Shown: positions 1 to 46,411 of the stretch, piece by piece
Numbering within the stretch: the stretch's first letter is position 1
How the letters are laid out: every line of letters begins with the position of its first letter
Virus record (IMG/VR): IMGVR_UViG_3300008266_000097
Location: 1 to 46,411 of that record
Reading direction: 5' to 3' (one strand)
Source: a virus
Length of the DNA stretch: 46,411 bases
Notes under the pieces: generated by a model
What the model saw: only the letters and a program-made list of their open reading frames with translations
Told to the model about the DNA's origin: nothing
The model's database searches: none
Program-made: the position numbers and the translations under genes

Positions 1-1343
1 TTTGGCCCATTCCAAATAAACACAAACAATTCATCTAATAACCTTTTAGAACGAATTATGGGAGATTTTTCTCTCATATAAGTATCTAACTTTGATATAA
101 TTAATGGACGGGTTTTTTGTGTTATTGAAAACCCTGGCACCATATCTTCTTTTTGTTTTAAATCCCACCCACGCCTTAAATGGATGTCCTCATCTACATA
201 CCCCAACTCTCTATACGAATAGTAAAGGTTTTGATAATTACGGTCAATAGCTTCTTGGATTACCGCCCACCCAATGTTTGCATTTTCAATTACTAAAAGA
301 GCGTTATTCCACTCCGTTGCAACTGATGTTAAAAATGCTCCATATTGTTTTGTTTCTATCTTACCCCTATACTCTGCTACCTGTTCAATTCTTTCAACAT
401 CTATGACATGAAATGCGGAATAGTCTGCACCATCACCCCTAGCAACGTCGGCAACAACAATATAGTTTTTTTCATAGTTTGGGTAATCCCATATCCAATA
501 ATTTGCATCAAACCCACGCTTTTCAACGGGTTCGGTAATATGGGTTTCACTATACCACTCTAACACACTACCATCAACAACAGTGTAACCTGATGATATA
601 AAGTCAGTATCACATTCTTGTGCAGCACCTTTTTCACCCAATAATCGGGTTTGTTCATCTCTCCATCGTTGATTTCTTTCGGGGTGAACTGTCCAATGTA
701 ATCTTGTTGGGTGCCATTTATCACCTTGCTCACCCTGCAACCAAACTTTATGAAAGAAATTACCTACACCATTTGGTGTTGAAAGAACGATAGCACCACC
801 ACCAGTTGATAATGTTGATTGTGCTGATAACCATATCTCTTCAATACCTTTGATAAATGCAGCCTCATCAATAATCAATAATGAAAGTGCTTCAGAACGG
901 CCTGCTGTTTCAGTTGCAGAAACTGCTTTAATCTGAGAACCATTCTTTAATCTAAGTGATAATTTGTTATCTTCTGCCGCAGGAACTTTTAACCAACTTG
1001 GTAGGTTATCATACATAAACCTAACTTTGGTTACAAGGTTTTTTGCTACATCCTGTGTGGTGGCAATTACAAGTATGTTCTTATCTCTATGAAACAGCAT
1101 TAACCAAGTAGCATATCCAGCACTAATAGTGGATATACCTAATTGGCGTGATTTAAGAATAACATTGAAACGATGTTCTTTAAAACTATCAATCAATCCC
1201 TCTTGGAAATCATAAAGATTAAATAGTATTTTCCCTCTATGGGGGTGTTGTATGTAACAGTATTTTTTAAAAAAGTATACTGGGTCTTTTGCACACTTTA
1301 CATACTCATCGGATATTAATTCCTTTAAAGTTTTAGCAGCCAT
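1..1343 (-). CDS. Terminase large subunit, gp17-like (3' end outside window)
   Basis: Motor ATPase and nuclease that packages DNA into the prohead. I translated 447 codons from the ATG at 1343; the C-terminus runs off the left edge. The ATPase carries a Walker A of the T4 gp17 type (SRQLGIST, residues 65-72) and a Walker B (LLIIDEAAF). The nuclease begins with an Asp motif (VVADVARGDGADYSAF) and continues with the acidic LVIENANIGW motif. The third nuclease Asp would lie beyond the window, so completeness cannot be judged. The gene starts 4 nt after the stop of the membrane protein upstream, so it is probably co-transcribed with it. The family assignment is secure. It marks this region as the packaging and structural module of a tailed phage. 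Confidence 0.93.
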   Translation of the reverse strand, partial: MAAKTLKELISDEYVKCAKDPVYFFKKYCYIQHPHRGKILFNLYDFQEGLIDSFKEHRFNVILKSRQLGISTISAGYATWLMLFHRDKNILVIATTQDVAKNLVTKVRFMYDNLPSWLKVPAAEDNKLSLRLKNGSQIKAVSATETAGRSEALSLLIIDEAAFIKGIEEIWLSAQSTLSTGGGAIVLSTPNGVGNFFHKVWLQGEQGDKWHPTRLHWTVHPERNQRWRDEQTRLLGEKGAAQECDTDFISSGYTVVDGSVLEWYSETHITEPVEKRGFDANYWIWDYPNYEKNYIVVADVARGDGADYSAFHVIDVERIEQVAEYRGKIETKQYGAFLTSVATEWNNALLVIENANIGWAVIQEAIDRNYQNLYYSYRELGYVDEDIHLRRGWDLKQKEDMVPGFSITQKTRPLIISKLDTYMREKSPIIRSKRLLDELFVFIWNGP

Positions 1344-1347
1344 TAGT

Positions 1348-1950
1348 TTATTTACTTATTTGCCAATAAATCTTTCCTGTAAAGTTTGGGTTTAGTTCAT
1401 TATCTATCCCAGCACCAATTGCAAATGATTTTCTTTTTTTGGTTCTAATTAATAATTCACCATTGGCAATCATATAATTTCTACTCCCCACGAAACCACC
1501 ACCCAAATAGATTTCTCTTTTGTTTATTAAAATACTATGAGTAACAGTCTTAGTAGGAATAACAACATTTGTTATAGATTGGCGTGATTGAATTTGATTT
1601 TGTGAAATTGTATCTTTTAATACTACATATCCAAATGTATCTACTGCAATGGTGTCCTGATAATAATATTTTGAATAGTAATCTGTTAAAAGAGCCATTG
1701 TATCAATTGGTTCGGTTTGATTTACTATAAAACTATCAATATCAATTACAACTCTATCTTGCCATTTCGGCACATAAACTTTTGATTCATTGGTAATAGT
1801 ATCGTATTTGTATGCCACCGTTGTTACGGTGTCTATGGTAGGTTCGTTGTTAAAAATTCCTTTAACAAAGCCCATAGGTAATTTATCCCTAAGTAAAAAT
1901 AGGGCAATTAATACTACTATTACTAGTCCAAAAATTTTAGATATTTTCAT
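1348..1950 (-). CDS. Single-pass membrane-anchored protein, function unknown
   Basis: A 200-residue protein. The frame stays open upstream to 2049, but I start at the ATG at 1950 because a clean N-terminal membrane helix follows at once (about residues 4-21, rich in I, V and L) and because the longer form would run deep into the upstream gene. After the helix comes a Thr/Asp/Val-rich stretch with repeated DT pairs (IDTVTT, YDTIT, IDTMALL, QDTIAVDT), then a C-terminal part with alternating strand-like sequence. An N-terminal anchor followed by an extended periplasmic part resembles small phage membrane proteins such as spanin-like or DUF6808-like proteins. That comparison is by layout only. 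It overlaps the upstream gene by 14 nt, suggesting translational coupling. Confidence 0.7.
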   Translation of the reverse strand: MKISKIFGLVIVVLIALFLLRDKLPMGFVKGIFNNEPTIDTVTTVAYKYDTITNESKVYVPKWQDRVVIDIDSFIVNQTEPIDTMALLTDYYSKYYYQDTIAVDTFGYVVLKDTISQNQIQSRQSITNVVIPTKTVTHSILINKREIYLGGGFVGSRNYMIANGELLIRTKKRKSFAIGAGIDNELNPNFTGKIYWQISK

Positions 1951-2245
1951 TGTTTTTCTTCTGCTTTTTTTGTTTCGCTCTGTAATTATTTCTTCTTTTT
2001 GGTTTTGGTTTTTGTTCAACAACAGCTTCGGCTTTAGGTTCTTCGGCAACAGGTGTTGCTTTTTTAACTTCAGCTTTTAGCTCCTCAACGATTGCTCCTA
2101 CCCCCGTTGGTGATAATGCACCAACATATCTTACCGATGATGAAAAAATTGATTCTTCTGGATATGGATGTATCACTGTTTCAACCTTCTTTGGTTCGGT
2201 TTTTTGACCAAAAATTAAACGAAATAATCTTTTTAAAATGTTCAT
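1937..2245 (-). CDS. Small basic/acidic protein, unknown
   Basis: A 102-residue protein I do not recognise. It begins with a basic amphipathic stretch (MNILKRLFRLIFGQK), which could lie on a membrane surface. A low-complexity middle rich in Glu, Ala and Lys follows, then a strongly basic tail (RRNNYRAKQKKQKK) that could bind nucleic acid. The start is well supported: a strong Shine-Dalgarno sequence (AGGAGG) sits just upstream of the ATG, with a late-like ATATTTAT motif above it. Its position just before the terminase genes invites comparison with a small terminase or packaging accessory protein, but I see no motif for that. Confidence 0.65.
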   Translation of the reverse strand: MNILKRLFRLIFGQKTEPKKVETVIHPYPEESIFSSSVRYVGALSPTGVGAIVEELKAEVKKATPVAEEPKAEAVVEQKPKPKRRNNYRAKQKKQKKNNENI

Positions 2246-2264
2246 AACTTTTCCTCCTATTTTT

Positions 2265-2272
2265 ATAAATAT
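2265..2272 (-). promoter_or_regulatory. Late-like promoter motif
   Basis: ATATTTAT on the coding strand, 19 nt before the ATG at 2245, with an AGGAGG ribosome binding site in between. Confidence 0.4.
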
Positions 2273-2286
2273 TGATTTTAATTTTA

Positions 2287-3222
2287 TTAAAGTAATTTTG
2301 ATATTAAATACGATGCTTTATCAATTAACAACCGATTGTATGGGCTGGATGTTATTATTGGTAATGCGTTTACAATATCCATTTTTGATTTTATATACAT
2401 CTTTGATTTAGGGTCATTTTCAAACTTTTTAGCACCCCAAAGGTGATATATTGATTGATTCAATAATTTATGAGCATCTTCTGATTCGGAATCTAAATCA
2501 AATGTATAAAAAGATTGATTGGTATAAACTACAGGCACCAATGCTTTTGTTTTAATTTTTTTTAATTGTTTTGAAAGTGCTGCCAAAAACCATTGCTCCA
2601 TTATTATTTGCGGTGATGAGTCAGCATACAATAACTCTTTTTCTTTTGTCATATTTTTTACTTCACCACTTGCTCCCAATACAAATTCAAAGTATTGAGT
2701 TACATATTCTGTCTTAAATTTTTCATTGAACATTCCAACAACAGCACAATTCATTGGAAAAGAATCTTTAAAAGAAATTATTCGTTTTTTATCCCACTTC
2801 CAATTACCTGAATGTTCTATATCCAATGGATTACCATATGTGGTTGGTGATTCTCTATGAAGATATAATAAATCACATCCAGCCGATTCTTTCTTTAAAT
2901 TTTTATACAAAACCAAATCAGTATCATAGATAATAAATGGAGTTTTTAATTTTGACATTGCCCATATTTTTGGAGATGCCCAAAAGTTGGATGATACTTT
3001 ATCGTATGGATAATCATCAAAATAATCAGTAATAACCCCATCGTAAAGTGGAGTTATATTCCAACTATCGTAAAATTCTTTTGATTTTTTATCGGTTATT
3101 AAATAAAGTGGTGTATCAGCATTATGAGTTTTGTGAACAATACACGAATACATCTGAACTAATAACTCAAAAGAGCCGGGTGGTCTATTTTCATTAACCA
3201 AAAAGACATGGTATGAATTCAT
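2287..3222 (-). CDS. Glycosyltransferase-like protein (GT-A type)
   Basis: A 311-residue protein with the layout of a GT-A glycosyltransferase. An N-terminal strand/helix region reads like a nucleotide-sugar binding fold (HVFLVN ... TPLYLITDKKS), and a DxD motif in a hydrophobic strand (IIYDTDLVLY, Asp100 and Asp102) would bind the metal and sugar nucleotide. The closest family I can suggest is the GT8-like or DUF6734 type seen in Bacteroidota; this is recall and not a search result. It sits beside the terminase genes and a mini-cupin, so possible roles are glycosylation of a virion or host surface component or of modified DNA bases. There is no signal peptide, so it should act in the cytoplasm. 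Confidence 0.6.
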   Translation of the reverse strand: MNSYHVFLVNENRPPGSFELLVQMYSCIVHKTHNADTPLYLITDKKSKEFYDSWNITPLYDGVITDYFDDYPYDKVSSNFWASPKIWAMSKLKTPFIIYDTDLVLYKNLKKESAGCDLLYLHRESPTTYGNPLDIEHSGNWKWDKKRIISFKDSFPMNCAVVGMFNEKFKTEYVTQYFEFVLGASGEVKNMTKEKELLYADSSPQIIMEQWFLAALSKQLKKIKTKALVPVVYTNQSFYTFDLDSESEDAHKLLNQSIYHLWGAKKFENDPKSKMYIKSKMDIVNALPIITSSPYNRLLIDKASYLISKLL

Positions 3223-3237
3223 CGTAACTTATTTACA

Positions 3238-3245
3238 ATAAATAT
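3238..3245 (-). promoter_or_regulatory. Late-like promoter motif
   Basis: CTATATTTATT context, 15 nt before the ATG of the glycosyltransferase-like gene. Confidence 0.4.
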
Positions 3246-3259
3246 AGAATTAATATCTA

Positions 3260-3529
3260 TTAATTCAATAATTTGATATTTACTTCAAGTGGTGTATTTC
3301 CACGTATGATTCTATGATAAGTTTCTTTTTTAATTTTAAATTTATCACCAGGCTTTAATTCAATTGGTAGTTGATTATCAGATTGAAACATCCACCCATT
3401 ACCACTTACAACTTCTACTAACCTATCTTCCCTATCTCTATGCCAAACCAATTCTGAATTATCTACATTTGGTTTAAATACCCTACGAAGATTATTTTGG
3501 GACCTGATTTCGGAATAAGGTCTTTTCAT
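3260..3529 (-). CDS. Mini-cupin domain protein
   Basis: An 89-residue protein, essentially one small cupin-like beta barrel. It has the run LVWHRDREDR, then a turn with GNGWMFQSDN, the cupin-typical LKPGDKFKIKKETYHRIIRG, and a last strand (LEVNIKLL). The His and Glu residues in these strands could bind a metal, although the classical cupin motif 1 is incomplete. I recall similar WHRDRxDR proteins in other marine and freshwater myophages, with no known role. It begins 1 nt after the stop of the 485-residue protein upstream and so belongs to the same transcript. Confidence 0.6.
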   Translation of the reverse strand: MKRPYSEIRSQNNLRRVFKPNVDNSELVWHRDREDRLVEVVSGNGWMFQSDNQLPIELKPGDKFKIKKETYHRIIRGNTPLEVNIKLLN

Positions 3530-3530
3530 A

Positions 3531-4988
3531 TTACCAATATGAGTTTATATCCTCACCACCGCCGATTTTAGACCAATGGCGGGGTAGATTACAAGACCAA
3601 TAACCTGGCGATGTTTTATCGGTTTTCTCGGGACAATTATGTCTATCTGAAAACGCTTTCCTTGCCTCTGGGTCATTTATTTTCGCAGTTAATCCACCCT
3701 TTACATCCCCAAAGGTTACTTTTCTGATGTTATCACTTGATGGGTCTTTTACATATACCACATACTTTTTACCTTCATCTGGATTTCTTTTTGGTGAATT
3801 TAATTCTACTTCCCTTCCCTGATATTCTGCTTCAACCAGCATTGGGAAATCCAATAAAACTTTCTTACCCTCATACACTGCAACCTTACCCAAATCAGAA
3901 TCTAAAAACCATTCATCACTTTCGTTCATCGGCATGAACTGACCGTTTCTCCACAACTCCCTACATTCGTTTACCAACTTAAAAAATTTAGGAGAACCAT
4001 ATCTAAACACATTTTCAGAAAGTGGTTTTTTATTTTTCAAATGCCATTCCAATCCCTCACTAATTCTTTTCTTACTCTCACCCAAAGGATTACCATTTAC
4101 ATTCAACTCACCATTCAAATAATGTTTTGCATTTACCATCAACTCTTTTGCACGAATAATATCAGATTGCCACCAATGAGGAAAATCAATCTCTTTATCG
4201 GATTTATCAAATTGATTTAACATTTCGTAAAGTTCTTTTGCATATTTTGCAATACGAAACAAATCAGCTTTTAACATATTAGGTTCATCATCTTGATGCC
4301 CTAAATCAATATCTTCAGTTAAACTTTTTAACTTTTTTAATTTAGTTGTTAAATCAGCCATTTTATTCAAATGGGCTTTTTGAGAAGCAGTTCTTTTATT
4401 TTGAGGTATTTTACTAAAAGCAGCGGTATCTTTGGCATTATCTTTTAATGTTTTCTGAATACTCAGCATTTCCTTTTTTTGTGCTGCTTGTTCTTTACCT
4501 GCCTTTTTAACAGAGGATGTGGCGGGTTCATCATCATCATCATCAACTTCGGTTATTACAGGATATTTTTTTCCGTTGAATTCAAACTCTTTCAACCCTT
4601 CTTTTCTTGCATTATAAAGCGCTCCAGTAAACGCGTTACCTTCGTTTATATTATCTTGTGCAAGAATTTGAATATCTTTTATATCACCAACAAATGGGCC
4701 TTTTAAGGTTTTAATAGTTACTTTGTTTCCCTGAATCTTTAAAACCATCCCAGTTTTATTTTTTGATTTAAAGTGAACAAAATCACCAACTTCAAATCCT
4801 AAATTTTCGTTGGCTTCATCTACAGATTCTTCGGTTTTCCAACCACCACCGGCCGCTTTGTATTGTTTCGCAGCCCAACCATTGGCATATGCACTGGGGT
4901 AAACGTCAAACTTTTTCTTTGCTTGAGATTTATAATAATTCCATTTTGCTGGGTCGGTTGGAACATTCTTTTCTACTATTAATTTCAT
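3531..4988 (-). CDS. DUF5872-type protein, putative virion-internal or structural
   Basis: A 485-residue protein. Residues 10-50 match the DUF5872 pattern I remember from phages and giant viruses (PAKWNYYKSQAKKKFDVYPS, then AYANGWAAKQYKAAGGGW). An SH3/KOW-like segment follows (GFEVGDFVHFKSKNKTGMVL), then a Lys-rich helical region and a C-terminal part with a Cys pair in CPEKTDKTSPGYWSCNLPRHW. The protein starts MKLIVE, a short version of the N-terminal leader seen in neighbouring genes. Several internal xNEG or SEG sites could be protease sites. It lies in a run of putative internal proteins. Function unknown. Confidence 0.65.
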   Translation of the reverse strand: MKLIVEKNVPTDPAKWNYYKSQAKKKFDVYPSAYANGWAAKQYKAAGGGWKTEESVDEANENLGFEVGDFVHFKSKNKTGMVLKIQGNKVTIKTLKGPFVGDIKDIQILAQDNINEGNAFTGALYNARKEGLKEFEFNGKKYPVITEVDDDDDEPATSSVKKAGKEQAAQKKEMLSIQKTLKDNAKDTAAFSKIPQNKRTASQKAHLNKMADLTTKLKKLKSLTEDIDLGHQDDEPNMLKADLFRIAKYAKELYEMLNQFDKSDKEIDFPHWWQSDIIRAKELMVNAKHYLNGELNVNGNPLGESKKRISEGLEWHLKNKKPLSENVFRYGSPKFFKLVNECRELWRNGQFMPMNESDEWFLDSDLGKVAVYEGKKVLLDFPMLVEAEYQGREVELNSPKRNPDEGKKYVVYVKDPSSDNIRKVTFGDVKGGLTAKINDPEARKAFSDRHNCPEKTDKTSPGYWSCNLPRHWSKIGGGEDINSYW

Positions 4989-5001
4989 TTCTTACCTCAA
5001 A

Positions 5002-5520
5002 TTATGGAACATATTTTGGAATATTCATCTTAACAAATTGTTCAAAATCCTTTGGGTCCGGTCCATTTGCACGAATTTCAAATCCTGTAAGGTTTTTGTT
5101 TCCTAAAATTAAATAACCTTTTGATGTTTCCCAATTTTCAGGTTTATCATCATCCATATTATCAAATTGATTTGGTAGATAGGTAACTAACACATTAAAT
5201 ATAACATGATGTCCACCAACAATCGAACTCATTGTTGGTTTAACTGGGGTGTTCCCAACTCTGAATTTTCTAATCATTATCCCGTATCCTTTGCCGGGAT
5301 TTTCGTATCTTCTAAACCAATTATCGGTTTCTAAACGATATATTGCGGTGTTGCTTGTAACTTTTCTCATCAGGATTAACCTAACAGTTGTATCGTTGTA
5401 AGAATCTCCTGGCTTATTTCTTAAGTCTTTAACTGTAAAATCAGTTGAATAAACCCCTTCGTTAGTTAATTCGGATTTTACAACTTTATTAATTAACTGC
5501 TTTAATTCGTTTAGTTTCAT
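5002..5520 (-). CDS. Leader-bearing protein of unknown function (172 aa)
   Basis: The protein opens with an amphipathic helix of about 21 residues (MKLNELKQLINKVVKSELTN then E, followed by G) that closely resembles the starts of its upstream neighbours. The body after the leader looks like a mixed beta fold (VRLILMRKV, AIYRLETDNWFRRYE, HHVIFNVLVTYLP). I recognise no family. The ATG is preceded by AGAGGAATCAAACA, a reasonable ribosome binding site. My inference is that the N-terminal helix is a targeting or pro-peptide and the rest a packaged or structural protein. Confidence 0.7.
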   Translation of the reverse strand: MKLNELKQLINKVVKSELTNEGVYSTDFTVKDLRNKPGDSYNDTTVRLILMRKVTSNTAIYRLETDNWFRRYENPGKGYGIMIRKFRVGNTPVKPTMSSIVGGHHVIFNVLVTYLPNQFDNMDDDKPENWETSKGYLILGNKNLTGFEIRANGPDPKDFEQFVKMNIPKYVP

Positions 5521-5546
5521 TGTTTGATTCCTCTTTGATTTATATT

Positions 5547-5798
5547 TTAATAGTGTTTATCATCGTATCCGCCTAGCATTCTTGCCTCATGAATAATATC
5601 AGCAACTAGACTACCCAAGTTCTTCCAATCCCAATTTATATTTTTTTGCTTACCAATTTTCATTAAGTAAGTTTCTAAGTTAGCAACCGAATCTTTAAGA
5701 TCTTTTTCATTTACTTGTGTTGTGGTTACAAGCGGTCCTTCATTTAAAGCCTTTTTGGCTTCCTCTCTGATTAACTTTCTTAGTTGTGATACTTTCAT
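5547..5798 (-). CDS. Leader-bearing small protein (83 aa)
   Basis: It starts with the clearest copy of the shared leader (MKVSQLRKLIREEAKKALNE, followed by GP). The remaining roughly 63 residues are helical, ending HEARMLGGYDDKHY. If the leader is cut after LNE, only a small peptide would remain, much like the internal proteins of T4. AAAGGAAACAAACA precedes the ATG. No family recognised. Confidence 0.7.
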   Translation of the reverse strand: MKVSQLRKLIREEAKKALNEGPLVTTTQVNEKDLKDSVANLETYLMKIGKQKNINWDWKNLGSLVADIIHEARMLGGYDDKHY

Positions 5799-5828
5799 TG
5801 TTTGTTTCCTTTTTGTGATTTATATTAT

Positions 5829-5836
5829 ATAAATAT
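5829..5836 (-). promoter_or_regulatory. Late-like promoter motif
   Basis: CTATATTTATATAA context, 30 nt before the ATG at 5798 and just after the stop of the preceding gene. Confidence 0.4.
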
Positions 5837-5865
5837 AGTGTTTGTTTATTTCCAATATCGGTGTA

Positions 5866-6216
5866 CTAAGCACCAGTCTTAACAAAAACAGGCTTTTGAC
5901 CTTTTGATTGTTCACCACCCTTTTTAGCATCTCCAGCTTTCTTTTGGGCTGCTCTTTTCCTTTTTACAAACGCTGCTCTTCCTTCAGGCCCTAACTTATT
6001 AGCCTTTTCTTTAGAAAGACAGGCTGAATAAGATTCTCCCTCTTCAGCATCACCACACTTACCTAATTTTTCACCTGTAGTTGAATATCTATCCCAACCA
6101 CCGCCTGTGGTTGAACCGGTCTTACCCTTACCAAACCACCCTCTTAAATCTTCGTTGATAATCTCTCTTACTACACTTCGGATTAATTCTCTAAGCTGTT
6201 GTTGTTTGTTCTTCAA
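5866..6216 (-). CDS. Leader-bearing basic protein with GKCGD...ACLSKEKA domain; TTG start
   Basis: I choose the TTG at 6216 over the ATG at 6261. The TTG product begins MKNKQQQLRELIRSVVREII then NE, matching the leader of the neighbouring proteins, and a GGAG sits 7 nt upstream of it. The ATG form would extend 70 nt into the previous gene and add an unrelated N-terminus. After the leader comes a domain with GWDRYSTTGEKLGKCGD, YSACLSKEKANKLG and GRAAFVKRKRAAQKKAG, a pattern I recall from other phages and giant viruses (DUF6321-like), then a Lys/Gly-rich tail. The mature part is very basic (116 aa in all with the leader), so DNA binding inside the capsid is plausible. Confidence 0.65.
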   Translation of the reverse strand: MKNKQQQLRELIRSVVREIINEDLRGWFGKGKTGSTTGGGWDRYSTTGEKLGKCGDAEEGESYSACLSKEKANKLGPEGRAAFVKRKRAAQKKAGDAKKGGEQSKGQKPVFVKTGA

Positions 6217-6799
6217 GTTCTTGCTCCAATTTTTGGATATAATCTTTACGCAACTTTTCAAAATCAGAATCTACTTTTGATAAAAGTTCATCCATATTAA
6301 ACCCATTCCATTCTTCAACCGAACCATTCTCGTTGATGAACTTCATTTTTAACGCAACTTTAAGGGCTTCTTTTTCAAATTCAGCCTGCTTTAACCATGC
6401 TTTCGCATTCTCAAGCATTTTCTTTTTTTCATATCTATCATACTCCCCACTCATTCGTAATTTTGATTCCATACTTAATACACAATCAAAACACATCCCG
6501 TGAAAAGCACGCATTTTTTCATCCAACCTTTTTGGGTTTTTACAGTCGCAAGTTTCCTTCACACAATTAGGGAACTTTTTCAAGTCCTGCCTAAGTTGGT
6601 GAAGCTTACCGAGTTTTACTTTATACCCAGCTTTTTGCTCCCACATATCCCCATTTTCATCCTGCCATTGTTCACCGATTTCTCTGCGAACATAAGTAGG
6701 ATTTTCTTCAAAACCAATGGTTGTTCGTGTTTGGGTTTTATGTGTACCCGCCAACATTTCAGTAACCGCTTTTGTGTTTTTTAATTTACTACTTTTCAT
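6191..6799 (-). CDS. Cys-motif protein, unknown (202 aa)
   Basis: The N-terminal third is polar with a GEQWQDENGDMWEQKAGYKV segment. A Cys cluster follows (NCVKETCDCKN, then GMCFDCVLSMESKL), whose CxxxxCxC and CxxC spacing suggests a zinc-binding knuckle. The C-terminal half is one long charged helix with coiled-coil character (residues about 105-200), ending LEQELEEQTTTA. I recall proteins with the GEQWxDxxGxxWEQK segment in other large environmental phages, without an assigned role. The end overlaps the TTG start of the next gene by 26 nt. Confidence 0.65.
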   Translation of the reverse strand: MKSSKLKNTKAVTEMLAGTHKTQTRTTIGFEENPTYVRREIGEQWQDENGDMWEQKAGYKVKLGKLHQLRQDLKKFPNCVKETCDCKNPKRLDEKMRAFHGMCFDCVLSMESKLRMSGEYDRYEKKKMLENAKAWLKQAEFEKEALKVALKMKFINENGSVEEWNGFNMDELLSKVDSDFEKLRKDYIQKLEQELEEQTTTA

Positions 6800-6812
6800 A
6801 ACTTATTTTAAT

Positions 6813-6820
6813 ATAAATAT
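6813..6820 (-). promoter_or_regulatory. Late-like promoter motif
   Basis: GATATTTATATTAA context, 13 nt before the ATG at 6799. Confidence 0.4.
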
Positions 6821-6825
6821 CTAAA

Positions 6826-9183
6826 TCAATAGAACAAACCTAAAATCTGATTTAATGGTGCGAAACTTCCAGTTAATTTTAAAGTCATGCCCTTATATAC
6901 AAAAACGATTCCCTCATTGGGAACAATCTTATCAACACCACCCAATGCAGCCATTCTTTCAAGTTCTAATTGTAATTTCTTTATCTTTTTTTCATCCCCA
7001 CCTACTTTAACATCTTTAATAGTTTGGTCTAATCGTTGCTTCATATTACGAACTGCTTCATCAGGATTTGCAGTCAGTACTGAACTCATCAACGATAACA
7101 CTTCCGCACCCACGCCTAAGAATATATCTTCAAATGGTCTGATATTATCCTTTGATATTTTTTGATGATCGTTTTTATCTACACCCTGCGCCCAATTCAA
7201 TACTTTTTCAGATTTGATGTTGTTTTTATTCAATGTAAAACTTTTATCAAAAAATGCCCATCTTTTTATCAATCCCTCTCGTGTTGATTTATCCAATTTT
7301 TCAGGAGTATTTTTATCTACATAATCACCCCACCAAGCCTGATGATACTCTGCCATTCCATCACTATCTTTTAAACCAAATTTAGATTGTAAGTTTTTTA
7401 ACATCCCTGAGTATTTTGGTTGTAACTTTTCTAAATTTACATCTTTTGGTAATTGTGTAATTGGTGGTCCTTGTATCTTATACTTTTCTTGTACATCCTG
7501 GTTGATTTGTTTAATCATCCCCGCCAATATTTTTGCATCGGATTGTTCTGCTCCAACAGCTACACCCGATTCATCGTATTCAGTTGTGTTATGAAACACC
7601 AAAAGCGCCTGTCCATAAGGTATCACATTTACGGAGGTTGGATAGATAACTTCCAAATTCATAAACTTTTTACCTTGCGCGAATATCTTATCCCTTTGTG
7701 CTTTTGATAACCCCTTTATTGCCACTTCTAAGTCCCTCATAGCAAAGTTGTAAGCATCGGTTAGTCCACCCCTACCCCCAAACTTTGAAGCAACATCAGC
7801 GATTGACATTGCTTTCTCACCCATGTTAGCGAGGTGCCCTTTGTTCCTTGCTGCGATTAACCCTCTATCATCTCGCCAACTAATAGCAAGCGCTTGCCCA
7901 TCGGTCTTTTCGCGTGTCAATTCTAAATCACCTTTTAAGGCTTTTGTTATTATGTTTTTTAAATCACCAAAAGTTAAATCCAATTCCATATCAAATGGGT
8001 GATTCATGTGTCCGTATGCCCCGCCCTCTAATAAGAACTTAGAAAACTTTCTACCAATTTTTTCTAATAATCTGAATTGTCTTTCATTAATTCTTTGTAT
8101 TTTGTTATTGGTAGACCACTCAACAATTTCATGTCCTAATTTTGCGTAAGCTTCCTGTAACTCTTCATCCTTTACCCCAGTAATATCTACAGTGTTATCA
8201 AGTGGAGCATCAGGCGGTGCTGCATCTAATGGTGAGGTCGCTGTATCAGCCGTTACAAAATCTTCGGTTTCAGGAATATCTAAAAGGTCATCCATTGTGA
8301 AAACTTTTCTAGTGCTACTATATTGATAGAAATCCCCAGTACCTTTTGCGGATTTGCTGACCATTACATCTGCTTTTGGAAAATCTACTTGTATGTATCC
8401 ACCATTGACAAACCAATAATCTCTTTTTTGTGCCTGCGGCCCTAACCCCAAAACTCTTCTTTTATTAGGAACTACATACATTGCATCAGGTTCACCTGAG
8501 TCTGCTACATATCCACCACTTAATGTTGATTCTGTCAATGCTTTTATATCAAATGTCTTAAAGAAATGTTCCATCAAAGATTCTACCGCTATCAATTTCT
8601 TTGTTATCAGATTGTATATTTGTGGGTTGAATTTTGGATATGCTTTTTTAAATCCTGCTTTTCTTTTAGATTCATCTCCCACCGATAACCACTTTCTTAC
8701 ATCCGTTCCACTTATCGCATTTGGTTGTGCGGGTGATGTGTAAACATATCCATTTTCTTCATACCCAGTAGCAGGTTTGAATCCTGCTCCATTGTGAAAC
8801 TTTTTGAAATATTTACCACCCAATCTTGCAGCATCCTTTTCTCCAACCACAGTTACAAATGCGGTTGTTTTAGGTGAGAATCCACCTAATACTTCGGTTG
8901 GATTGTATGGGTTTTTTACTTGAACTACTTTATTTGCTGGGATACCAAACATTGTAGTCATTATTTTTTTCTTCTCTAAAAAGTTAAAAGGGTCTTTCGG
9001 TCCACCACTTTTGTTGGATGTTCCAATCCAAACATTATTTTCGCCAAACTTTTGAACTAAATGCGAATAAGTTGCGTAATGTCCTTTGTGGAAAGGTTGA
9101 AACCTTCCTGCGTACACAACCACTATATCTTTTATTTCTTCGGTTAATACACCTTTAATCCATTCTTTTATTAAATTTCCCAT
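6826..9183 (-). CDS. HxGH nucleotidyltransferase fused to a ligase-like nucleotidyltransferase
   Basis: A 785-residue protein with two catalytic-looking domains. Residues about 18-195 form a cytidylyltransferase/NMNAT-like domain: VVVYAGRFQPFHKGH (HKGH at 32-35) and ISGTDVRKW (157-165), the counterpart of the ISSTxxR motif. Residues about 385-785 carry the motif series of DNA/RNA ligases and capping enzymes: EKTDG with the likely AMP-accepting Lys426, AARNKG (444-449), NLEVIYP with Glu511, EGIVFVYKG (757-765) and KLTG (769-772). Between them lies a linker rich in Asp, Pro and Thr. The N-terminus (MGNLIKEWIKGVLTE then E) resembles the leader of the neighbouring proteins. Adenylyl or NAD transfer combined with nucleic-acid ligation or modification is inferred. 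The substrates are unknown. Confidence 0.75.
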   Translation of the reverse strand: MGNLIKEWIKGVLTEEIKDIVVVYAGRFQPFHKGHYATYSHLVQKFGENNVWIGTSNKSGGPKDPFNFLEKKKIMTTMFGIPANKVVQVKNPYNPTEVLGGFSPKTTAFVTVVGEKDAARLGGKYFKKFHNGAGFKPATGYEENGYVYTSPAQPNAISGTDVRKWLSVGDESKRKAGFKKAYPKFNPQIYNLITKKLIAVESLMEHFFKTFDIKALTESTLSGGYVADSGEPDAMYVVPNKRRVLGLGPQAQKRDYWFVNGGYIQVDFPKADVMVSKSAKGTGDFYQYSSTRKVFTMDDLLDIPETEDFVTADTATSPLDAAPPDAPLDNTVDITGVKDEELQEAYAKLGHEIVEWSTNNKIQRINERQFRLLEKIGRKFSKFLLEGGAYGHMNHPFDMELDLTFGDLKNIITKALKGDLELTREKTDGQALAISWRDDRGLIAARNKGHLANMGEKAMSIADVASKFGGRGGLTDAYNFAMRDLEVAIKGLSKAQRDKIFAQGKKFMNLEVIYPTSVNVIPYGQALLVFHNTTEYDESGVAVGAEQSDAKILAGMIKQINQDVQEKYKIQGPPITQLPKDVNLEKLQPKYSGMLKNLQSKFGLKDSDGMAEYHQAWWGDYVDKNTPEKLDKSTREGLIKRWAFFDKSFTLNKNNIKSEKVLNWAQGVDKNDHQKISKDNIRPFEDIFLGVGAEVLSLMSSVLTANPDEAVRNMKQRLDQTIKDVKVGGDEKKIKKLQLELERMAALGGVDKIVPNEGIVFVYKGMTLKLTGSFAPLNQILGLFY

Positions 9184-9187
9184 ATAG

Positions 9188-9195
9188 ATAAATAT
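9188..9195 (-). promoter_or_regulatory. Late-like promoter motif
   Basis: TATATATTTATC context, only 4 nt before the ATG at 9183. If it is a -10 element, the transcript would start at or inside the first codons. Confidence 0.35.
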
Positions 9196-9216
9196 ATAAT
9201 TTATTTTTGTTTACTA

Positions 9217-10944
9217 TTATGTATATGATGATGAATAGTATGGTAAAAATATTACCTTATCAACACTTACACCACCATCGCTAACCAATCTCATTTCTAA
9301 AAACCCATCAGCATCTGCTAAAACAGTGGGCATTCCAGTTCTATTAGCATTTCTTAATATCTGAACTTCACCCGATGTCCAACTACTCTTATTCTCTGCT
9401 TCTAAAAAGCTAGCTGATGGTAATGTTGTACCATTCCAACTATCTGAAAGTCTTAACCCAAACCTACCATCACCAGTATCATAAACTACATTTGTAACAT
9501 CAACTTCGGATATTGCTACCAAAAGCGAACTACTTAAACTTGTAATTTCACTGGATAATGAAGAGCTTGTCAACGTATAAGAACTACTTAATTCAGTAAT
9601 GGATGAATTTATATTATTAATTTCAGTAGATAGTGATTGACTTAGTTCGGTTATATCACCTCCACCAGAACCACTAGCCTGACTATCATATCCTTTAAAA
9701 TAATAATTGGATAATACCGATTCGTAGTTTGCAAAATCATTTTGCGAATTCAAATACTCAACCTTAATATCATTTGCTATATTTTTATTTGTAGGGGTGT
9801 ATATAAATGTGTGGGTTGATTGGGTTAGATTTGTTTTTGAATCAGAATATATATCCATTGCAGAACCTGTTATTGGTTCGTATAGTAATTTTGTTCCTAT
9901 TAACTGATATTCCGTTAGTGTACCACCCGTTGCTCTAGACCTGATATATACATTTATTTTATCAACATTACCAACAATTGGGTTTACATCCCTTATTGTG
10001 ATGTGTGCTAATGATTGTGAAAATAAAGTGGCCGAACCAGTACTAATAGTTTCCACTACAAAACTTCCAGTAGAAAATAAGGTAAATGTTTTAAATAAAG
10101 ATTCGGTTTTAGTAGTCACAGAAGATGTTAGTGGGTTGGCTACCCTAACTTTTCTACTTGTTATTAGTGATTGTAATGAAGCAGTGTAATTTACAGGTTT
10201 TAATAATCCAGCACTTACTTCTGCCGATGTAAGTTGTGGTGATAATGTTACATTTTGTAAATTAATTTTTATTTTACCACCAACCCAATTTGGATTTAGT
10301 TGGTAGTTTGGTGTTTCTAAAAACACGTTTGCCCCACCAAAATCAGATGTATAAATTATATTCTGATTTATAGTTTCACTTACTGTTTGAGCTTCATTTA
10401 AACCTTGTGTAGGTATTTCTCTGTAAAATGAAAACGATTCCGATACAAATATTGTTGGTACAGAGTTTGAATTTTTAAAAACTATTGGTGATTCTGAGCG
10501 AACTTCCCTACTTACAGAAAACCTTCTACGCCATCTAATATTTATAACATCTTTGAACTCATCGGGTATTTCTTCACCAACAGCAGTTCTTTGTGCTATA
10601 CCACAAATTATTATTTCACCAACACCATTTGGTGTATTGTATAAATCATTTCTTTGACCGTATATCCAAACTGATATGTAGCGTGATAAATCACCTGGCG
10701 AATAATCGGGTATTTCATAGTAAATTGGTTCGCTGTTTATATCTAATATTTCAATATATATTTGCGAATCAGGTTTTAATGTAAACCTATTTGGTTTTAC
10801 ACGTATTGCATTCTTACCTCTACCAAAAAATGTGGGAAATTCCTTTATACCAAAATACTCATCGGATGTTGTTGAATTATCCTCTATGTAAACTGGTATT
10901 GATTTTAGGTTTTCTTTAAATCTTTTTCTAAATTGTAACGACAT
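9217..10944 (-). CDS. Tail/fibre-like structural protein
   Basis: A 575-residue protein with virion-structural sequence character: few Cys, many Ser, Thr, Asn and short beta strands. The N-terminal 120 residues (YFGIKEFPTFFGRGKNAIRV ... IYIEILDINSEPIYYEIPDY) look like an attachment domain. Around residues 435-475 is a Ser/Leu heptad-like stretch (LSQSLSTEINNINSSITELS and onward), typical of trimeric fibre stalks. A C-terminal globular domain follows (VVYDTGDGRFGLRLSDSWNG ... LEMRLVSDGGVSVDKVIF), which could bind a receptor or a baseplate partner. The start follows AGGGGAAATGA. Not matched to a named T4 gene. Confidence 0.65.
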   Translation of the reverse strand: MSLQFRKRFKENLKSIPVYIEDNSTTSDEYFGIKEFPTFFGRGKNAIRVKPNRFTLKPDSQIYIEILDINSEPIYYEIPDYSPGDLSRYISVWIYGQRNDLYNTPNGVGEIIICGIAQRTAVGEEIPDEFKDVINIRWRRRFSVSREVRSESPIVFKNSNSVPTIFVSESFSFYREIPTQGLNEAQTVSETINQNIIYTSDFGGANVFLETPNYQLNPNWVGGKIKINLQNVTLSPQLTSAEVSAGLLKPVNYTASLQSLITSRKVRVANPLTSSVTTKTESLFKTFTLFSTGSFVVETISTGSATLFSQSLAHITIRDVNPIVGNVDKINVYIRSRATGGTLTEYQLIGTKLLYEPITGSAMDIYSDSKTNLTQSTHTFIYTPTNKNIANDIKVEYLNSQNDFANYESVLSNYYFKGYDSQASGSGGGDITELSQSLSTEINNINSSITELSSSYTLTSSSLSSEITSLSSSLLVAISEVDVTNVVYDTGDGRFGLRLSDSWNGTTLPSASFLEAENKSSWTSGEVQILRNANRTGMPTVLADADGFLEMRLVSDGGVSVDKVIFLPYYSSSYT

Positions 10945-10959
10945 TCATTTCCCCTATAT

Positions 10960-13900
10960 CTATAAGTATTTTATTGAAGAAAAAGAATTTATTTTATTTA
11001 TGTCAATTATTTGGTCTACCATATCCCTCGTTTTATCTATGTGGGATATCGTAATAATAAAATCAAATTGAGTTTTTAAATAATCAAATAGCAAATACAA
11101 AGAATTAAAATTATCAGTATCCAGTGAACCAAACCCCTCATCAATAGCGATAAAGTTTGGACGGGGTAGGTTGGATATACTAATTAATGCGGTTCTGATT
11201 GCGATTGAACTCACAAACTTTTCCATACCACTTGTCAACTCTAATGGCCAATACTTATCATCCCCATAACAAATATATGAGTTGATGTTTTTACCATCGG
11301 TATCTAATATGATTTGGAAATCCACTATAGGTTGAAGAATATTGTTAATTTCAATCTCCAACTTTGGTAATATTTCTGATATCAATCCATATGGAATACC
11401 ATCCCGCTTAACCGCTGATAAGTAGTGTTCGTATCCATTATATTTTAATTCCATTTGATTTAATTTTTTTACAGATTCATTTACAGATTCAATTGTATTT
11501 TTTTGAACACGTAACTCACCCAACAAATCTATTAAATCGGTTGTAACCCTATTTAATTCGGATTGAATTTCCAATCTTTTTTGTTTTAGTGAATTAATTT
11601 CTTCATTAAGTTTGGCGTTGAATTCAACTGATTTTTCTTGCTTTTTGGCTTTTTCAATGTTCGCAGATATTTTTTCGTATTGAGATTCGTATTGATTATA
11701 ATCGGATTTAGAATCATTTAATTCAGATAAAAGATTGTAGTATTTGCGGTTTACCTCTTGCTCTTTTTCTTTGACCTGATTTACTTTTTCTAACACCATT
11801 TTTACATCACACCCCTTTTGTGTTTGAACTTTTTCTGATAGTTCGGTTTCTAATACGGATATCTTTTTAGTTAGTGTTACTATTTTAGTTTCCAATTCCA
11901 AACTTTGTTTTGCAAATGGAGTGTTTTTATTTTTAACACAATGTTCACAATTATCATCGTATGTAAAAGAACCAATACCATCCAAATGCTTTTTGGTGTG
12001 TGATAGTTCAATTTGATACTTTGATATGGTTTGTTTTATTAATGCGATATCCCGCTCTAAAACACGCCATTCATTATCTTTTGCTTTTAATTCATCTAAA
12101 TCATACTCTTTATAGAACTCACCAATTCTTTCAAGCTTTTCCTCTAATGGTTTTACTTGGGATTGTAACTCCCTTATATTGGATGATATTGTTCCTATAG
12201 AATTCCTACAATCTTTTAATTCAGCATTTAATAACTCTAAGTCCAAACTACCATCCACCACAATTAACTTTGCAGACTTATCTTCAATTTGGTCGTGTAT
12301 ATTGTTAAGATTAGTTTCAAAATCTATTTTTTTGTTTTCCAAATCAGAAATAGAACCTGTTATAGATTGAGATGCTAATTCGGCCTTAGCCAACTTTGTT
12401 GGAAAATCTTGCCCCTTATAATCTTTCAGTAAGGTTGATAACTCTTTTATTTCTTCACTTGCTACTGAATACAATTGCTCAAACACATCCATATCCAAAA
12501 ATTGAGCAAGTAACTCTTTTCGTTCTTTTTGTGATTTATCAATAAAGCCACTATTGTTAAATTGAGTTGAGAGAGCAGTCAATATGAAATCATCATATGT
12601 TCCTACATACTGCCTAATAACTGAATTTGTATCTCTTCGTTCATCACCATTCAAACTTTCAATATCACCCATATCATTGAATGTGTAAAATTGAGTATCA
12701 ACTTTTACAGTTCCCTTTTTGGTGGATTTATTTGCGGTTCTCTCAATTACATAATCCCTGCCATTTAGTTCAAAGATAAACTTACAATAAAAATTGTTTT
12801 TAGAATAATTCATCACATCAACTGCTTTTGATGTTCGGGAGCACTTATCAAAAATACAAAAGGCAAGAGAGTCCCATAGAGAAGATTTACCACTTGCGTT
12901 GGGAGCAAATACACCATACGCCCCTTTCATATTTTGAAAGTTTATATAGTTATCTTCCCCATAAGAAAACATATTTGAGAATTGAAATTCTTTTGGAATC
13001 CAAACCGAACTCCGAATTGCATGAGGATTTACAATCTTTGAGTTTATATCAGCGTTTATACCTTTGACAACTTCTAAAGATTCTGAGTCAATACCAAACT
13101 TTTGGGTCAAATAATCTTCCAATAGTTTATTTTGAAATCCAACATCCCTTACATTGTGTAGAGTTATATGTTCTCGTTTTCCAACTTCGTTTGTAGATAA
13201 AACTTTCTGAATACTTAACTCTTCTATTTCATATTTCTTTTTTAAAGAAGATACAATTTTATTCAACTGTGATGTGGTTGTATCTTTAACCCTTAACCTT
13301 AATCTTGGCTTTGGGCAAATATAATTATTTGATACGATTTTACCATCTTCAATATCAATAGTCCCATACCCATACGCATTCTCAATATGAACGAATGTGG
13401 AGGACTTTGTTGATACATCCCATACCAATATCCCGTGCTCAGGGTAAATTGATTCTGAGTGGTTCTGTGTAATCAGGGAGCCTGGGTACTTTATAGTATC
13501 CACACCTGATACTGAATTATTGGGAACATGGATATCTCCCAAAAGAACAATATCATATCCTTTAAAAGAATCCACCGTAACTTTTTTGTTATCAATCTTA
13601 AATCCATGCTCAGTTTGTATTCCATCAACGGGTCCGTGATAAAGAGCGATTTTAAAATCCCCATCAACGCCCGAACTATTTGTAAATCCATCCGATGAAT
13701 CAAATACTGATTTGTGTGCGAATACGATGCCACCAAACTCAAAGGTTGTAGTGTTTTTGTAGTAATATAAGTTTGGGTGATTTAAAGCATCAACAATTGG
13801 TGATAACGCATCTAACCGAGAAGGATTATTGAGATTTGCATCGTGATTACCAGGAATTAAAATGGTAGGCATGATATCGGATAGACTTCTCAAAAAGTTT

Positions 13901-14100
13901 TGAGTCATATGTACCACCTCCGGCGTCATATCGGTTTTAGCGTGAACTATATCCCCAGCTAATACAATAGCAGAATCTTCAGTTACAACTGATTTTAAGT
14001 AATCATATAAACGATTAAAAACTAAAGAATACTCTTTATGTCTTTTTAAGTTTCGTATATGAACATCCGCAATATGATAAATCTTATTTAACTTTTTCAT
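10960..14100 (-). CDS. Single-chain Mre11-Rad50 (gp47-gp46) nuclease/ATPase
   Basis: A 1046-residue fusion of two proteins that are normally separate. The N-terminal 350 residues carry the Mre11/SbcD phosphoesterase motifs: IADVH (10-14), AGDIVHAK (48-55), PGNHD (83-87), LYHGP (153-157) and LLGDIH (186-191). The rest is Rad50/SbcC: a P-loop (APNASGKSS, 399-407), coiled coil from about 545, a zinc-hook CEHC (718-721), returning coiled coil, the ABC signature LTSGMEKF (955-962), Walker B FIAIDE (983-988) with a D-loop, and a switch His (ISH, 1018-1020). It should process DNA ends for recombination-dependent replication. The frame is open throughout, with no sign of an internal start. Its ATG overlaps the primase stop (ATGA), so the two are coupled. 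Confidence 0.9.
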   Translation of the reverse strand: MKKLNKIYHIADVHIRNLKRHKEYSLVFNRLYDYLKSVVTEDSAIVLAGDIVHAKTDMTPEVVHMTQNFLRSLSDIMPTILIPGNHDANLNNPSRLDALSPIVDALNHPNLYYYKNTTTFEFGGIVFAHKSVFDSSDGFTNSSGVDGDFKIALYHGPVDGIQTEHGFKIDNKKVTVDSFKGYDIVLLGDIHVPNNSVSGVDTIKYPGSLITQNHSESIYPEHGILVWDVSTKSSTFVHIENAYGYGTIDIEDGKIVSNNYICPKPRLRLRVKDTTTSQLNKIVSSLKKKYEIEELSIQKVLSTNEVGKREHITLHNVRDVGFQNKLLEDYLTQKFGIDSESLEVVKGINADINSKIVNPHAIRSSVWIPKEFQFSNMFSYGEDNYINFQNMKGAYGVFAPNASGKSSLWDSLAFCIFDKCSRTSKAVDVMNYSKNNFYCKFIFELNGRDYVIERTANKSTKKGTVKVDTQFYTFNDMGDIESLNGDERRDTNSVIRQYVGTYDDFILTALSTQFNNSGFIDKSQKERKELLAQFLDMDVFEQLYSVASEEIKELSTLLKDYKGQDFPTKLAKAELASQSITGSISDLENKKIDFETNLNNIHDQIEDKSAKLIVVDGSLDLELLNAELKDCRNSIGTISSNIRELQSQVKPLEEKLERIGEFYKEYDLDELKAKDNEWRVLERDIALIKQTISKYQIELSHTKKHLDGIGSFTYDDNCEHCVKNKNTPFAKQSLELETKIVTLTKKISVLETELSEKVQTQKGCDVKMVLEKVNQVKEKEQEVNRKYYNLLSELNDSKSDYNQYESQYEKISANIEKAKKQEKSVEFNAKLNEEINSLKQKRLEIQSELNRVTTDLIDLLGELRVQKNTIESVNESVKKLNQMELKYNGYEHYLSAVKRDGIPYGLISEILPKLEIEINNILQPIVDFQIILDTDGKNINSYICYGDDKYWPLELTSGMEKFVSSIAIRTALISISNLPRPNFIAIDEGFGSLDTDNFNSLYLLFDYLKTQFDFIITISHIDKTRDMVDQIIDINKINSFSSIKYL

Positions 14101-15041
14101 TTTCTCCTAAACATTTTATACTCCACTAAACTTAACAAGTTCAATTCGGGTGTATTGTATATTTTTGTGTTTATCTTATCGTAACCTAATTCAGATGCGT
14201 CCTCTGAATCTAACTGAACTAAATGAACTTTAATCCCCCAACCCATTAGTTTTTCGCATAGTTGGATAGAGTTATTAATAGCATCGGAATCTAAGCAAAC
14301 ATAGATACGGGATACTTTTTTATCTAAAATTTTCTTTTCTAATTTAGGTGGAATGGTTTTACCAAAAATAGGAATTGCGTTTCTACGAATTGCGATTGCG
14401 TCAAAAACACCCTCACAAATAACAATTGGTTCATTCCAATTCACATACAAATCAAACCCAATAATATCTTTGGATACTTTTGGATTTTTATGCTTTTGCG
14501 GTGTATCATAAAAAGCCCTACTAACAAAGTAATTTAACATACCATCTGAATCGTATGAGGGAATAATAATTTTATTGCTATATTCCCCTTCAACACAATA
14601 TCCAATTCCATACTTAACAATATCACCAGGTCGGATTCCTCTACCTAAAATGTAATTTAAGGCATGCGAATAAATAACGGACTTGGATGATTCCCAAAGA
14701 GGAGTAAACTCTTTTGGTAGTTGAACAAATGTTTGTTGTTGTGTTAGTTGTTCAGTCGGCTGTGTGTATTTTCTAATGTTTCTGAAAATAGAATTGTATT
14801 CATCCCATATTTGCGAAGATACATTTAGTTTTTTGAAGAGAGAACGAATCGTTTTTCCCTTTTCATCCGATATCCAACAATGCCAAGGGTTATCACCAGC
14901 AGCTGTTGTTTTTATGTTTATTTCAAGCTTTGGTTTGTAATGTTCGGCAAATGGTGAATAAAAAGCATAGTTATCCCCAGTGGTTTTTTTACTTTTACCC
15001 AAAACCCGTTCTAATAACTCAATCAATCTTTCTTCTACCAT
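14097..15041 (-). CDS. DnaG-type primase (gp61-like), zinc ribbon degenerate
   Basis: A 314-residue primase. The TOPRIM domain has the Glu motif VICEGVFDAIA (Glu210) and the DxD motif VCLDSDA (Asp251, Asp253). A DnaG-core-like segment precedes it (YILGRGIRPGDIVKYGIGYC and IIIPSYDSDGMLNYFVSRAF). The N-terminal region aligns in layout with the CHC2 zinc ribbon (FYSPFAEHYKPKLEINIK ... NPWHCWISDEKG), but most of the metal-binding Cys are absent; only Cys55 remains there. It would lay RNA primers at the fork with a helicase outside this window. Its 3' end overlaps the Mre11-Rad50 gene by 4 nt and its 5' end overlaps the Mom-like gene by 23 nt. Confidence 0.82.
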   Translation of the reverse strand: MVEERLIELLERVLGKSKKTTGDNYAFYSPFAEHYKPKLEINIKTTAAGDNPWHCWISDEKGKTIRSLFKKLNVSSQIWDEYNSIFRNIRKYTQPTEQLTQQQTFVQLPKEFTPLWESSKSVIYSHALNYILGRGIRPGDIVKYGIGYCVEGEYSNKIIIPSYDSDGMLNYFVSRAFYDTPQKHKNPKVSKDIIGFDLYVNWNEPIVICEGVFDAIAIRRNAIPIFGKTIPPKLEKKILDKKVSRIYVCLDSDAINNSIQLCEKLMGWGIKVHLVQLDSEDASELGYDKINTKIYNTPELNLLSLVEYKMFRRK

Positions 15042-15633
15042 TTCTTAAATCGTAAGTATAAATATACTTTGGTAAGTTAGTAATTATTTTTACATTCTCA
15101 TCACCCGCTTTGTATCTCCTATTTATTTCAACCCCATAAGGTCTATCCAACATAGAAAGGGTTCTAATGTGAAATGATTTACCATCCACCTCCAATGATT
15201 TTGATGGAGATGTTTCACCTAAATAATTAAAATTAGAAGCACGATAGATAACCCCCTTATGCCCCTGATTTTGGTCTGCGTAACTTATTATATATTCCCA
15301 ATCGGTATTTTTTTGTAACCACTTGATTGTTTTAGATATAAAATAGGATTCAGCGTTTTTTGGTGTATCATCTACCAAACACAACCTCCGTAACTCCAAA
15401 ACCTTATCGGGACGGGATGGGTGATATGTCTGCCCAGCAGATGGGCCTGCGGGGCGTGTGTAAATACAAACCCCAATTATTTGGGGCATACCAAAATTTC
15501 CTTCCCTAAGTAGAATAAATGCGTGTTTTGTTTGTATATTTACATAATCAGAGTAGTGCCACTTTTTCAAAAAGGCACGAATGTTCTCATTAAATGTAGT
15601 ATGTTCTACTGTGTATGTTTTTACTAAACCCAT
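15019..15633 (-). CDS. Mom-like DNA modification protein
   Basis: A 204-residue protein with a GNAT-like layout and a motif set I associate with the phage Mu Mom family: ELRRLCLVDDTPKNAESYFI (80-99), IISYADQNQGHKGVIY (115-130) and RASNFNYLGE (131-140). Mom converts adenine in DNA to a carbamoylmethyl-type derivative, which protects phage DNA from restriction. That chemistry belongs to Mu Mom; the product here may differ. I use the ATG at 15633; an in-frame TTG three codons earlier falls in the promoter. The gene sits between endonuclease I and primase, among DNA-handling genes. Weaker alternative: another GNAT-like transferase. Confidence 0.7.
   Translation of the reverse strand: MGLVKTYTVEHTTFNENIRAFLKKWHYSDYVNIQTKHAFILLREGNFGMPQIIGVCIYTRPAGPSAGQTYHPSRPDKVLELRRLCLVDDTPKNAESYFISKTIKWLQKNTDWEYIISYADQNQGHKGVIYRASNFNYLGETSPSKSLEVDGKSFHIRTLSMLDRPYGVEINRRYKAGDENVKIITNLPKYIYTYDLRNGRRKID
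15058..15065 (-). promoter_or_regulatory. Late-like promoter motif
   Basis: GTATATTTATAC context, 16 nt before the primase ATG and inside the 3' end of the Mom-like gene. Confidence 0.35.
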
Positions 15634-15638
15634 TCTAC

Positions 15639-15670
15639 ACAATATACAACAGAAAAGTTAATTATCCAAA
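15639..15670 (-). promoter_or_regulatory. Bacteroidota-type promoter for the Mom-like gene
   Basis: TTTG (15667-15670), 20 nt spacer, TATATTGT (15639-15646). Only 5 nt separate the -7 box from the ATG at 15633, so the message may be leaderless. The promoter overlaps the end of the endonuclease I gene. Confidence 0.6.
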
Positions 15671-16081
15671 TAAAAATGTTTTGGGTTCTTCATTTACCCA
15701 CTCTATTGGAACTTGCTTCGTAGCCCACTTAAAACCATTTTTATCTGCCCACATACCATATGTAGTTTTTGACCTTTTATTTAATTTTGCGTTTGGGTTC
15801 TGAAATACAATTCGTATATCCAAATCAGGCTTTTGGGCTTTTATTAGTAGATGTTTTTTTCTATCCTCTAAAGTAAACCTACCTTTTGTTTCTATGAAAA
15901 TACCATTCGGTAATCTGAAATCAGGTTTGTATGTATGATTTGTTGCGGGTTTAGTATAAGATATTTGGTGTTTTTCGTATTCACCATCAATACCTATTTG
16001 TTTTAATTCTTCCGAAACTTTATCCTCTAAACCCGAGCGATGCCCTTTGGTTCTTTGGATGTGACCCCAATTTTTTGGCAT
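15662..16081 (-). CDS. Endonuclease I (T7 gp3 type) Holliday junction resolvase
   Basis: A 139-residue protein that closely resembles T7 endonuclease I over its whole length. It has RSGLEDKV (15-22), ATNHTYKPDFRLPNGIFIET (46-65), DRKKHLLIKAQKPDLDIRIV (73-92) and WADKNGFKWATKQVPIEW (111-128). The catalytic set is present: Glu19, Asp54, Glu64 and Lys66 correspond to T7 Glu20, Asp55, Glu65 and Lys67. The enzyme cuts four-way and branched DNA and would debranch replicative DNA before packaging, the role that gp49 has in T4. A T7-type resolvase in a T4-like genome is a module exchange. The gene starts 2 nt downstream of the preceding stop. Confidence 0.93.
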   Translation of the reverse strand: MPKNWGHIQRTKGHRSGLEDKVSEELKQIGIDGEYEKHQISYTKPATNHTYKPDFRLPNGIFIETKGRFTLEDRKKHLLIKAQKPDLDIRIVFQNPNAKLNKRSKTTYGMWADKNGFKWATKQVPIEWVNEEPKTFLFG

Positions 16082-16083
16082 AA

Positions 16084-16968
16084 TTAATCTATATCAAATT
16101 TTACATTTATAAATAAGTCCGTAATTGTACTTTTCTTTAACGGAACTCCCAACTTTGCAACAGCCATCATTTCTTCATCATCATTATATAACCCAATGGT
16201 TGTTATGTAAGGTGAAAATGTAGAAGAGGTTGTAAATCCAGCTCTCGTTCCATATGAGCCGCTGATAATTGATGTTGGGTGGGTAGATACATTAAATTCA
16301 TCTTTTCCAATATGACAAAGTAAGCTAACTTCTTCTATTGCTTTTGTTGCTTTATAGTTTACAGTAAACCCTTTATCAGAACTATAATCCCAATTACCAT
16401 CACCTAAAAAGGTATGTTGATTATTAGAACCAGTATTTGTCATAACAATCAAACCCTGTCTATAAAAAACATAACCATATGTTGCAGATGATGAAACTAT
16501 AGTTCCCCATTCATCTTCTACTTTTACATCCGTATAATATCTATAATTTGTAGTTGAGCCTGAATAGTTTGTTATGTTTACGGATGATGGTTTTATTTCA
16601 AACCCGTATCTATAAACTGGAATGGACAAAACTGATGCGGTATCGTATAATTTTATCCTACTATCATCTGCAAAGTATAATTGATTAAGGCTTTTCCACA
16701 AACTTTTTTGATAAACACCACTTAACCCATCGTATGTAGAACTTTGTGTTAAATCGGTAGATGTAAATTCAAACGCACCACTAACAGCAGGTTTTATCGC
16801 TCTTAATGTGGATATTCCAAATGATGTATAATGGTTTGAATCCGTTACCTCATAGCTTTTATGGGTAATAAACTTACGTTCTTGTGAAAATAATTGGTCT
16901 ATTCTTTTAAACCCAATACTAATAGTTTCGGAATCACCACCCCTTAATACAATTTTTTTTTCTGCCAT
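16084..16968 (-). CDS. Structural protein, paralogue of the next gene (294 aa)
   Basis: A beta-rich, Ser/Thr/Tyr-rich virion-type protein. The C-terminal segment YITTIGLYNDDEEMMAVAKL then GVPLKKS matches the end of the neighbouring 357-residue protein (YITTTGLYNDSNELLAVAKL then SQPILKS). Both also share SIGFKRIDQLF/GSLFTFERI-like starts and a YGYVFYRQGLIV/YGRVYPQRGVIV strand. The pair therefore arose by duplication. They follow the tail genes directly and probably form part of the tail, neck or baseplate periphery. No T4 gene number can be given. Confidence 0.7.
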   Translation of the reverse strand: MAEKKIVLRGGDSETISIGFKRIDQLFSQERKFITHKSYEVTDSNHYTSFGISTLRAIKPAVSGAFEFTSTDLTQSSTYDGLSGVYQKSLWKSLNQLYFADDSRIKLYDTASVLSIPVYRYGFEIKPSSVNITNYSGSTTNYRYYTDVKVEDEWGTIVSSSATYGYVFYRQGLIVMTNTGSNNQHTFLGDGNWDYSSDKGFTVNYKATKAIEEVSLLCHIGKDEFNVSTHPTSIISGSYGTRAGFTTSSTFSPYITTIGLYNDDEEMMAVAKLGVPLKKSTITDLFINVKFDID

Positions 16969-16981
16969 TAATCATTACGAT

Positions 16982-18055
16982 TTAAAAATCTAATTTTACT
17001 TTTAAAAGAATCTCATTAGCAAATGATTTCAAAATGGGTTGCGATAGTTTTGCAACTGCTAATAATTCATTTGAGTCATTATATAATCCAGTTGTAGTAA
17101 TATATGATTTTGGGTCATTAACAAATGTTGGTTGAGATAATGTGTAACCGCCATTTGCCGAAGATGTTACATAAGATGGATTGTTACTAAAGTTAAACTT
17201 ACTGTTTCTAACTCTTAAAAAGTAATAAGTAGATTTAACTTCTTCTTCATTTCTGGCTTTAAATGCGTTATTGGTTGAATCAACTGCTGCTGACCTACTA
17301 ATAGCAGAAAATAACTTAAATGAGTTGTCCCCATTTGCATTTGATGCAGTTGCGGTAGTCATTGATGCGGATGCATCTAATGCGGTACCTGATAATACAA
17401 TTACACCTCTTTGTGGGTAAACACGCCCATAAGTTAAAGTAGTAGAAGGAACACTTACACCAGATGATAATGAACCTGAAACAACATTATAGTATTCTTG
17501 TTCAGCGGAATTTAATTGTGCTGTATCATCGGAATCATCTATTAATTTTATTTGCTTACCAGAACCACTCAATGTCAATTCCCAATTTCCTCTATCTAAT
17601 TTATCCTTTAATCTACTTCTTTTGAAATTGATAACATAAATTGAGTTTTCTTCACCCACACCTGTGAAATTGAATTTTGTGGTTGATGATGGTAAAAGTG
17701 TTTGTTGATATTGTGCATAAATTGCACGAGATGGTGAATCAGCAAATCCAATACCCGCAGCAGTAGAACCAATAGAACCACTACCCAAAGCATGCCCATA
17801 TGTTACTGAAAACTGAACTTCTCTTGTTGAATCCGTTCCCACTTTATCGTAAACATCGTAGTAATAATCACCCGATGAAGCGCTTTGTGCGGATGATGTA
17901 AAGAATGTAGCCAATGATGCAGCATTGCCACTAAATAAACCACGTGTTATTCTTTGTGAACTAGATGCGGTATCATCGGTTGTTATTCGTTCAAATGTAA
18001 AAAGCGAGCCTATTGGGGCCACCCCACTTCCCAATTGTATTGTTTTAGTTGCCAT
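16982..18055 (-). CDS. Structural protein, paralogue of the previous gene (357 aa)
   Basis: A longer member of the duplicated pair, rich in Ser, Ala and Thr, with short beta strands and the common C-terminal YITTTGLYNDSNELLAVAKL segment. The extra length lies in the first half (Ala/Ser-rich DDTASSSQRITRGLFSGNAA and the following loops). It probably occurs in several copies in the virion. It lies between the 200-residue structural protein and its paralogue, with short gaps, so one late transcript is likely. Exact virion position unknown. Confidence 0.7.
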   Translation of the reverse strand: MATKTIQLGSGVAPIGSLFTFERITTDDTASSSQRITRGLFSGNAASLATFFTSSAQSASSGDYYYDVYDKVGTDSTREVQFSVTYGHALGSGSIGSTAAGIGFADSPSRAIYAQYQQTLLPSSTTKFNFTGVGEENSIYVINFKRSRLKDKLDRGNWELTLSGSGKQIKLIDDSDDTAQLNSAEQEYYNVVSGSLSSGVSVPSTTLTYGRVYPQRGVIVLSGTALDASASMTTATASNANGDNSFKLFSAISRSAAVDSTNNAFKARNEEEVKSTYYFLRVRNSKFNFSNNPSYVTSSANGGYTLSQPTFVNDPKSYITTTGLYNDSNELLAVAKLSQPILKSFANEILLKVKLDF

Positions 18056-18081
18056 CTATTTTATTCCTATTTTTTTATGTA

Positions 18082-18684
18082 TTAAATACCTCTTACTGTT
18101 GTAGCTTGTGTTGTTGTGGAGGTTACATTAGGTGTAACTGTTACATTAATATCTACTCTACCACCAGTTGTGTTACCAACCACAATTATTTTTGTAGATT
18201 GGGTTGTTGCGGGAACTAACTGATTAACAGCCACAAATTCAAAAGTGTTAGCACTAATTACATTGATTGTTCCCAATCTATCATCCAAAAGAGTTACAGT
18301 ATATGGTTGTACATCACCACTAATTGTAAATGTAACAGAACCACCAGCAGCAGGTAACACACTTTGTTGCGGAACACTAATACTTGCAGGAGTAACAGAG
18401 AAAATTGGAACTGATGTTGAGTTTTTAGGTAAGGTTAATAATTTATACCTTAAAGCAAAATTTTCATCGGTAATAGCCTCTAAAACAGGCATATTTTCAA
18501 TTATTTCACCATAATAATCTGAACCTAATGAGTGTGCTGTGTTCCAAAGTGTGTAATCCACCTCATCATCACCCAAAGCAAATTGAGTAATTTCAAAGTT
18601 ACCACGGCCTGATGCTAAATACTCTCTGCCTTTTTTGGTTAAAATAGCATCAACTGTAACAGATGTATTATCTAAATATCCCAT
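18082..18684 (-). CDS. Tail-associated protein with Ig-like C-terminal half
   Basis: A 200-residue protein. The N-terminal 60 residues (AILTKKGREYLASGRGNFEI, then FALGDDEVDYTLWN) form a motif I recall as common in T4-like environmental phages next to tail genes. The second half is a Thr/Val-rich beta domain that reads like a bacterial Ig fold (ISVPQQSVLPAAGGSVTFTI, YTVTLLDDRLGTINVIS), suitable for weak surface binding. The final stretch is Thr-rich. Probably a virion surface or tail component. Confidence 0.65.
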   Translation of the reverse strand: MGYLDNTSVTVDAILTKKGREYLASGRGNFEITQFALGDDEVDYTLWNTAHSLGSDYYGEIIENMPVLEAITDENFALRYKLLTLPKNSTSVPIFSVTPASISVPQQSVLPAAGGSVTFTISGDVQPYTVTLLDDRLGTINVISANTFEFVAVNQLVPATTQSTKIIVVGNTTGGRVDINVTVTPNVTSTTTQATTVRGI

Positions 18685-18707
18685 ATAATTTCCTAATTTT
18701 GTTTCTT

Positions 18708-18715
18708 ATAAATAT
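18708..18715 (-). promoter_or_regulatory. Late-like promoter motif
   Basis: CTATATTTATAAG context, 23 nt before the ATG at 18684. Confidence 0.4.
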
Positions 18716-18734
18716 AGATTTTTAAAATTAAATT

Positions 18735-21700
18735 TTAAACCCGCAATCGTCCCGACGAAGCTGCCCCACTTCCAATTCGAGGAGATGTTGTTGGTGTTGA
18801 TACTATTGCATCTTGAACGGATACATTTTGAGGTGCAACTCCCAATACGAATGGGTCAGCTGTAAATGTTTCAACGCTTGGTAAACCATCAATTGATGTA
18901 ACACCACTATTACAACCATTAAATCTCAAATTTGCTAAACTTAGTGGTAATTCATCAGTTTGTGTTGCTACCGGTACTAATGATGATGAATAGAATTTAC
19001 CTAATGAAGCAGAGAGAGATGATGAATAAAAATAATTAACTATGCTGGCGTGGGGTGAGAGTCTTTGACCCATAATAGAACTCGTTGGATTGTATTGCCA
19101 TTGCGGGTTACTAACATTTGTGTATAAACCGGTACTTCCACTTAAAATTGGGTAGGTATATTTGTAAATTGAACTCTCATGATAATCTTTTGTATCCACT
19201 GTAGCCAAGTAATCATTTTTTGTGGCCGTTACACTTTCAGGTAACATAGATATCGTAGTTAAATAATCCACCCTACTATAAGACCATTTATCACCCCGTT
19301 TGTATTTGTTTCGTTCTAAAATGTGTGGTTCTAACAATACGCCACCAACATACTCACTTCTCGCAGGTATTAATTGTTTTACTTGTTGGAATATACTATG
19401 GTCGTACAATGATAACATATCCAATAAAAGTCCAATTGCAGTTCCACGCTTTTGAGCGGAGCCAGAAGGAGCTGTTAAATTAACATACTTTTGAAAATAT
19501 ACATTTGCTCTATATCTTAATTTAGAATAATCTTCATTAAATCTATCATCCGGGTCCCCAATTAAATCATCAACTTCAAAGTATCCTTCTGAATTGTATA
19601 TATCATTATTTACAACATCCGTTGGTGAGAAATACAATCCAACTAAATTTGAATCGGTTTGGGTATAATCATATTGAGATACTTCAGCGGTTTTTTCAAC
19701 ATCCAATGAACCACTTAAAACTGAAGATTCTATTCGTACTTTATTGTTATTTAGGTTTAACGCACCCACCGATGGAACTCTTATAAATTGAGTATCCACT
19801 TCACCAACCAAATCGGCTGATGTGTGGTTTGGTAATGATGCGGTTAATGGTGCTCCACCCAATGTGGTTTTGAAAAATTGGTTTGGGTGAGATGATGAAA
19901 TAGCTGTTGATATGGTATTAAACCCACTATCAGGAAATATTCTATAAACCAAATCGGTATATGATGATATACTATTTAAATCAGTTGTGTTATCATCCGA
20001 AAAATATGCTTCAGTATTCAATGCGTGCTCTTTGAATATTTCTTCAGAAAGGGATGATGAATAATATCTAATCTCTTGAATTGATGCAGTTGATGAATAG
20101 TTACCAACACCATCACCAACAATAAATTGAGTTGAACTACCAAGTATACTATTTGGTGCGGAACTTTGAGCGGATAATGAAGCTAGGACATTTCCAAAAT
20201 CATCTTTGAATGCTGCTCTAATTGTGGTTGAACTACCAGATATGATACCAAACGCACCATCTCTTGCTACTAAGTAGCTCATATAAGATGAACTCATAAC
20301 TGTTGTAGAACCTGTCTTTGCCAATATCCTAGCTTGTCCGCCTGAATAATTCCATTCAAAGTTTAAATCAGTTCCACCCCCCGTTAATCTACCAATAGTA
20401 AAATCGCCCAATGGCATTTTACCAATTACCTCAATGGTGTTTGGCCTACTACCATTAATAGTTCCAAGCGGGTTTCTTATTGGTTTAGAATCCGCTGTTT
20501 CTACTTTATAGATAAATCTTTCATCTTCGTATTTGTTTGGCGAATCAACGATTGTAGGCCCGCCGTACTCTCTTATTTTTAAAAATGTTTCAGGTATACC
20601 ATAACAAGCCAAAAGGGCTTTGATTGAACGAGGCGTACCTTTTGATTTATAGATATATGGTAAGTTGTTCAATACCCTGCGCCAAACTTCAGCTCGTATT
20701 TTTTCTTTTGATTTAGTTTCTAATCCACCCGTTGTTACTGACCTGTTTCCCGATGAATCAGTTCCTAAAACATACTCCCAAAGGTTTGATTCACCCCAAC
20801 CATTGGATAAATTCCACCCCATTGATTTTGCTACATCGTACAACAAATCATCCGACATACCATCTTCAGGATGCTCTTCTCTTTTATTTACATCTGTCAA
20901 CCCTTTTGTATAAGTCCACAAAATATCAAAATGATGTCCTATCATATTAATGAATAATATGTAATCTTCATTAAGTGGGTCTTCTCTTAAAGCAAATGGG
21001 ATTAGATTAATTAAAGCTGATTGGTTTTGTGCATCATAAAGTGATGCCGAACTATAAACACCTTCATACCAACTTTCGGCTTGAGAGCTTGTTGTTGCAT
21101 AAAATACTGTTGGATATGATGATATTTTTGGATATGGTACAATTGGATTATCAGTTGTTGAGTAATGTGTATATAAAGAACCTGTTACTTTGTTATACAT
21201 CCATTGTTCAAAACCATCAAACCCACCAATTAAGGTATCTCTTCGTGTGATTGATTGTGATATGTTTGTAAGAGCGTGTGAACCTGAAACCTGTTGTAGG
21301 GTTGCTATTCTACTATTATACCCCTCAATTGTTTGTAATTTACTAAAGAAATTATCAACTCTTTCAGTTGCGGATGAATAGTGAACAAAGTTACTAAAAT
21401 CGGAATAATCAATGTTTAATTTTATATTTCCAAACGAACCGCTGAAATATTTATCTATAATTTGTTGAGAGGTGGATAGGTTTGCATCCAGCAAATCGTT
21501 CCATGCTTTAAAATCAGTACCATCTGATTTACCATACTTATCCAACTCAATATTAAAATTCGGCTCTAAAAGTTGTTTTGATGTAATCTCATCTAACTGA
21601 TTATACGCTACTATTTTTTCTATATACGATTTTTGCAATCTACCATCAATTGATAAACTTTGCCCAACAGTTACACCACCGTCTAAAGGTGATACTAATT

Positions 21701-22718
21701 TTATGTATAAATCAGTAATATCTACCAATGAACCATTAAGTTGATTTTGTAATCTAACATTTGTAAATTTTGCATTGATGTTGACGGGTGCGAAAATAAT
21801 ATCGTTTTGCGCTGATATATATACACCCGTTCTAGTGTCGGTTGGCGGAACACCCTCCTGACCATTCCATAAATAAAATGGTGCTCCTAAAAGATATGAT
21901 GAAAATGCTGATGTATAACCAACTGTAAAATCGGTTTCAGTATATTTTTCTTGAACCCATTGCGGTTGGTTATTTTCATTCAGTTCTAATTTAAAAAAAG
22001 CAAATCTTCCCGTTTGATTATTATTCAAAAATTCTTTGAATAAAGTACCTCTATTTGATTCGGGAAAAAGTGTTGGTTTCCATAGTGTTGCACCGGATTG
22101 TGCATTTCTTTCATTTGGATTATTAAAATTGCCTGTTGGTAATGAAATTGGTGTAATTCCCTCACCAACAAAATTTATATAAGATATATCGGAAATAGTA
22201 TCATTCCCAAAATTTAATAAAAACTCAGGCTTATTATCTACAAATAAAGAACTGGTGTTAAAATTAAACTCTTGAATACTTTTAATTAATTGTAAATTAG
22301 AATTATTTGGATTCTTAATTCGTACTTCCGTTCTATCTGAAGATATTTCCGATATTGTTAAATCGTACCTCGTAGGTGATTCAATTTCAGTAGAGCCTGC
22401 AAAATTATATATAGGATTATATACCATTGTATATATCCCACTATCATAACCAAGTTGTCTTAAATCACTTTCAGGAGAAAATCCAAATTTTGTTTTTTGG
22501 TTTTGAATGAAAATTCTTTTATACGATGATTTTACTAAATTATTTTCAGAATCGTATATGTGTAATTCTAATAACGCAGGTATAGATTTTATGGATACAT
22601 CAGAATTTGATAGAGAGCCTGATTGAAATGTGTATCTATCTAATTCGGTAAAGGTTTCCCCATACACAGGCTCTGTGCTTAATACATCGGTTATATTTGT
22701 AAATCTATCTAATGACAT
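18735..22718 (-). CDS. Large baseplate/tail protein (1327 aa)
   Basis: The largest gene of the window. The start (PALLELHIYDSENNLVKSSY ... FGFSPESDLRQLGYDSGIYT) resembles tail proteins that dock on a baseplate. Near the middle is a segment I recognise from tail proteins of the P2 gpI type, the clearest clue: WRRVLNNLPYIYKSKGTPRS and IKALLACYGIPETFLKIREY. Ser/Thr-rich strands between about residues 780 and 900 (GDFTIGRLTGGGTDLNFEWN, ASIQEIRYYSSSLSEEIFKE) look like a LamG/concanavalin-like binding domain. I infer a baseplate-rim or fibre-connector role. It lies downstream of gp6-like and DNRLRE-like genes in a continuous run. Confidence 0.7.
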   Translation of the reverse strand: MSLDRFTNITDVLSTEPVYGETFTELDRYTFQSGSLSNSDVSIKSIPALLELHIYDSENNLVKSSYKRIFIQNQKTKFGFSPESDLRQLGYDSGIYTMVYNPIYNFAGSTEIESPTRYDLTISEISSDRTEVRIKNPNNSNLQLIKSIQEFNFNTSSLFVDNKPEFLLNFGNDTISDISYINFVGEGITPISLPTGNFNNPNERNAQSGATLWKPTLFPESNRGTLFKEFLNNNQTGRFAFFKLELNENNQPQWVQEKYTETDFTVGYTSAFSSYLLGAPFYLWNGQEGVPPTDTRTGVYISAQNDIIFAPVNINAKFTNVRLQNQLNGSLVDITDLYIKLVSPLDGGVTVGQSLSIDGRLQKSYIEKIVAYNQLDEITSKQLLEPNFNIELDKYGKSDGTDFKAWNDLLDANLSTSQQIIDKYFSGSFGNIKLNIDYSDFSNFVHYSSATERVDNFFSKLQTIEGYNSRIATLQQVSGSHALTNISQSITRRDTLIGGFDGFEQWMYNKVTGSLYTHYSTTDNPIVPYPKISSYPTVFYATTSSQAESWYEGVYSSASLYDAQNQSALINLIPFALREDPLNEDYILFINMIGHHFDILWTYTKGLTDVNKREEHPEDGMSDDLLYDVAKSMGWNLSNGWGESNLWEYVLGTDSSGNRSVTTGGLETKSKEKIRAEVWRRVLNNLPYIYKSKGTPRSIKALLACYGIPETFLKIREYGGPTIVDSPNKYEDERFIYKVETADSKPIRNPLGTINGSRPNTIEVIGKMPLGDFTIGRLTGGGTDLNFEWNYSGGQARILAKTGSTTVMSSSYMSYLVARDGAFGIISGSSTTIRAAFKDDFGNVLASLSAQSSAPNSILGSSTQFIVGDGVGNYSSTASIQEIRYYSSSLSEEIFKEHALNTEAYFSDDNTTDLNSISSYTDLVYRIFPDSGFNTISTAISSSHPNQFFKTTLGGAPLTASLPNHTSADLVGEVDTQFIRVPSVGALNLNNNKVRIESSVLSGSLDVEKTAEVSQYDYTQTDSNLVGLYFSPTDVVNNDIYNSEGYFEVDDLIGDPDDRFNEDYSKLRYRANVYFQKYVNLTAPSGSAQKRGTAIGLLLDMLSLYDHSIFQQVKQLIPARSEYVGGVLLEPHILERNKYKRGDKWSYSRVDYLTTISMLPESVTATKNDYLATVDTKDYHESSIYKYTYPILSGSTGLYTNVSNPQWQYNPTSSIMGQRLSPHASIVNYFYSSSLSASLGKFYSSSLVPVATQTDELPLSLANLRFNGCNSGVTSIDGLPSVETFTADPFVLGVAPQNVSVQDAIVSTPTTSPRIGSGAASSGRLRV

Positions 22719-22724
22719 ACTATT

Positions 22725-22943
22725 TTATATTACGGACCTATTAGCACTGTTTCTGTAACCGATTATGGTTGGTGCTTCAATTTCTAACTCGATTATTTCG
22801 GTGCTCTGATTTAAATAAAAAGATTGCGATGTAAATAATTTTACATTTTTTTCCAACGCAATTACACCATAAGTATCAGTTGAATTAACAATCTCATACG
22901 ATAGTATTCTTCCCTGTCTATTTCTTTTTATTTCTCTTTCCAT
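22725..22943 (-). CDS. Small tail-module protein (72 aa)
   Basis: A short charged protein starting MEREIKRNRQGRILSYEIVN. It is mostly beta in character and ends IEAPTIIGYRNSANRSVI. It overlaps the preceding gene by 1 nt (22943) and lies 6 nt before the large baseplate gene, so translation is probably coupled. No family recognised; the context suggests a minor baseplate or connector subunit. Confidence 0.6.
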   Translation of the reverse strand: MEREIKRNRQGRILSYEIVNSTDTYGVIALEKNVKLFTSQSFYLNQSTEIIELEIEAPTIIGYRNSANRSVI

Positions 22944-24037
22944 TATCTAATCACCTTAAAGTAATATTCATTATCGTAATATTTTTCAAGCCCATCAGAA
23001 TCAACTCTGAATACAAATCTATAATACCTTTCAGGTTGTAGTGTATTAAACCACATATCAAAATAGTTCCCATTTGAATCACATTCTATCTTTGTATAAG
23101 TAGTGTTAAATGGTATAATTTCTAAATTAGTTTCAACATCTCTAACCGACCAATATGATGATGTAGGTAAGTATTTTATGGTTGATAACGCCCCACTATT
23201 ACTAAATGTTCTTTGTGGATATCGTTCCCTACCATACACTCTAACTCTATCTTTTGAATTTTGTTTGTATTCCGATTTAAGATTTTTGGTGTATATTGTA
23301 ATATTTTCGGCCGTTAGAGCTGATAACGAACCTGTCTGAAATTGCGAATCATCCCATCTAACTTCAAAAGTTGGTACATAAATCGTATGAGTTTCTGTTG
23401 AAAAGTATTTTGAAACTCCAAATTTAACCGAAGATGTTTCATCGGTATTAGACCTTTTAATGATAAATCCGTTATTTGTTCTATTACCACTAAAGATATC
23501 ATTTACATATTGAGTTACTTCAATGTTTATATCAGAAACATTTCTACTGAAAGATTGTGAATATGCTAAACCATTAACAGATGATGTAAACCAAGTTCCA
23601 CCACCCGAATTAACTGCCCAATATGAGCCTGAGTTTATAGGTGATGCTACACTCCAACTTACATTTGTACTTCTATAAACCCAATTTGAATCATTTTCAT
23701 TATGGGGTGTATCGGGCAAAGAACCCAATCCTTCATCCCAACTTTGCGATATTGGATAAACATAAAGGTTGTATTCGGATGGAATTTCTCTTTCATCCGA
23801 TGAAATAAGATTTAAATAGTATTTTACACTTCCTGATATTACTCCACTTGCAACCGATTGAGATATAGCAGATAAATCAAACTGAATTAATATTCTACTA
23901 TTACCAATCAATGTGGTATCATCAGTATCAAAAAACTTACCTACCTCCAATACTTCATCTTTTCCAACATTTTGAAATTTTCTTGTTGAATCTTCATATA
24001 TGGTAGTATCTTTTTGAGGATATATTCTATAAATCAT
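22943..24037 (-). CDS. DNRLRE/CBM96-like tail protein
   Basis: A 364-residue protein. Residues 1-200 have the pattern of the DNRLRE (CBM96-like) carbohydrate-binding domain: YPQKDTTIYEDSTRKFQNVG, ILIQFDLSAIS and IEVTQYVNDIFSG, with the expected beta strands between. The C-terminal part (LKSEYKQNSKDRVRVYGRER ... PERYYRFVFRVDSDGLEKYY) is another beta domain. Proteins of this type in tails usually contact host surface glycans or form a rigid spacer. It follows the gp6-like gene by 9 nt with AGGAGAAATAA before the ATG. The domain call is from pattern memory and moderately sure. Confidence 0.6.
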   Translation of the reverse strand: MIYRIYPQKDTTIYEDSTRKFQNVGKDEVLEVGKFFDTDDTTLIGNSRILIQFDLSAISQSVASGVISGSVKYYLNLISSDEREIPSEYNLYVYPISQSWDEGLGSLPDTPHNENDSNWVYRSTNVSWSVASPINSGSYWAVNSGGGTWFTSSVNGLAYSQSFSRNVSDINIEVTQYVNDIFSGNRTNNGFIIKRSNTDETSSVKFGVSKYFSTETHTIYVPTFEVRWDDSQFQTGSLSALTAENITIYTKNLKSEYKQNSKDRVRVYGRERYPQRTFSNSGALSTIKYLPTSSYWSVRDVETNLEIIPFNTTYTKIECDSNGNYFDMWFNTLQPERYYRFVFRVDSDGLEKYYDNEYYFKVIR

Positions 24038-24046
24038 TTATTTCTC

Positions 24047-25978
24047 CTAAAATAATGGAACAACCCTGCCTCTAATATCTAAATCAGGAAACTTAACCTC
24101 AAAAATAGATGGGTCTTTTGCTGGGTATATGATACCATTTCGTGTTGCTTTTTTTATATCATAAACATTTGATGAGTATATACCATTATACTTATTAACT
24201 ATTTGTAATCCACCCTTACCATTTAAATCAGGTCTAACAACAGTCTGAACGCCATTTATTCTATCTAATAAAACATATATATCCGATAATAGTATTGGTC
24301 TATTTATTTGGCTGTTTTGTTTACTAAAATATGCTTTTAATTCATTTATACATTTTAATAAAACTTCGTTTGAATTATAGTTTGGTAATACAACTATTTC
24401 AAAATCAATACCAATGTTTATAATATAAGCATCTTTAATGTTCACCGCGTCGGTCAACATTCTATAATATGAAATGTAATTTTTAAGATTTTGTTTGGTT
24501 GCTGGATTTAATTGTGATATATTTCCATTACCGTCATACCCAAGAACATATAAATTTATTGCGAGTGGATTTGGAACTTGGAGAGTTCCAACCGATACAA
24601 CACCACTTACCATTCTATTAAAAGATTTTACTTGATAATCAGGCGCCACATATGCTTTTGCTACTGCACCAAATTGTGGTGGCATTGCGTACGCCCTTAC
24701 AACATAATCTTCAGCAGTAACAGTTCGGTTTTGTGCTGCAAAAAATGCCATAGCACTATTTCTGATATCATCAACCTCTTCGTTTGATTTACCACCCGAT
24801 GCAGCCTCTTCATTCGTAACTGCAACAGAATTTCTGACTGTATTTAATTGTTGGGTATTAGATGGGGTTGTTTGATTTTCAAATTCTATATTTGTAATTT
24901 GAGTTAAGTCTTTAGATATTACATTGTCAATCACACCCTGCCCAACTCTATAGGTTACAGTTAAGGTTGTATTTGCAGGCGCTACTCCATATGTTTTTGT
25001 ATATAAGAAATTTGAAGGGTCTATTGTTTGTGATAAATCACCCGTTGCTTTGTATAAATTAGAACCAACATTGTCTGGGTTGGGTAGTATCTCTTCATCA
25101 GCATTTGATGATACACCTGCGCCAAATTGAATTGTTATAGAACCATCTTCATCAGTTCGTGTAATATATCTTTTAGGAACTTTTTTTAATCTTAAAAGGT
25201 ATGGTGTTTCCGAACCATATTGATTTAAGTTAAGTGTATAATCAGATGTATTTTGGATTTGCTCAAAAACAGTATCTTGTGCTAAATAATCTACCTTTGT
25301 CCAAACATCTCCATCGGAATCAACTATTTTTACAACATCAATAATACCAACATCCTCAATCTTAATCTTATTGTATGGTGTTGGTGAACCAAATATAAAT
25401 TCAGATGTTTTATCTTCACCACTAACCACAGGAACGCTCTTTTTGAAAAGATAATAAACAGGTTCATCGGTATTTTCGTTTATTTGATATACTGATATTT
25501 CGGTGGGGTCAAAAGATGATGAATATGCAAAATCAACTTTCCTCGTTGTAGAAAATACTACATTTGGGTTTTGTGTTGATGATACCTGCATACCCTCTTT
25601 GATTTTTAAAGTATAATCCAAATCAGGTCTAACATTATTGCCGGAGCCAATAGCAGGAACTAATTGATATACTATTAAATTAGTTGTAGCGGGTGAGTAT
25701 AGTTTTGGTTTATATCCAAGCGATTGTGCTAACTGAAATAAGTTTGAATTTTCTTTTACTTGAGTAATAATTGATTCTCTTAACTGAGTATCCGTATAAT
25801 AAGATAGAACATCCCCAACATACGATGCCATTTCTATAAACATCATTCCAGGAGATGATTCGTTAAAATCATTATAGGTATTTGGGTAATATTGTTTAGC
25901 AAAATCTATAAGATTTTTTCTGAATCCAGAAAAATCTCTGCCAATTAAACTAACTTCTTTTTTTTCATCATTTAACAT
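24047..25978 (-). CDS. Baseplate wedge protein, gp6-like
   Basis: A 643-residue protein, close to the 660 residues of T4 gp6, with sequence typical of the gp6/baseplate J family: YPNTYNDFNESSPGMMFIEM and ASYVGDVLSYYTDTQLRES near the N-terminus, then VAVTNEEAASGGKSNEEVDD and FFAAQNRTVTAEDYVVRAY in the centre, and a C-terminal region including AYIINIGIDFEIVVLPNYNS. gp6-like dimers link neighbouring wedges into the baseplate ring and change shape on contraction. It sits next to the gp25-like gene (9 nt gap), the usual order in contractile tails. AGGAGTAGTAA precedes the ATG. Confidence 0.87.
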   Translation of the reverse strand: MLNDEKKEVSLIGRDFSGFRKNLIDFAKQYYPNTYNDFNESSPGMMFIEMASYVGDVLSYYTDTQLRESIITQVKENSNLFQLAQSLGYKPKLYSPATTNLIVYQLVPAIGSGNNVRPDLDYTLKIKEGMQVSSTQNPNVVFSTTRKVDFAYSSSFDPTEISVYQINENTDEPVYYLFKKSVPVVSGEDKTSEFIFGSPTPYNKIKIEDVGIIDVVKIVDSDGDVWTKVDYLAQDTVFEQIQNTSDYTLNLNQYGSETPYLLRLKKVPKRYITRTDEDGSITIQFGAGVSSNADEEILPNPDNVGSNLYKATGDLSQTIDPSNFLYTKTYGVAPANTTLTVTYRVGQGVIDNVISKDLTQITNIEFENQTTPSNTQQLNTVRNSVAVTNEEAASGGKSNEEVDDIRNSAMAFFAAQNRTVTAEDYVVRAYAMPPQFGAVAKAYVAPDYQVKSFNRMVSGVVSVGTLQVPNPLAINLYVLGYDGNGNISQLNPATKQNLKNYISYYRMLTDAVNIKDAYIINIGIDFEIVVLPNYNSNEVLLKCINELKAYFSKQNSQINRPILLSDIYVLLDRINGVQTVVRPDLNGKGGLQIVNKYNGIYSSNVYDIKKATRNGIIYPAKDPSIFEVKFPDLDIRGRVVPLF

Positions 25979-25987
25979 TTACTACTC

Positions 25988-26422
25988 CTAAACTATTGAT
26001 AATCCACCCTGATTATCAACTTCTAAAATTATTGTTTGGTTAGCACCTTGAGATGTAACTCTAAAATTTATTTTTATACTAACTTTATTAAAATCCGGCT
26101 CCGAATTGACTTCTATCGCATTTAATAAAATATAAGGTAGCCAAAAACTAATATCGTTTGTAAGGGATTCTTCCAATAAAGAATCTAAATCCGATTGAAT
26201 ATTTTCAAATAGTAATGAATAAATATCCGAACCAAAAAGTGGTTGAAACGGCCTTTCACCTTTTGTTGTTAATAATAGGTTTTTAAGATTAGATATAGCC
26301 TGTTGTTCGGTTGTGTAACTTGATTTAAACATAGGACTACCACCCAATGGTAGCATTACACCAACCGCTTTATTTGGTTTTAAATCAATTGGATTAATCC
26401 TATATTGTAATCTCTGAGCCAT
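25988..26422 (-). CDS. Baseplate wedge protein, gp25-like
   Basis: A 144-residue protein of the gp25/W family. It has the conserved AISNLKNLLLTTKGERPFQP then LFGSDIYSLLFE run. The GER-x-x-x-P-x-FGS signature is the family hallmark in contractile tails and type VI secretion (TssE). The C-terminus has the usual strand pairs (VSIKINFRVTSQGANQTIIL). gp25 nucleates sheath polymerisation on the baseplate. Length compares well with T4 gp25 (132). Confidence 0.88.
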   Translation of the reverse strand: MAQRLQYRINPIDLKPNKAVGVMLPLGGSPMFKSSYTTEQQAISNLKNLLLTTKGERPFQPLFGSDIYSLLFENIQSDLDSLLEESLTNDISFWLPYILLNAIEVNSEPDFNKVSIKINFRVTSQGANQTIILEVDNQGGLSIV

Positions 26423-26425
26423 TCA

Positions 26426-26923
26426 TTACCTTTTCTTTTTATTATTCATCACCTGCATTAACGCAGAATAATCTTTTGTAAGTGCATCTACAACTGCCGC
26501 ACCTGCATCAGTTTTTGCTAAAGTTTCCATTGGTATTGCTCTACCTTCCGAATCTTGAACAACGGATTCTTCCATCATTCCCATTCCCTTCATAGAACCA
26601 AATGATTGTGCCATATCAGATGTAAAAGACCTTCCACTATTTATATCTCTCCACTCACCACTTTGATAAGTTTCATTAAGTATAGAAGATATTGGCGAAC
26701 TATTACTAAATAGTTTTTTTTGAGTTTGTGGTTTCTTTGTTTCAAATAAATGTTCTACATCCAATGGGTCTTTTTCCATCAACTTTGTAGATTGCTTTAC
26801 TGGTTGTTGTTTTAGTTCTTTAATAATAGATTCTTTTAAAAACTTCTTTTCTTCAGCGAATTTTCTTTTAACCTCGCTTTCAACCAACATTTTAATAGCC
26901 TGAATTAGTTTTTTTGTATCCAT
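26426..26923 (-). CDS. Charged helical protein in baseplate module (165 aa)
   Basis: The N-terminal 50 residues form a long charged helix (MDTKKLIQAIKMLVESEVKR then KFAEEKKFLKESI) whose start resembles the leaders at 5-9 kb. The middle is polar and probably disordered. A Met/Gly-rich segment (MAQSFGSMKGMGMMEESVVQ) precedes a C-terminal helix. It lies between the gp5-like spike and gp25-like genes, so a tail assembly factor or tape-related function is possible. Not recognised. Confidence 0.6.
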   Translation of the reverse strand: MDTKKLIQAIKMLVESEVKRKFAEEKKFLKESIIKELKQQPVKQSTKLMEKDPLDVEHLFETKKPQTQKKLFSNSSPISSILNETYQSGEWRDINSGRSFTSDMAQSFGSMKGMGMMEESVVQDSEGRAIPMETLAKTDAGAAVVDALTKDYSALMQVMNNKKKR

Positions 26924-26927
26924 AGTA

Positions 26928-26935
26928 ATAAATAT
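26928..26935 (-). promoter_or_regulatory. Late-like promoter motif
   Basis: TTATATTTATTAC context, 4 nt before the ATG at 26923. Confidence 0.35.
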
Positions 26936-26950
26936 AATGTTTTGTAATAA

Positions 26951-27892
26951 TTAACCAATACCACTTTTAAGCTTTGATAGTATTGTAGATAGTTGTGGAT
27001 GTGGGCCGGTTGCCGCTCCTACAACTGGGAATGTTCCCTGTGCTAAAGTTTCTATAGCAGAAATAATTAAATTAATTGTAGTTGTATATTGCGATGTAGA
27101 TATCGCTACATCCTTTTTTGATGATAAGATAATATTATCAGATTTACTATTAAATATTAACCTATCTGAATTAATAATAACTTGTGGTTTATTAAATTGC
27201 GATATATTGGGTATAGATACTCTATTTGATGTTTTTAAAGATACCCTTTGTTTTGTAGTCATCCAAATAGATGAATCATCTTCATTCACATTTTCAACTA
27301 CAAATTTATCGTATCCCTTTTTATTAGTATCGTTTTGAGTATTTCTTATAATTGTTATTGGTGCACCAGAATCAGATGCGTTCCAAGTTGGTAATTTTTG
27401 AGCATCAGTTTGTTTAGGTGTATAACCAAATCTAATAGATTGACCAAACCTACCTTCAAGTATTGTATCGCCAATATAAGGTTGTAATTGTGATAAAGTG
27501 TTTACTTCGGAAAACCCTTTACCAAAATTATTGTTTTTATCATTTGTAGATGAAACATTCGGTACTGGGTTCAAATAAGAACTTACCTCAAATGATTGTG
27601 CAGTATTTGTAATTCCTTTTGGAAGGGGGTTGTTATTTAGCGACCTTTGTAAAAAAGTGGGTGAAATGTAATAAAAAGAAAATCCGCCCCCAAGAGGAGC
27701 GGATATAGAACTTAACGCACTAATTAAATAAACTTGCTCCCCAATAGTGGGGATTGATTTAATATACGGATTTAAGGGATACGCAAAATCATTTGATGCA
27801 CCGCCAGTAGAGCGTTTAACCGAAACCCCAATTTTGTAAATATCATTGGGATTACCATCTTTTAAAAATACTTCAGTTACCTCACCAAGCAT
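26951..27892 (-). CDS. Baseplate hub/spike protein, gp5-like (no lysozyme domain)
   Basis: A 313-residue protein with the OB-fold start of gp5/gpV spikes (MLGEVTEVFLKDGNPNDIYK then IGVSVKRSTGG, and IPTIGEQVYLISAL). A middle segment has the family-typical PYIGDTILEGRFGQSIRFGY. The C-terminal half contains repetitive strands (VIINSDRLIFNSKSDNIILS) of the kind that form a triple beta helix. The T4 gp5 lysozyme insertion is absent, so cell-wall digestion would need another protein. It overlaps the preceding gene by 1 nt. Confidence 0.8.
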   Translation of the reverse strand: MLGEVTEVFLKDGNPNDIYKIGVSVKRSTGGASNDFAYPLNPYIKSIPTIGEQVYLISALSSISAPLGGGFSFYYISPTFLQRSLNNNPLPKGITNTAQSFEVSSYLNPVPNVSSTNDKNNNFGKGFSEVNTLSQLQPYIGDTILEGRFGQSIRFGYTPKQTDAQKLPTWNASDSGAPITIIRNTQNDTNKKGYDKFVVENVNEDDSSIWMTTKQRVSLKTSNRVSIPNISQFNKPQVIINSDRLIFNSKSDNIILSSKKDVAISTSQYTTTINLIISAIETLAQGTFPVVGAATGPHPQLSTILSKLKSGIG

Positions 27893-28251
27893 TATTCATC
27901 CTCATCCTGTTTTAGGGATTCCAATTTTTCATCTACATCCCTACTAGCATCTAACAACTGCTTCTTTTCTTCTTCTGATAATAACAAACCATCATCAGAA
28001 CTACCCTTATCTAAAAGTTTTTGTGCGATAGCGGCCAGCCTTACCAATTGGTCATCATTCTTTACTGATACCTCTAAGTATTCCTTAATCAACGGAACTA
28101 CCACCGATGCATCATTTAGATTTTTAACCAATGGTTCTAACTGAGCAATCAGTAATTTTATTTGTCGGTCTTTTTTACGGGAATTATCATAAACATCTTT
28201 TAATAAAGATGAAAATGTCGTCCCTTTAAATATATCATCATCCTTCGTCAT
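27892..28251 (-). CDS. Acidic helical protein next to the late sigma factor (119 aa)
   Basis: An all-helical acidic protein (MTKDDDIFKGTTFSSLLKDV ... LLSEEEKKQLLDASRDVDEK), probably a coiled coil. It overlaps the sigma factor gene by 14 nt and the gp5-like gene by 1 nt. Its place beside a gp55-like sigma invites comparison with T4 gp33, a small late co-activator, but I see no specific gp33 motif. An alternative is a minor tail or neck component. Confidence 0.6.
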   Translation of the reverse strand: MTKDDDIFKGTTFSSLLKDVYDNSRKKDRQIKLLIAQLEPLVKNLNDASVVVPLIKEYLEVSVKNDDQLVRLAAIAQKLLDKGSSDDGLLLSEEEKKQLLDASRDVDEKLESLKQDEDE

Positions 28252-28969
28252 AATACCTCTCTATGTTATGATTTAATTTTAAAATACCCTTTTTAGTATA
28301 TTCAGTATTTAATTCTACAAATATTACTTTCATTTTTCCTATAACTCTTGTAATATATTGCGTATTTACTCCTGTCCTATCTCTAATAAGTATATAAAGA
28401 GCCTTTTTATTGTAAGAGTATAAATCCTTCCGATTACGGAATAGTTCATTGACCGAATCAGCTATTCTTCTATCCCTTTCCTTTACAAAAAGTTTATTTA
28501 AATTTGAATCTATATAATCCACAAAGAAATCCATAAAATCTGATTTTTCTTCTATTGCTTCATACTCCGCCACCTCATTAGGAACATTCCTACCAATATC
28601 AACAGCATCCAAATCTTCTTGGATTTTCATTTTTGCGTAATTCGCATTATTCTCATTAAATAAAAAGTTTCTTGCAATTACAGTGAAATAAGAAAATGCT
28701 TTTCCTTTATCACCCTTAAACTTATGCATCTTTTCATTTAGAAACGCAACTACAGATGCCTTTACATCTTCATACGAATCATCAAAGTAATAGGTTTTAT
28801 ATGTATGTATTACATTTTCTGCAAGTTTATCGAATGGATATTGTATAAATCTATTATAGATACGATTTTTTTTATCAATATCATCCAAACTATTATACAC
28901 ATTTATAGCTATTTCAGTTATAGCTGTAAAATACCTATTGCTCTTCGGTGATTTCGCTTTTCTGCCCAT
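28238..28969 (-). CDS. Late sigma factor, gp55-like
   Basis: A 243-residue protein that reads like the sigma-70-related gp55 of T4-like phages. The region 2-like part has YSNEEN-free but typical runs: DVKASVVAFLNEKMHKFKGD then KGKAFSYFTVIARNFLFNEN, matching the KGKAFSYFxxIAkN pattern I know from other gp55 proteins. The C-terminal part (NKKALYILIRDRTGVNTQYI then TRVIGKMK) has a helix-turn-helix-like character. It would direct host RNA polymerase to phage late promoters together with the sliding clamp. The ATATTTAT boxes in this window are candidates for its target. Confidence 0.75.
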   Translation of the reverse strand: MGRKAKSPKSNRYFTAITEIAINVYNSLDDIDKKNRIYNRFIQYPFDKLAENVIHTYKTYYFDDSYEDVKASVVAFLNEKMHKFKGDKGKAFSYFTVIARNFLFNENNANYAKMKIQEDLDAVDIGRNVPNEVAEYEAIEEKSDFMDFFVDYIDSNLNKLFVKERDRRIADSVNELFRNRKDLYSYNKKALYILIRDRTGVNTQYITRVIGKMKVIFVELNTEYTKKGILKLNHNIERYYDEG

Positions 28970-29249
28970 AATACCCGTCTAATTCTTCTATAATACTATA
29001 CATTTCTCTAAATACATAACCTGTCTCATCATCGGCTTCAAATGAACCAATTCTATCTATGGATTTCATTCTATCCATTGCGTTTTGAATTCTCCCTTGC
29101 ATTGAATCCAAAAGTGTATCTGCCTGAGTGTATTCTTTTTCTAACTCATCCAAATTTTCTTCAACTGCTTCTAACTTCCGTAATAGATTCCATACAAAGA
29201 AACCTAAAACTATATCGGTTAAAAACAATATTATTAAAAGTACTATCAT
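28935..29249 (-). CDS. Membrane-anchored coiled-coil protein (104 aa)
   Basis: One N-terminal transmembrane helix (residues 2-21, VLLIILFLTDIVLGFFVW) followed by a long coiled coil (LLRKLEAVEENLDELEKEYT and onward). It has no lipobox and no catalytic motif. It overlaps the sigma factor gene by 35 nt. Possible roles are membrane tethering of a phage complex or host envelope change. Not recognised. Confidence 0.65.
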   Translation of the reverse strand: MIVLLIILFLTDIVLGFFVWNLLRKLEAVEENLDELEKEYTQADTLLDSMQGRIQNAMDRMKSIDRIGSFEADDETGYVFREMYSIIEELDGYYGQKSEITEEQ

Positions 29250-29250
29250 A

Positions 29251-30057
29251 TTAATCCCCCATTATATCTTTAAACGCGTCAAATACCATATCAGCCTTTG
29301 GTTTATCATCCTCTGATTTTCCAGATAATATCTTTTCAAATTTAGATAACCCCGATGGTTTTCCATTTGTACCAATAGTTCCTCTTGTACCTTTTAACTT
29401 TTTACCTTCAACTACCCAACGATTGTATTCATACTTTGAAGCCATGAAATCTGCCTGGTGTAGAATATGGGGTAAAAATGTTTTTAATTGGTTTTCAGCC
29501 TGAAAAGTTTTATAATAACTTTCGGTGGATGAATCATACAACCCATCCGTCAGTCGGATAGCAAGATATTCTTCTTCGGTACATTTTACACCAAAATGAT
29601 TTAGTAGAAAGAATGTACGGTCGTGAATTTCCATCCAATGTAAATTTGGGTTTGATTTATAAATCTTACCCTGATTCTTTACATGCCATTCCGAATCATT
29701 CTTTTTATACCAATCATCTTCAACTGAACCCACCTTACCTAAGTCGTGGTGGAGGGCTGCAAATACAACCGATTCTCTTGTAATATCATCAGTAACCATA
29801 TCCAACTCTTTCCAAAGTTCAAATACCTTTAGAGCATTGCGAGTTACCCTCATTATATGGTCAATATATCCGCCGGGAAAAGCATTATGAAAATGCTCAA
29901 AGGATGAAGCGGGTGTATAGATAATCCTTTCTTCAAAATGGTCATACATTTTGTTTAGGGTATCCAATCGTTCACCACTAAATTCTTGACTGATAAATTT
30001 TCTGAACTTTTTATAATTTTCCAGTAGTTCGTCTGGAGAGAAAAAATCAAAATACAT
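29251..30057 (-). CDS. HD-domain metal-dependent phosphohydrolase
   Basis: A 268-residue protein with a clear HD domain: GGYIDHIMRV (His67), AALHHDLGKVG (His104, Asp105), EIHDR (His145) and HQADFMAS (Asp203). The GGxxxH start and spacing are closer to the YhaM type of HD domain than to the short YfbR/DatZ dNTPases. It is also longer than DatZ, which has about 180 residues. A nucleotide or nucleic-acid phosphohydrolase role is likely, but the substrate cannot be read from sequence. A basic Gly/Lys tail (KKLKGTRGTIGTNGKPSG) could touch nucleic acid. It starts 2 nt after the ClpP stop. Confidence 0.78.
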   Translation of the reverse strand: MYFDFFSPDELLENYKKFRKFISQEFSGERLDTLNKMYDHFEERIIYTPASSFEHFHNAFPGGYIDHIMRVTRNALKVFELWKELDMVTDDITRESVVFAALHHDLGKVGSVEDDWYKKNDSEWHVKNQGKIYKSNPNLHWMEIHDRTFFLLNHFGVKCTEEEYLAIRLTDGLYDSSTESYYKTFQAENQLKTFLPHILHQADFMASKYEYNRWVVEGKKLKGTRGTIGTNGKPSGLSKFEKILSGKSEDDKPKADMVFDAFKDIMGD

Positions 30058-30059
30058 AA

Positions 30060-30686
30060 TTAAATAATTTTATCAATAATACCCAATTCAAGCGCTTCTT
30101 CAGCGGATAAAAATAAATCACTTTGTTGATTTGACTGCCACCACTCTTTTGGTTTCTTTGTGAATTCAGCCATCATACTATTACATTCATCTTCCAACCT
30201 ATCCGCAAATTTGGCGTTTGATTTTACATCACTCAATTTACCTGCGGCAAAGGTTGATAGTTGGTGAACCATAATCTTTGAATGTTTTGATGCTGCCCTA
30301 ACCCCAGTACCCGCTGCGAGTAGAAGAGCTGCTGCTGACATTGCGATACCCCTACAAATGATATTAAATTTCATATCTTTGTTTCCTCTGATATAATCAA
30401 TAATACCAAGAGTTTCTACAACATCACCGCCACCGGAGTTTAATAAGATGTTAATTGTAGTTGCCTCACTATTCACTTTTTTTAGTAGCCGTACTTTAGC
30501 AATAAACTCAGGTAGTAATCCCATCTGAATTTCATCGCAGATTACAATTACATTATCGGTTAAATCAATACCATAATCAAACTCCCTAAAAAAATGTTTG
30601 TGTGGGTCAGTATCATCACCACTTTCATTTTTGTAATCAAATTTTACATTTGAAGGATTGGTATTATAAAGTTCATCTATTATCAT
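30060..30686 (-). CDS. ClpP-like serine protease
   Basis: A 208-residue ClpP/crotonase-fold peptidase. The catalytic triad is in place: Ser117 in RGIAMSAAALLLAAG, His141 in KIMVHQLS and Asp190 in SDLFLSAEEALELGIID. The GGGDV segment (85-89) matches the ClpP oxyanion/GGS region. The N-terminal 35 residues are acidic and unlike bacterial ClpP axial loops. Two roles are possible: remodelling host proteolysis, or prohead maturation as in phages that use ClpP-like proteases. No ClpX-like ATPase is seen here. The gene has its own host-type promoter. Confidence 0.88.
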   Translation of the reverse strand: MIIDELYNTNPSNVKFDYKNESGDDTDPHKHFFREFDYGIDLTDNVIVICDEIQMGLLPEFIAKVRLLKKVNSEATTINILLNSGGGDVVETLGIIDYIRGNKDMKFNIICRGIAMSAAALLLAAGTGVRAASKHSKIMVHQLSTFAAGKLSDVKSNAKFADRLEDECNSMMAEFTKKPKEWWQSNQQSDLFLSAEEALELGIIDKII

Positions 30687-30707
30687 AAATTATCGTTTAA
30701 ATTTTAC

Positions 30708-30739
30708 ACAATATACAACAAAAAGTGTATATTACCAAA
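30708..30739 (-). promoter_or_regulatory. Bacteroidota-type promoter for clpP-like gene
   Basis: TTTG (30736-30739), 20 nt spacer, TATATTGT (30708-30715), followed by GTAAAATTTAAA as at the lipoprotein promoter. 21 nt to the ATG at 30686. Confidence 0.65.
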
Positions 30740-30756
30740 TATATTTTTAATTATTT

Positions 30757-31788
30757 TTATCTATATCTATCAGCACCTGTTCTTGCATAAGTGTGTGTTG
30801 GTGGTTGTGGTGTTGGTTTGGGTTTTGGTTTGGGTTCTTCATTATATAAGTTTAATGCTTCTTCGGTAGTTGGTTCAAATACTACATCGGGTTTTTCCTC
30901 TTTAGCTTCTACATTTTCAATAATCGTTTCTTCAACAGTTTTATTTGGTTCTTCTACCACCATTTCTTGTTTGATTAATTTTTCTTCAGTAGGTTTAGTT
31001 TCCTCTATTTTAACTTCTTTTACAAGTTTATTTAAGGCTATAACCATAGAAATTGCTAACGGGTCAAATACTAATACAATTAATAATGTGAACCAATTTA
31101 CAATTCTATCCATTCCCCACCCAGTTAATTTATCCAAGTATCTTAATGGACCTATTTCGGCAGCTACATCATTGTTTGATTCCTTATCTAATATTTGTAA
31201 ATCCAAAGAAGTCAATGAATCATTCAATGATTCTATTTTTAGGGTTAAAATATCTCTTTGCTGAACTGCTGTTTTTAATTCACTACTTAAAACCCTTCGT
31301 TGGGATGCAGCACCCCTTTCAGTCTGAGAGTTATTGGTTGCTAACCCACCTCTTAATGATGATATGGATGTTTCCAATAATTTTTTTTCAGCGTTTAAAT
31401 CCACCAATTGTTCTTTGAATCTATTTCGTTTTACATCCACAACACTAACCTCTTTATTAAGGATAGTAAATTTATCGCTTGTTGTTTGGTATGCTGAAGT
31501 CAAAAATCCATATATACCCAAAGATGTAATCATCATTAGAATTACAACTGCTGAAACCAAATACCATTTTAACCATCCAATTACTTTCCAATAGTTATGA
31601 AGGTATGAAGCAAGAATTATTTTTGCAAATTCTAATGCCCCCGCCATTATAATAACTTCAGTTCTTGCTCCAGCGAAAAGTGAACTAAGACCGAATACGG
31701 AATAGTATGCAGCTGAACCAGCAAGTGTGAATGTGGATAATATCATTAAAATTATAAAACCATTTTTTCTCGTAAAAAAATTTTTCAT
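30757..31788 (-). CDS. Polytopic membrane protein with central coiled coil
   Basis: A 343-residue protein. Three transmembrane helices lie near the N-terminus (about 11-33, 45-63 and 75-99). Next come a long coiled coil (about 100-205), a fourth membrane helix (229-252) and a cytoplasmic tail rich in Glu, Lys and Pro (EPKPKPKPTPQPPT). The layout resembles the DUF4407-type proteins that I recall from several large phages. A role at the inner membrane is certain by topology. A superinfection-exclusion or lysis-timing role is only a guess. Confidence 0.7.
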   Translation of the reverse strand: MKNFFTRKNGFIILMILSTFTLAGSAAYYSVFGLSSLFAGARTEVIIMAGALEFAKIILASYLHNYWKVIGWLKWYLVSAVVILMMITSLGIYGFLTSAYQTTSDKFTILNKEVSVVDVKRNRFKEQLVDLNAEKKLLETSISSLRGGLATNNSQTERGAASQRRVLSSELKTAVQQRDILTLKIESLNDSLTSLDLQILDKESNNDVAAEIGPLRYLDKLTGWGMDRIVNWFTLLIVLVFDPLAISMVIALNKLVKEVKIEETKPTEEKLIKQEMVVEEPNKTVEETIIENVEAKEEKPDVVFEPTTEEALNLYNEEPKPKPKPTPQPPTHTYARTGADRYR

Positions 31789-31932
31789 ATGTTATTCCGT
31801 TTTTTTAACTTTATTAACTTCCCCAGTTGTATTTATTATCAAATCTTTTGATATCAAGCTTGATTGTAAACAACAAGAGAAACTTGAAATATAAAATAAA
31901 TATCCAAAAAATAGATAATAACCTTTAACAGG
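31789..31932 (-). other. Intergenic gap with possible hairpin
   Basis: 144 nt without a gene between uvsE and the membrane protein. A short hairpin straddles the uvsE stop (TAACCT, 31930-31935, pairing with AGGTTA, 31919-31924) and is followed by a T-run several bases later. It might be a weak terminator. A candidate CTTG box is present, but I found no convincing -7 partner. Confidence 0.35.
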
Positions 31933-32826
31933 TTAATTATGCCCATACTGATTTAAGTAATTAAGAACTGCTAATTCTTTCATTTTAGCTTCTACTTCAA
32001 TATCCAAATCGTAACCATAAGTTTCAATTTTGTTTGAAATAAAATCTGAATGTGCTTGAGGGATTTTACCTGGAGCCGATTCTGAATAGTGAACTACAGG
32101 TTTGATTCCATCGGGCCAAGTTGTCATTGCCAATTCCAAAGCTTCCTGCTCTGATAAACCACCTGTACAAAATTTGTGGTGGTGGTAATCAAACACAATT
32201 GGGATACCAGTTCTTTGGTGAATATACATCAGGTCTTTTACCGAATACATACTCGCCTTATCATCATTTTCTACGGTCAGCCTGGTTTGAACCGATTCAG
32301 GCAACCTTTCAAAGTTCCGACAGAATCTATCCATCGCTGATTCTTTATCCCCATAGACACCATTACAATGGATATTAATGACATTGTAGGGGGTTCTACT
32401 CAACCCCATCAGGTCAAAGACCTCCCCATGCAACGATAAATCGGTTATGGTGTTGTTTACCACCCTTTCATTGGGTGAAACGAGTACATTAAAGGGGCCA
32501 GGATGAGATGTAATCCTTTGCCCATAGTTGGATACCAATACCCCAGCACCCTTCAGGAGATTGGATATAGGAGCAAAATGCGGCATATCTGATAGTGGGT
32601 ACTCAGATGACCAGGGGAATAGATTGGAGGTGATTCTAAAGAGTTTTATACCCATCTTTTCATTCCATTTGATAATCTCCACCAGGTCACGGGTGTTCTG
32701 CAACCCAAGCTCCGAAGCCCTGCTAATACCTTCCTTTAAAAAGGTTTTTCTAATCATACCCCTATTGGTGGTAATCTTTTTCTTGCCCAAAGTCATATTG
32801 ATGCAAGCGTATCCTAAGTTTGACAT
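31933..32826 (-). CDS. uvsE: UV-damage endonuclease (UvsE/UVDE family)
   Basis: A 297-residue enzyme from the ATG at 32826. The open frame goes further up, but MSNLGYACINMTLG is the normal UVDE start and the promoter lies just above it. The TIM-barrel metal-site motifs are visible: FRITSNLFPWSSEYPLSD, NIHCNGVYGDKE, LTVENDDK, IVFDYHHHKFC and PVVHYSES. The enzyme nicks 5' of pyrimidine dimers and (6-4) photoproducts. T4 uses the unrelated DenV for this job, so this is a functional replacement that suits a sunlit aquatic habitat. Confidence 0.9.
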   Translation of the reverse strand: MSNLGYACINMTLGKKKITTNRGMIRKTFLKEGISRASELGLQNTRDLVEIIKWNEKMGIKLFRITSNLFPWSSEYPLSDMPHFAPISNLLKGAGVLVSNYGQRITSHPGPFNVLVSPNERVVNNTITDLSLHGEVFDLMGLSRTPYNVINIHCNGVYGDKESAMDRFCRNFERLPESVQTRLTVENDDKASMYSVKDLMYIHQRTGIPIVFDYHHHKFCTGGLSEQEALELAMTTWPDGIKPVVHYSESAPGKIPQAHSDFISNKIETYGYDLDIEVEAKMKELAVLNYLNQYGHN

Positions 32827-32846
32827 AGTTTTTGGTTTAGATACTA

Positions 32847-32878
32847 CAAATATAATAAAAAAGGGGGATTTTTCCAAA
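32847..32878 (-). promoter_or_regulatory. Bacteroidota-type promoter for uvsE
   Basis: TTTG (32875-32878), 20 nt spacer, TATATTTG (32847-32854), a full match to TAnnTTTG. The -33 box lies in the loop of the terminator hairpin of the gene upstream. Confidence 0.72.
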
Positions 32879-32884
32879 CCCCCC
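32857..32884 (-). terminator. Rho-independent terminator after purA-like gene
   Basis: GGGGGG (32879-32884), an 11-nt loop, CCCCC (32863-32867), then six T. It lies 24 nt after the stop of the adenylosuccinate synthetase gene. Confidence 0.75.
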
Positions 32885-32908
32885 ATATTAAATTTTCGTT
32901 AATTTTTT

Positions 32909-33913
32909 TTAAATTGAATGTGGTGAATAACTGAAAATAATATTTTGAACAGATTGACACTTCACTCTGATGATAGATTCTATCTCCGATTTAAATGAAT
33001 CTGAATTTTCAAAATACATTGGTTTACCATAGTAAATAAAACAAAGTGTACCTGCCTCTTCCAATACATCAATTTTATTGAACACCATATCGGTTACACC
33101 ATTTAAATTTATTGCTTTGATAAGTAAATCCATATCCAACCAATTAACTTGTCTACTCCTACCAGTGGTAGCACCATATTCATTACCCAACAATCTAATC
33201 TTACCAAAGATTTCATTATCCCCCTCAAATTGTTTTGCTCCTACATAGGTACGATATCCTTTTGCTACCCCATACACCTTTCGTATCTTTTGTGGGGGAA
33301 CACCATTCATAATAGCAGAACCAACTGTACAATGCGATGAGGTTACATATGGGTAATCACCCCAATCAATATCTAACTCAAATCCTTGAGCACCTTCAAA
33401 TAAGATTTTTACAGATGTACTACCATAAAACTCTTCGTAGATATCAATAATGTTTTTTAATTTGAATTCATCATCGCCGGCTCTAATACCTGTTCGGGCA
33501 TACTTATCCCGATACGCAGGCCCATTGCCTGTTTTGGTAGTTCCGATTTTTGTATCTTTGGAATCTTCCATCAAATGTTCGGGTCTTATCATATGCACCC
33601 TCTTATCTATGAAAAGATAATCAGATACATTAATACCTTTATCTTCCAATTCTTTCCATTCCGTATAAAGGTCTAAAATGTTTATTACACATCCAGGCCC
33701 AATGATAGATTTAATACCATAGAACACACCAACAGGAATATAGTGGGTTACAAATTTTTCTCCATTGTGATAAACGGTATGGCCGGCATTTCCCCCTCCA
33801 TTATAACGAACCACATGGGTGTATTCTTTATCTTTGGATAGGAAATGCGCAACCTTACCTTTACCAGTATCACCGGCTTGTAAATCTACAATAATATCAG
33901 CGTACTGAATCAT
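32909..33913 (-). CDS. purA: Adenylosuccinate synthetase, short (archaeal/viral) form
   Basis: A 334-residue GTP-dependent ligase that joins IMP and aspartate. Motifs: AGDTGKGK (13-20) with Asp15 at the place of the E. coli catalytic Asp13, NAGHT with His45, IGTTKTGNGPAYRDKYARTG (IMP site), FEGAQGFELDIDWGDYPYVT, GATTGRSR (247-254) and NKIDVL. It is about 100 residues shorter than bacterial PurA, like archaeal enzymes and viral PurZ. PurZ enzymes that make aminoadenine usually lack this Asp, so I favour PurA activity. A PurZ0-like role cannot be excluded. It would raise adenine nucleotide supply for this AT-rich genome. Confidence 0.87.
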   Translation of the reverse strand: MIQYADIIVDLQAGDTGKGKVAHFLSKDKEYTHVVRYNGGGNAGHTVYHNGEKFVTHYIPVGVFYGIKSIIGPGCVINILDLYTEWKELEDKGINVSDYLFIDKRVHMIRPEHLMEDSKDTKIGTTKTGNGPAYRDKYARTGIRAGDDEFKLKNIIDIYEEFYGSTSVKILFEGAQGFELDIDWGDYPYVTSSHCTVGSAIMNGVPPQKIRKVYGVAKGYRTYVGAKQFEGDNEIFGKIRLLGNEYGATTGRSRQVNWLDMDLLIKAINLNGVTDMVFNKIDVLEEAGTLCFIYYGKPMYFENSDSFKSEIESIIRVKCQSVQNIIFSYSPHSI

Positions 33914-33952
33914 AAATAATTTTTTAATATATTATAAGAAATCATACCAAAG

Positions 33953-34171
33953 TTATTTGTGTCTTGAATTATGTAATTGGAACAAATAAGCCTTTGCTTC
34001 GGATTGAGTTGGTGTGGATGTTAAATAAACTTCCCTTCCATTTGATGAATTAACTAAATAGCATCTGAACTCATTTTCCATAACCAATTTATTGAAAAAA
34101 ATTTTTGTATCTTTTTTATATCGAATCTGACCAAATATTCCATTATCAAAATCAAACTCATCAATTATCAT
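33953..34171 (-). CDS. Small unknown protein (72 aa)
   Basis: Starts MIIDEFDFDNGIFGQIRYKK and ends TQSEAKAYLFQLHNSRHK. A mixed strand/helix layout with no known motif. It lies 3 nt after the 127-residue gene and 39 nt before purA, so it is part of the run of small early-type genes from 34 to 37 kb. Confidence 0.55.
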   Translation of the reverse strand: MIIDEFDFDNGIFGQIRYKKDTKIFFNKLVMENEFRCYLVNSSNGREVYLTSTPTQSEAKAYLFQLHNSRHK

Positions 34172-34174
34172 AAA

Positions 34175-34558
34175 TTAGTTTAATGATGTTGGTGGCACTT
34201 GTCCTATTACAATAAATCTATGGGTATCCCCATTAGGGGTACGGAGTACATCAGATTTTTTAAGTATAAATCCATCACAAAATAATTTAAGTAGTACAGG
34301 TGTAATATCTTCGTTTTGTAGACATTGAATTTTTATGAACTTTTTATTTTTATCTTCAGTATCATACTCGGAAAATAAACTTTCCAATCTGTCCGCATCT
34401 AAACTATCCTCATCAGAAAATTCTATATCATCTTCTTCATTACCGAGCTTTTCAAAAAAGCCTGAATACATATCGGAAAAATATATCAACTTATCTCTTG
34501 GTGAGAGAGATTTATAGAAATCATACTCCTGTTCATTCCAGAAAACTTCCATATCCAT
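34175..34558 (-). CDS. Acidic unknown protein (127 aa)
   Basis: Strongly acidic middle (GNEEDDIEFSDEDSLDADRL), flanked by WNEQEYDFYKSLSPRDKLIY and a C-terminal half with a winged-helix-like feel (DITPVLLKLFCDGFILKKSD). DNA mimicry or binding to a host protein would fit the acidity, but nothing is specific. No family recognised. Confidence 0.55.
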   Translation of the reverse strand: MDMEVFWNEQEYDFYKSLSPRDKLIYFSDMYSGFFEKLGNEEDDIEFSDEDSLDADRLESLFSEYDTEDKNKKFIKIQCLQNEDITPVLLKLFCDGFILKKSDVLRTPNGDTHRFIVIGQVPPTSLN

Positions 34559-34562
34559 ACTA

Positions 34563-34570
34563 ATAAATAG
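34563..34570 (-). promoter_or_regulatory. Late-like promoter motif, one mismatch
   Basis: CTATTTAT, 4 nt before the ATG at 34558. Confidence 0.25.
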
Positions 34571-35065
34571 TTAATCTTTTTTATATTGTTCGTTTAACCA
34601 AACTAAAATTTCTTTGGATAATGCATAACCACTTTCAGTAATATACTCATCAATTATCCACACAACCTCTTCTAATACCTCATTTTTATTGTAGTATGTT
34701 TTATTCAAAATAAGTTGCAGTCTTTCCCGCATTTTAGTTTTGTAAACATCATCTACTTCTACATCGGTAGAAAAGAAAACTGTTTTAAGATTATTCTTTA
34801 CTAAAGTAAAAAATGGTTCTTTTTTCTTTTTTATTATATCAACACAATTGGAAATATACTTATCAAAAGTTTCTTTGTTTAAAAGAATTGATTCTTTATC
34901 TATTGCGTTATGTATATGAGTTATCGGACCGGGCCATGAAGTAGTTGGTGCGGTTGTAATAGCAAATGAATGTGATATGGGTGGGTCTGGTTTAAATCCA
35001 GATATACCAAACAAAGCCTCTTTTAATTTTTCAAATTCAGTAGTGCTTTGATTGTTTGAACCCAT
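34571..35065 (-). CDS. Unknown protein (164 aa)
   Basis: Polar N-terminus, a Pro-rich stretch (FKPDPPISHSFAITTAPTTS then WPGPITH), then a helical C-terminal half (ESILLNKETFDKYISNCVDI ... NEVLEEVVWIIDEYITESGY). No motif recognised. It starts 9 nt after the 101-residue gene. Confidence 0.55.
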   Translation of the reverse strand: MGSNNQSTTEFEKLKEALFGISGFKPDPPISHSFAITTAPTTSWPGPITHIHNAIDKESILLNKETFDKYISNCVDIIKKKKEPFFTLVKNNLKTVFFSTDVEVDDVYKTKMRERLQLILNKTYYNKNEVLEEVVWIIDEYITESGYALSKEILVWLNEQYKKD

Positions 35066-35074
35066 TGTGTTTTG

Positions 35075-35380
35075 TTAATTAAATATATTTAACCTATACT
35101 TTTTTTCTACTGTTAGTAAAGCATCATTAAGAGTATCAATAATTCGTTCTGCTTCCGCTTTTGTAATTATCATTTCATTATTCCCTATCCTTAAACTACC
35201 AATTTCGGTAAATGGTTTTACGGGATAGTCGGATGGCTTTAGTTCGGGATTAATTTGTAAATCAATACCAGTATAGTTTTTTCCAGCGTATTTCTGAAAT
35301 TTAGCTTCCTGCTTTTGAGTTATTCCAAACGAATTATTTACATAACTCTTAATCGGTGCGTTTTTATATTTACTATTCAT
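35075..35380 (-). CDS. Unknown protein (101 aa)
   Basis: Basic N-terminus (MNSKYKNAPIKSYVNNSFGI), a central segment rich in Pro and Gly, and a C-terminal helix pair (ITKAEAERIIDTLNDALLTV). Not recognised. Preceded by an ATATTTAT motif. Confidence 0.55.
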   Translation of the reverse strand: MNSKYKNAPIKSYVNNSFGITQKQEAKFQKYAGKNYTGIDLQINPELKPSDYPVKPFTEIGSLRIGNNEMIITKAEAERIIDTLNDALLTVEKKYRLNIFN

Positions 35381-35408
35381 AACTTTTTTGTTTAATTGTT
35401 ATACAATA

Positions 35409-35416
35409 ATAAATAT
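35409..35416 (-). promoter_or_regulatory. Late-like promoter motif
   Basis: CCATATTTATTATTG context, 28 nt before the ATG at 35380. Confidence 0.3.
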
Positions 35417-35426
35417 GGAAAAAGAA

Positions 35427-35777
35427 TTAATTATTATCTAATTTTACTTTTTTATTTTTCCTAAAATTACGGGATGATACCCTATTGAATTTTCTTTCAT
35501 CAAAATCCATTATACTTTTATCAGGATGTGTACGATTAATATTCTGAATCGTTTTCAAACATTCATTAGCCCAATACCAAGCATCCATAATAGTTGGTTG
35601 AGAGGGTAAATAAACTTCATCACCAATGTACCCACCATATCCGTTAGATATTTTGTATCTACCATCAGGTGTCATTGTGGTTTTAGCATTAGGAAACTTT
35701 TTAAGTACACGCCGTTTAATCCTATCAAACTGCGGATTCACCGATACTACCTTCGGCTGCTTCGTTTTCTTTTTCAT
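35427..35777 (-). CDS. Basic unknown protein (116 aa)
   Basis: A Lys/Arg-rich protein with a central segment PNAKTTMTPDGRYKISNGYG followed by YLPSQPTIMDAWYWANECLK, and a basic tail (NRVSSRNFRKNKKVKLDNN). The TPDGRYKI phrase recurs in the 127-residue protein at 42127-42510 (MTPSGRYYVQTDDKQYTL), hinting at a shared small domain. It overlaps the upstream gene by 53 nt, a long overlap for this genome. Confidence 0.6.
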   Translation of the reverse strand: MKKKTKQPKVVSVNPQFDRIKRRVLKKFPNAKTTMTPDGRYKISNGYGGYIGDEVYLPSQPTIMDAWYWANECLKTIQNINRTHPDKSIMDFDERKFNRVSSRNFRKNKKVKLDNN

Positions 35778-35979
35778 TGAATAATTGGGTTAATCGTTTA
35801 TTGATTAAAAAGCCATTAGCTATTTCTTTATTAAGTGAACAATTTTCTATCAATCTACCATCTTCTAATTTCACATCGTAAGCATTGCTGTTTCTGATTT
35901 TTGTTTTTGAAACAATCTTACCCACCATAAAATTAGTATATACACTAACTACTACTCTGTCTCCTATGCTATAAACCAT
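35725..35979 (-). CDS. SH3/KOW-like small protein (84 aa)
   Basis: Residues 1-45 read as a small beta barrel of SH3 or KOW type (YSIGDRVVVSVYTNFMVGKI, YDVKLEDGRLIENCSL). An acidic tail follows (EKENEAAEGSIGESAV). Such domains bind protein or nucleic acid. It lies 2 nt after the DUF4494-type gene and overlaps the next gene by 53 nt. Confidence 0.6.
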   Translation of the reverse strand: MVYSIGDRVVVSVYTNFMVGKIVSKTKIRNSNAYDVKLEDGRLIENCSLNKEIANGFLINKRLTQLFNEKENEAAEGSIGESAV

Positions 35980-35981
35980 AC

Positions 35982-36185
35982 TTAATTTCCAATCACATTT
36001 AGAATTTTTGTTTGTGTAACGGAACTAACTTCAAACTCCAATGGAGAATTTTGTAGAAACGCGGTGATATGTGCTTCTGCATCTGTAACCGATACTGCTT
36101 TTATCAAATACTGTTCCGTATTCTTTTTGATTTTACCATTACCATTATCGGTCTCAACTTTTACTTTTACTAAATAGTACATCAT
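35982..36185 (-). CDS. DUF4494-type small protein
   Basis: A 67-residue protein with the pattern I know from DUF4494 of Bacteroidota and their phages: YYLVKVKVETDNGNGKIKKN, TEQYLIKAVSVTDAEAHITA and FEVSSVTQTKILNVI. Members are usually longer (about 150), so this is a short form. Function unknown. It is one of the indications of a Bacteroidota host. Confidence 0.65.
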   Translation of the reverse strand: MMYYLVKVKVETDNGNGKIKKNTEQYLIKAVSVTDAEAHITAFLQNSPLEFEVSSVTQTKILNVIGN

Positions 36186-36192
36186 AATTTTT

Positions 36193-36459
36193 TTACTTTA
36201 ATTTGTTTTTAACGATTTCACAAGTTTTATGAAAATTTTCTTTACCCCATTTACCTAATTGTTCGTGATGAGAATGGGATATTACCTCACCACTAACAGC
36301 CGCAGTTCCATAAGCAAACCTCTTCAGTTTATAACCTGATAGTGGGGTTGAAAACCTTTTTAGGTATTCTGCTTTACTATCTAAATATTCAAAGAATTCA
36401 TCTCTGGGTAAAGATTCCAATTCTTCGTTACTCAATGGTTTGTTCGGGTCATACATCAT
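36193..36459 (-). CDS. Unknown protein (88 aa) with its own promoter
   Basis: Starts MMYDPNKPLSNEELESLPRD and contains a His-containing segment (SGEVISHSHHEQLGKWGKEN) that might bind metal. No family recognised. The next ATG is one codon in. A host-type promoter is positioned immediately before the gene. Confidence 0.6.
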   Translation of the reverse strand: MMYDPNKPLSNEELESLPRDEFFEYLDSKAEYLKRFSTPLSGYKLKRFAYGTAAVSGEVISHSHHEQLGKWGKENFHKTCEIVKNKLK

Positions 36460-36461
36460 AT

Positions 36462-36492
36462 CAAATATACAAAAGAAATTTTAAATATCAAA
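36462..36492 (-). promoter_or_regulatory. Bacteroidota-type promoter
   Basis: TTTG (36489-36492), 19 nt spacer, TATATTTG (36462-36469). Only 2 nt before the ATG at 36459, so a leaderless message or a downstream start is possible. Confidence 0.55.
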
Positions 36493-36790
36493 ATATTGGT
36501 GATACATTTTTTTGAGAATAACTATCTTTCTCACAAATTTCAAATCTATAATTACCATTACCATTATCCCACATTGTAATAATGAATGTATCCCCCGTTC
36601 CAATTGCTTGACAGACTCCTCTAAAAGCAGGTGCTTCTTTAATAACAATACCACCATACCTGTTAAGCGCTTTAAGCCTACCCAATGCTCTGATAGGTCC
36701 CACAAAATCGGATTGTTTATATCTAGTATAATGATTTTTTTTATACTCTTTTAATGCGTTTAAGGTTTTCATTTTGGGTTTCATCTTCAT
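36488..36790 (-). CDS. Basic unknown protein (100 aa)
   Basis: Starts MKMKPKMKTLNALKEYKKNH; several in-frame Met leave the exact start open. The C-terminal half is beta-rich (GIVIKEAPAFRGVCQAIGTG, FIITMWDNGNGNYRFEICEK). No motif recognised. It overlaps the upstream gene by 1 nt. Confidence 0.55.
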   Translation of the reverse strand: MKMKPKMKTLNALKEYKKNHYTRYKQSDFVGPIRALGRLKALNRYGGIVIKEAPAFRGVCQAIGTGDTFIITMWDNGNGNYRFEICEKDSYSQKNVSPIF

Positions 36791-37209
36791 TACTTATTAA
36801 TTGATTTTTGATAGTAATAATTATATAGTTCATCTAAATCCATTGGGGATTCATTCATCATTTCATCCCACACATCAATACCAAACTTTTTTTGTAGTTC
36901 ACTCCGAAGCGAATTCAATATACGAATCTCATCTAACTCACCTTCAAATTCAAGCTTCAAAGCACGAACCCTATCCATCCTACTCGCATCCCGCGCAGAT
37001 TCACACCTATCAAAGTCTGAACTACCACCATACTTTTTATAGGCAAGTTCATATGCACGATTTGCTTTTTTCCTAGCCTCAAACGCCTGTTTGAAAAAAT
37101 TGGATATATCAAAATCACCATTCACAATTTTATCATAAAGATGTGCGTTAAAAGAAAGGGGCTTCTTACGAGCCCCATTTCTCCACCATTTGAACTTATT
37201 ATACCCCAT
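36790..37209 (-). CDS. Charged helical unknown protein (139 aa)
   Basis: Basic N-terminus (MGYNKFKWWRNGARKKPLSF) followed by a long helical region with many Arg, Lys, Glu and Asp (FEARKKANRAYELAYKKYGG ... GELDEIRILNSLRSELQKKF) and a Tyr-rich acidic end. Not recognised. It lies 5 nt downstream of the MoxR ATPase gene and is likely co-transcribed with it. Confidence 0.58.
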   Translation of the reverse strand: MGYNKFKWWRNGARKKPLSFNAHLYDKIVNGDFDISNFFKQAFEARKKANRAYELAYKKYGGSSDFDRCESARDASRMDRVRALKLEFEGELDEIRILNSLRSELQKKFGIDVWDEMMNESPMDLDELYNYYYQKSINK

Positions 37210-37214
37210 ATAAA

Positions 37215-38501
37215 TTAAAACGGATTATTAACAGCAGTATCTTCGGTATTGAAGAGGTTTTCTTCGCCAGTTTTTACAAACTTTTGAACGAACTGCTTCA
37301 TAAACACACGCTCCGATTGAGCCCCACCACTATTATCAAAGAAGGGATAGATAGCAATCTCAGCGGCTTCAGTCAAACTAAATCCATCGTAGAGTAGCGA
37401 ACCAATTTCCACAGCAGTACGAGTAGATAGCGAGTTAGTCAGTTTGGGTGATTCACTACGAACCTCATCACGAGTCATCGCCGTAATTTCAGCCACACTG
37501 CCCAACAGTTCCGAAGATACTGAAGGATACATCATCCCAAGCAAAGTTGATTCTTCATCCTTAGTCAACGAATCCATTTCAATAATCGTAAATCGGTCTA
37601 AGATAGCACGGTCAAGCATTCGGGTGGCGGTATATTCATTACCAATGTTAGCGGAAGCGATGAACGAAACACCATCGGCCACATTGATAGTGGGAGCATC
37701 AGCGGCTTCATCCAAACGAAGGTAGCGTTGACCCGGATCGAGAACCGTCATCAAAATGTTCCACGCTTCAGGGTGTGCCCTCGTAATCTCGTCCAACACA
37801 ACCACAGTGTTTGGCGTTTGAATTGCCTTTACAAAAGGTGATTGATTAAACACCGTACCTTTGGCCGTGTCATATTGGGTATTACCAATCAAAGTGGTTC
37901 GGGGGTCCTGAGTAGCACCCAAGTTCATAATGAAAGTAGAATACCCATCAATTGAAGAAGCCGCAGCTTTAGCAGCCATCGTCTTACCACAGCCAGCAGC
38001 ACCTGTCATCATAATGTTCTTACCACGAAGAATATTACGAATTAAATATTTCCATTTCAGTTCCGGCATAAACAACATCTTCGGCTTCAACTCCGCAGCT
38101 TCGGAGTGAATAAAGTTCAAAACATTTTCAGGCATAACCACCGGAGCGGTGGTTTGAGCTGGGGTTGATACCACAGCCGCAGTAGGTTTACGAACCGAAT
38201 CCACAGCGTACTGCTCCAACCCACCATTTGGTTTATTGAAGTTCATAACAGGAGTGGTATCGGTTGCTTTAGAAGCAGGAACACGACCAAAACAAAGTTC
38301 ACCAGATGTGAACGAACCCTTTACCCTAATTTTGAATCGGAATTTATCAGGTCGCTTAGAAGCCTGAAGAGCCCTGCTGTAGAGGGAAGTCCCTTTCTCA
38401 TTAAGAGCTGGGATGTTGAACATTGCTCCATTTGAATCTTGGAACAGTAGTACACCGTTACTTTGAACGATAGTACCGAAAACGAATCTTTGGTTTTTCA
38501 T
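37215..38501 (-). CDS. MoxR/CobS-type AAA+ ATPase
   Basis: A 428-residue AAA+ protein: Walker A GAAGCGKT (167-174), Walker B VVVLDE (233-238), sensor-1 ASAN (282-285), and the Arg-rich RMLDRAILDRF segment (294-304) typical of MoxR/CobS proteins. The N-terminal 125 residues hold a small beta domain (NQRFVFGTIVQSNGVLLFQD, FRFKIRVKGSFTSGELCFGR) and a flexible Ala/Thr/Pro linker. MoxR ATPases act with VWA-domain partners as remodelling chaperones, and CobS acts with CobT. Such a partner is encoded directly upstream. The gene is visibly richer in G+C than its neighbours (30 of 60 bases in 37741-37800). Confidence 0.88.
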   Translation of the reverse strand: MKNQRFVFGTIVQSNGVLLFQDSNGAMFNIPALNEKGTSLYSRALQASKRPDKFRFKIRVKGSFTSGELCFGRVPASKATDTTPVMNFNKPNGGLEQYAVDSVRKPTAAVVSTPAQTTAPVVMPENVLNFIHSEAAELKPKMLFMPELKWKYLIRNILRGKNIMMTGAAGCGKTMAAKAAASSIDGYSTFIMNLGATQDPRTTLIGNTQYDTAKGTVFNQSPFVKAIQTPNTVVVLDEITRAHPEAWNILMTVLDPGQRYLRLDEAADAPTINVADGVSFIASANIGNEYTATRMLDRAILDRFTIIEMDSLTKDEESTLLGMMYPSVSSELLGSVAEITAMTRDEVRSESPKLTNSLSTRTAVEIGSLLYDGFSLTEAAEIAIYPFFDNSGGAQSERVFMKQFVQKFVKTGEENLFNTEDTAVNNPF

Positions 38502-38524
38502 ATATAGGGGTTTAACTTACAATA

Positions 38525-38556
38525 TAAAGATACTACGGGGAGAGCAAATATCCAAG
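38525..38556 (-). promoter_or_regulatory. Promoter of the MoxR gene
   Basis: CTTG (38553-38556), 20 nt spacer, TATCTTTA (38525-38532), 23 nt to the ATG. Flanking bases are shared with the promoters at 40807-40838 and 41036-41067. Confidence 0.6.
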
Positions 38557-38582
38557 CTTTTTATGTTAAATTTGCGTTAAAT

Positions 38583-38602
38583 TTATCCACAACTTATCCA
38601 CA
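38583..38602 (+). promoter_or_regulatory. Two tandem DnaA-box-like sites
   Basis: TTATCCACA occurs at 38583-38591 and again at 38594-38602, an 11-bp repeat that puts both on the same face of the helix. The 9-mer equals the classical DnaA box. They lie upstream of the MoxR promoter. Confidence 0.5.
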
Positions 38603-38614
38603 TTTGAGGGAAAA

Positions 38615-38634
38615 GTGTCCATTTTATTGGACAC
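38615..38634 (-). terminator. Hairpin at end of the zincin/VWA gene
   Basis: GTGTCCA/TGGACAC inverted repeat with a 6-nt loop, followed by CTTTTCC. It covers the stop codon of the upstream gene (38624-38626). It could be a weak terminator or an operator; an almost identical hairpin lies at 41117-41134. Confidence 0.5.
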
Positions 38635-40783
38635 CCACCTCAAACTTACCATTTAATGTCTTAGCCAAGTCCATCACCTCATTTACATTAATGAACCTCG
38701 CATCCCTACCATACATCCGATTAAAATCATCGGCGTAGGATGTATTACGCATTCGTTCCGAACTATATTCACTAATAAAGTAAGATAGAACACTAACACC
38801 ACCCATCCTCATTTTATTGACCTGGTCAGCGGTGTGCTTGATAGCAGAGTCACCCTCATAACTCATTTCCTTATTTTGAAAGGTAGGCATACCATCCGAA
38901 AAGTTAATTAGGTATTTATCGGAATTATCTTTGGAATTCAAAATTTCTCCCATAATCGCCTCATAACATAATCCTTCAGGTGTTGTACCATTTGGAATTA
39001 AATGTTTGAACATGCTTTTAATCTTTGAGAAATTATCAACCCTACTATCATAAGCAATTACAATCATCGGAACTGAAGTGTTATTATCATATGTGCTTCG
39101 GTAACTAATAACCACATTGATATTTGATATCATTGAAGCGGCCTTAGCGATAGCAACCACAGCAGTTTGTGTGTTATTCCATTTTTTTCCACCCATTGAA
39201 CCACTAGCATCAACTGAAATGTGAAGAGTAACCGGCTTTACCGAATTAGTTTGAATCTTTTCAAAGATATTGAAATTACCAAACCCAACCTCGTGTAACA
39301 TTCGGGATGATATCTTACCTGATTTAAGGCGGGGTGTAACCAAACTACGATTCTCATCACGCGTTTTCAGCTTCTTACCCAATAAAACACCTAGTGCGAT
39401 ACCATTATCAATGTGGGGTTGATTATAATCAGTTCTACCACTATAGTTTGTAGTAATACCAAATGCCTGAGATTCAATCAGCGATTTAGTCAGCTTCCTA
39501 ACTAAATAACACTTTGTTTTCTGAACACCACCCCAGCGATTTTCAACGGATACATTCTTCAAATCTACATCAGATTCTTCTAAAGCGTTTACTACAGAGG
39601 ATTCATTTTTACCAATCTTCTTTTTAGAAATATCACCATTCAAAAAATCTTTCTGCTTTTTTATAGCGTTATTAAGTTTGTTTCTAAGAGAAGGTGAAAG
39701 TTTATCTCCAGAACCACCAGAACTATTGTTAGAAGAATCACCATCAGAAGAATCACCATCAGAAGAATCATCATCAGAAGAATTGCTCATATCCAAATTA
39801 CCATCACCATTAGATTCCATAGAATCGTTACCCGTTTGGGGTGAATCGGTATCACCTGTCATTGGTGAATTACCATTAGAATCACCTGAAGATGATTCAT
39901 TACCATCACCATCGGATGAAGAAGATGATTCTTTACTTTGTGCGGGGTTATTAGTATAAACCGCATCAAAGATAGTTAAGAAAATATTAGAAGCCAACTC
40001 CAAACTATCAGTAGTAGTTTTTAACCTACCAATGTTTTTTAAATCCATCAAAGCCCAAATCGTTGGAAAAGATTTTAGAGCACCCAACCTACGATTTTTG
40101 TTTGTAATATTGATAAGTCGGAACATATAAGATTCCCAATCTTCGGTGGTATATTCATCAGATACCAAAGCCTTATCAATAACACTATCATTAAAGTATT
40201 TATCATACATAGAGTGATAGTACCCACGATAACCAGGGGCTGTGTTATAAATGTAATTATCAATTCGCCTATCCTCAACAATATTAAGGATATCTTTTAG
40301 ATAAGTATATACATCCTGCCTCAATGCACGAACAGCCAATATATCAGATTCAGATACCATCGGCATTTTAGCAATACGATTAGCAATAACGGGTGGTATC
40401 GCTGTAGAGCTTGGTTGGAAATATTTTTGAAGAATACTAAATTCGGTAAGTTTAATGTGCGAACCTTCGTGGAGAGCCAAACCTACCGCCGGGTCAAATT
40501 CAGCATCATCCAATTTTGAAGAAATTACCACAGTACTACCATCAGTATAAGATTCATTACCCGTAGAAAATTTGACAGGAATTTGTTTGTTTGTTACAAT
40601 CCTAACAAAGTTAGAAATGGCCCGTTTATAAGAGGCCAACTTAATAAGGTCATTGGTTTTGACCTCATAGGCATCAGTTTTAGTAGAACCACCAAAACCA
40701 CCACGATATGTGGTAGGGGTAAAGAGCGACTTATCCAACCAATAGTCGGAATAGTAGGACTTGTTTTTTTTGTATTTTGTCAT
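38624..40783 (-). CDS. Zincin-like plus VWA domain protein (CobT/DUF2201-like partner of MoxR)
   Basis: A 719-residue protein with three parts. Residues 40-280 contain LALHEGSHIKL (HExxH at 105-109) and ILNIVEDRRIDNYIYN (Glu170), the set expected for a zinc metallopeptidase fold like DUF2201_N. Residues 283-360 are a disordered Ser/Asp/Gly-rich linker. Residues 517-719 are a VWA domain with a complete MIDAS: DASGS (525-529), a Thr in NGTTPEG (599-605) and SDG (629-631). It is the natural partner of the adjacent MoxR ATPase. Whether the zincin is active, and on which target, is unknown. It has its own promoter of the shared type. Confidence 0.82.
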   Translation of the reverse strand: MTKYKKNKSYYSDYWLDKSLFTPTTYRGGFGGSTKTDAYEVKTNDLIKLASYKRAISNFVRIVTNKQIPVKFSTGNESYTDGSTVVISSKLDDAEFDPAVGLALHEGSHIKLTEFSILQKYFQPSSTAIPPVIANRIAKMPMVSESDILAVRALRQDVYTYLKDILNIVEDRRIDNYIYNTAPGYRGYYHSMYDKYFNDSVIDKALVSDEYTTEDWESYMFRLINITNKNRRLGALKSFPTIWALMDLKNIGRLKTTTDSLELASNIFLTIFDAVYTNNPAQSKESSSSSDGDGNESSSGDSNGNSPMTGDTDSPQTGNDSMESNGDGNLDMSNSSDDDSSDGDSSDGDSSNNSSGGSGDKLSPSLRNKLNNAIKKQKDFLNGDISKKKIGKNESSVVNALEESDVDLKNVSVENRWGGVQKTKCYLVRKLTKSLIESQAFGITTNYSGRTDYNQPHIDNGIALGVLLGKKLKTRDENRSLVTPRLKSGKISSRMLHEVGFGNFNIFEKIQTNSVKPVTLHISVDASGSMGGKKWNNTQTAVVAIAKAASMISNINVVISYRSTYDNNTSVPMIVIAYDSRVDNFSKIKSMFKHLIPNGTTPEGLCYEAIMGEILNSKDNSDKYLINFSDGMPTFQNKEMSYEGDSAIKHTADQVNKMRMGGVSVLSYFISEYSSERMRNTSYADDFNRMYGRDARFINVNEVMDLAKTLNGKFEVGVQ

Positions 40784-40806
40784 ATAGGAGGAATTAACTT
40801 ACAAAG

Positions 40807-40838
40807 TAAAGATAATACAGAAATAGGGAATATCCAAG
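40807..40838 (-). promoter_or_regulatory. Promoter of the zincin/VWA gene
   Basis: CTTG (40835-40838), 20 nt spacer, TATCTTTA (40807-40814), 23 nt to the ATG at 40783. The upstream part lies at the 3' end of the 55-residue gene. Confidence 0.6.
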
Positions 40839-40847
40839 CTTTCAATA

Positions 40848-41015
40848 TTAAATTTGCGTTAAATCTTTTAACCAAGATTTGTTCTTTCTTGAATAAGATT
40901 TAGGTGATTTGACCACCTGTTCTGTCATTTTTTTACCGATATGGTGTGCAGCCTCTCCTGAACTCCAATTGCCGTTAAAATCAAGCAATTTCCTGTCTCT
41001 TTTGGTTTTACTCAT
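40848..41015 (-). CDS. Small basic protein (55 aa)
   Basis: Starts MSKTKRDRKLLDFNGNWSSG and ends NKSWLKDLTQI. It is basic, with an EAAHHIGKKM segment in the middle. I accept it because it fills the gap exactly, starts shortly after a good promoter (41036-41067) and ends right at the next promoter. No family recognised. It may belong to the MoxR/VWA system because the three share their promoter type. Confidence 0.6.
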   Translation of the reverse strand: MSKTKRDRKLLDFNGNWSSGEAAHHIGKKMTEQVVKSPKSYSRKNKSWLKDLTQI

Positions 41016-41035
41016 ATCAATAACTATTTAATACC

Positions 41036-41067
41036 CAAAGATAAGTATAAAAGAGCAAAAATCCAAG
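41036..41067 (-). promoter_or_regulatory. Promoter of the 55-residue gene
   Basis: CTTG (41064-41067), 20 nt spacer, TATCTTTG (41036-41043). Confidence 0.6.
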
Positions 41068-41093
41068 CTTTTGAGATTAAAATTCCATTAAAG

Positions 41094-41102
41094 TTATCCA
41101 CA
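41094..41102 (+). promoter_or_regulatory. DnaA-box-like site
   Basis: TTATCCACA, at the place in module copy 1 that corresponds to the tandem sites at 38583-38602. Confidence 0.4.
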
Positions 41103-41116
41103 TTCGTGTGGAAAAG

Positions 41117-41134
41117 TGTCCAATTTATTGGACA
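41117..41134 (-). terminator. Hairpin after the thioesterase gene
   Basis: TGTCCAATAAATTGGACA, a perfect inverted repeat just after the stop at 41142, then CTTTTCC. Possible terminator or protein-binding operator. Confidence 0.5.
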
Positions 41135-41141
41135 GTTGGTT

Positions 41142-41585
41142 TTAATTCGTAAATAGGGTATTATCCCTATCAATCGGGTTAATTTTAAACCCATATTTTT
41201 TCTTAACCCGCTCTGAAATAGGAATCGGGTTTCCATCCTCATCAATTCTCACAAAGGTAATATAGGTAGATACAACGGTGGTTTGGTTGCCTGTATATAC
41301 ATTATGCGCTCTTGCTTCAATGTATAGTTTAACTGATGTATTTCCAATATGATTTACACTACCATATACCTTTAATAGTTGCCCTTCTTTTGCGGGCTTC
41401 TTAAATAGACACTCATCTATTTTGATAGTTACTACACGGGGGGTATCACATACCTGCATTGCGTACGCAGCTGCTGAAGCATCAATCCACGCCAATGCTT
41501 TTCCTCCGAAAAGATTTCCGTGAAAACCTAAATCTGATTTTTTGACGGGATATGTATTAATCAGTTCCATCGGCAATTTCTTCAA
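41142..41585 (-). CDS. Hot-dog acyl-CoA thioesterase (YciA-like)
   Basis: A 147-residue protein with the acyl-CoA thioesterase hot-dog pattern: GFHGNLFGGKALAWIDASAA (20-39) with Asn24 and Asp35 at the active-site helix, VVTIKIDECLFKKPAKEGQL, LKVYGSVNHIGNTSVKLYIE, and a last strand (TVVSTYITFVRID). The family hydrolyses acyl-CoA in the cytoplasm. Phage copies are rare in my experience. It may change host membrane lipid supply or release CoA. It overlaps the upstream small gene by 29 nt, so it is embedded in the phage operon and not a stray host fragment. Confidence 0.85.
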   Translation of the reverse strand: MKKLPMELINTYPVKKSDLGFHGNLFGGKALAWIDASAAAYAMQVCDTPRVVTIKIDECLFKKPAKEGQLLKVYGSVNHIGNTSVKLYIEARAHNVYTGNQTTVVSTYITFVRIDEDGNPIPISERVKKKYGFKINPIDRDNTLFTN

Positions 41586-41760
41586 ATGGTATAGATACTA
41601 TTTCTCTACAAAAAAATAACAAACCATCCTTTTTAAAGGTATGGCTACATTCCCAATATTGTTTTATGAAATCTACATTTAGATTTGGTTCTTCTTTCAT
41701 TGTACGATAGACTTGAAACATACCATCGTTTATATAAATAACCTGTCCTAAGTAACTCAT
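41557..41760 (-). CDS. Small unknown protein (67 aa)
   Basis: Starts MSYLGQVIYINDGMFQVYRT and contains one Cys in YWECSHTFKKD and one in LLFFCREIVSIPF. Beta-rich, no motif recognised. It overlaps the thioesterase gene by 29 nt and begins 15 nt downstream of a tRNA. Confidence 0.55.
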   Translation of the reverse strand: MSYLGQVIYINDGMFQVYRTMKEEPNLNVDFIKQYWECSHTFKKDGLLFFCREIVSIPFEEIADGTD

Positions 41761-41775
41761 AATTTATTTTGTTGA

Positions 41776-41845
41776 GCGGGTAGATGGAATCGAACCACCG
41801 TCATAGGCTTGGAAAGCGAATGTAATACCATTATACGATACCCGC
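41776..41845 (-). tRNA. tRNA-Gly(UCC), anticodon stem imperfect
   Basis: 70 nt, no encoded CCA. The acceptor stem GCGGGTA/TACCCGC is perfect, the D-loop contains GG, and the T arm is GGTGG-TTCGATT-CCATC. The loop TTTCCAA gives anticodon UCC. The anticodon stem TTCGC/GCCTA has two central mismatches (C-C and T-T). Confidence 0.82.
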
Positions 41846-41882
41846 AAGTATCCCCATTAAGGGGATATGAGCTGAAAAACTA

Positions 41883-42050
41883 CTATTGAGCAGCTGCTGT
41901 GCTATCTACAACAGGATACAACTCCTCAGTAGAATCTACAACAGCAGAATCAACTGGTTCGGCAACCAATTCAGTTTGTTCAGCGTTGTTGGTACAAGCC
42001 GTAAATGATACAGCCATAACTACCATTGCGATAAAAAAGATGTTTTTCAT
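41883..42050 (-). CDS. Small lipoprotein (55 aa)
   Basis: The protein starts MKNIFFIAMVVMAVSFTACT: a signal sequence with a lipobox (FTAC, Cys19) for signal peptidase II. The mature part is about 37 residues, acidic and low in complexity (VDSAVVDSTEELYPVVDS). After Cys, TNNAEQ lacks the run of acidic residues of a clear Bacteroidota surface-export signal, so location is probably the inner leaflet of the outer membrane. It has its own strong host-type promoter. Candidate roles are superinfection exclusion or envelope change; both are inference. Confidence 0.78.
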   Translation of the reverse strand: MKNIFFIAMVVMAVSFTACTNNAEQTELVAEPVDSAVVDSTEELYPVVDSTAAAQ

Positions 42051-42073
42051 AATTAATTTGTTTTAAATTTTAC

Positions 42074-42105
42074 ACAATATACAAAAGAAATTTCATATTT
42101 CCAAA
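42074..42105 (-). promoter_or_regulatory. Bacteroidota-type promoter for the lipoprotein
   Basis: TTTG (42102-42105), 20 nt spacer, TATATTGT (42074-42081), 23 nt to the ATG. Confidence 0.65.
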
Positions 42106-42126
42106 TTTTTTCTTAAATAAATACAA

Positions 42127-42510
42127 TTATTTTTTTGATAAGATATCATTAAGCATGTTTATTTCCGTTTTAAACATTTCTTCTTCCATTTTCCCACGCT
42201 CTTTCTCAATTGCCTTTTGTACTAACCCAATCAATTCATTTGATAAGAATGAACTAATAGTAAACTCAAATGTATAATAGTGGTTCGAAACTTTAACCAT
42301 ATTATTTTGCAATATCAAAGTGTATTGTTTATCATCTGTCTGAACATAGTATCTGCCCGATGGTGTCATCAAGTAGTGGGTTTTTGGATTTGACATCAGT
42401 CGGATTAAAACCCTTTTTGTTAAAATCTCTCTTTCAGTATAGGGTTCGTGTCTAACCAGGCCCTGCCTAAACCACACCTGCAATTTTTTAAATTTGTATT
42501 TTATATTCAT
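42127..42510 (-). CDS. Unknown protein (127 aa)
   Basis: Basic start (MNIKYKFKKLQVWFRQGLVR), a central HYLMTPSGRYYVQTDDKQYT strand pair and a helical end (ELIGLVQKAIEKERGKMEEE). The TPSGRYYV phrase is like TPDGRYKI in the protein at 35427-35777. Function unknown. It lies between the Arg tRNA and the lipoprotein. Confidence 0.58.
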   Translation of the reverse strand: MNIKYKFKKLQVWFRQGLVRHEPYTEREILTKRVLIRLMSNPKTHYLMTPSGRYYVQTDDKQYTLILQNNMVKVSNHYYTFEFTISSFLSNELIGLVQKAIEKERGKMEEEMFKTEINMLNDILSKK

Positions 42511-42571
42511 TATTTTTTATTTTTATAATTAAGAAAGTACCTCTCCTTTCTAGATGAGTTTTTATTTTTTG

Positions 42572-42644
42572 TACGGTTAATAGGGTTCGAACCTATACGG
42601 AAACTTTAGAAGAGTTTAATGCTATCCAATTACATCATAACCGC
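42572..42644 (-). tRNA. tRNA-Arg(UCU)
   Basis: 73 nt with discriminator A and no encoded CCA. Acceptor GCGGTTA/TAACCGT (terminal G-T), anticodon arm AAACT-CTTCTAA-AGTTT, T arm ATAGG-TTCGAAC-CCTAT. Canonical. It reads AGA codons, expected to be common in this AT-rich genome. Confidence 0.93.
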
Positions 42645-42651
42645 AAATTAT

Positions 42652-42659
42652 ATAAATAT
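42652..42659 (-). promoter_or_regulatory. Late-like motif before tRNA-Arg
   Basis: GTATATTTATATAA context, 7 nt before the tRNA 5' end. Confidence 0.25.
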
Positions 42660-42660
42660 A

Positions 42661-42697
42661 CTTACTCTATCCAACCAAGCTAAAGGTGTATTATCTA
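42661..42697 (-). other. Possible tRNA 5' fragment
   Basis: TAGCTTGGTTGGATAGAGTA resembles positions 8-26 of a tRNA (D arm with GG), with ACACCTT before it as a possible acceptor strand. No anticodon arm or 3' half follows. Likely a remnant. Confidence 0.3.
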
Positions 42698-42716
42698 TAG
42701 AGGCATTACTATTAGA

Positions 42717-42787
42717 GCGGAGAGGTGGCGCCGCCCCACCATCTTTGAGCTGGAAGCCCAACGAGTTTCTCTCAACTCTTTCTCCGC
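42717..42787 (-). tRNA. tRNA-Gly(UCC)-like, non-canonical D- and T-loops
   Basis: 71 nt fold into a complete cloverleaf: acceptor GCGGAGA/TCTCCGC, D stem GAGT/ACTC, anticodon arm TTGGG-CTTCCAG-CTCAA, T stem GGTGG/CCACC. But the T loop is GGCGGCG in place of TTCRANY, and the D loop (TGAGAGAA) lacks GG. Glycine identity features are kept (first three acceptor pairs, C35, C36). It may be a tRNA-like RNA that does not serve ordinary translation. Confidence 0.6.
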
Positions 42788-42795
42788 GTATGATG

Positions 42796-42827
42796 TAAAT
42801 ATACAAAATAATTTTTAATTATCCAAA
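42796..42827 (-). promoter_or_regulatory. Bacteroidota-type promoter for the tRNA cluster
   Basis: TTTG (42824-42827), 20 nt spacer, TATATTTA (42796-42803), 8 nt before the Gly-like tRNA. Confidence 0.6.
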
Positions 42828-42843
42828 TAATATTTGTATTTTG

Positions 42844-42928
42844 TACCTCGGACCGGAATCGAACCGGTACAGCTTCATCAGCTACTGCATTTTAAGTGCA
42901 GCGGGTCTACCTATTTCCCCACCGAGGC
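42844..42928 (-). tRNA. tRNA-Leu(UAA)
   Basis: 85 nt class II tRNA with a long variable arm (TAGCTGATGAAGCTG). Acceptor GCCTCGG/CCGAGGT, anticodon arm TGCA-CTTAAAA-TGCA, T arm ACCGG-TTCGATT-CCGGT, discriminator A. Canonical. It reads UUA, the typical AT-rich leucine codon. Confidence 0.94.
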
Positions 42929-42935
42929 ATTATGA

Positions 42936-43130
42936 TTATTTATCAACTACTTTTTTCCTCACCACTTCAGATACATTAAACAGTTCACTAAATTGGTCTT
43001 TCTTCATTTTTTTTGCTTCACAAAATAACTCAATAGCATCTTCTAAAGAACTTGCTTTTGTTTTACTAAGTGCTTCTTTTGTAGTATCCGATTTAAAATA
43101 AAAGTAGTATTCTTTCATATTCTTTCCCAT
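42936..43130 (-). CDS. Small charged protein (64 aa)
   Basis: Starts MGKNMKEYYFYFKSDTTKEA; the Met at position 5 is an alternative start. Helical rest (DAIELFCEAKKMKKDQFSEL) with a basic end. No family recognised. It begins 10 nt after a good host-type promoter and ends 7 nt before tRNA-Leu, so mRNA and tRNA may be cut from one transcript. Confidence 0.6.
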   Translation of the reverse strand: MGKNMKEYYFYFKSDTTKEALSKTKASSLEDAIELFCEAKKMKKDQFSELFNVSEVVRKKVVDK

Positions 43131-43140
43131 TTAACTTTAC

Positions 43141-43172
43141 ACAATATACAAATAATTATTTAATTATCCAAA
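43141..43172 (-). promoter_or_regulatory. Bacteroidota-type promoter
   Basis: TTTG (43169-43172), 20 nt spacer, TATATTGT (43141-43148). It lies at the 3' end of the deaminase gene and serves the 64-residue gene and tRNA-Leu. Confidence 0.65.
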
Positions 43173-43612
43173 CTTTTTGTGTAATAAAAAACACCTACCC
43201 CCGCTTCCTCAAACATTTTGATACTTCGTTCAGCGCTTTCTTCCCATTTTAACTGATTAGAACCACCACCTAACATCCATATCTCCTTAATCCCAGCGTT
43301 TATAATCCCTCTTGCACAATCTGCGCAAGGTATTCCACAAGTCATATACATCTTTGCTCCATTGGTAGATACACCAATTCGGGCTGCATTATAGATAGCA
43401 TTTCTTTCAGCGTGTTCAAACCAATAATATTTTTCAGGCCTTCTCTGCCTTTCATTAACATTATCATTAATCCCTCGTGGGAATGAATTATACCCAGTAG
43501 ATATAATCTCATTATTACTCCCAACTAACACCACACCAATTTGGGTGTTCTTATCTTTGGATTTTAATTTTACTACTTCAGCAATTTTTAAAAAGTATTC
43601 AGTCCACTCCAT
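43160..43612 (-). CDS. Deoxycytidylate (dCMP) deaminase
   Basis: A 150-residue zinc deaminase. The metal and proton-shuttle motif is HAERNAI (His67, Glu69) and the second half is PCADCARGIINAGI (Cys96, Cys99). It also has KNTQIGVVLV and SFPRGIND, as in T4 Cd and cellular dCMP deaminases, but lacks the extra N-terminal zinc site of T4 Cd. It makes dUMP for thymidylate synthesis. The gene abuts its upstream neighbour (stop/start overlap of 1 nt). Confidence 0.9.
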   Translation of the reverse strand: MEWTEYFLKIAEVVKLKSKDKNTQIGVVLVGSNNEIISTGYNSFPRGINDNVNERQRRPEKYYWFEHAERNAIYNAARIGVSTNGAKMYMTCGIPCADCARGIINAGIKEIWMLGGGSNQLKWEESAERSIKMFEEAGVGVFYYTKSLDN

Positions 43613-43896
43613 TATGAAAATTTAAAAGATAGTTTGTATTCCTTATCACCTTCAGTTTTGAAATGAATATTTTTACCCTTCCAATTTACAATTTCGGTTA
43701 TCTTATCAGAGCAAAAAGAATAGAATGAACCCATACCATCTGAATACTCAAAATCAAGAACAAGCATATTACCAACATGCGGTCCACCATCTTCCCAATT
43801 TTTGATTCCACCTCGTAAATCTCTTTGGGCCCATTTAACGGATTCGGCTTCCCAAATCCGTCCGCTGTTTACATCTTCTAATTTATACATTTTCAT
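43612..43896 (-). CDS. Unknown beta-rich protein (94 aa)
   Basis: Starts MKMYKLEDVNSGRIWEAESV. Trp- and Gly-rich beta pattern (GGIKNWEDGGPHVGNMLVLD, YSFCSDKITEIVNWKGKNIH). No motif known. It overlaps rpiB by 14 nt and the deaminase by 1 nt, so it is translated within a nucleotide-metabolism cluster. Confidence 0.6.
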   Translation of the reverse strand: MKMYKLEDVNSGRIWEAESVKWAQRDLRGGIKNWEDGGPHVGNMLVLDFEYSDGMGSFYSFCSDKITEIVNWKGKNIHFKTEGDKEYKLSFKFS

Positions 43897-44314
43897 TTAT
43901 ATTAATTGCCATCATTCTTTTAATATGTCTATCTCCCTCAAAATCGGTTTCTAAAAAAGTGTTAAGGATATCAATTGCATCATCAATACAAAGAAACCTT
44001 GCGGGTAAACAAATAATATTTGCATTATTATGCGCCCGTGCCAATCTTGCTATATCAACATCCCAACAAAGTGCCGCACGAATACCTGGCCATTTGTTTG
44101 CTGTCATACACACCCCATTACCACTACCGCATATAAGAATACCAAATTGCGATTTAAAGTTTGAACACATTTTGTGTGCGTAGTCCGGATAATCAACGGA
44201 CTCGGGAGTATTTGTTCCCAAGTCCGTTAATTCCATTCCACACTTATCCATATACTCAATCAGTTGAGTTTTTAATTCCCACCCTGCGTGGTCTGATGCG
44301 ATTAGTATTGACAT
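43883..44314 (-). CDS. rpiB: Ribose-5-phosphate isomerase B
   Basis: A 143-residue enzyme that interconverts ribulose-5-P and ribose-5-P. Motifs: ASDHAGWELK (6-15), DYPDYA (41-46), ICGSGNGVCMTANKWPGIRA (61-80) with Cys62 at the catalytic base position of the E. coli type, and ARAHNNANII (92-101). Length is that of normal RpiB (about 145-150). It would supply ribose-5-P, hence PRPP, to nucleotide synthesis together with the nearby deaminase and PurA. RpiB is uncommon among the phage metabolic genes I know. Confidence 0.93.
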   Translation of the reverse strand: MSILIASDHAGWELKTQLIEYMDKCGMELTDLGTNTPESVDYPDYAHKMCSNFKSQFGILICGSGNGVCMTANKWPGIRAALCWDVDIARLARAHNNANIICLPARFLCIDDAIDILNTFLETDFEGDRHIKRMMAININENV

Positions 44315-44328
44315 TTTTTTACCTTATC

Positions 44329-45897
44329 CTAATTTTTTATAATACGGGTTGTGTAATTTCCCGATGGGGTTGTGATATTAACAAAAAGAATACCACTTAC
44401 ATTATCTACGATAGTAACCATTGAATGGTTTTCATTGTATGTAATATCCGATTGAACATTAGAACCCATAATATTAAATACTGAAATATTTGTAATTCGT
44501 TCACCACATTCTACCATAAATTCATTTTTAATTGGATTGGGATAAACATTCATTCGGTTTGAAATATCCATATAACGGACCGATGCTATAATTGTATCTG
44601 GGTTGAAATTGGCCCATCCACTCGTCCAATCGGATTGACCAAACGCACCACGATGATAAACGGGTGTAAAGAAATTGTTTGAAAGTCGTGGATTTGAAAA
44701 AGAAGCGCCCATCAATAAAACACTATTTTGTTGTGGTAGTACTTGTGGGTTTGTTAGATTATTATAACCCGAAGATAATCCAAGTTGAGATGTACTATCA
44801 AATACCTCATTCCCTCGTAAGGTATCGTTAAAATAATTCAACATCCCAGCCCAAGTATTCGTACCCTGTGTTTGTTCAAACTTATTAGTCATATTAGCAA
44901 ATACCACTCTTTCAATTTGGAGTGAATCATTGGTTGCATTTAATTGAGCAGACGAACCATCAATATGCAATCCAGTCGGATATCCCATAAAAAGGGAATT
45001 GTAGACCGATGTACGAGTGTTCCTACGAAGATGTAACGCCCTACGATAAAGAGAAGCAGGTCCACCATTTTCTTTTGGACCGATGATAGTTACATTAGAA
45101 AATATTGGAGCAGTTTGTGGTGTGTTTGAAGTCCCCGTTCCATCGTTATCGGATTCAAATCCGTTTGATTGAGATTGGTCTGCAATCTGCGGGTCACGCA
45201 TTGAAAGAGCAAATTGAACTTTTCCTCTATAACCAAAATCAGTATCAAAATCATCATCCCATCCACGATGAGCAATCAAATACTTGCAATTGACTGTACC
45301 ACCAAACCATTCATAGGAATCATCACCAGAATAGGATACTTGAACATTCTCAACCACAGTCTTACTACCAACCCCACCAAATGTCAATCCATTGATTTCA
45401 CTATTGGGTTGATATGCTATGCCGGGAAATTCAATGCGGACATATCTAAATACACCCGAACTATCTTCATCATCAGTTCCACCATAAGTAGCATCTTGTC
45501 CTAAGAGACCACCTTCAATAATACCAACTCCACCAGGAATGTTTGTTCTAGCGTTTCCTAATATTACAACCCCACCCCAATCACCATAGGTTCGTTGACC
45601 GGCTCGTTGATTTGATGTAAAGATAATTGGTTGATTCACCGTTCCGTTTGCATAGATACGGCCGGTCTTTGTAATAATAAGCGTACCCTTTGATGCTTTA
45701 TCACCTCTGATAATTGTACCCGGTTCAATTGTTAGTGTTGCACCATTCTTTACAAACCGATTACCTTCTAATAAATAAATTGTTCCACTATTCCAAGTGG
45801 TGTTTGTTGTAATATCTGTTCGGATAGTATCAACTGTAGTTTGCGCTTGTGCGAAACTAAACATGCTCAAAAGAGCGAGAATAAAACTTTTTTTCAT
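44329..45897 (-). CDS. Secreted T9SS cargo protein with beta-helix-like domain
   Basis: A 522-residue protein. A signal peptide (MKKSFILALLSMFSFAQAQ) is followed by a large repetitive beta domain: LEGNRFVKNGATLTIEPGTI, GDKASKGTLIITKTGRIYAN, DWGGVVILGNA, VQVSYSGDDSYEWFGGTVNC and HRGWDDDFDTDFGYRGKVQF. The last 75 residues form a T9SS type A sorting domain: MNVYPNPIKNEFMVE (449-463), ISVFNIMG and SGILFVNITTPSGNYTTRII. The body matches a protein type I remember from many Flavobacteriia. Host T9SS would carry it across the outer membrane. It sits among phage tRNAs and metabolic genes, so it is a cargo gene. Its function on the cell is unknown. Confidence 0.9.
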   Translation of the reverse strand: MKKSFILALLSMFSFAQAQTTVDTIRTDITTNTTWNSGTIYLLEGNRFVKNGATLTIEPGTIIRGDKASKGTLIITKTGRIYANGTVNQPIIFTSNQRAGQRTYGDWGGVVILGNARTNIPGGVGIIEGGLLGQDATYGGTDDEDSSGVFRYVRIEFPGIAYQPNSEINGLTFGGVGSKTVVENVQVSYSGDDSYEWFGGTVNCKYLIAHRGWDDDFDTDFGYRGKVQFALSMRDPQIADQSQSNGFESDNDGTGTSNTPQTAPIFSNVTIIGPKENGGPASLYRRALHLRRNTRTSVYNSLFMGYPTGLHIDGSSAQLNATNDSLQIERVVFANMTNKFEQTQGTNTWAGMLNYFNDTLRGNEVFDSTSQLGLSSGYNNLTNPQVLPQQNSVLLMGASFSNPRLSNNFFTPVYHRGAFGQSDWTSGWANFNPDTIIASVRYMDISNRMNVYPNPIKNEFMVECGERITNISVFNIMGSNVQSDITYNENHSMVTIVDNVSGILFVNITTPSGNYTTRIIKN

Positions 45898-45925
45898 AGA
45901 TTGTTTTTTTAAATTCTTTATATAA

Positions 45926-45933
45926 ATAAATAT
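45926..45933 (-). promoter_or_regulatory. Late-like promoter motif before the T9SS gene
   Basis: CAATATTTATTTATATAAAG context, 28 nt before the ATG. A TTTG lies upstream at 45948-45951 but the -7 match of the host type is poor. Confidence 0.3.
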
Positions 45934-45940
45934 TGATTTT

Positions 45941-46279
45941 TTATTTCCAAAATATTTGTATCAGTATAATAACTCCTGAAAGGATTAAACATACCATTGT
46001 TTTTGTGGTTAGGTTTTCTCCAAAAAGTAATTGTGAAAGTATAGCAAAAACCACTACCCCAATACCAAACCCAATAAGACGAGATGGCCAAAGTAATCCA
46101 CCATAATGAGTGATGATTTGACGAACCGATTCCATATACATCATTGATATAGGAATACCCATCAATACAATAACCCAATAGTTATCTTTGAACCATTGGT
46201 ATTTTAACTGACCCTGGAGTTGATAGAAAGTAAGTATCTGCGCCAAAAGCATCAGTAACATTCCGATTAAAAGTGCCAT
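45941..46279 (-). CDS. Small four-helix membrane protein (DMT/EmrE-like layout)
   Basis: A 112-residue protein with four predicted membrane helices (about 2-20, 32-52, 62-85 and 92-110) and little else, the size and layout of small multidrug-resistance-like DMT proteins. I do not see the EmrE membrane Glu in helix 1, so drug/proton antiport is not supported. Part of helix 3 reads GGLLWPSRLIGFGIGVVVFA. Possible transporter or membrane modifier. It follows tRNA-Pro by 19 nt. Confidence 0.6.
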   Translation of the reverse strand: MALLIGMLLMLLAQILTFYQLQGQLKYQWFKDNYWVIVLMGIPISMMYMESVRQIITHYGGLLWPSRLIGFGIGVVVFAILSQLLFGENLTTKTMVCLILSGVIILIQIFWK

Positions 46280-46298
46280 TTTTTATTTTTTAAGTTAG

Positions 46299-46372
46299 TA
46301 GGGGAAGCGGGACTCGAACCCACAACCTCGTGCTCCCAAAGCACGTAATCTAACCAATTGATATATTCCCCT
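46299..46372 (-). tRNA. tRNA-Pro(UGG)
   Basis: 74 nt with discriminator A, no CCA. Acceptor AGGGGAA/TTCCCCT, anticodon arm CGTGC-TTTGGGA-GCACG, T arm GTGGG-TTCGAGT-CCCGC. Canonical. Confidence 0.92.
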
Positions 46373-46411
46373 ATGTTTCCCCACCCTGAGATTTGGGGTG
46401 AGTAGTCATTC
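46373..46411. other. Right edge, small inverted repeat
   Basis: 39 nt with CACCC (46382-46386) facing GGGTG (46396-46400). It may be a processing hairpin next to tRNA-Pro; too short to interpret. Confidence 0.25.

Follow-up and report, generated by a model that had tools for sequence, protein, structure and literature searches.

Cyanophages carry pstS and phoA, phosphorus-uptake genes with PhoB-type sites that are under the control of the host PhoB. To our knowledge, the phage genes for phosphorus described so far have products that work in the periplasm or in the cytoplasm. Phage proteins with sorting domains of the type IX secretion system (T9SS) and phage-encoded TonB-dependent receptors (TBDTs, or TBDRs) are already known from published reports (PMC7468147, PMC6949934, PMC9723777). 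Cryophage has three T9SS cargo genes with type A sorting domains, for which use of the host T9SS was proposed and which vary between phage variants (PMC7468147), and sorting-domain proteins were also reported for gut phages (PMC6949934). A sequence-only reading of the DNA analysed here had stated that no phage T9SS effector was described, which in the light of these reports is wrong. One entry among viral structures carries a T9SS sorting-domain name as well. A TonB-dependent receptor termed 'SusC' was described in the megaphages Mar_Mega_1 and LR745206, with a proposed role in carbohydrate uptake (PMC9723777). On the bacterial side, ElpS of Caulobacter crescentus is a surface lipoprotein found at phosphate starvation, and its gene lies beside a TonB-dependent receptor (PMC2996285). 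The lipoproteins FI, FII and FIII of Flavobacterium johnsoniae (PUSIII/PUSIV) are induced at low Pi and have polygalacturonase-like models (PMC8115612). FI, the most abundant low-Pi exoprotein, is clustered with a TBDT gene and FII with phoBR in PUSIV, and plant-associated Bacteroidota were proposed to rely on TonB-dependent systems for phosphorus uptake (PMC8115612).

The window, i.e. the whole stretch of DNA that was analysed (46,411 bases), is an entire virus record. It encodes a 522-aa protein with a body that is presumably like that of ElpS and FI. The features of the gene and of its surroundings are compiled in Table 1.

Table 1. Coordinates of the beta-helix gene, the parts of its product and other features of the window.
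Feature	Position	Strand	Basis
522-aa T9SS-type predicted surface beta-helix protein, presumably ElpS/FI-like body	44329..45897	(-)	intact ORF, ATG start
Putative signal peptide, residues 1-19, AQA↓Q	45841..45897	(-)	by-eye reading of translation; pLDDT <50 for residues 1-20
Right-handed beta-helix body, residues 20-437	44587..45840	(-)	AlphaFold2 model; VIA-align Z ~18-23; dN/dS 0.12-0.15
T9SS type A C-terminal sorting domain, residues 451-522	44332..44547	(-)	PF18962, TIGR04183 above cutoff
112-aa membrane-protein-like gene, directly upstream	45941..46279	(-)	weak PHROG 1395 QacE-like match
tRNA-Pro, upstream of operon	46298..46372	(-)	tRNA call
Ribose-5-phosphate isomerase B (rpiB), directly downstream	43883..44314	(-)	PF02502 E=8e-52; 9 viral loci
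94-aa conserved phage gene, downstream border of variable slot	43612..43896	(-)	recurs across viral loci
Baseplate	24047-25978		phage gene in window
Terminase	3-1343		phage gene in window

The sequence-only reading had described the signal peptide, the beta-helix-like body and the T9SS type A C-terminal domain (CTD) as intact, and this was borne out for the body and the CTD. The open reading frame is exact and both sorting-domain models scored above cutoff (Pfam PF18962, residues 451-520, 32.7 bits against a cutoff of 27; NCBIfam TIGR04183, residues 451-522, 34.1 bits against 23). A by-eye inspection of the translation gave the putative signal peptide, which consists of KK, a hydrophobic run and AQA↓Q. 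An AlphaFold2 model, for which a 20-row alignment served as input, revealed a beta-helix and a separate C-terminal beta-domain (mean pLDDT 84.7, pTM 0.79). The modelled C-terminal domain matched NucA (8glk_D, E 6.5e-3, TMt 0.68) and the RemA CTD (8gl6_D, E 2.5e-2, TMt 0.80), and RgpB CTDs were also among its fold matches. Ig-like domains without any relation to T9SS scored equally, hence the match is unspecific and the fold supports the assignment as a T9SS CTD but is no proof alone. The modelled body resembled right-handed beta-helices at the Z scores given in Table 1 and at 5-14% identity (50 structures listed), among them NosD, polygalacturonases, PL6 lyases, C-5 epimerases and phage tailspikes. 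In the model, these matches give the fold of the body, not its function. The body is under purifying selection in nine pairs (dN/dS in Table 1), while the CTD (dN/dS 0 to 1.09) changed faster and kept its reading frame. Database searches with the 522-aa protein yielded no PHROGs family at E<=0.01, no match with E<=0.001 among the viral structures of BFVD, and in the PDB sequence search a single weak match, to the CTD (E 0.14). A tail spike or depolymerase was considered and rejected: the protein carries a putative export signal and a CTD, rpiB and a deaminase are the neighbours that could be named, and the matches to solved structures are of the general beta-helix kind.

The gene lies among phage genes and tRNAs, as had been noted before; the window contains a terminase and a baseplate gene, and tRNA-Pro, Leu, Arg and Gly are found near the gene. 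A protein search of viral contigs returned 14 loci, 11 with the CTD form at 66-98% identity and three with a form without CTD; the gene is present in related phages. The terminase profile phrog_2 matched in 22 of 41 records tested. Syntenic gene copies together with a clear terminase (E<=1e-31) were present in five window-clade contigs of 75-228 kb (G002, G006, G008, G010 and G013). Such syntenic copies within other phage contigs exclude host DNA joined by mistake, which had earlier been named as an objection, and on the same ground an assembly artefact was rejected. A phage-borne gene whose product is built for export and handling by the host T9SS is supported.

Several genes recur around the beta-helix gene: the 112-aa gene upstream, and rpiB, the 94-aa gene and a dCMP deaminase downstream. 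Of the viral loci, 19 have a member of the cluster of the 112-aa gene near the beta-helix gene, and in 18 of them the two share a strand; the two genes are probably co-transcribed. The 112-aa gene recurs near the beta-helix gene even across other phage clades. For a comparison of the slot that is flanked by the 112-aa and 94-aa genes, the nearby 719-aa gene was used as query, which gave 76 loci. The slot is variable in content. Twelve close relatives reach it and ten of these contain the beta-helix gene; one of the other two (L238) has a different 221-aa gene, and the second (L242) has a GNAT-like gene (by eye) and an LpxH/PlcP-type phosphoesterase gene. No beta-helix match was present in the available flanks of any of the 62 more distant loci with the 719-aa gene. 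Elsewhere in the window (32909-33913), an adenylosuccinate-synthetase-like gene matched PHROG 1211 (2-aminooxy adenylosuccinate synthetase), with PurA/PurZ models below cutoff; perhaps the genome of this phage contains modified adenine.

The wider family was collected by alignment queries, in which 150 viral stretches of IMG/VR and at least 569 stretches of bacterial and archaeal genomes were found to encode relatives. The best 80 of the 150 and the best 80 of the at least 569 were retained. Among the matches listed, the best identity to bacterial or archaeal relatives was 56%. The viral set comprised 83 loci (the window, L002-L016 and L099-L165) and the bacterial set 80 (L019-L098); two short unverified faecal contigs (L017, L018) were left out of all viral counts. 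Two delivery routes are seen in the viral set. A plain signal combined with a C-terminal T9SS-type extension is encoded by 22 of the 83 loci (12 distinct proteins). The extension is lacking in the other 61 (48 distinct proteins); a lipobox is present in 59 of these, and the remaining two are truncated at the 5' end. A CTD broken in related phages, considered earlier as a point against the gene, was observed in part: TIGR04183 was above cutoff in six of nine CTD-form proteins scanned (window, L007, L009, L014, L103, L108), but below the cutoff of 23 in L011 (19.9 bits) and L100 (16.5 bits) and absent in L099. None of the two lipoprotein forms scanned scored above cutoff.

Phylogenetic trees were calculated without rows that were near-identical at 93% and without viral ORFs open at the 5' or 3' end. 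The window clade (8 rows) had an SH-aLRT of 100, its T9SS sub-clade 98 and its lipoprotein sub-clade 100. Proteins of the sister clade (L012, L013, L015) lack a CTD and show a lipobox, and the window form has the CTD in place of the lipoprotein signal. This split of one clade into a T9SS and a lipoprotein sub-clade indicates that the delivery tag changed within one phage lineage. In a quick tree, viral rows appeared in five places. A single viral origin was rejected (p-AU 7.5e-8; 61-row subset of 125 with 15 of 42 viral rows, LG+G4 without mixture), hence the family was acquired by phages more than once. One viral row (L016) groups with proteobacterial rows in a long-branch join, and its placement is unsure. 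Other architectures were also encountered. Among the bacterial homologues, L024, L029, L044 and L083 are long proteins, reaching 1,836 aa, and in some of them a YPNP end resembles that of a sorting domain. In the Kaistella order (L212-L231), a genome contains as many as five matches at E<=1e-40; several of these matches have a plain signal and neither a lipobox nor a CTD-like end. A second gene in L099 (12670-14604) has a cohesin-like match, a borderline sorting domain (26.8 against 27 bits) and a strong PhoB-type repeat upstream (18.2).

The family is tied to TonB-dependent receptors. In 65 of the 80 bacterial loci (best 80 of at least 569) a TBDT gene was located within 500 bp on the same strand, a raw count that includes whatever base rate holds for an arbitrary Bacteroidota gene; several of the 15 loci without an adjacent TBDT stop at a contig edge. 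By the same measure, a TBDT accompanies the gene in 50 of 83 phage loci, namely in 49 of 61 without CTD and in 1 of 22 with CTD. A Pfam check of three phage TBDTs found the plug domain in all three and the barrel domain in two. In the 635-kb phage LR745206 (L016), a plug-domain TBDT directly adjoins a lipoprotein of the beta-helix family. No TBDT lies beside the window gene, nor beside the genes of the sister clade L012, L013 and L015. A TBDT search with one query protein, which matched in 8 of 30 records overall, found none in the 11 window-clade T9SS-form contigs, records that are possibly fragments. Since no TBDT match was found on the contigs of its phage group, the window protein would need a host receptor. 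Within the Kaistella order, a homologue is present in 77 of 148 genomes. Seven of these genomes supplied 20 regions for comparison; a TBDT match was found in 7 of the regions and none in 13, so TBDT-less paralogues are common there. Pseudoalteromonas has ExbB/ExbD/TonB, the homologue and a TBDR near one another; there was no TBDR near the Marinobacter homologue.

Relatives in bacteria and viruses often lie among phosphorus-uptake genes. In the flanks covered for the bacterial loci (best 80 of at least 569), a response-regulator cluster was found in 15 of 80, a kinase cluster in 11 and a PstS-like cluster in 8. The PstS model TIGR02136 was above cutoff in all five PstS candidates tested, and PhoB models were the best match for all four regulators tested, each below cutoff. 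A kinase, a PhoB-like regulator, a TBDT and the homologue occur together in 5 of the 20 Kaistella-order regions (five genomes). The Sphingomonas and Indioceanicola homologues adjoin TBDR and T2SS genes. On the phage side, the slot of the beta-helix gene contains or adjoins an LpxH/PlcP-type phosphoesterase gene in three loci (L006, L015, L242). In L006 (phosphoesterase at 3896-4573) both genes are nearby, and in L015 the phosphoesterase lies directly upstream. The phosphoesterases of L006, L015, L114 and L242 have a calcineurin-like domain; of the NCBIfam models an LpxH-type one scored highest, at a value far under its cutoff, and no PlcP model was among the matches. A phosphoesterase search matched in 5 of 40 records, and the L006 protein had no match in the window. 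In L242 (4826-5524) and L006 (3896-4573), the phosphoesterase has a GNAT-like neighbour and occupies or borders the slot. Six further phage loci (L114, L116, L118, L119, L161, L163) have genes for a TBDT, a beta-helix lipoprotein, a family-2 glycosyltransferase and an LpxH/PlcP-type phosphoesterase in a row, the last being cut in L118 at the end of the available stretch. Such a row would suit phage-driven lipid remodelling at phosphorus starvation.

Among 96 bacterial upstream regions, a 7-bp direct repeat at 11-bp spacing was detected, CTTAACA-N4-CTTAACA. The best repeat word was present in 28 regions, compared to 0 in one shuffle. PhoP, of the same regulator family, is described with seven-base repeats and a four-base spacer (PMC4832192). 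A weight matrix was trained on the 96 bacterial upstream regions, and simple two-base-block shuffles served as control. A score above 11 was reached by 53 of the 96 regions, which are the training set, and by 10 of 480 shuffles. Among 47 dereplicated phage operon upstream regions, which lie outside the training set, 14 scored above 13, compared to 2 of 635 other ORFs of the same loci (Fisher 8e-16, a p-value that overstates independence because the phage sequences are related). At a score above 11 the counts were 16 of 47 and 16 of 635, the controls rising at the lower threshold. The 14 repeat-bearing phage operons belong to four of the five viral tree groups. In L008 and L009 the repeat (15.0) precedes the pair of 112-aa and beta-helix genes and is flanked by a tRNA-like stretch on one side and the 112-aa gene on the other. 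The matrix found no repeat in the window before the beta-helix gene (-1.1) or the 112-aa gene (-3.2), and no good repeat in L002, L003, L005-L007, L011-L013 and L015. PstS-like genes carried the repeat in 3 of 11 cases, compared to 10 of 333 controls. Among the bacterial control ORFs with high scores, eight were scanned. Three of them bear phosphate labels (DUF47/PhoU_div and two Porin_O_P), an acyltransferase and the M28 and S66 peptidases make up three without such a label, and the other two gave no match.

On balance, we lean towards the window gene encoding a phosphorus-scavenging surface protein that acts with a TBDT. The company that its relatives often keep with phosphorus-uptake genes suggests that the virus probably helps a starved host to collect phosphorus. 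The gene would be the phage counterpart of beta-helix surface proteins of the phosphate-starvation programme, such as ElpS in Caulobacter and FI/FII in Flavobacterium, and we infer that it acts like these relatives. Against this reading speak the lack of a TBDT match on the contigs of the window phage group, the low repeat scores before the window gene and in most of its clade, the rise of the controls at the lower threshold, the small share of PstS-like genes with the repeat, and the homologues of the Kaistella order and of Marinobacter that have no TBDT nearby. In a phosphorus-starved Bacteroidota host, the Sec machinery and the T9SS would place the protein on the cell surface during infection; in the sister phages the lipoprotein route would deliver it. 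There it may bind or process phosphorus compounds, presumably a phosphate ester or Pi, and pass them to a TBDT, which would be the host's own in the window phage group and phage-encoded in most lipoprotein-type phages. The phage would benefit in that the captured phosphorus would feed its DNA synthesis. Of the earlier suggestions for the protein (a block to other phages, altered adhesion or gliding, nutrient capture), nutrient capture, and specifically that of phosphorus, is favoured by the comparative evidence, and receptor blocking stands as its rival. The tie of the family to TBDTs, the lipoprotein-anchored sister phages and the PhoB-type repeats go beyond the sequence-only reading. A broader picture is possible, and we put it forward tentatively: large Bacteroidota phages might carry a modular outer-surface phosphorus cassette, consisting of a TBDT, the beta-helix partner and in some phages a glycosyltransferase and an LpxH/PlcP-type phosphoesterase that possibly strips phosphorus from membrane lipids. 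The PhoB of the starving host would induce it, and the tag of the partner would be exchanged between T9SS and lipoprotein, perhaps according to the host.

The chief rival, which we regard as unlikely, is receptor blocking, i.e. superinfection exclusion by a protein that caps a host TBDT serving other phages as receptor. Lipoprotein Llp of phage T5 blocks FhuA in this manner. A host receptor as target would suit a family that pairs with TBDTs and yet lacks an adjacent one in 21 of 22 T9SS-form loci (12 distinct proteins), and the gene is accessory (L238 and L242 lack it), which is common among exclusion genes. However, in 49 of 61 lipoprotein-type phage loci the gene adjoins the phage's own TBDT, and the PhoB-type repeats upstream as well as the phosphoesterases in or beside the slot point to nutrition.

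Capture or cleavage of carbohydrates, by a surface protein that acts on glycans in the manner of SusD or a lyase, would fit the resemblance of the body to polygalacturonases, PL6 lyases and C-5 epimerases and the carbohydrate uptake proposed for the megaphage 'SusC' (PMC9723777). We consider it rather improbable: a beta-helix fold shared at the low identity found to the 50 solved structures listed shows no function, phosphate is indicated both by the gene neighbourhood and by the upstream repeat, and the relatives are described as Pi-induced in the published reports. It is hard to believe that the gene is a passenger, either a recently captured host gene useless to the phage or an assembly join. 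Its accessory state (missing from 2 of 12 slot-reaching loci and unseen in the flanks of the 62 more distant ones) and its G+C content of 37.5%, compared to 33.8% for the window, would agree with this. Against it stand the conservation of syntenic copies at 66-98% identity in phage contigs, the purifying selection on the body and the repeated acquisition indicated by the rejected single viral origin (p-AU 7.5e-8).

If the phosphorus-scavenging reading is true, phages refit the outer surface of their host for phosphorus uptake, and the megaphage 'SusC' (PMC9723777) could also be understood as one half of a phosphorus system. In the sister phage clades one body occurs in a T9SS and a lipoprotein version, which amounts to a natural experiment on the two delivery routes, and the repeated capture by phages makes the function of the family, in bacteria too, open to testing. 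A literature search of titles and abstracts, with most subscription journals outside its coverage, returned no phage ElpS-like or TBDT-partner proteins, nor their pairing with receptors, the upstream repeat or an exchange of delivery tags.

Compared to the described systems, the cargo genes of Cryophage are similar to the window gene in that both are sorting-domain genes inside phage genomes and shared by related phages (PMC7468147). The Cryophage cargo consists of an endoglucanase, a GH39 and a PA14 protein; in the accessible part of that report a beta-helix protein, a link to phosphate or TBDTs and a lipoprotein sister form are not mentioned (PMC7468147). The gut phage proteins, encoded beside BACON-repeat genes, share the T9SS sorting domains and are otherwise different proteins (PMC6949934). 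The likeness to ElpS lies in the TBDR-T2SS synteny shared by the Sphingomonas and Indioceanicola homologues, a link made by synteny and published descriptions; ElpS is a proteobacterial lipoprotein, whereas the window protein has a T9SS sorting domain and no adjacent TBDR (PMC2996285). Synteny and descriptions also provide the link to FI/FII, with PUSIV resembled by the kinase-PhoB-TBDT-homologue cluster in 5 of 20 Kaistella-order regions (PMC8115612). FI, FII and FIII are chromosomal lipoproteins, in contrast to the CTD-bearing window copy, which belongs to a phage clade (PMC8115612). The megaphage 'SusC' is likewise a phage-encoded TBDT, and the TBDT of LR745206 that adjoins a homologue of the family comes from the same phage and may be the reported 'SusC' gene; a beta-helix partner is unmentioned in the part of that report at hand (PMC9723777). 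Cyanophages again offer a comparison of place. Their pstS and phoA act in the periplasm or the inner membrane, whereas the window protein would act at the outer surface of Bacteroidota.
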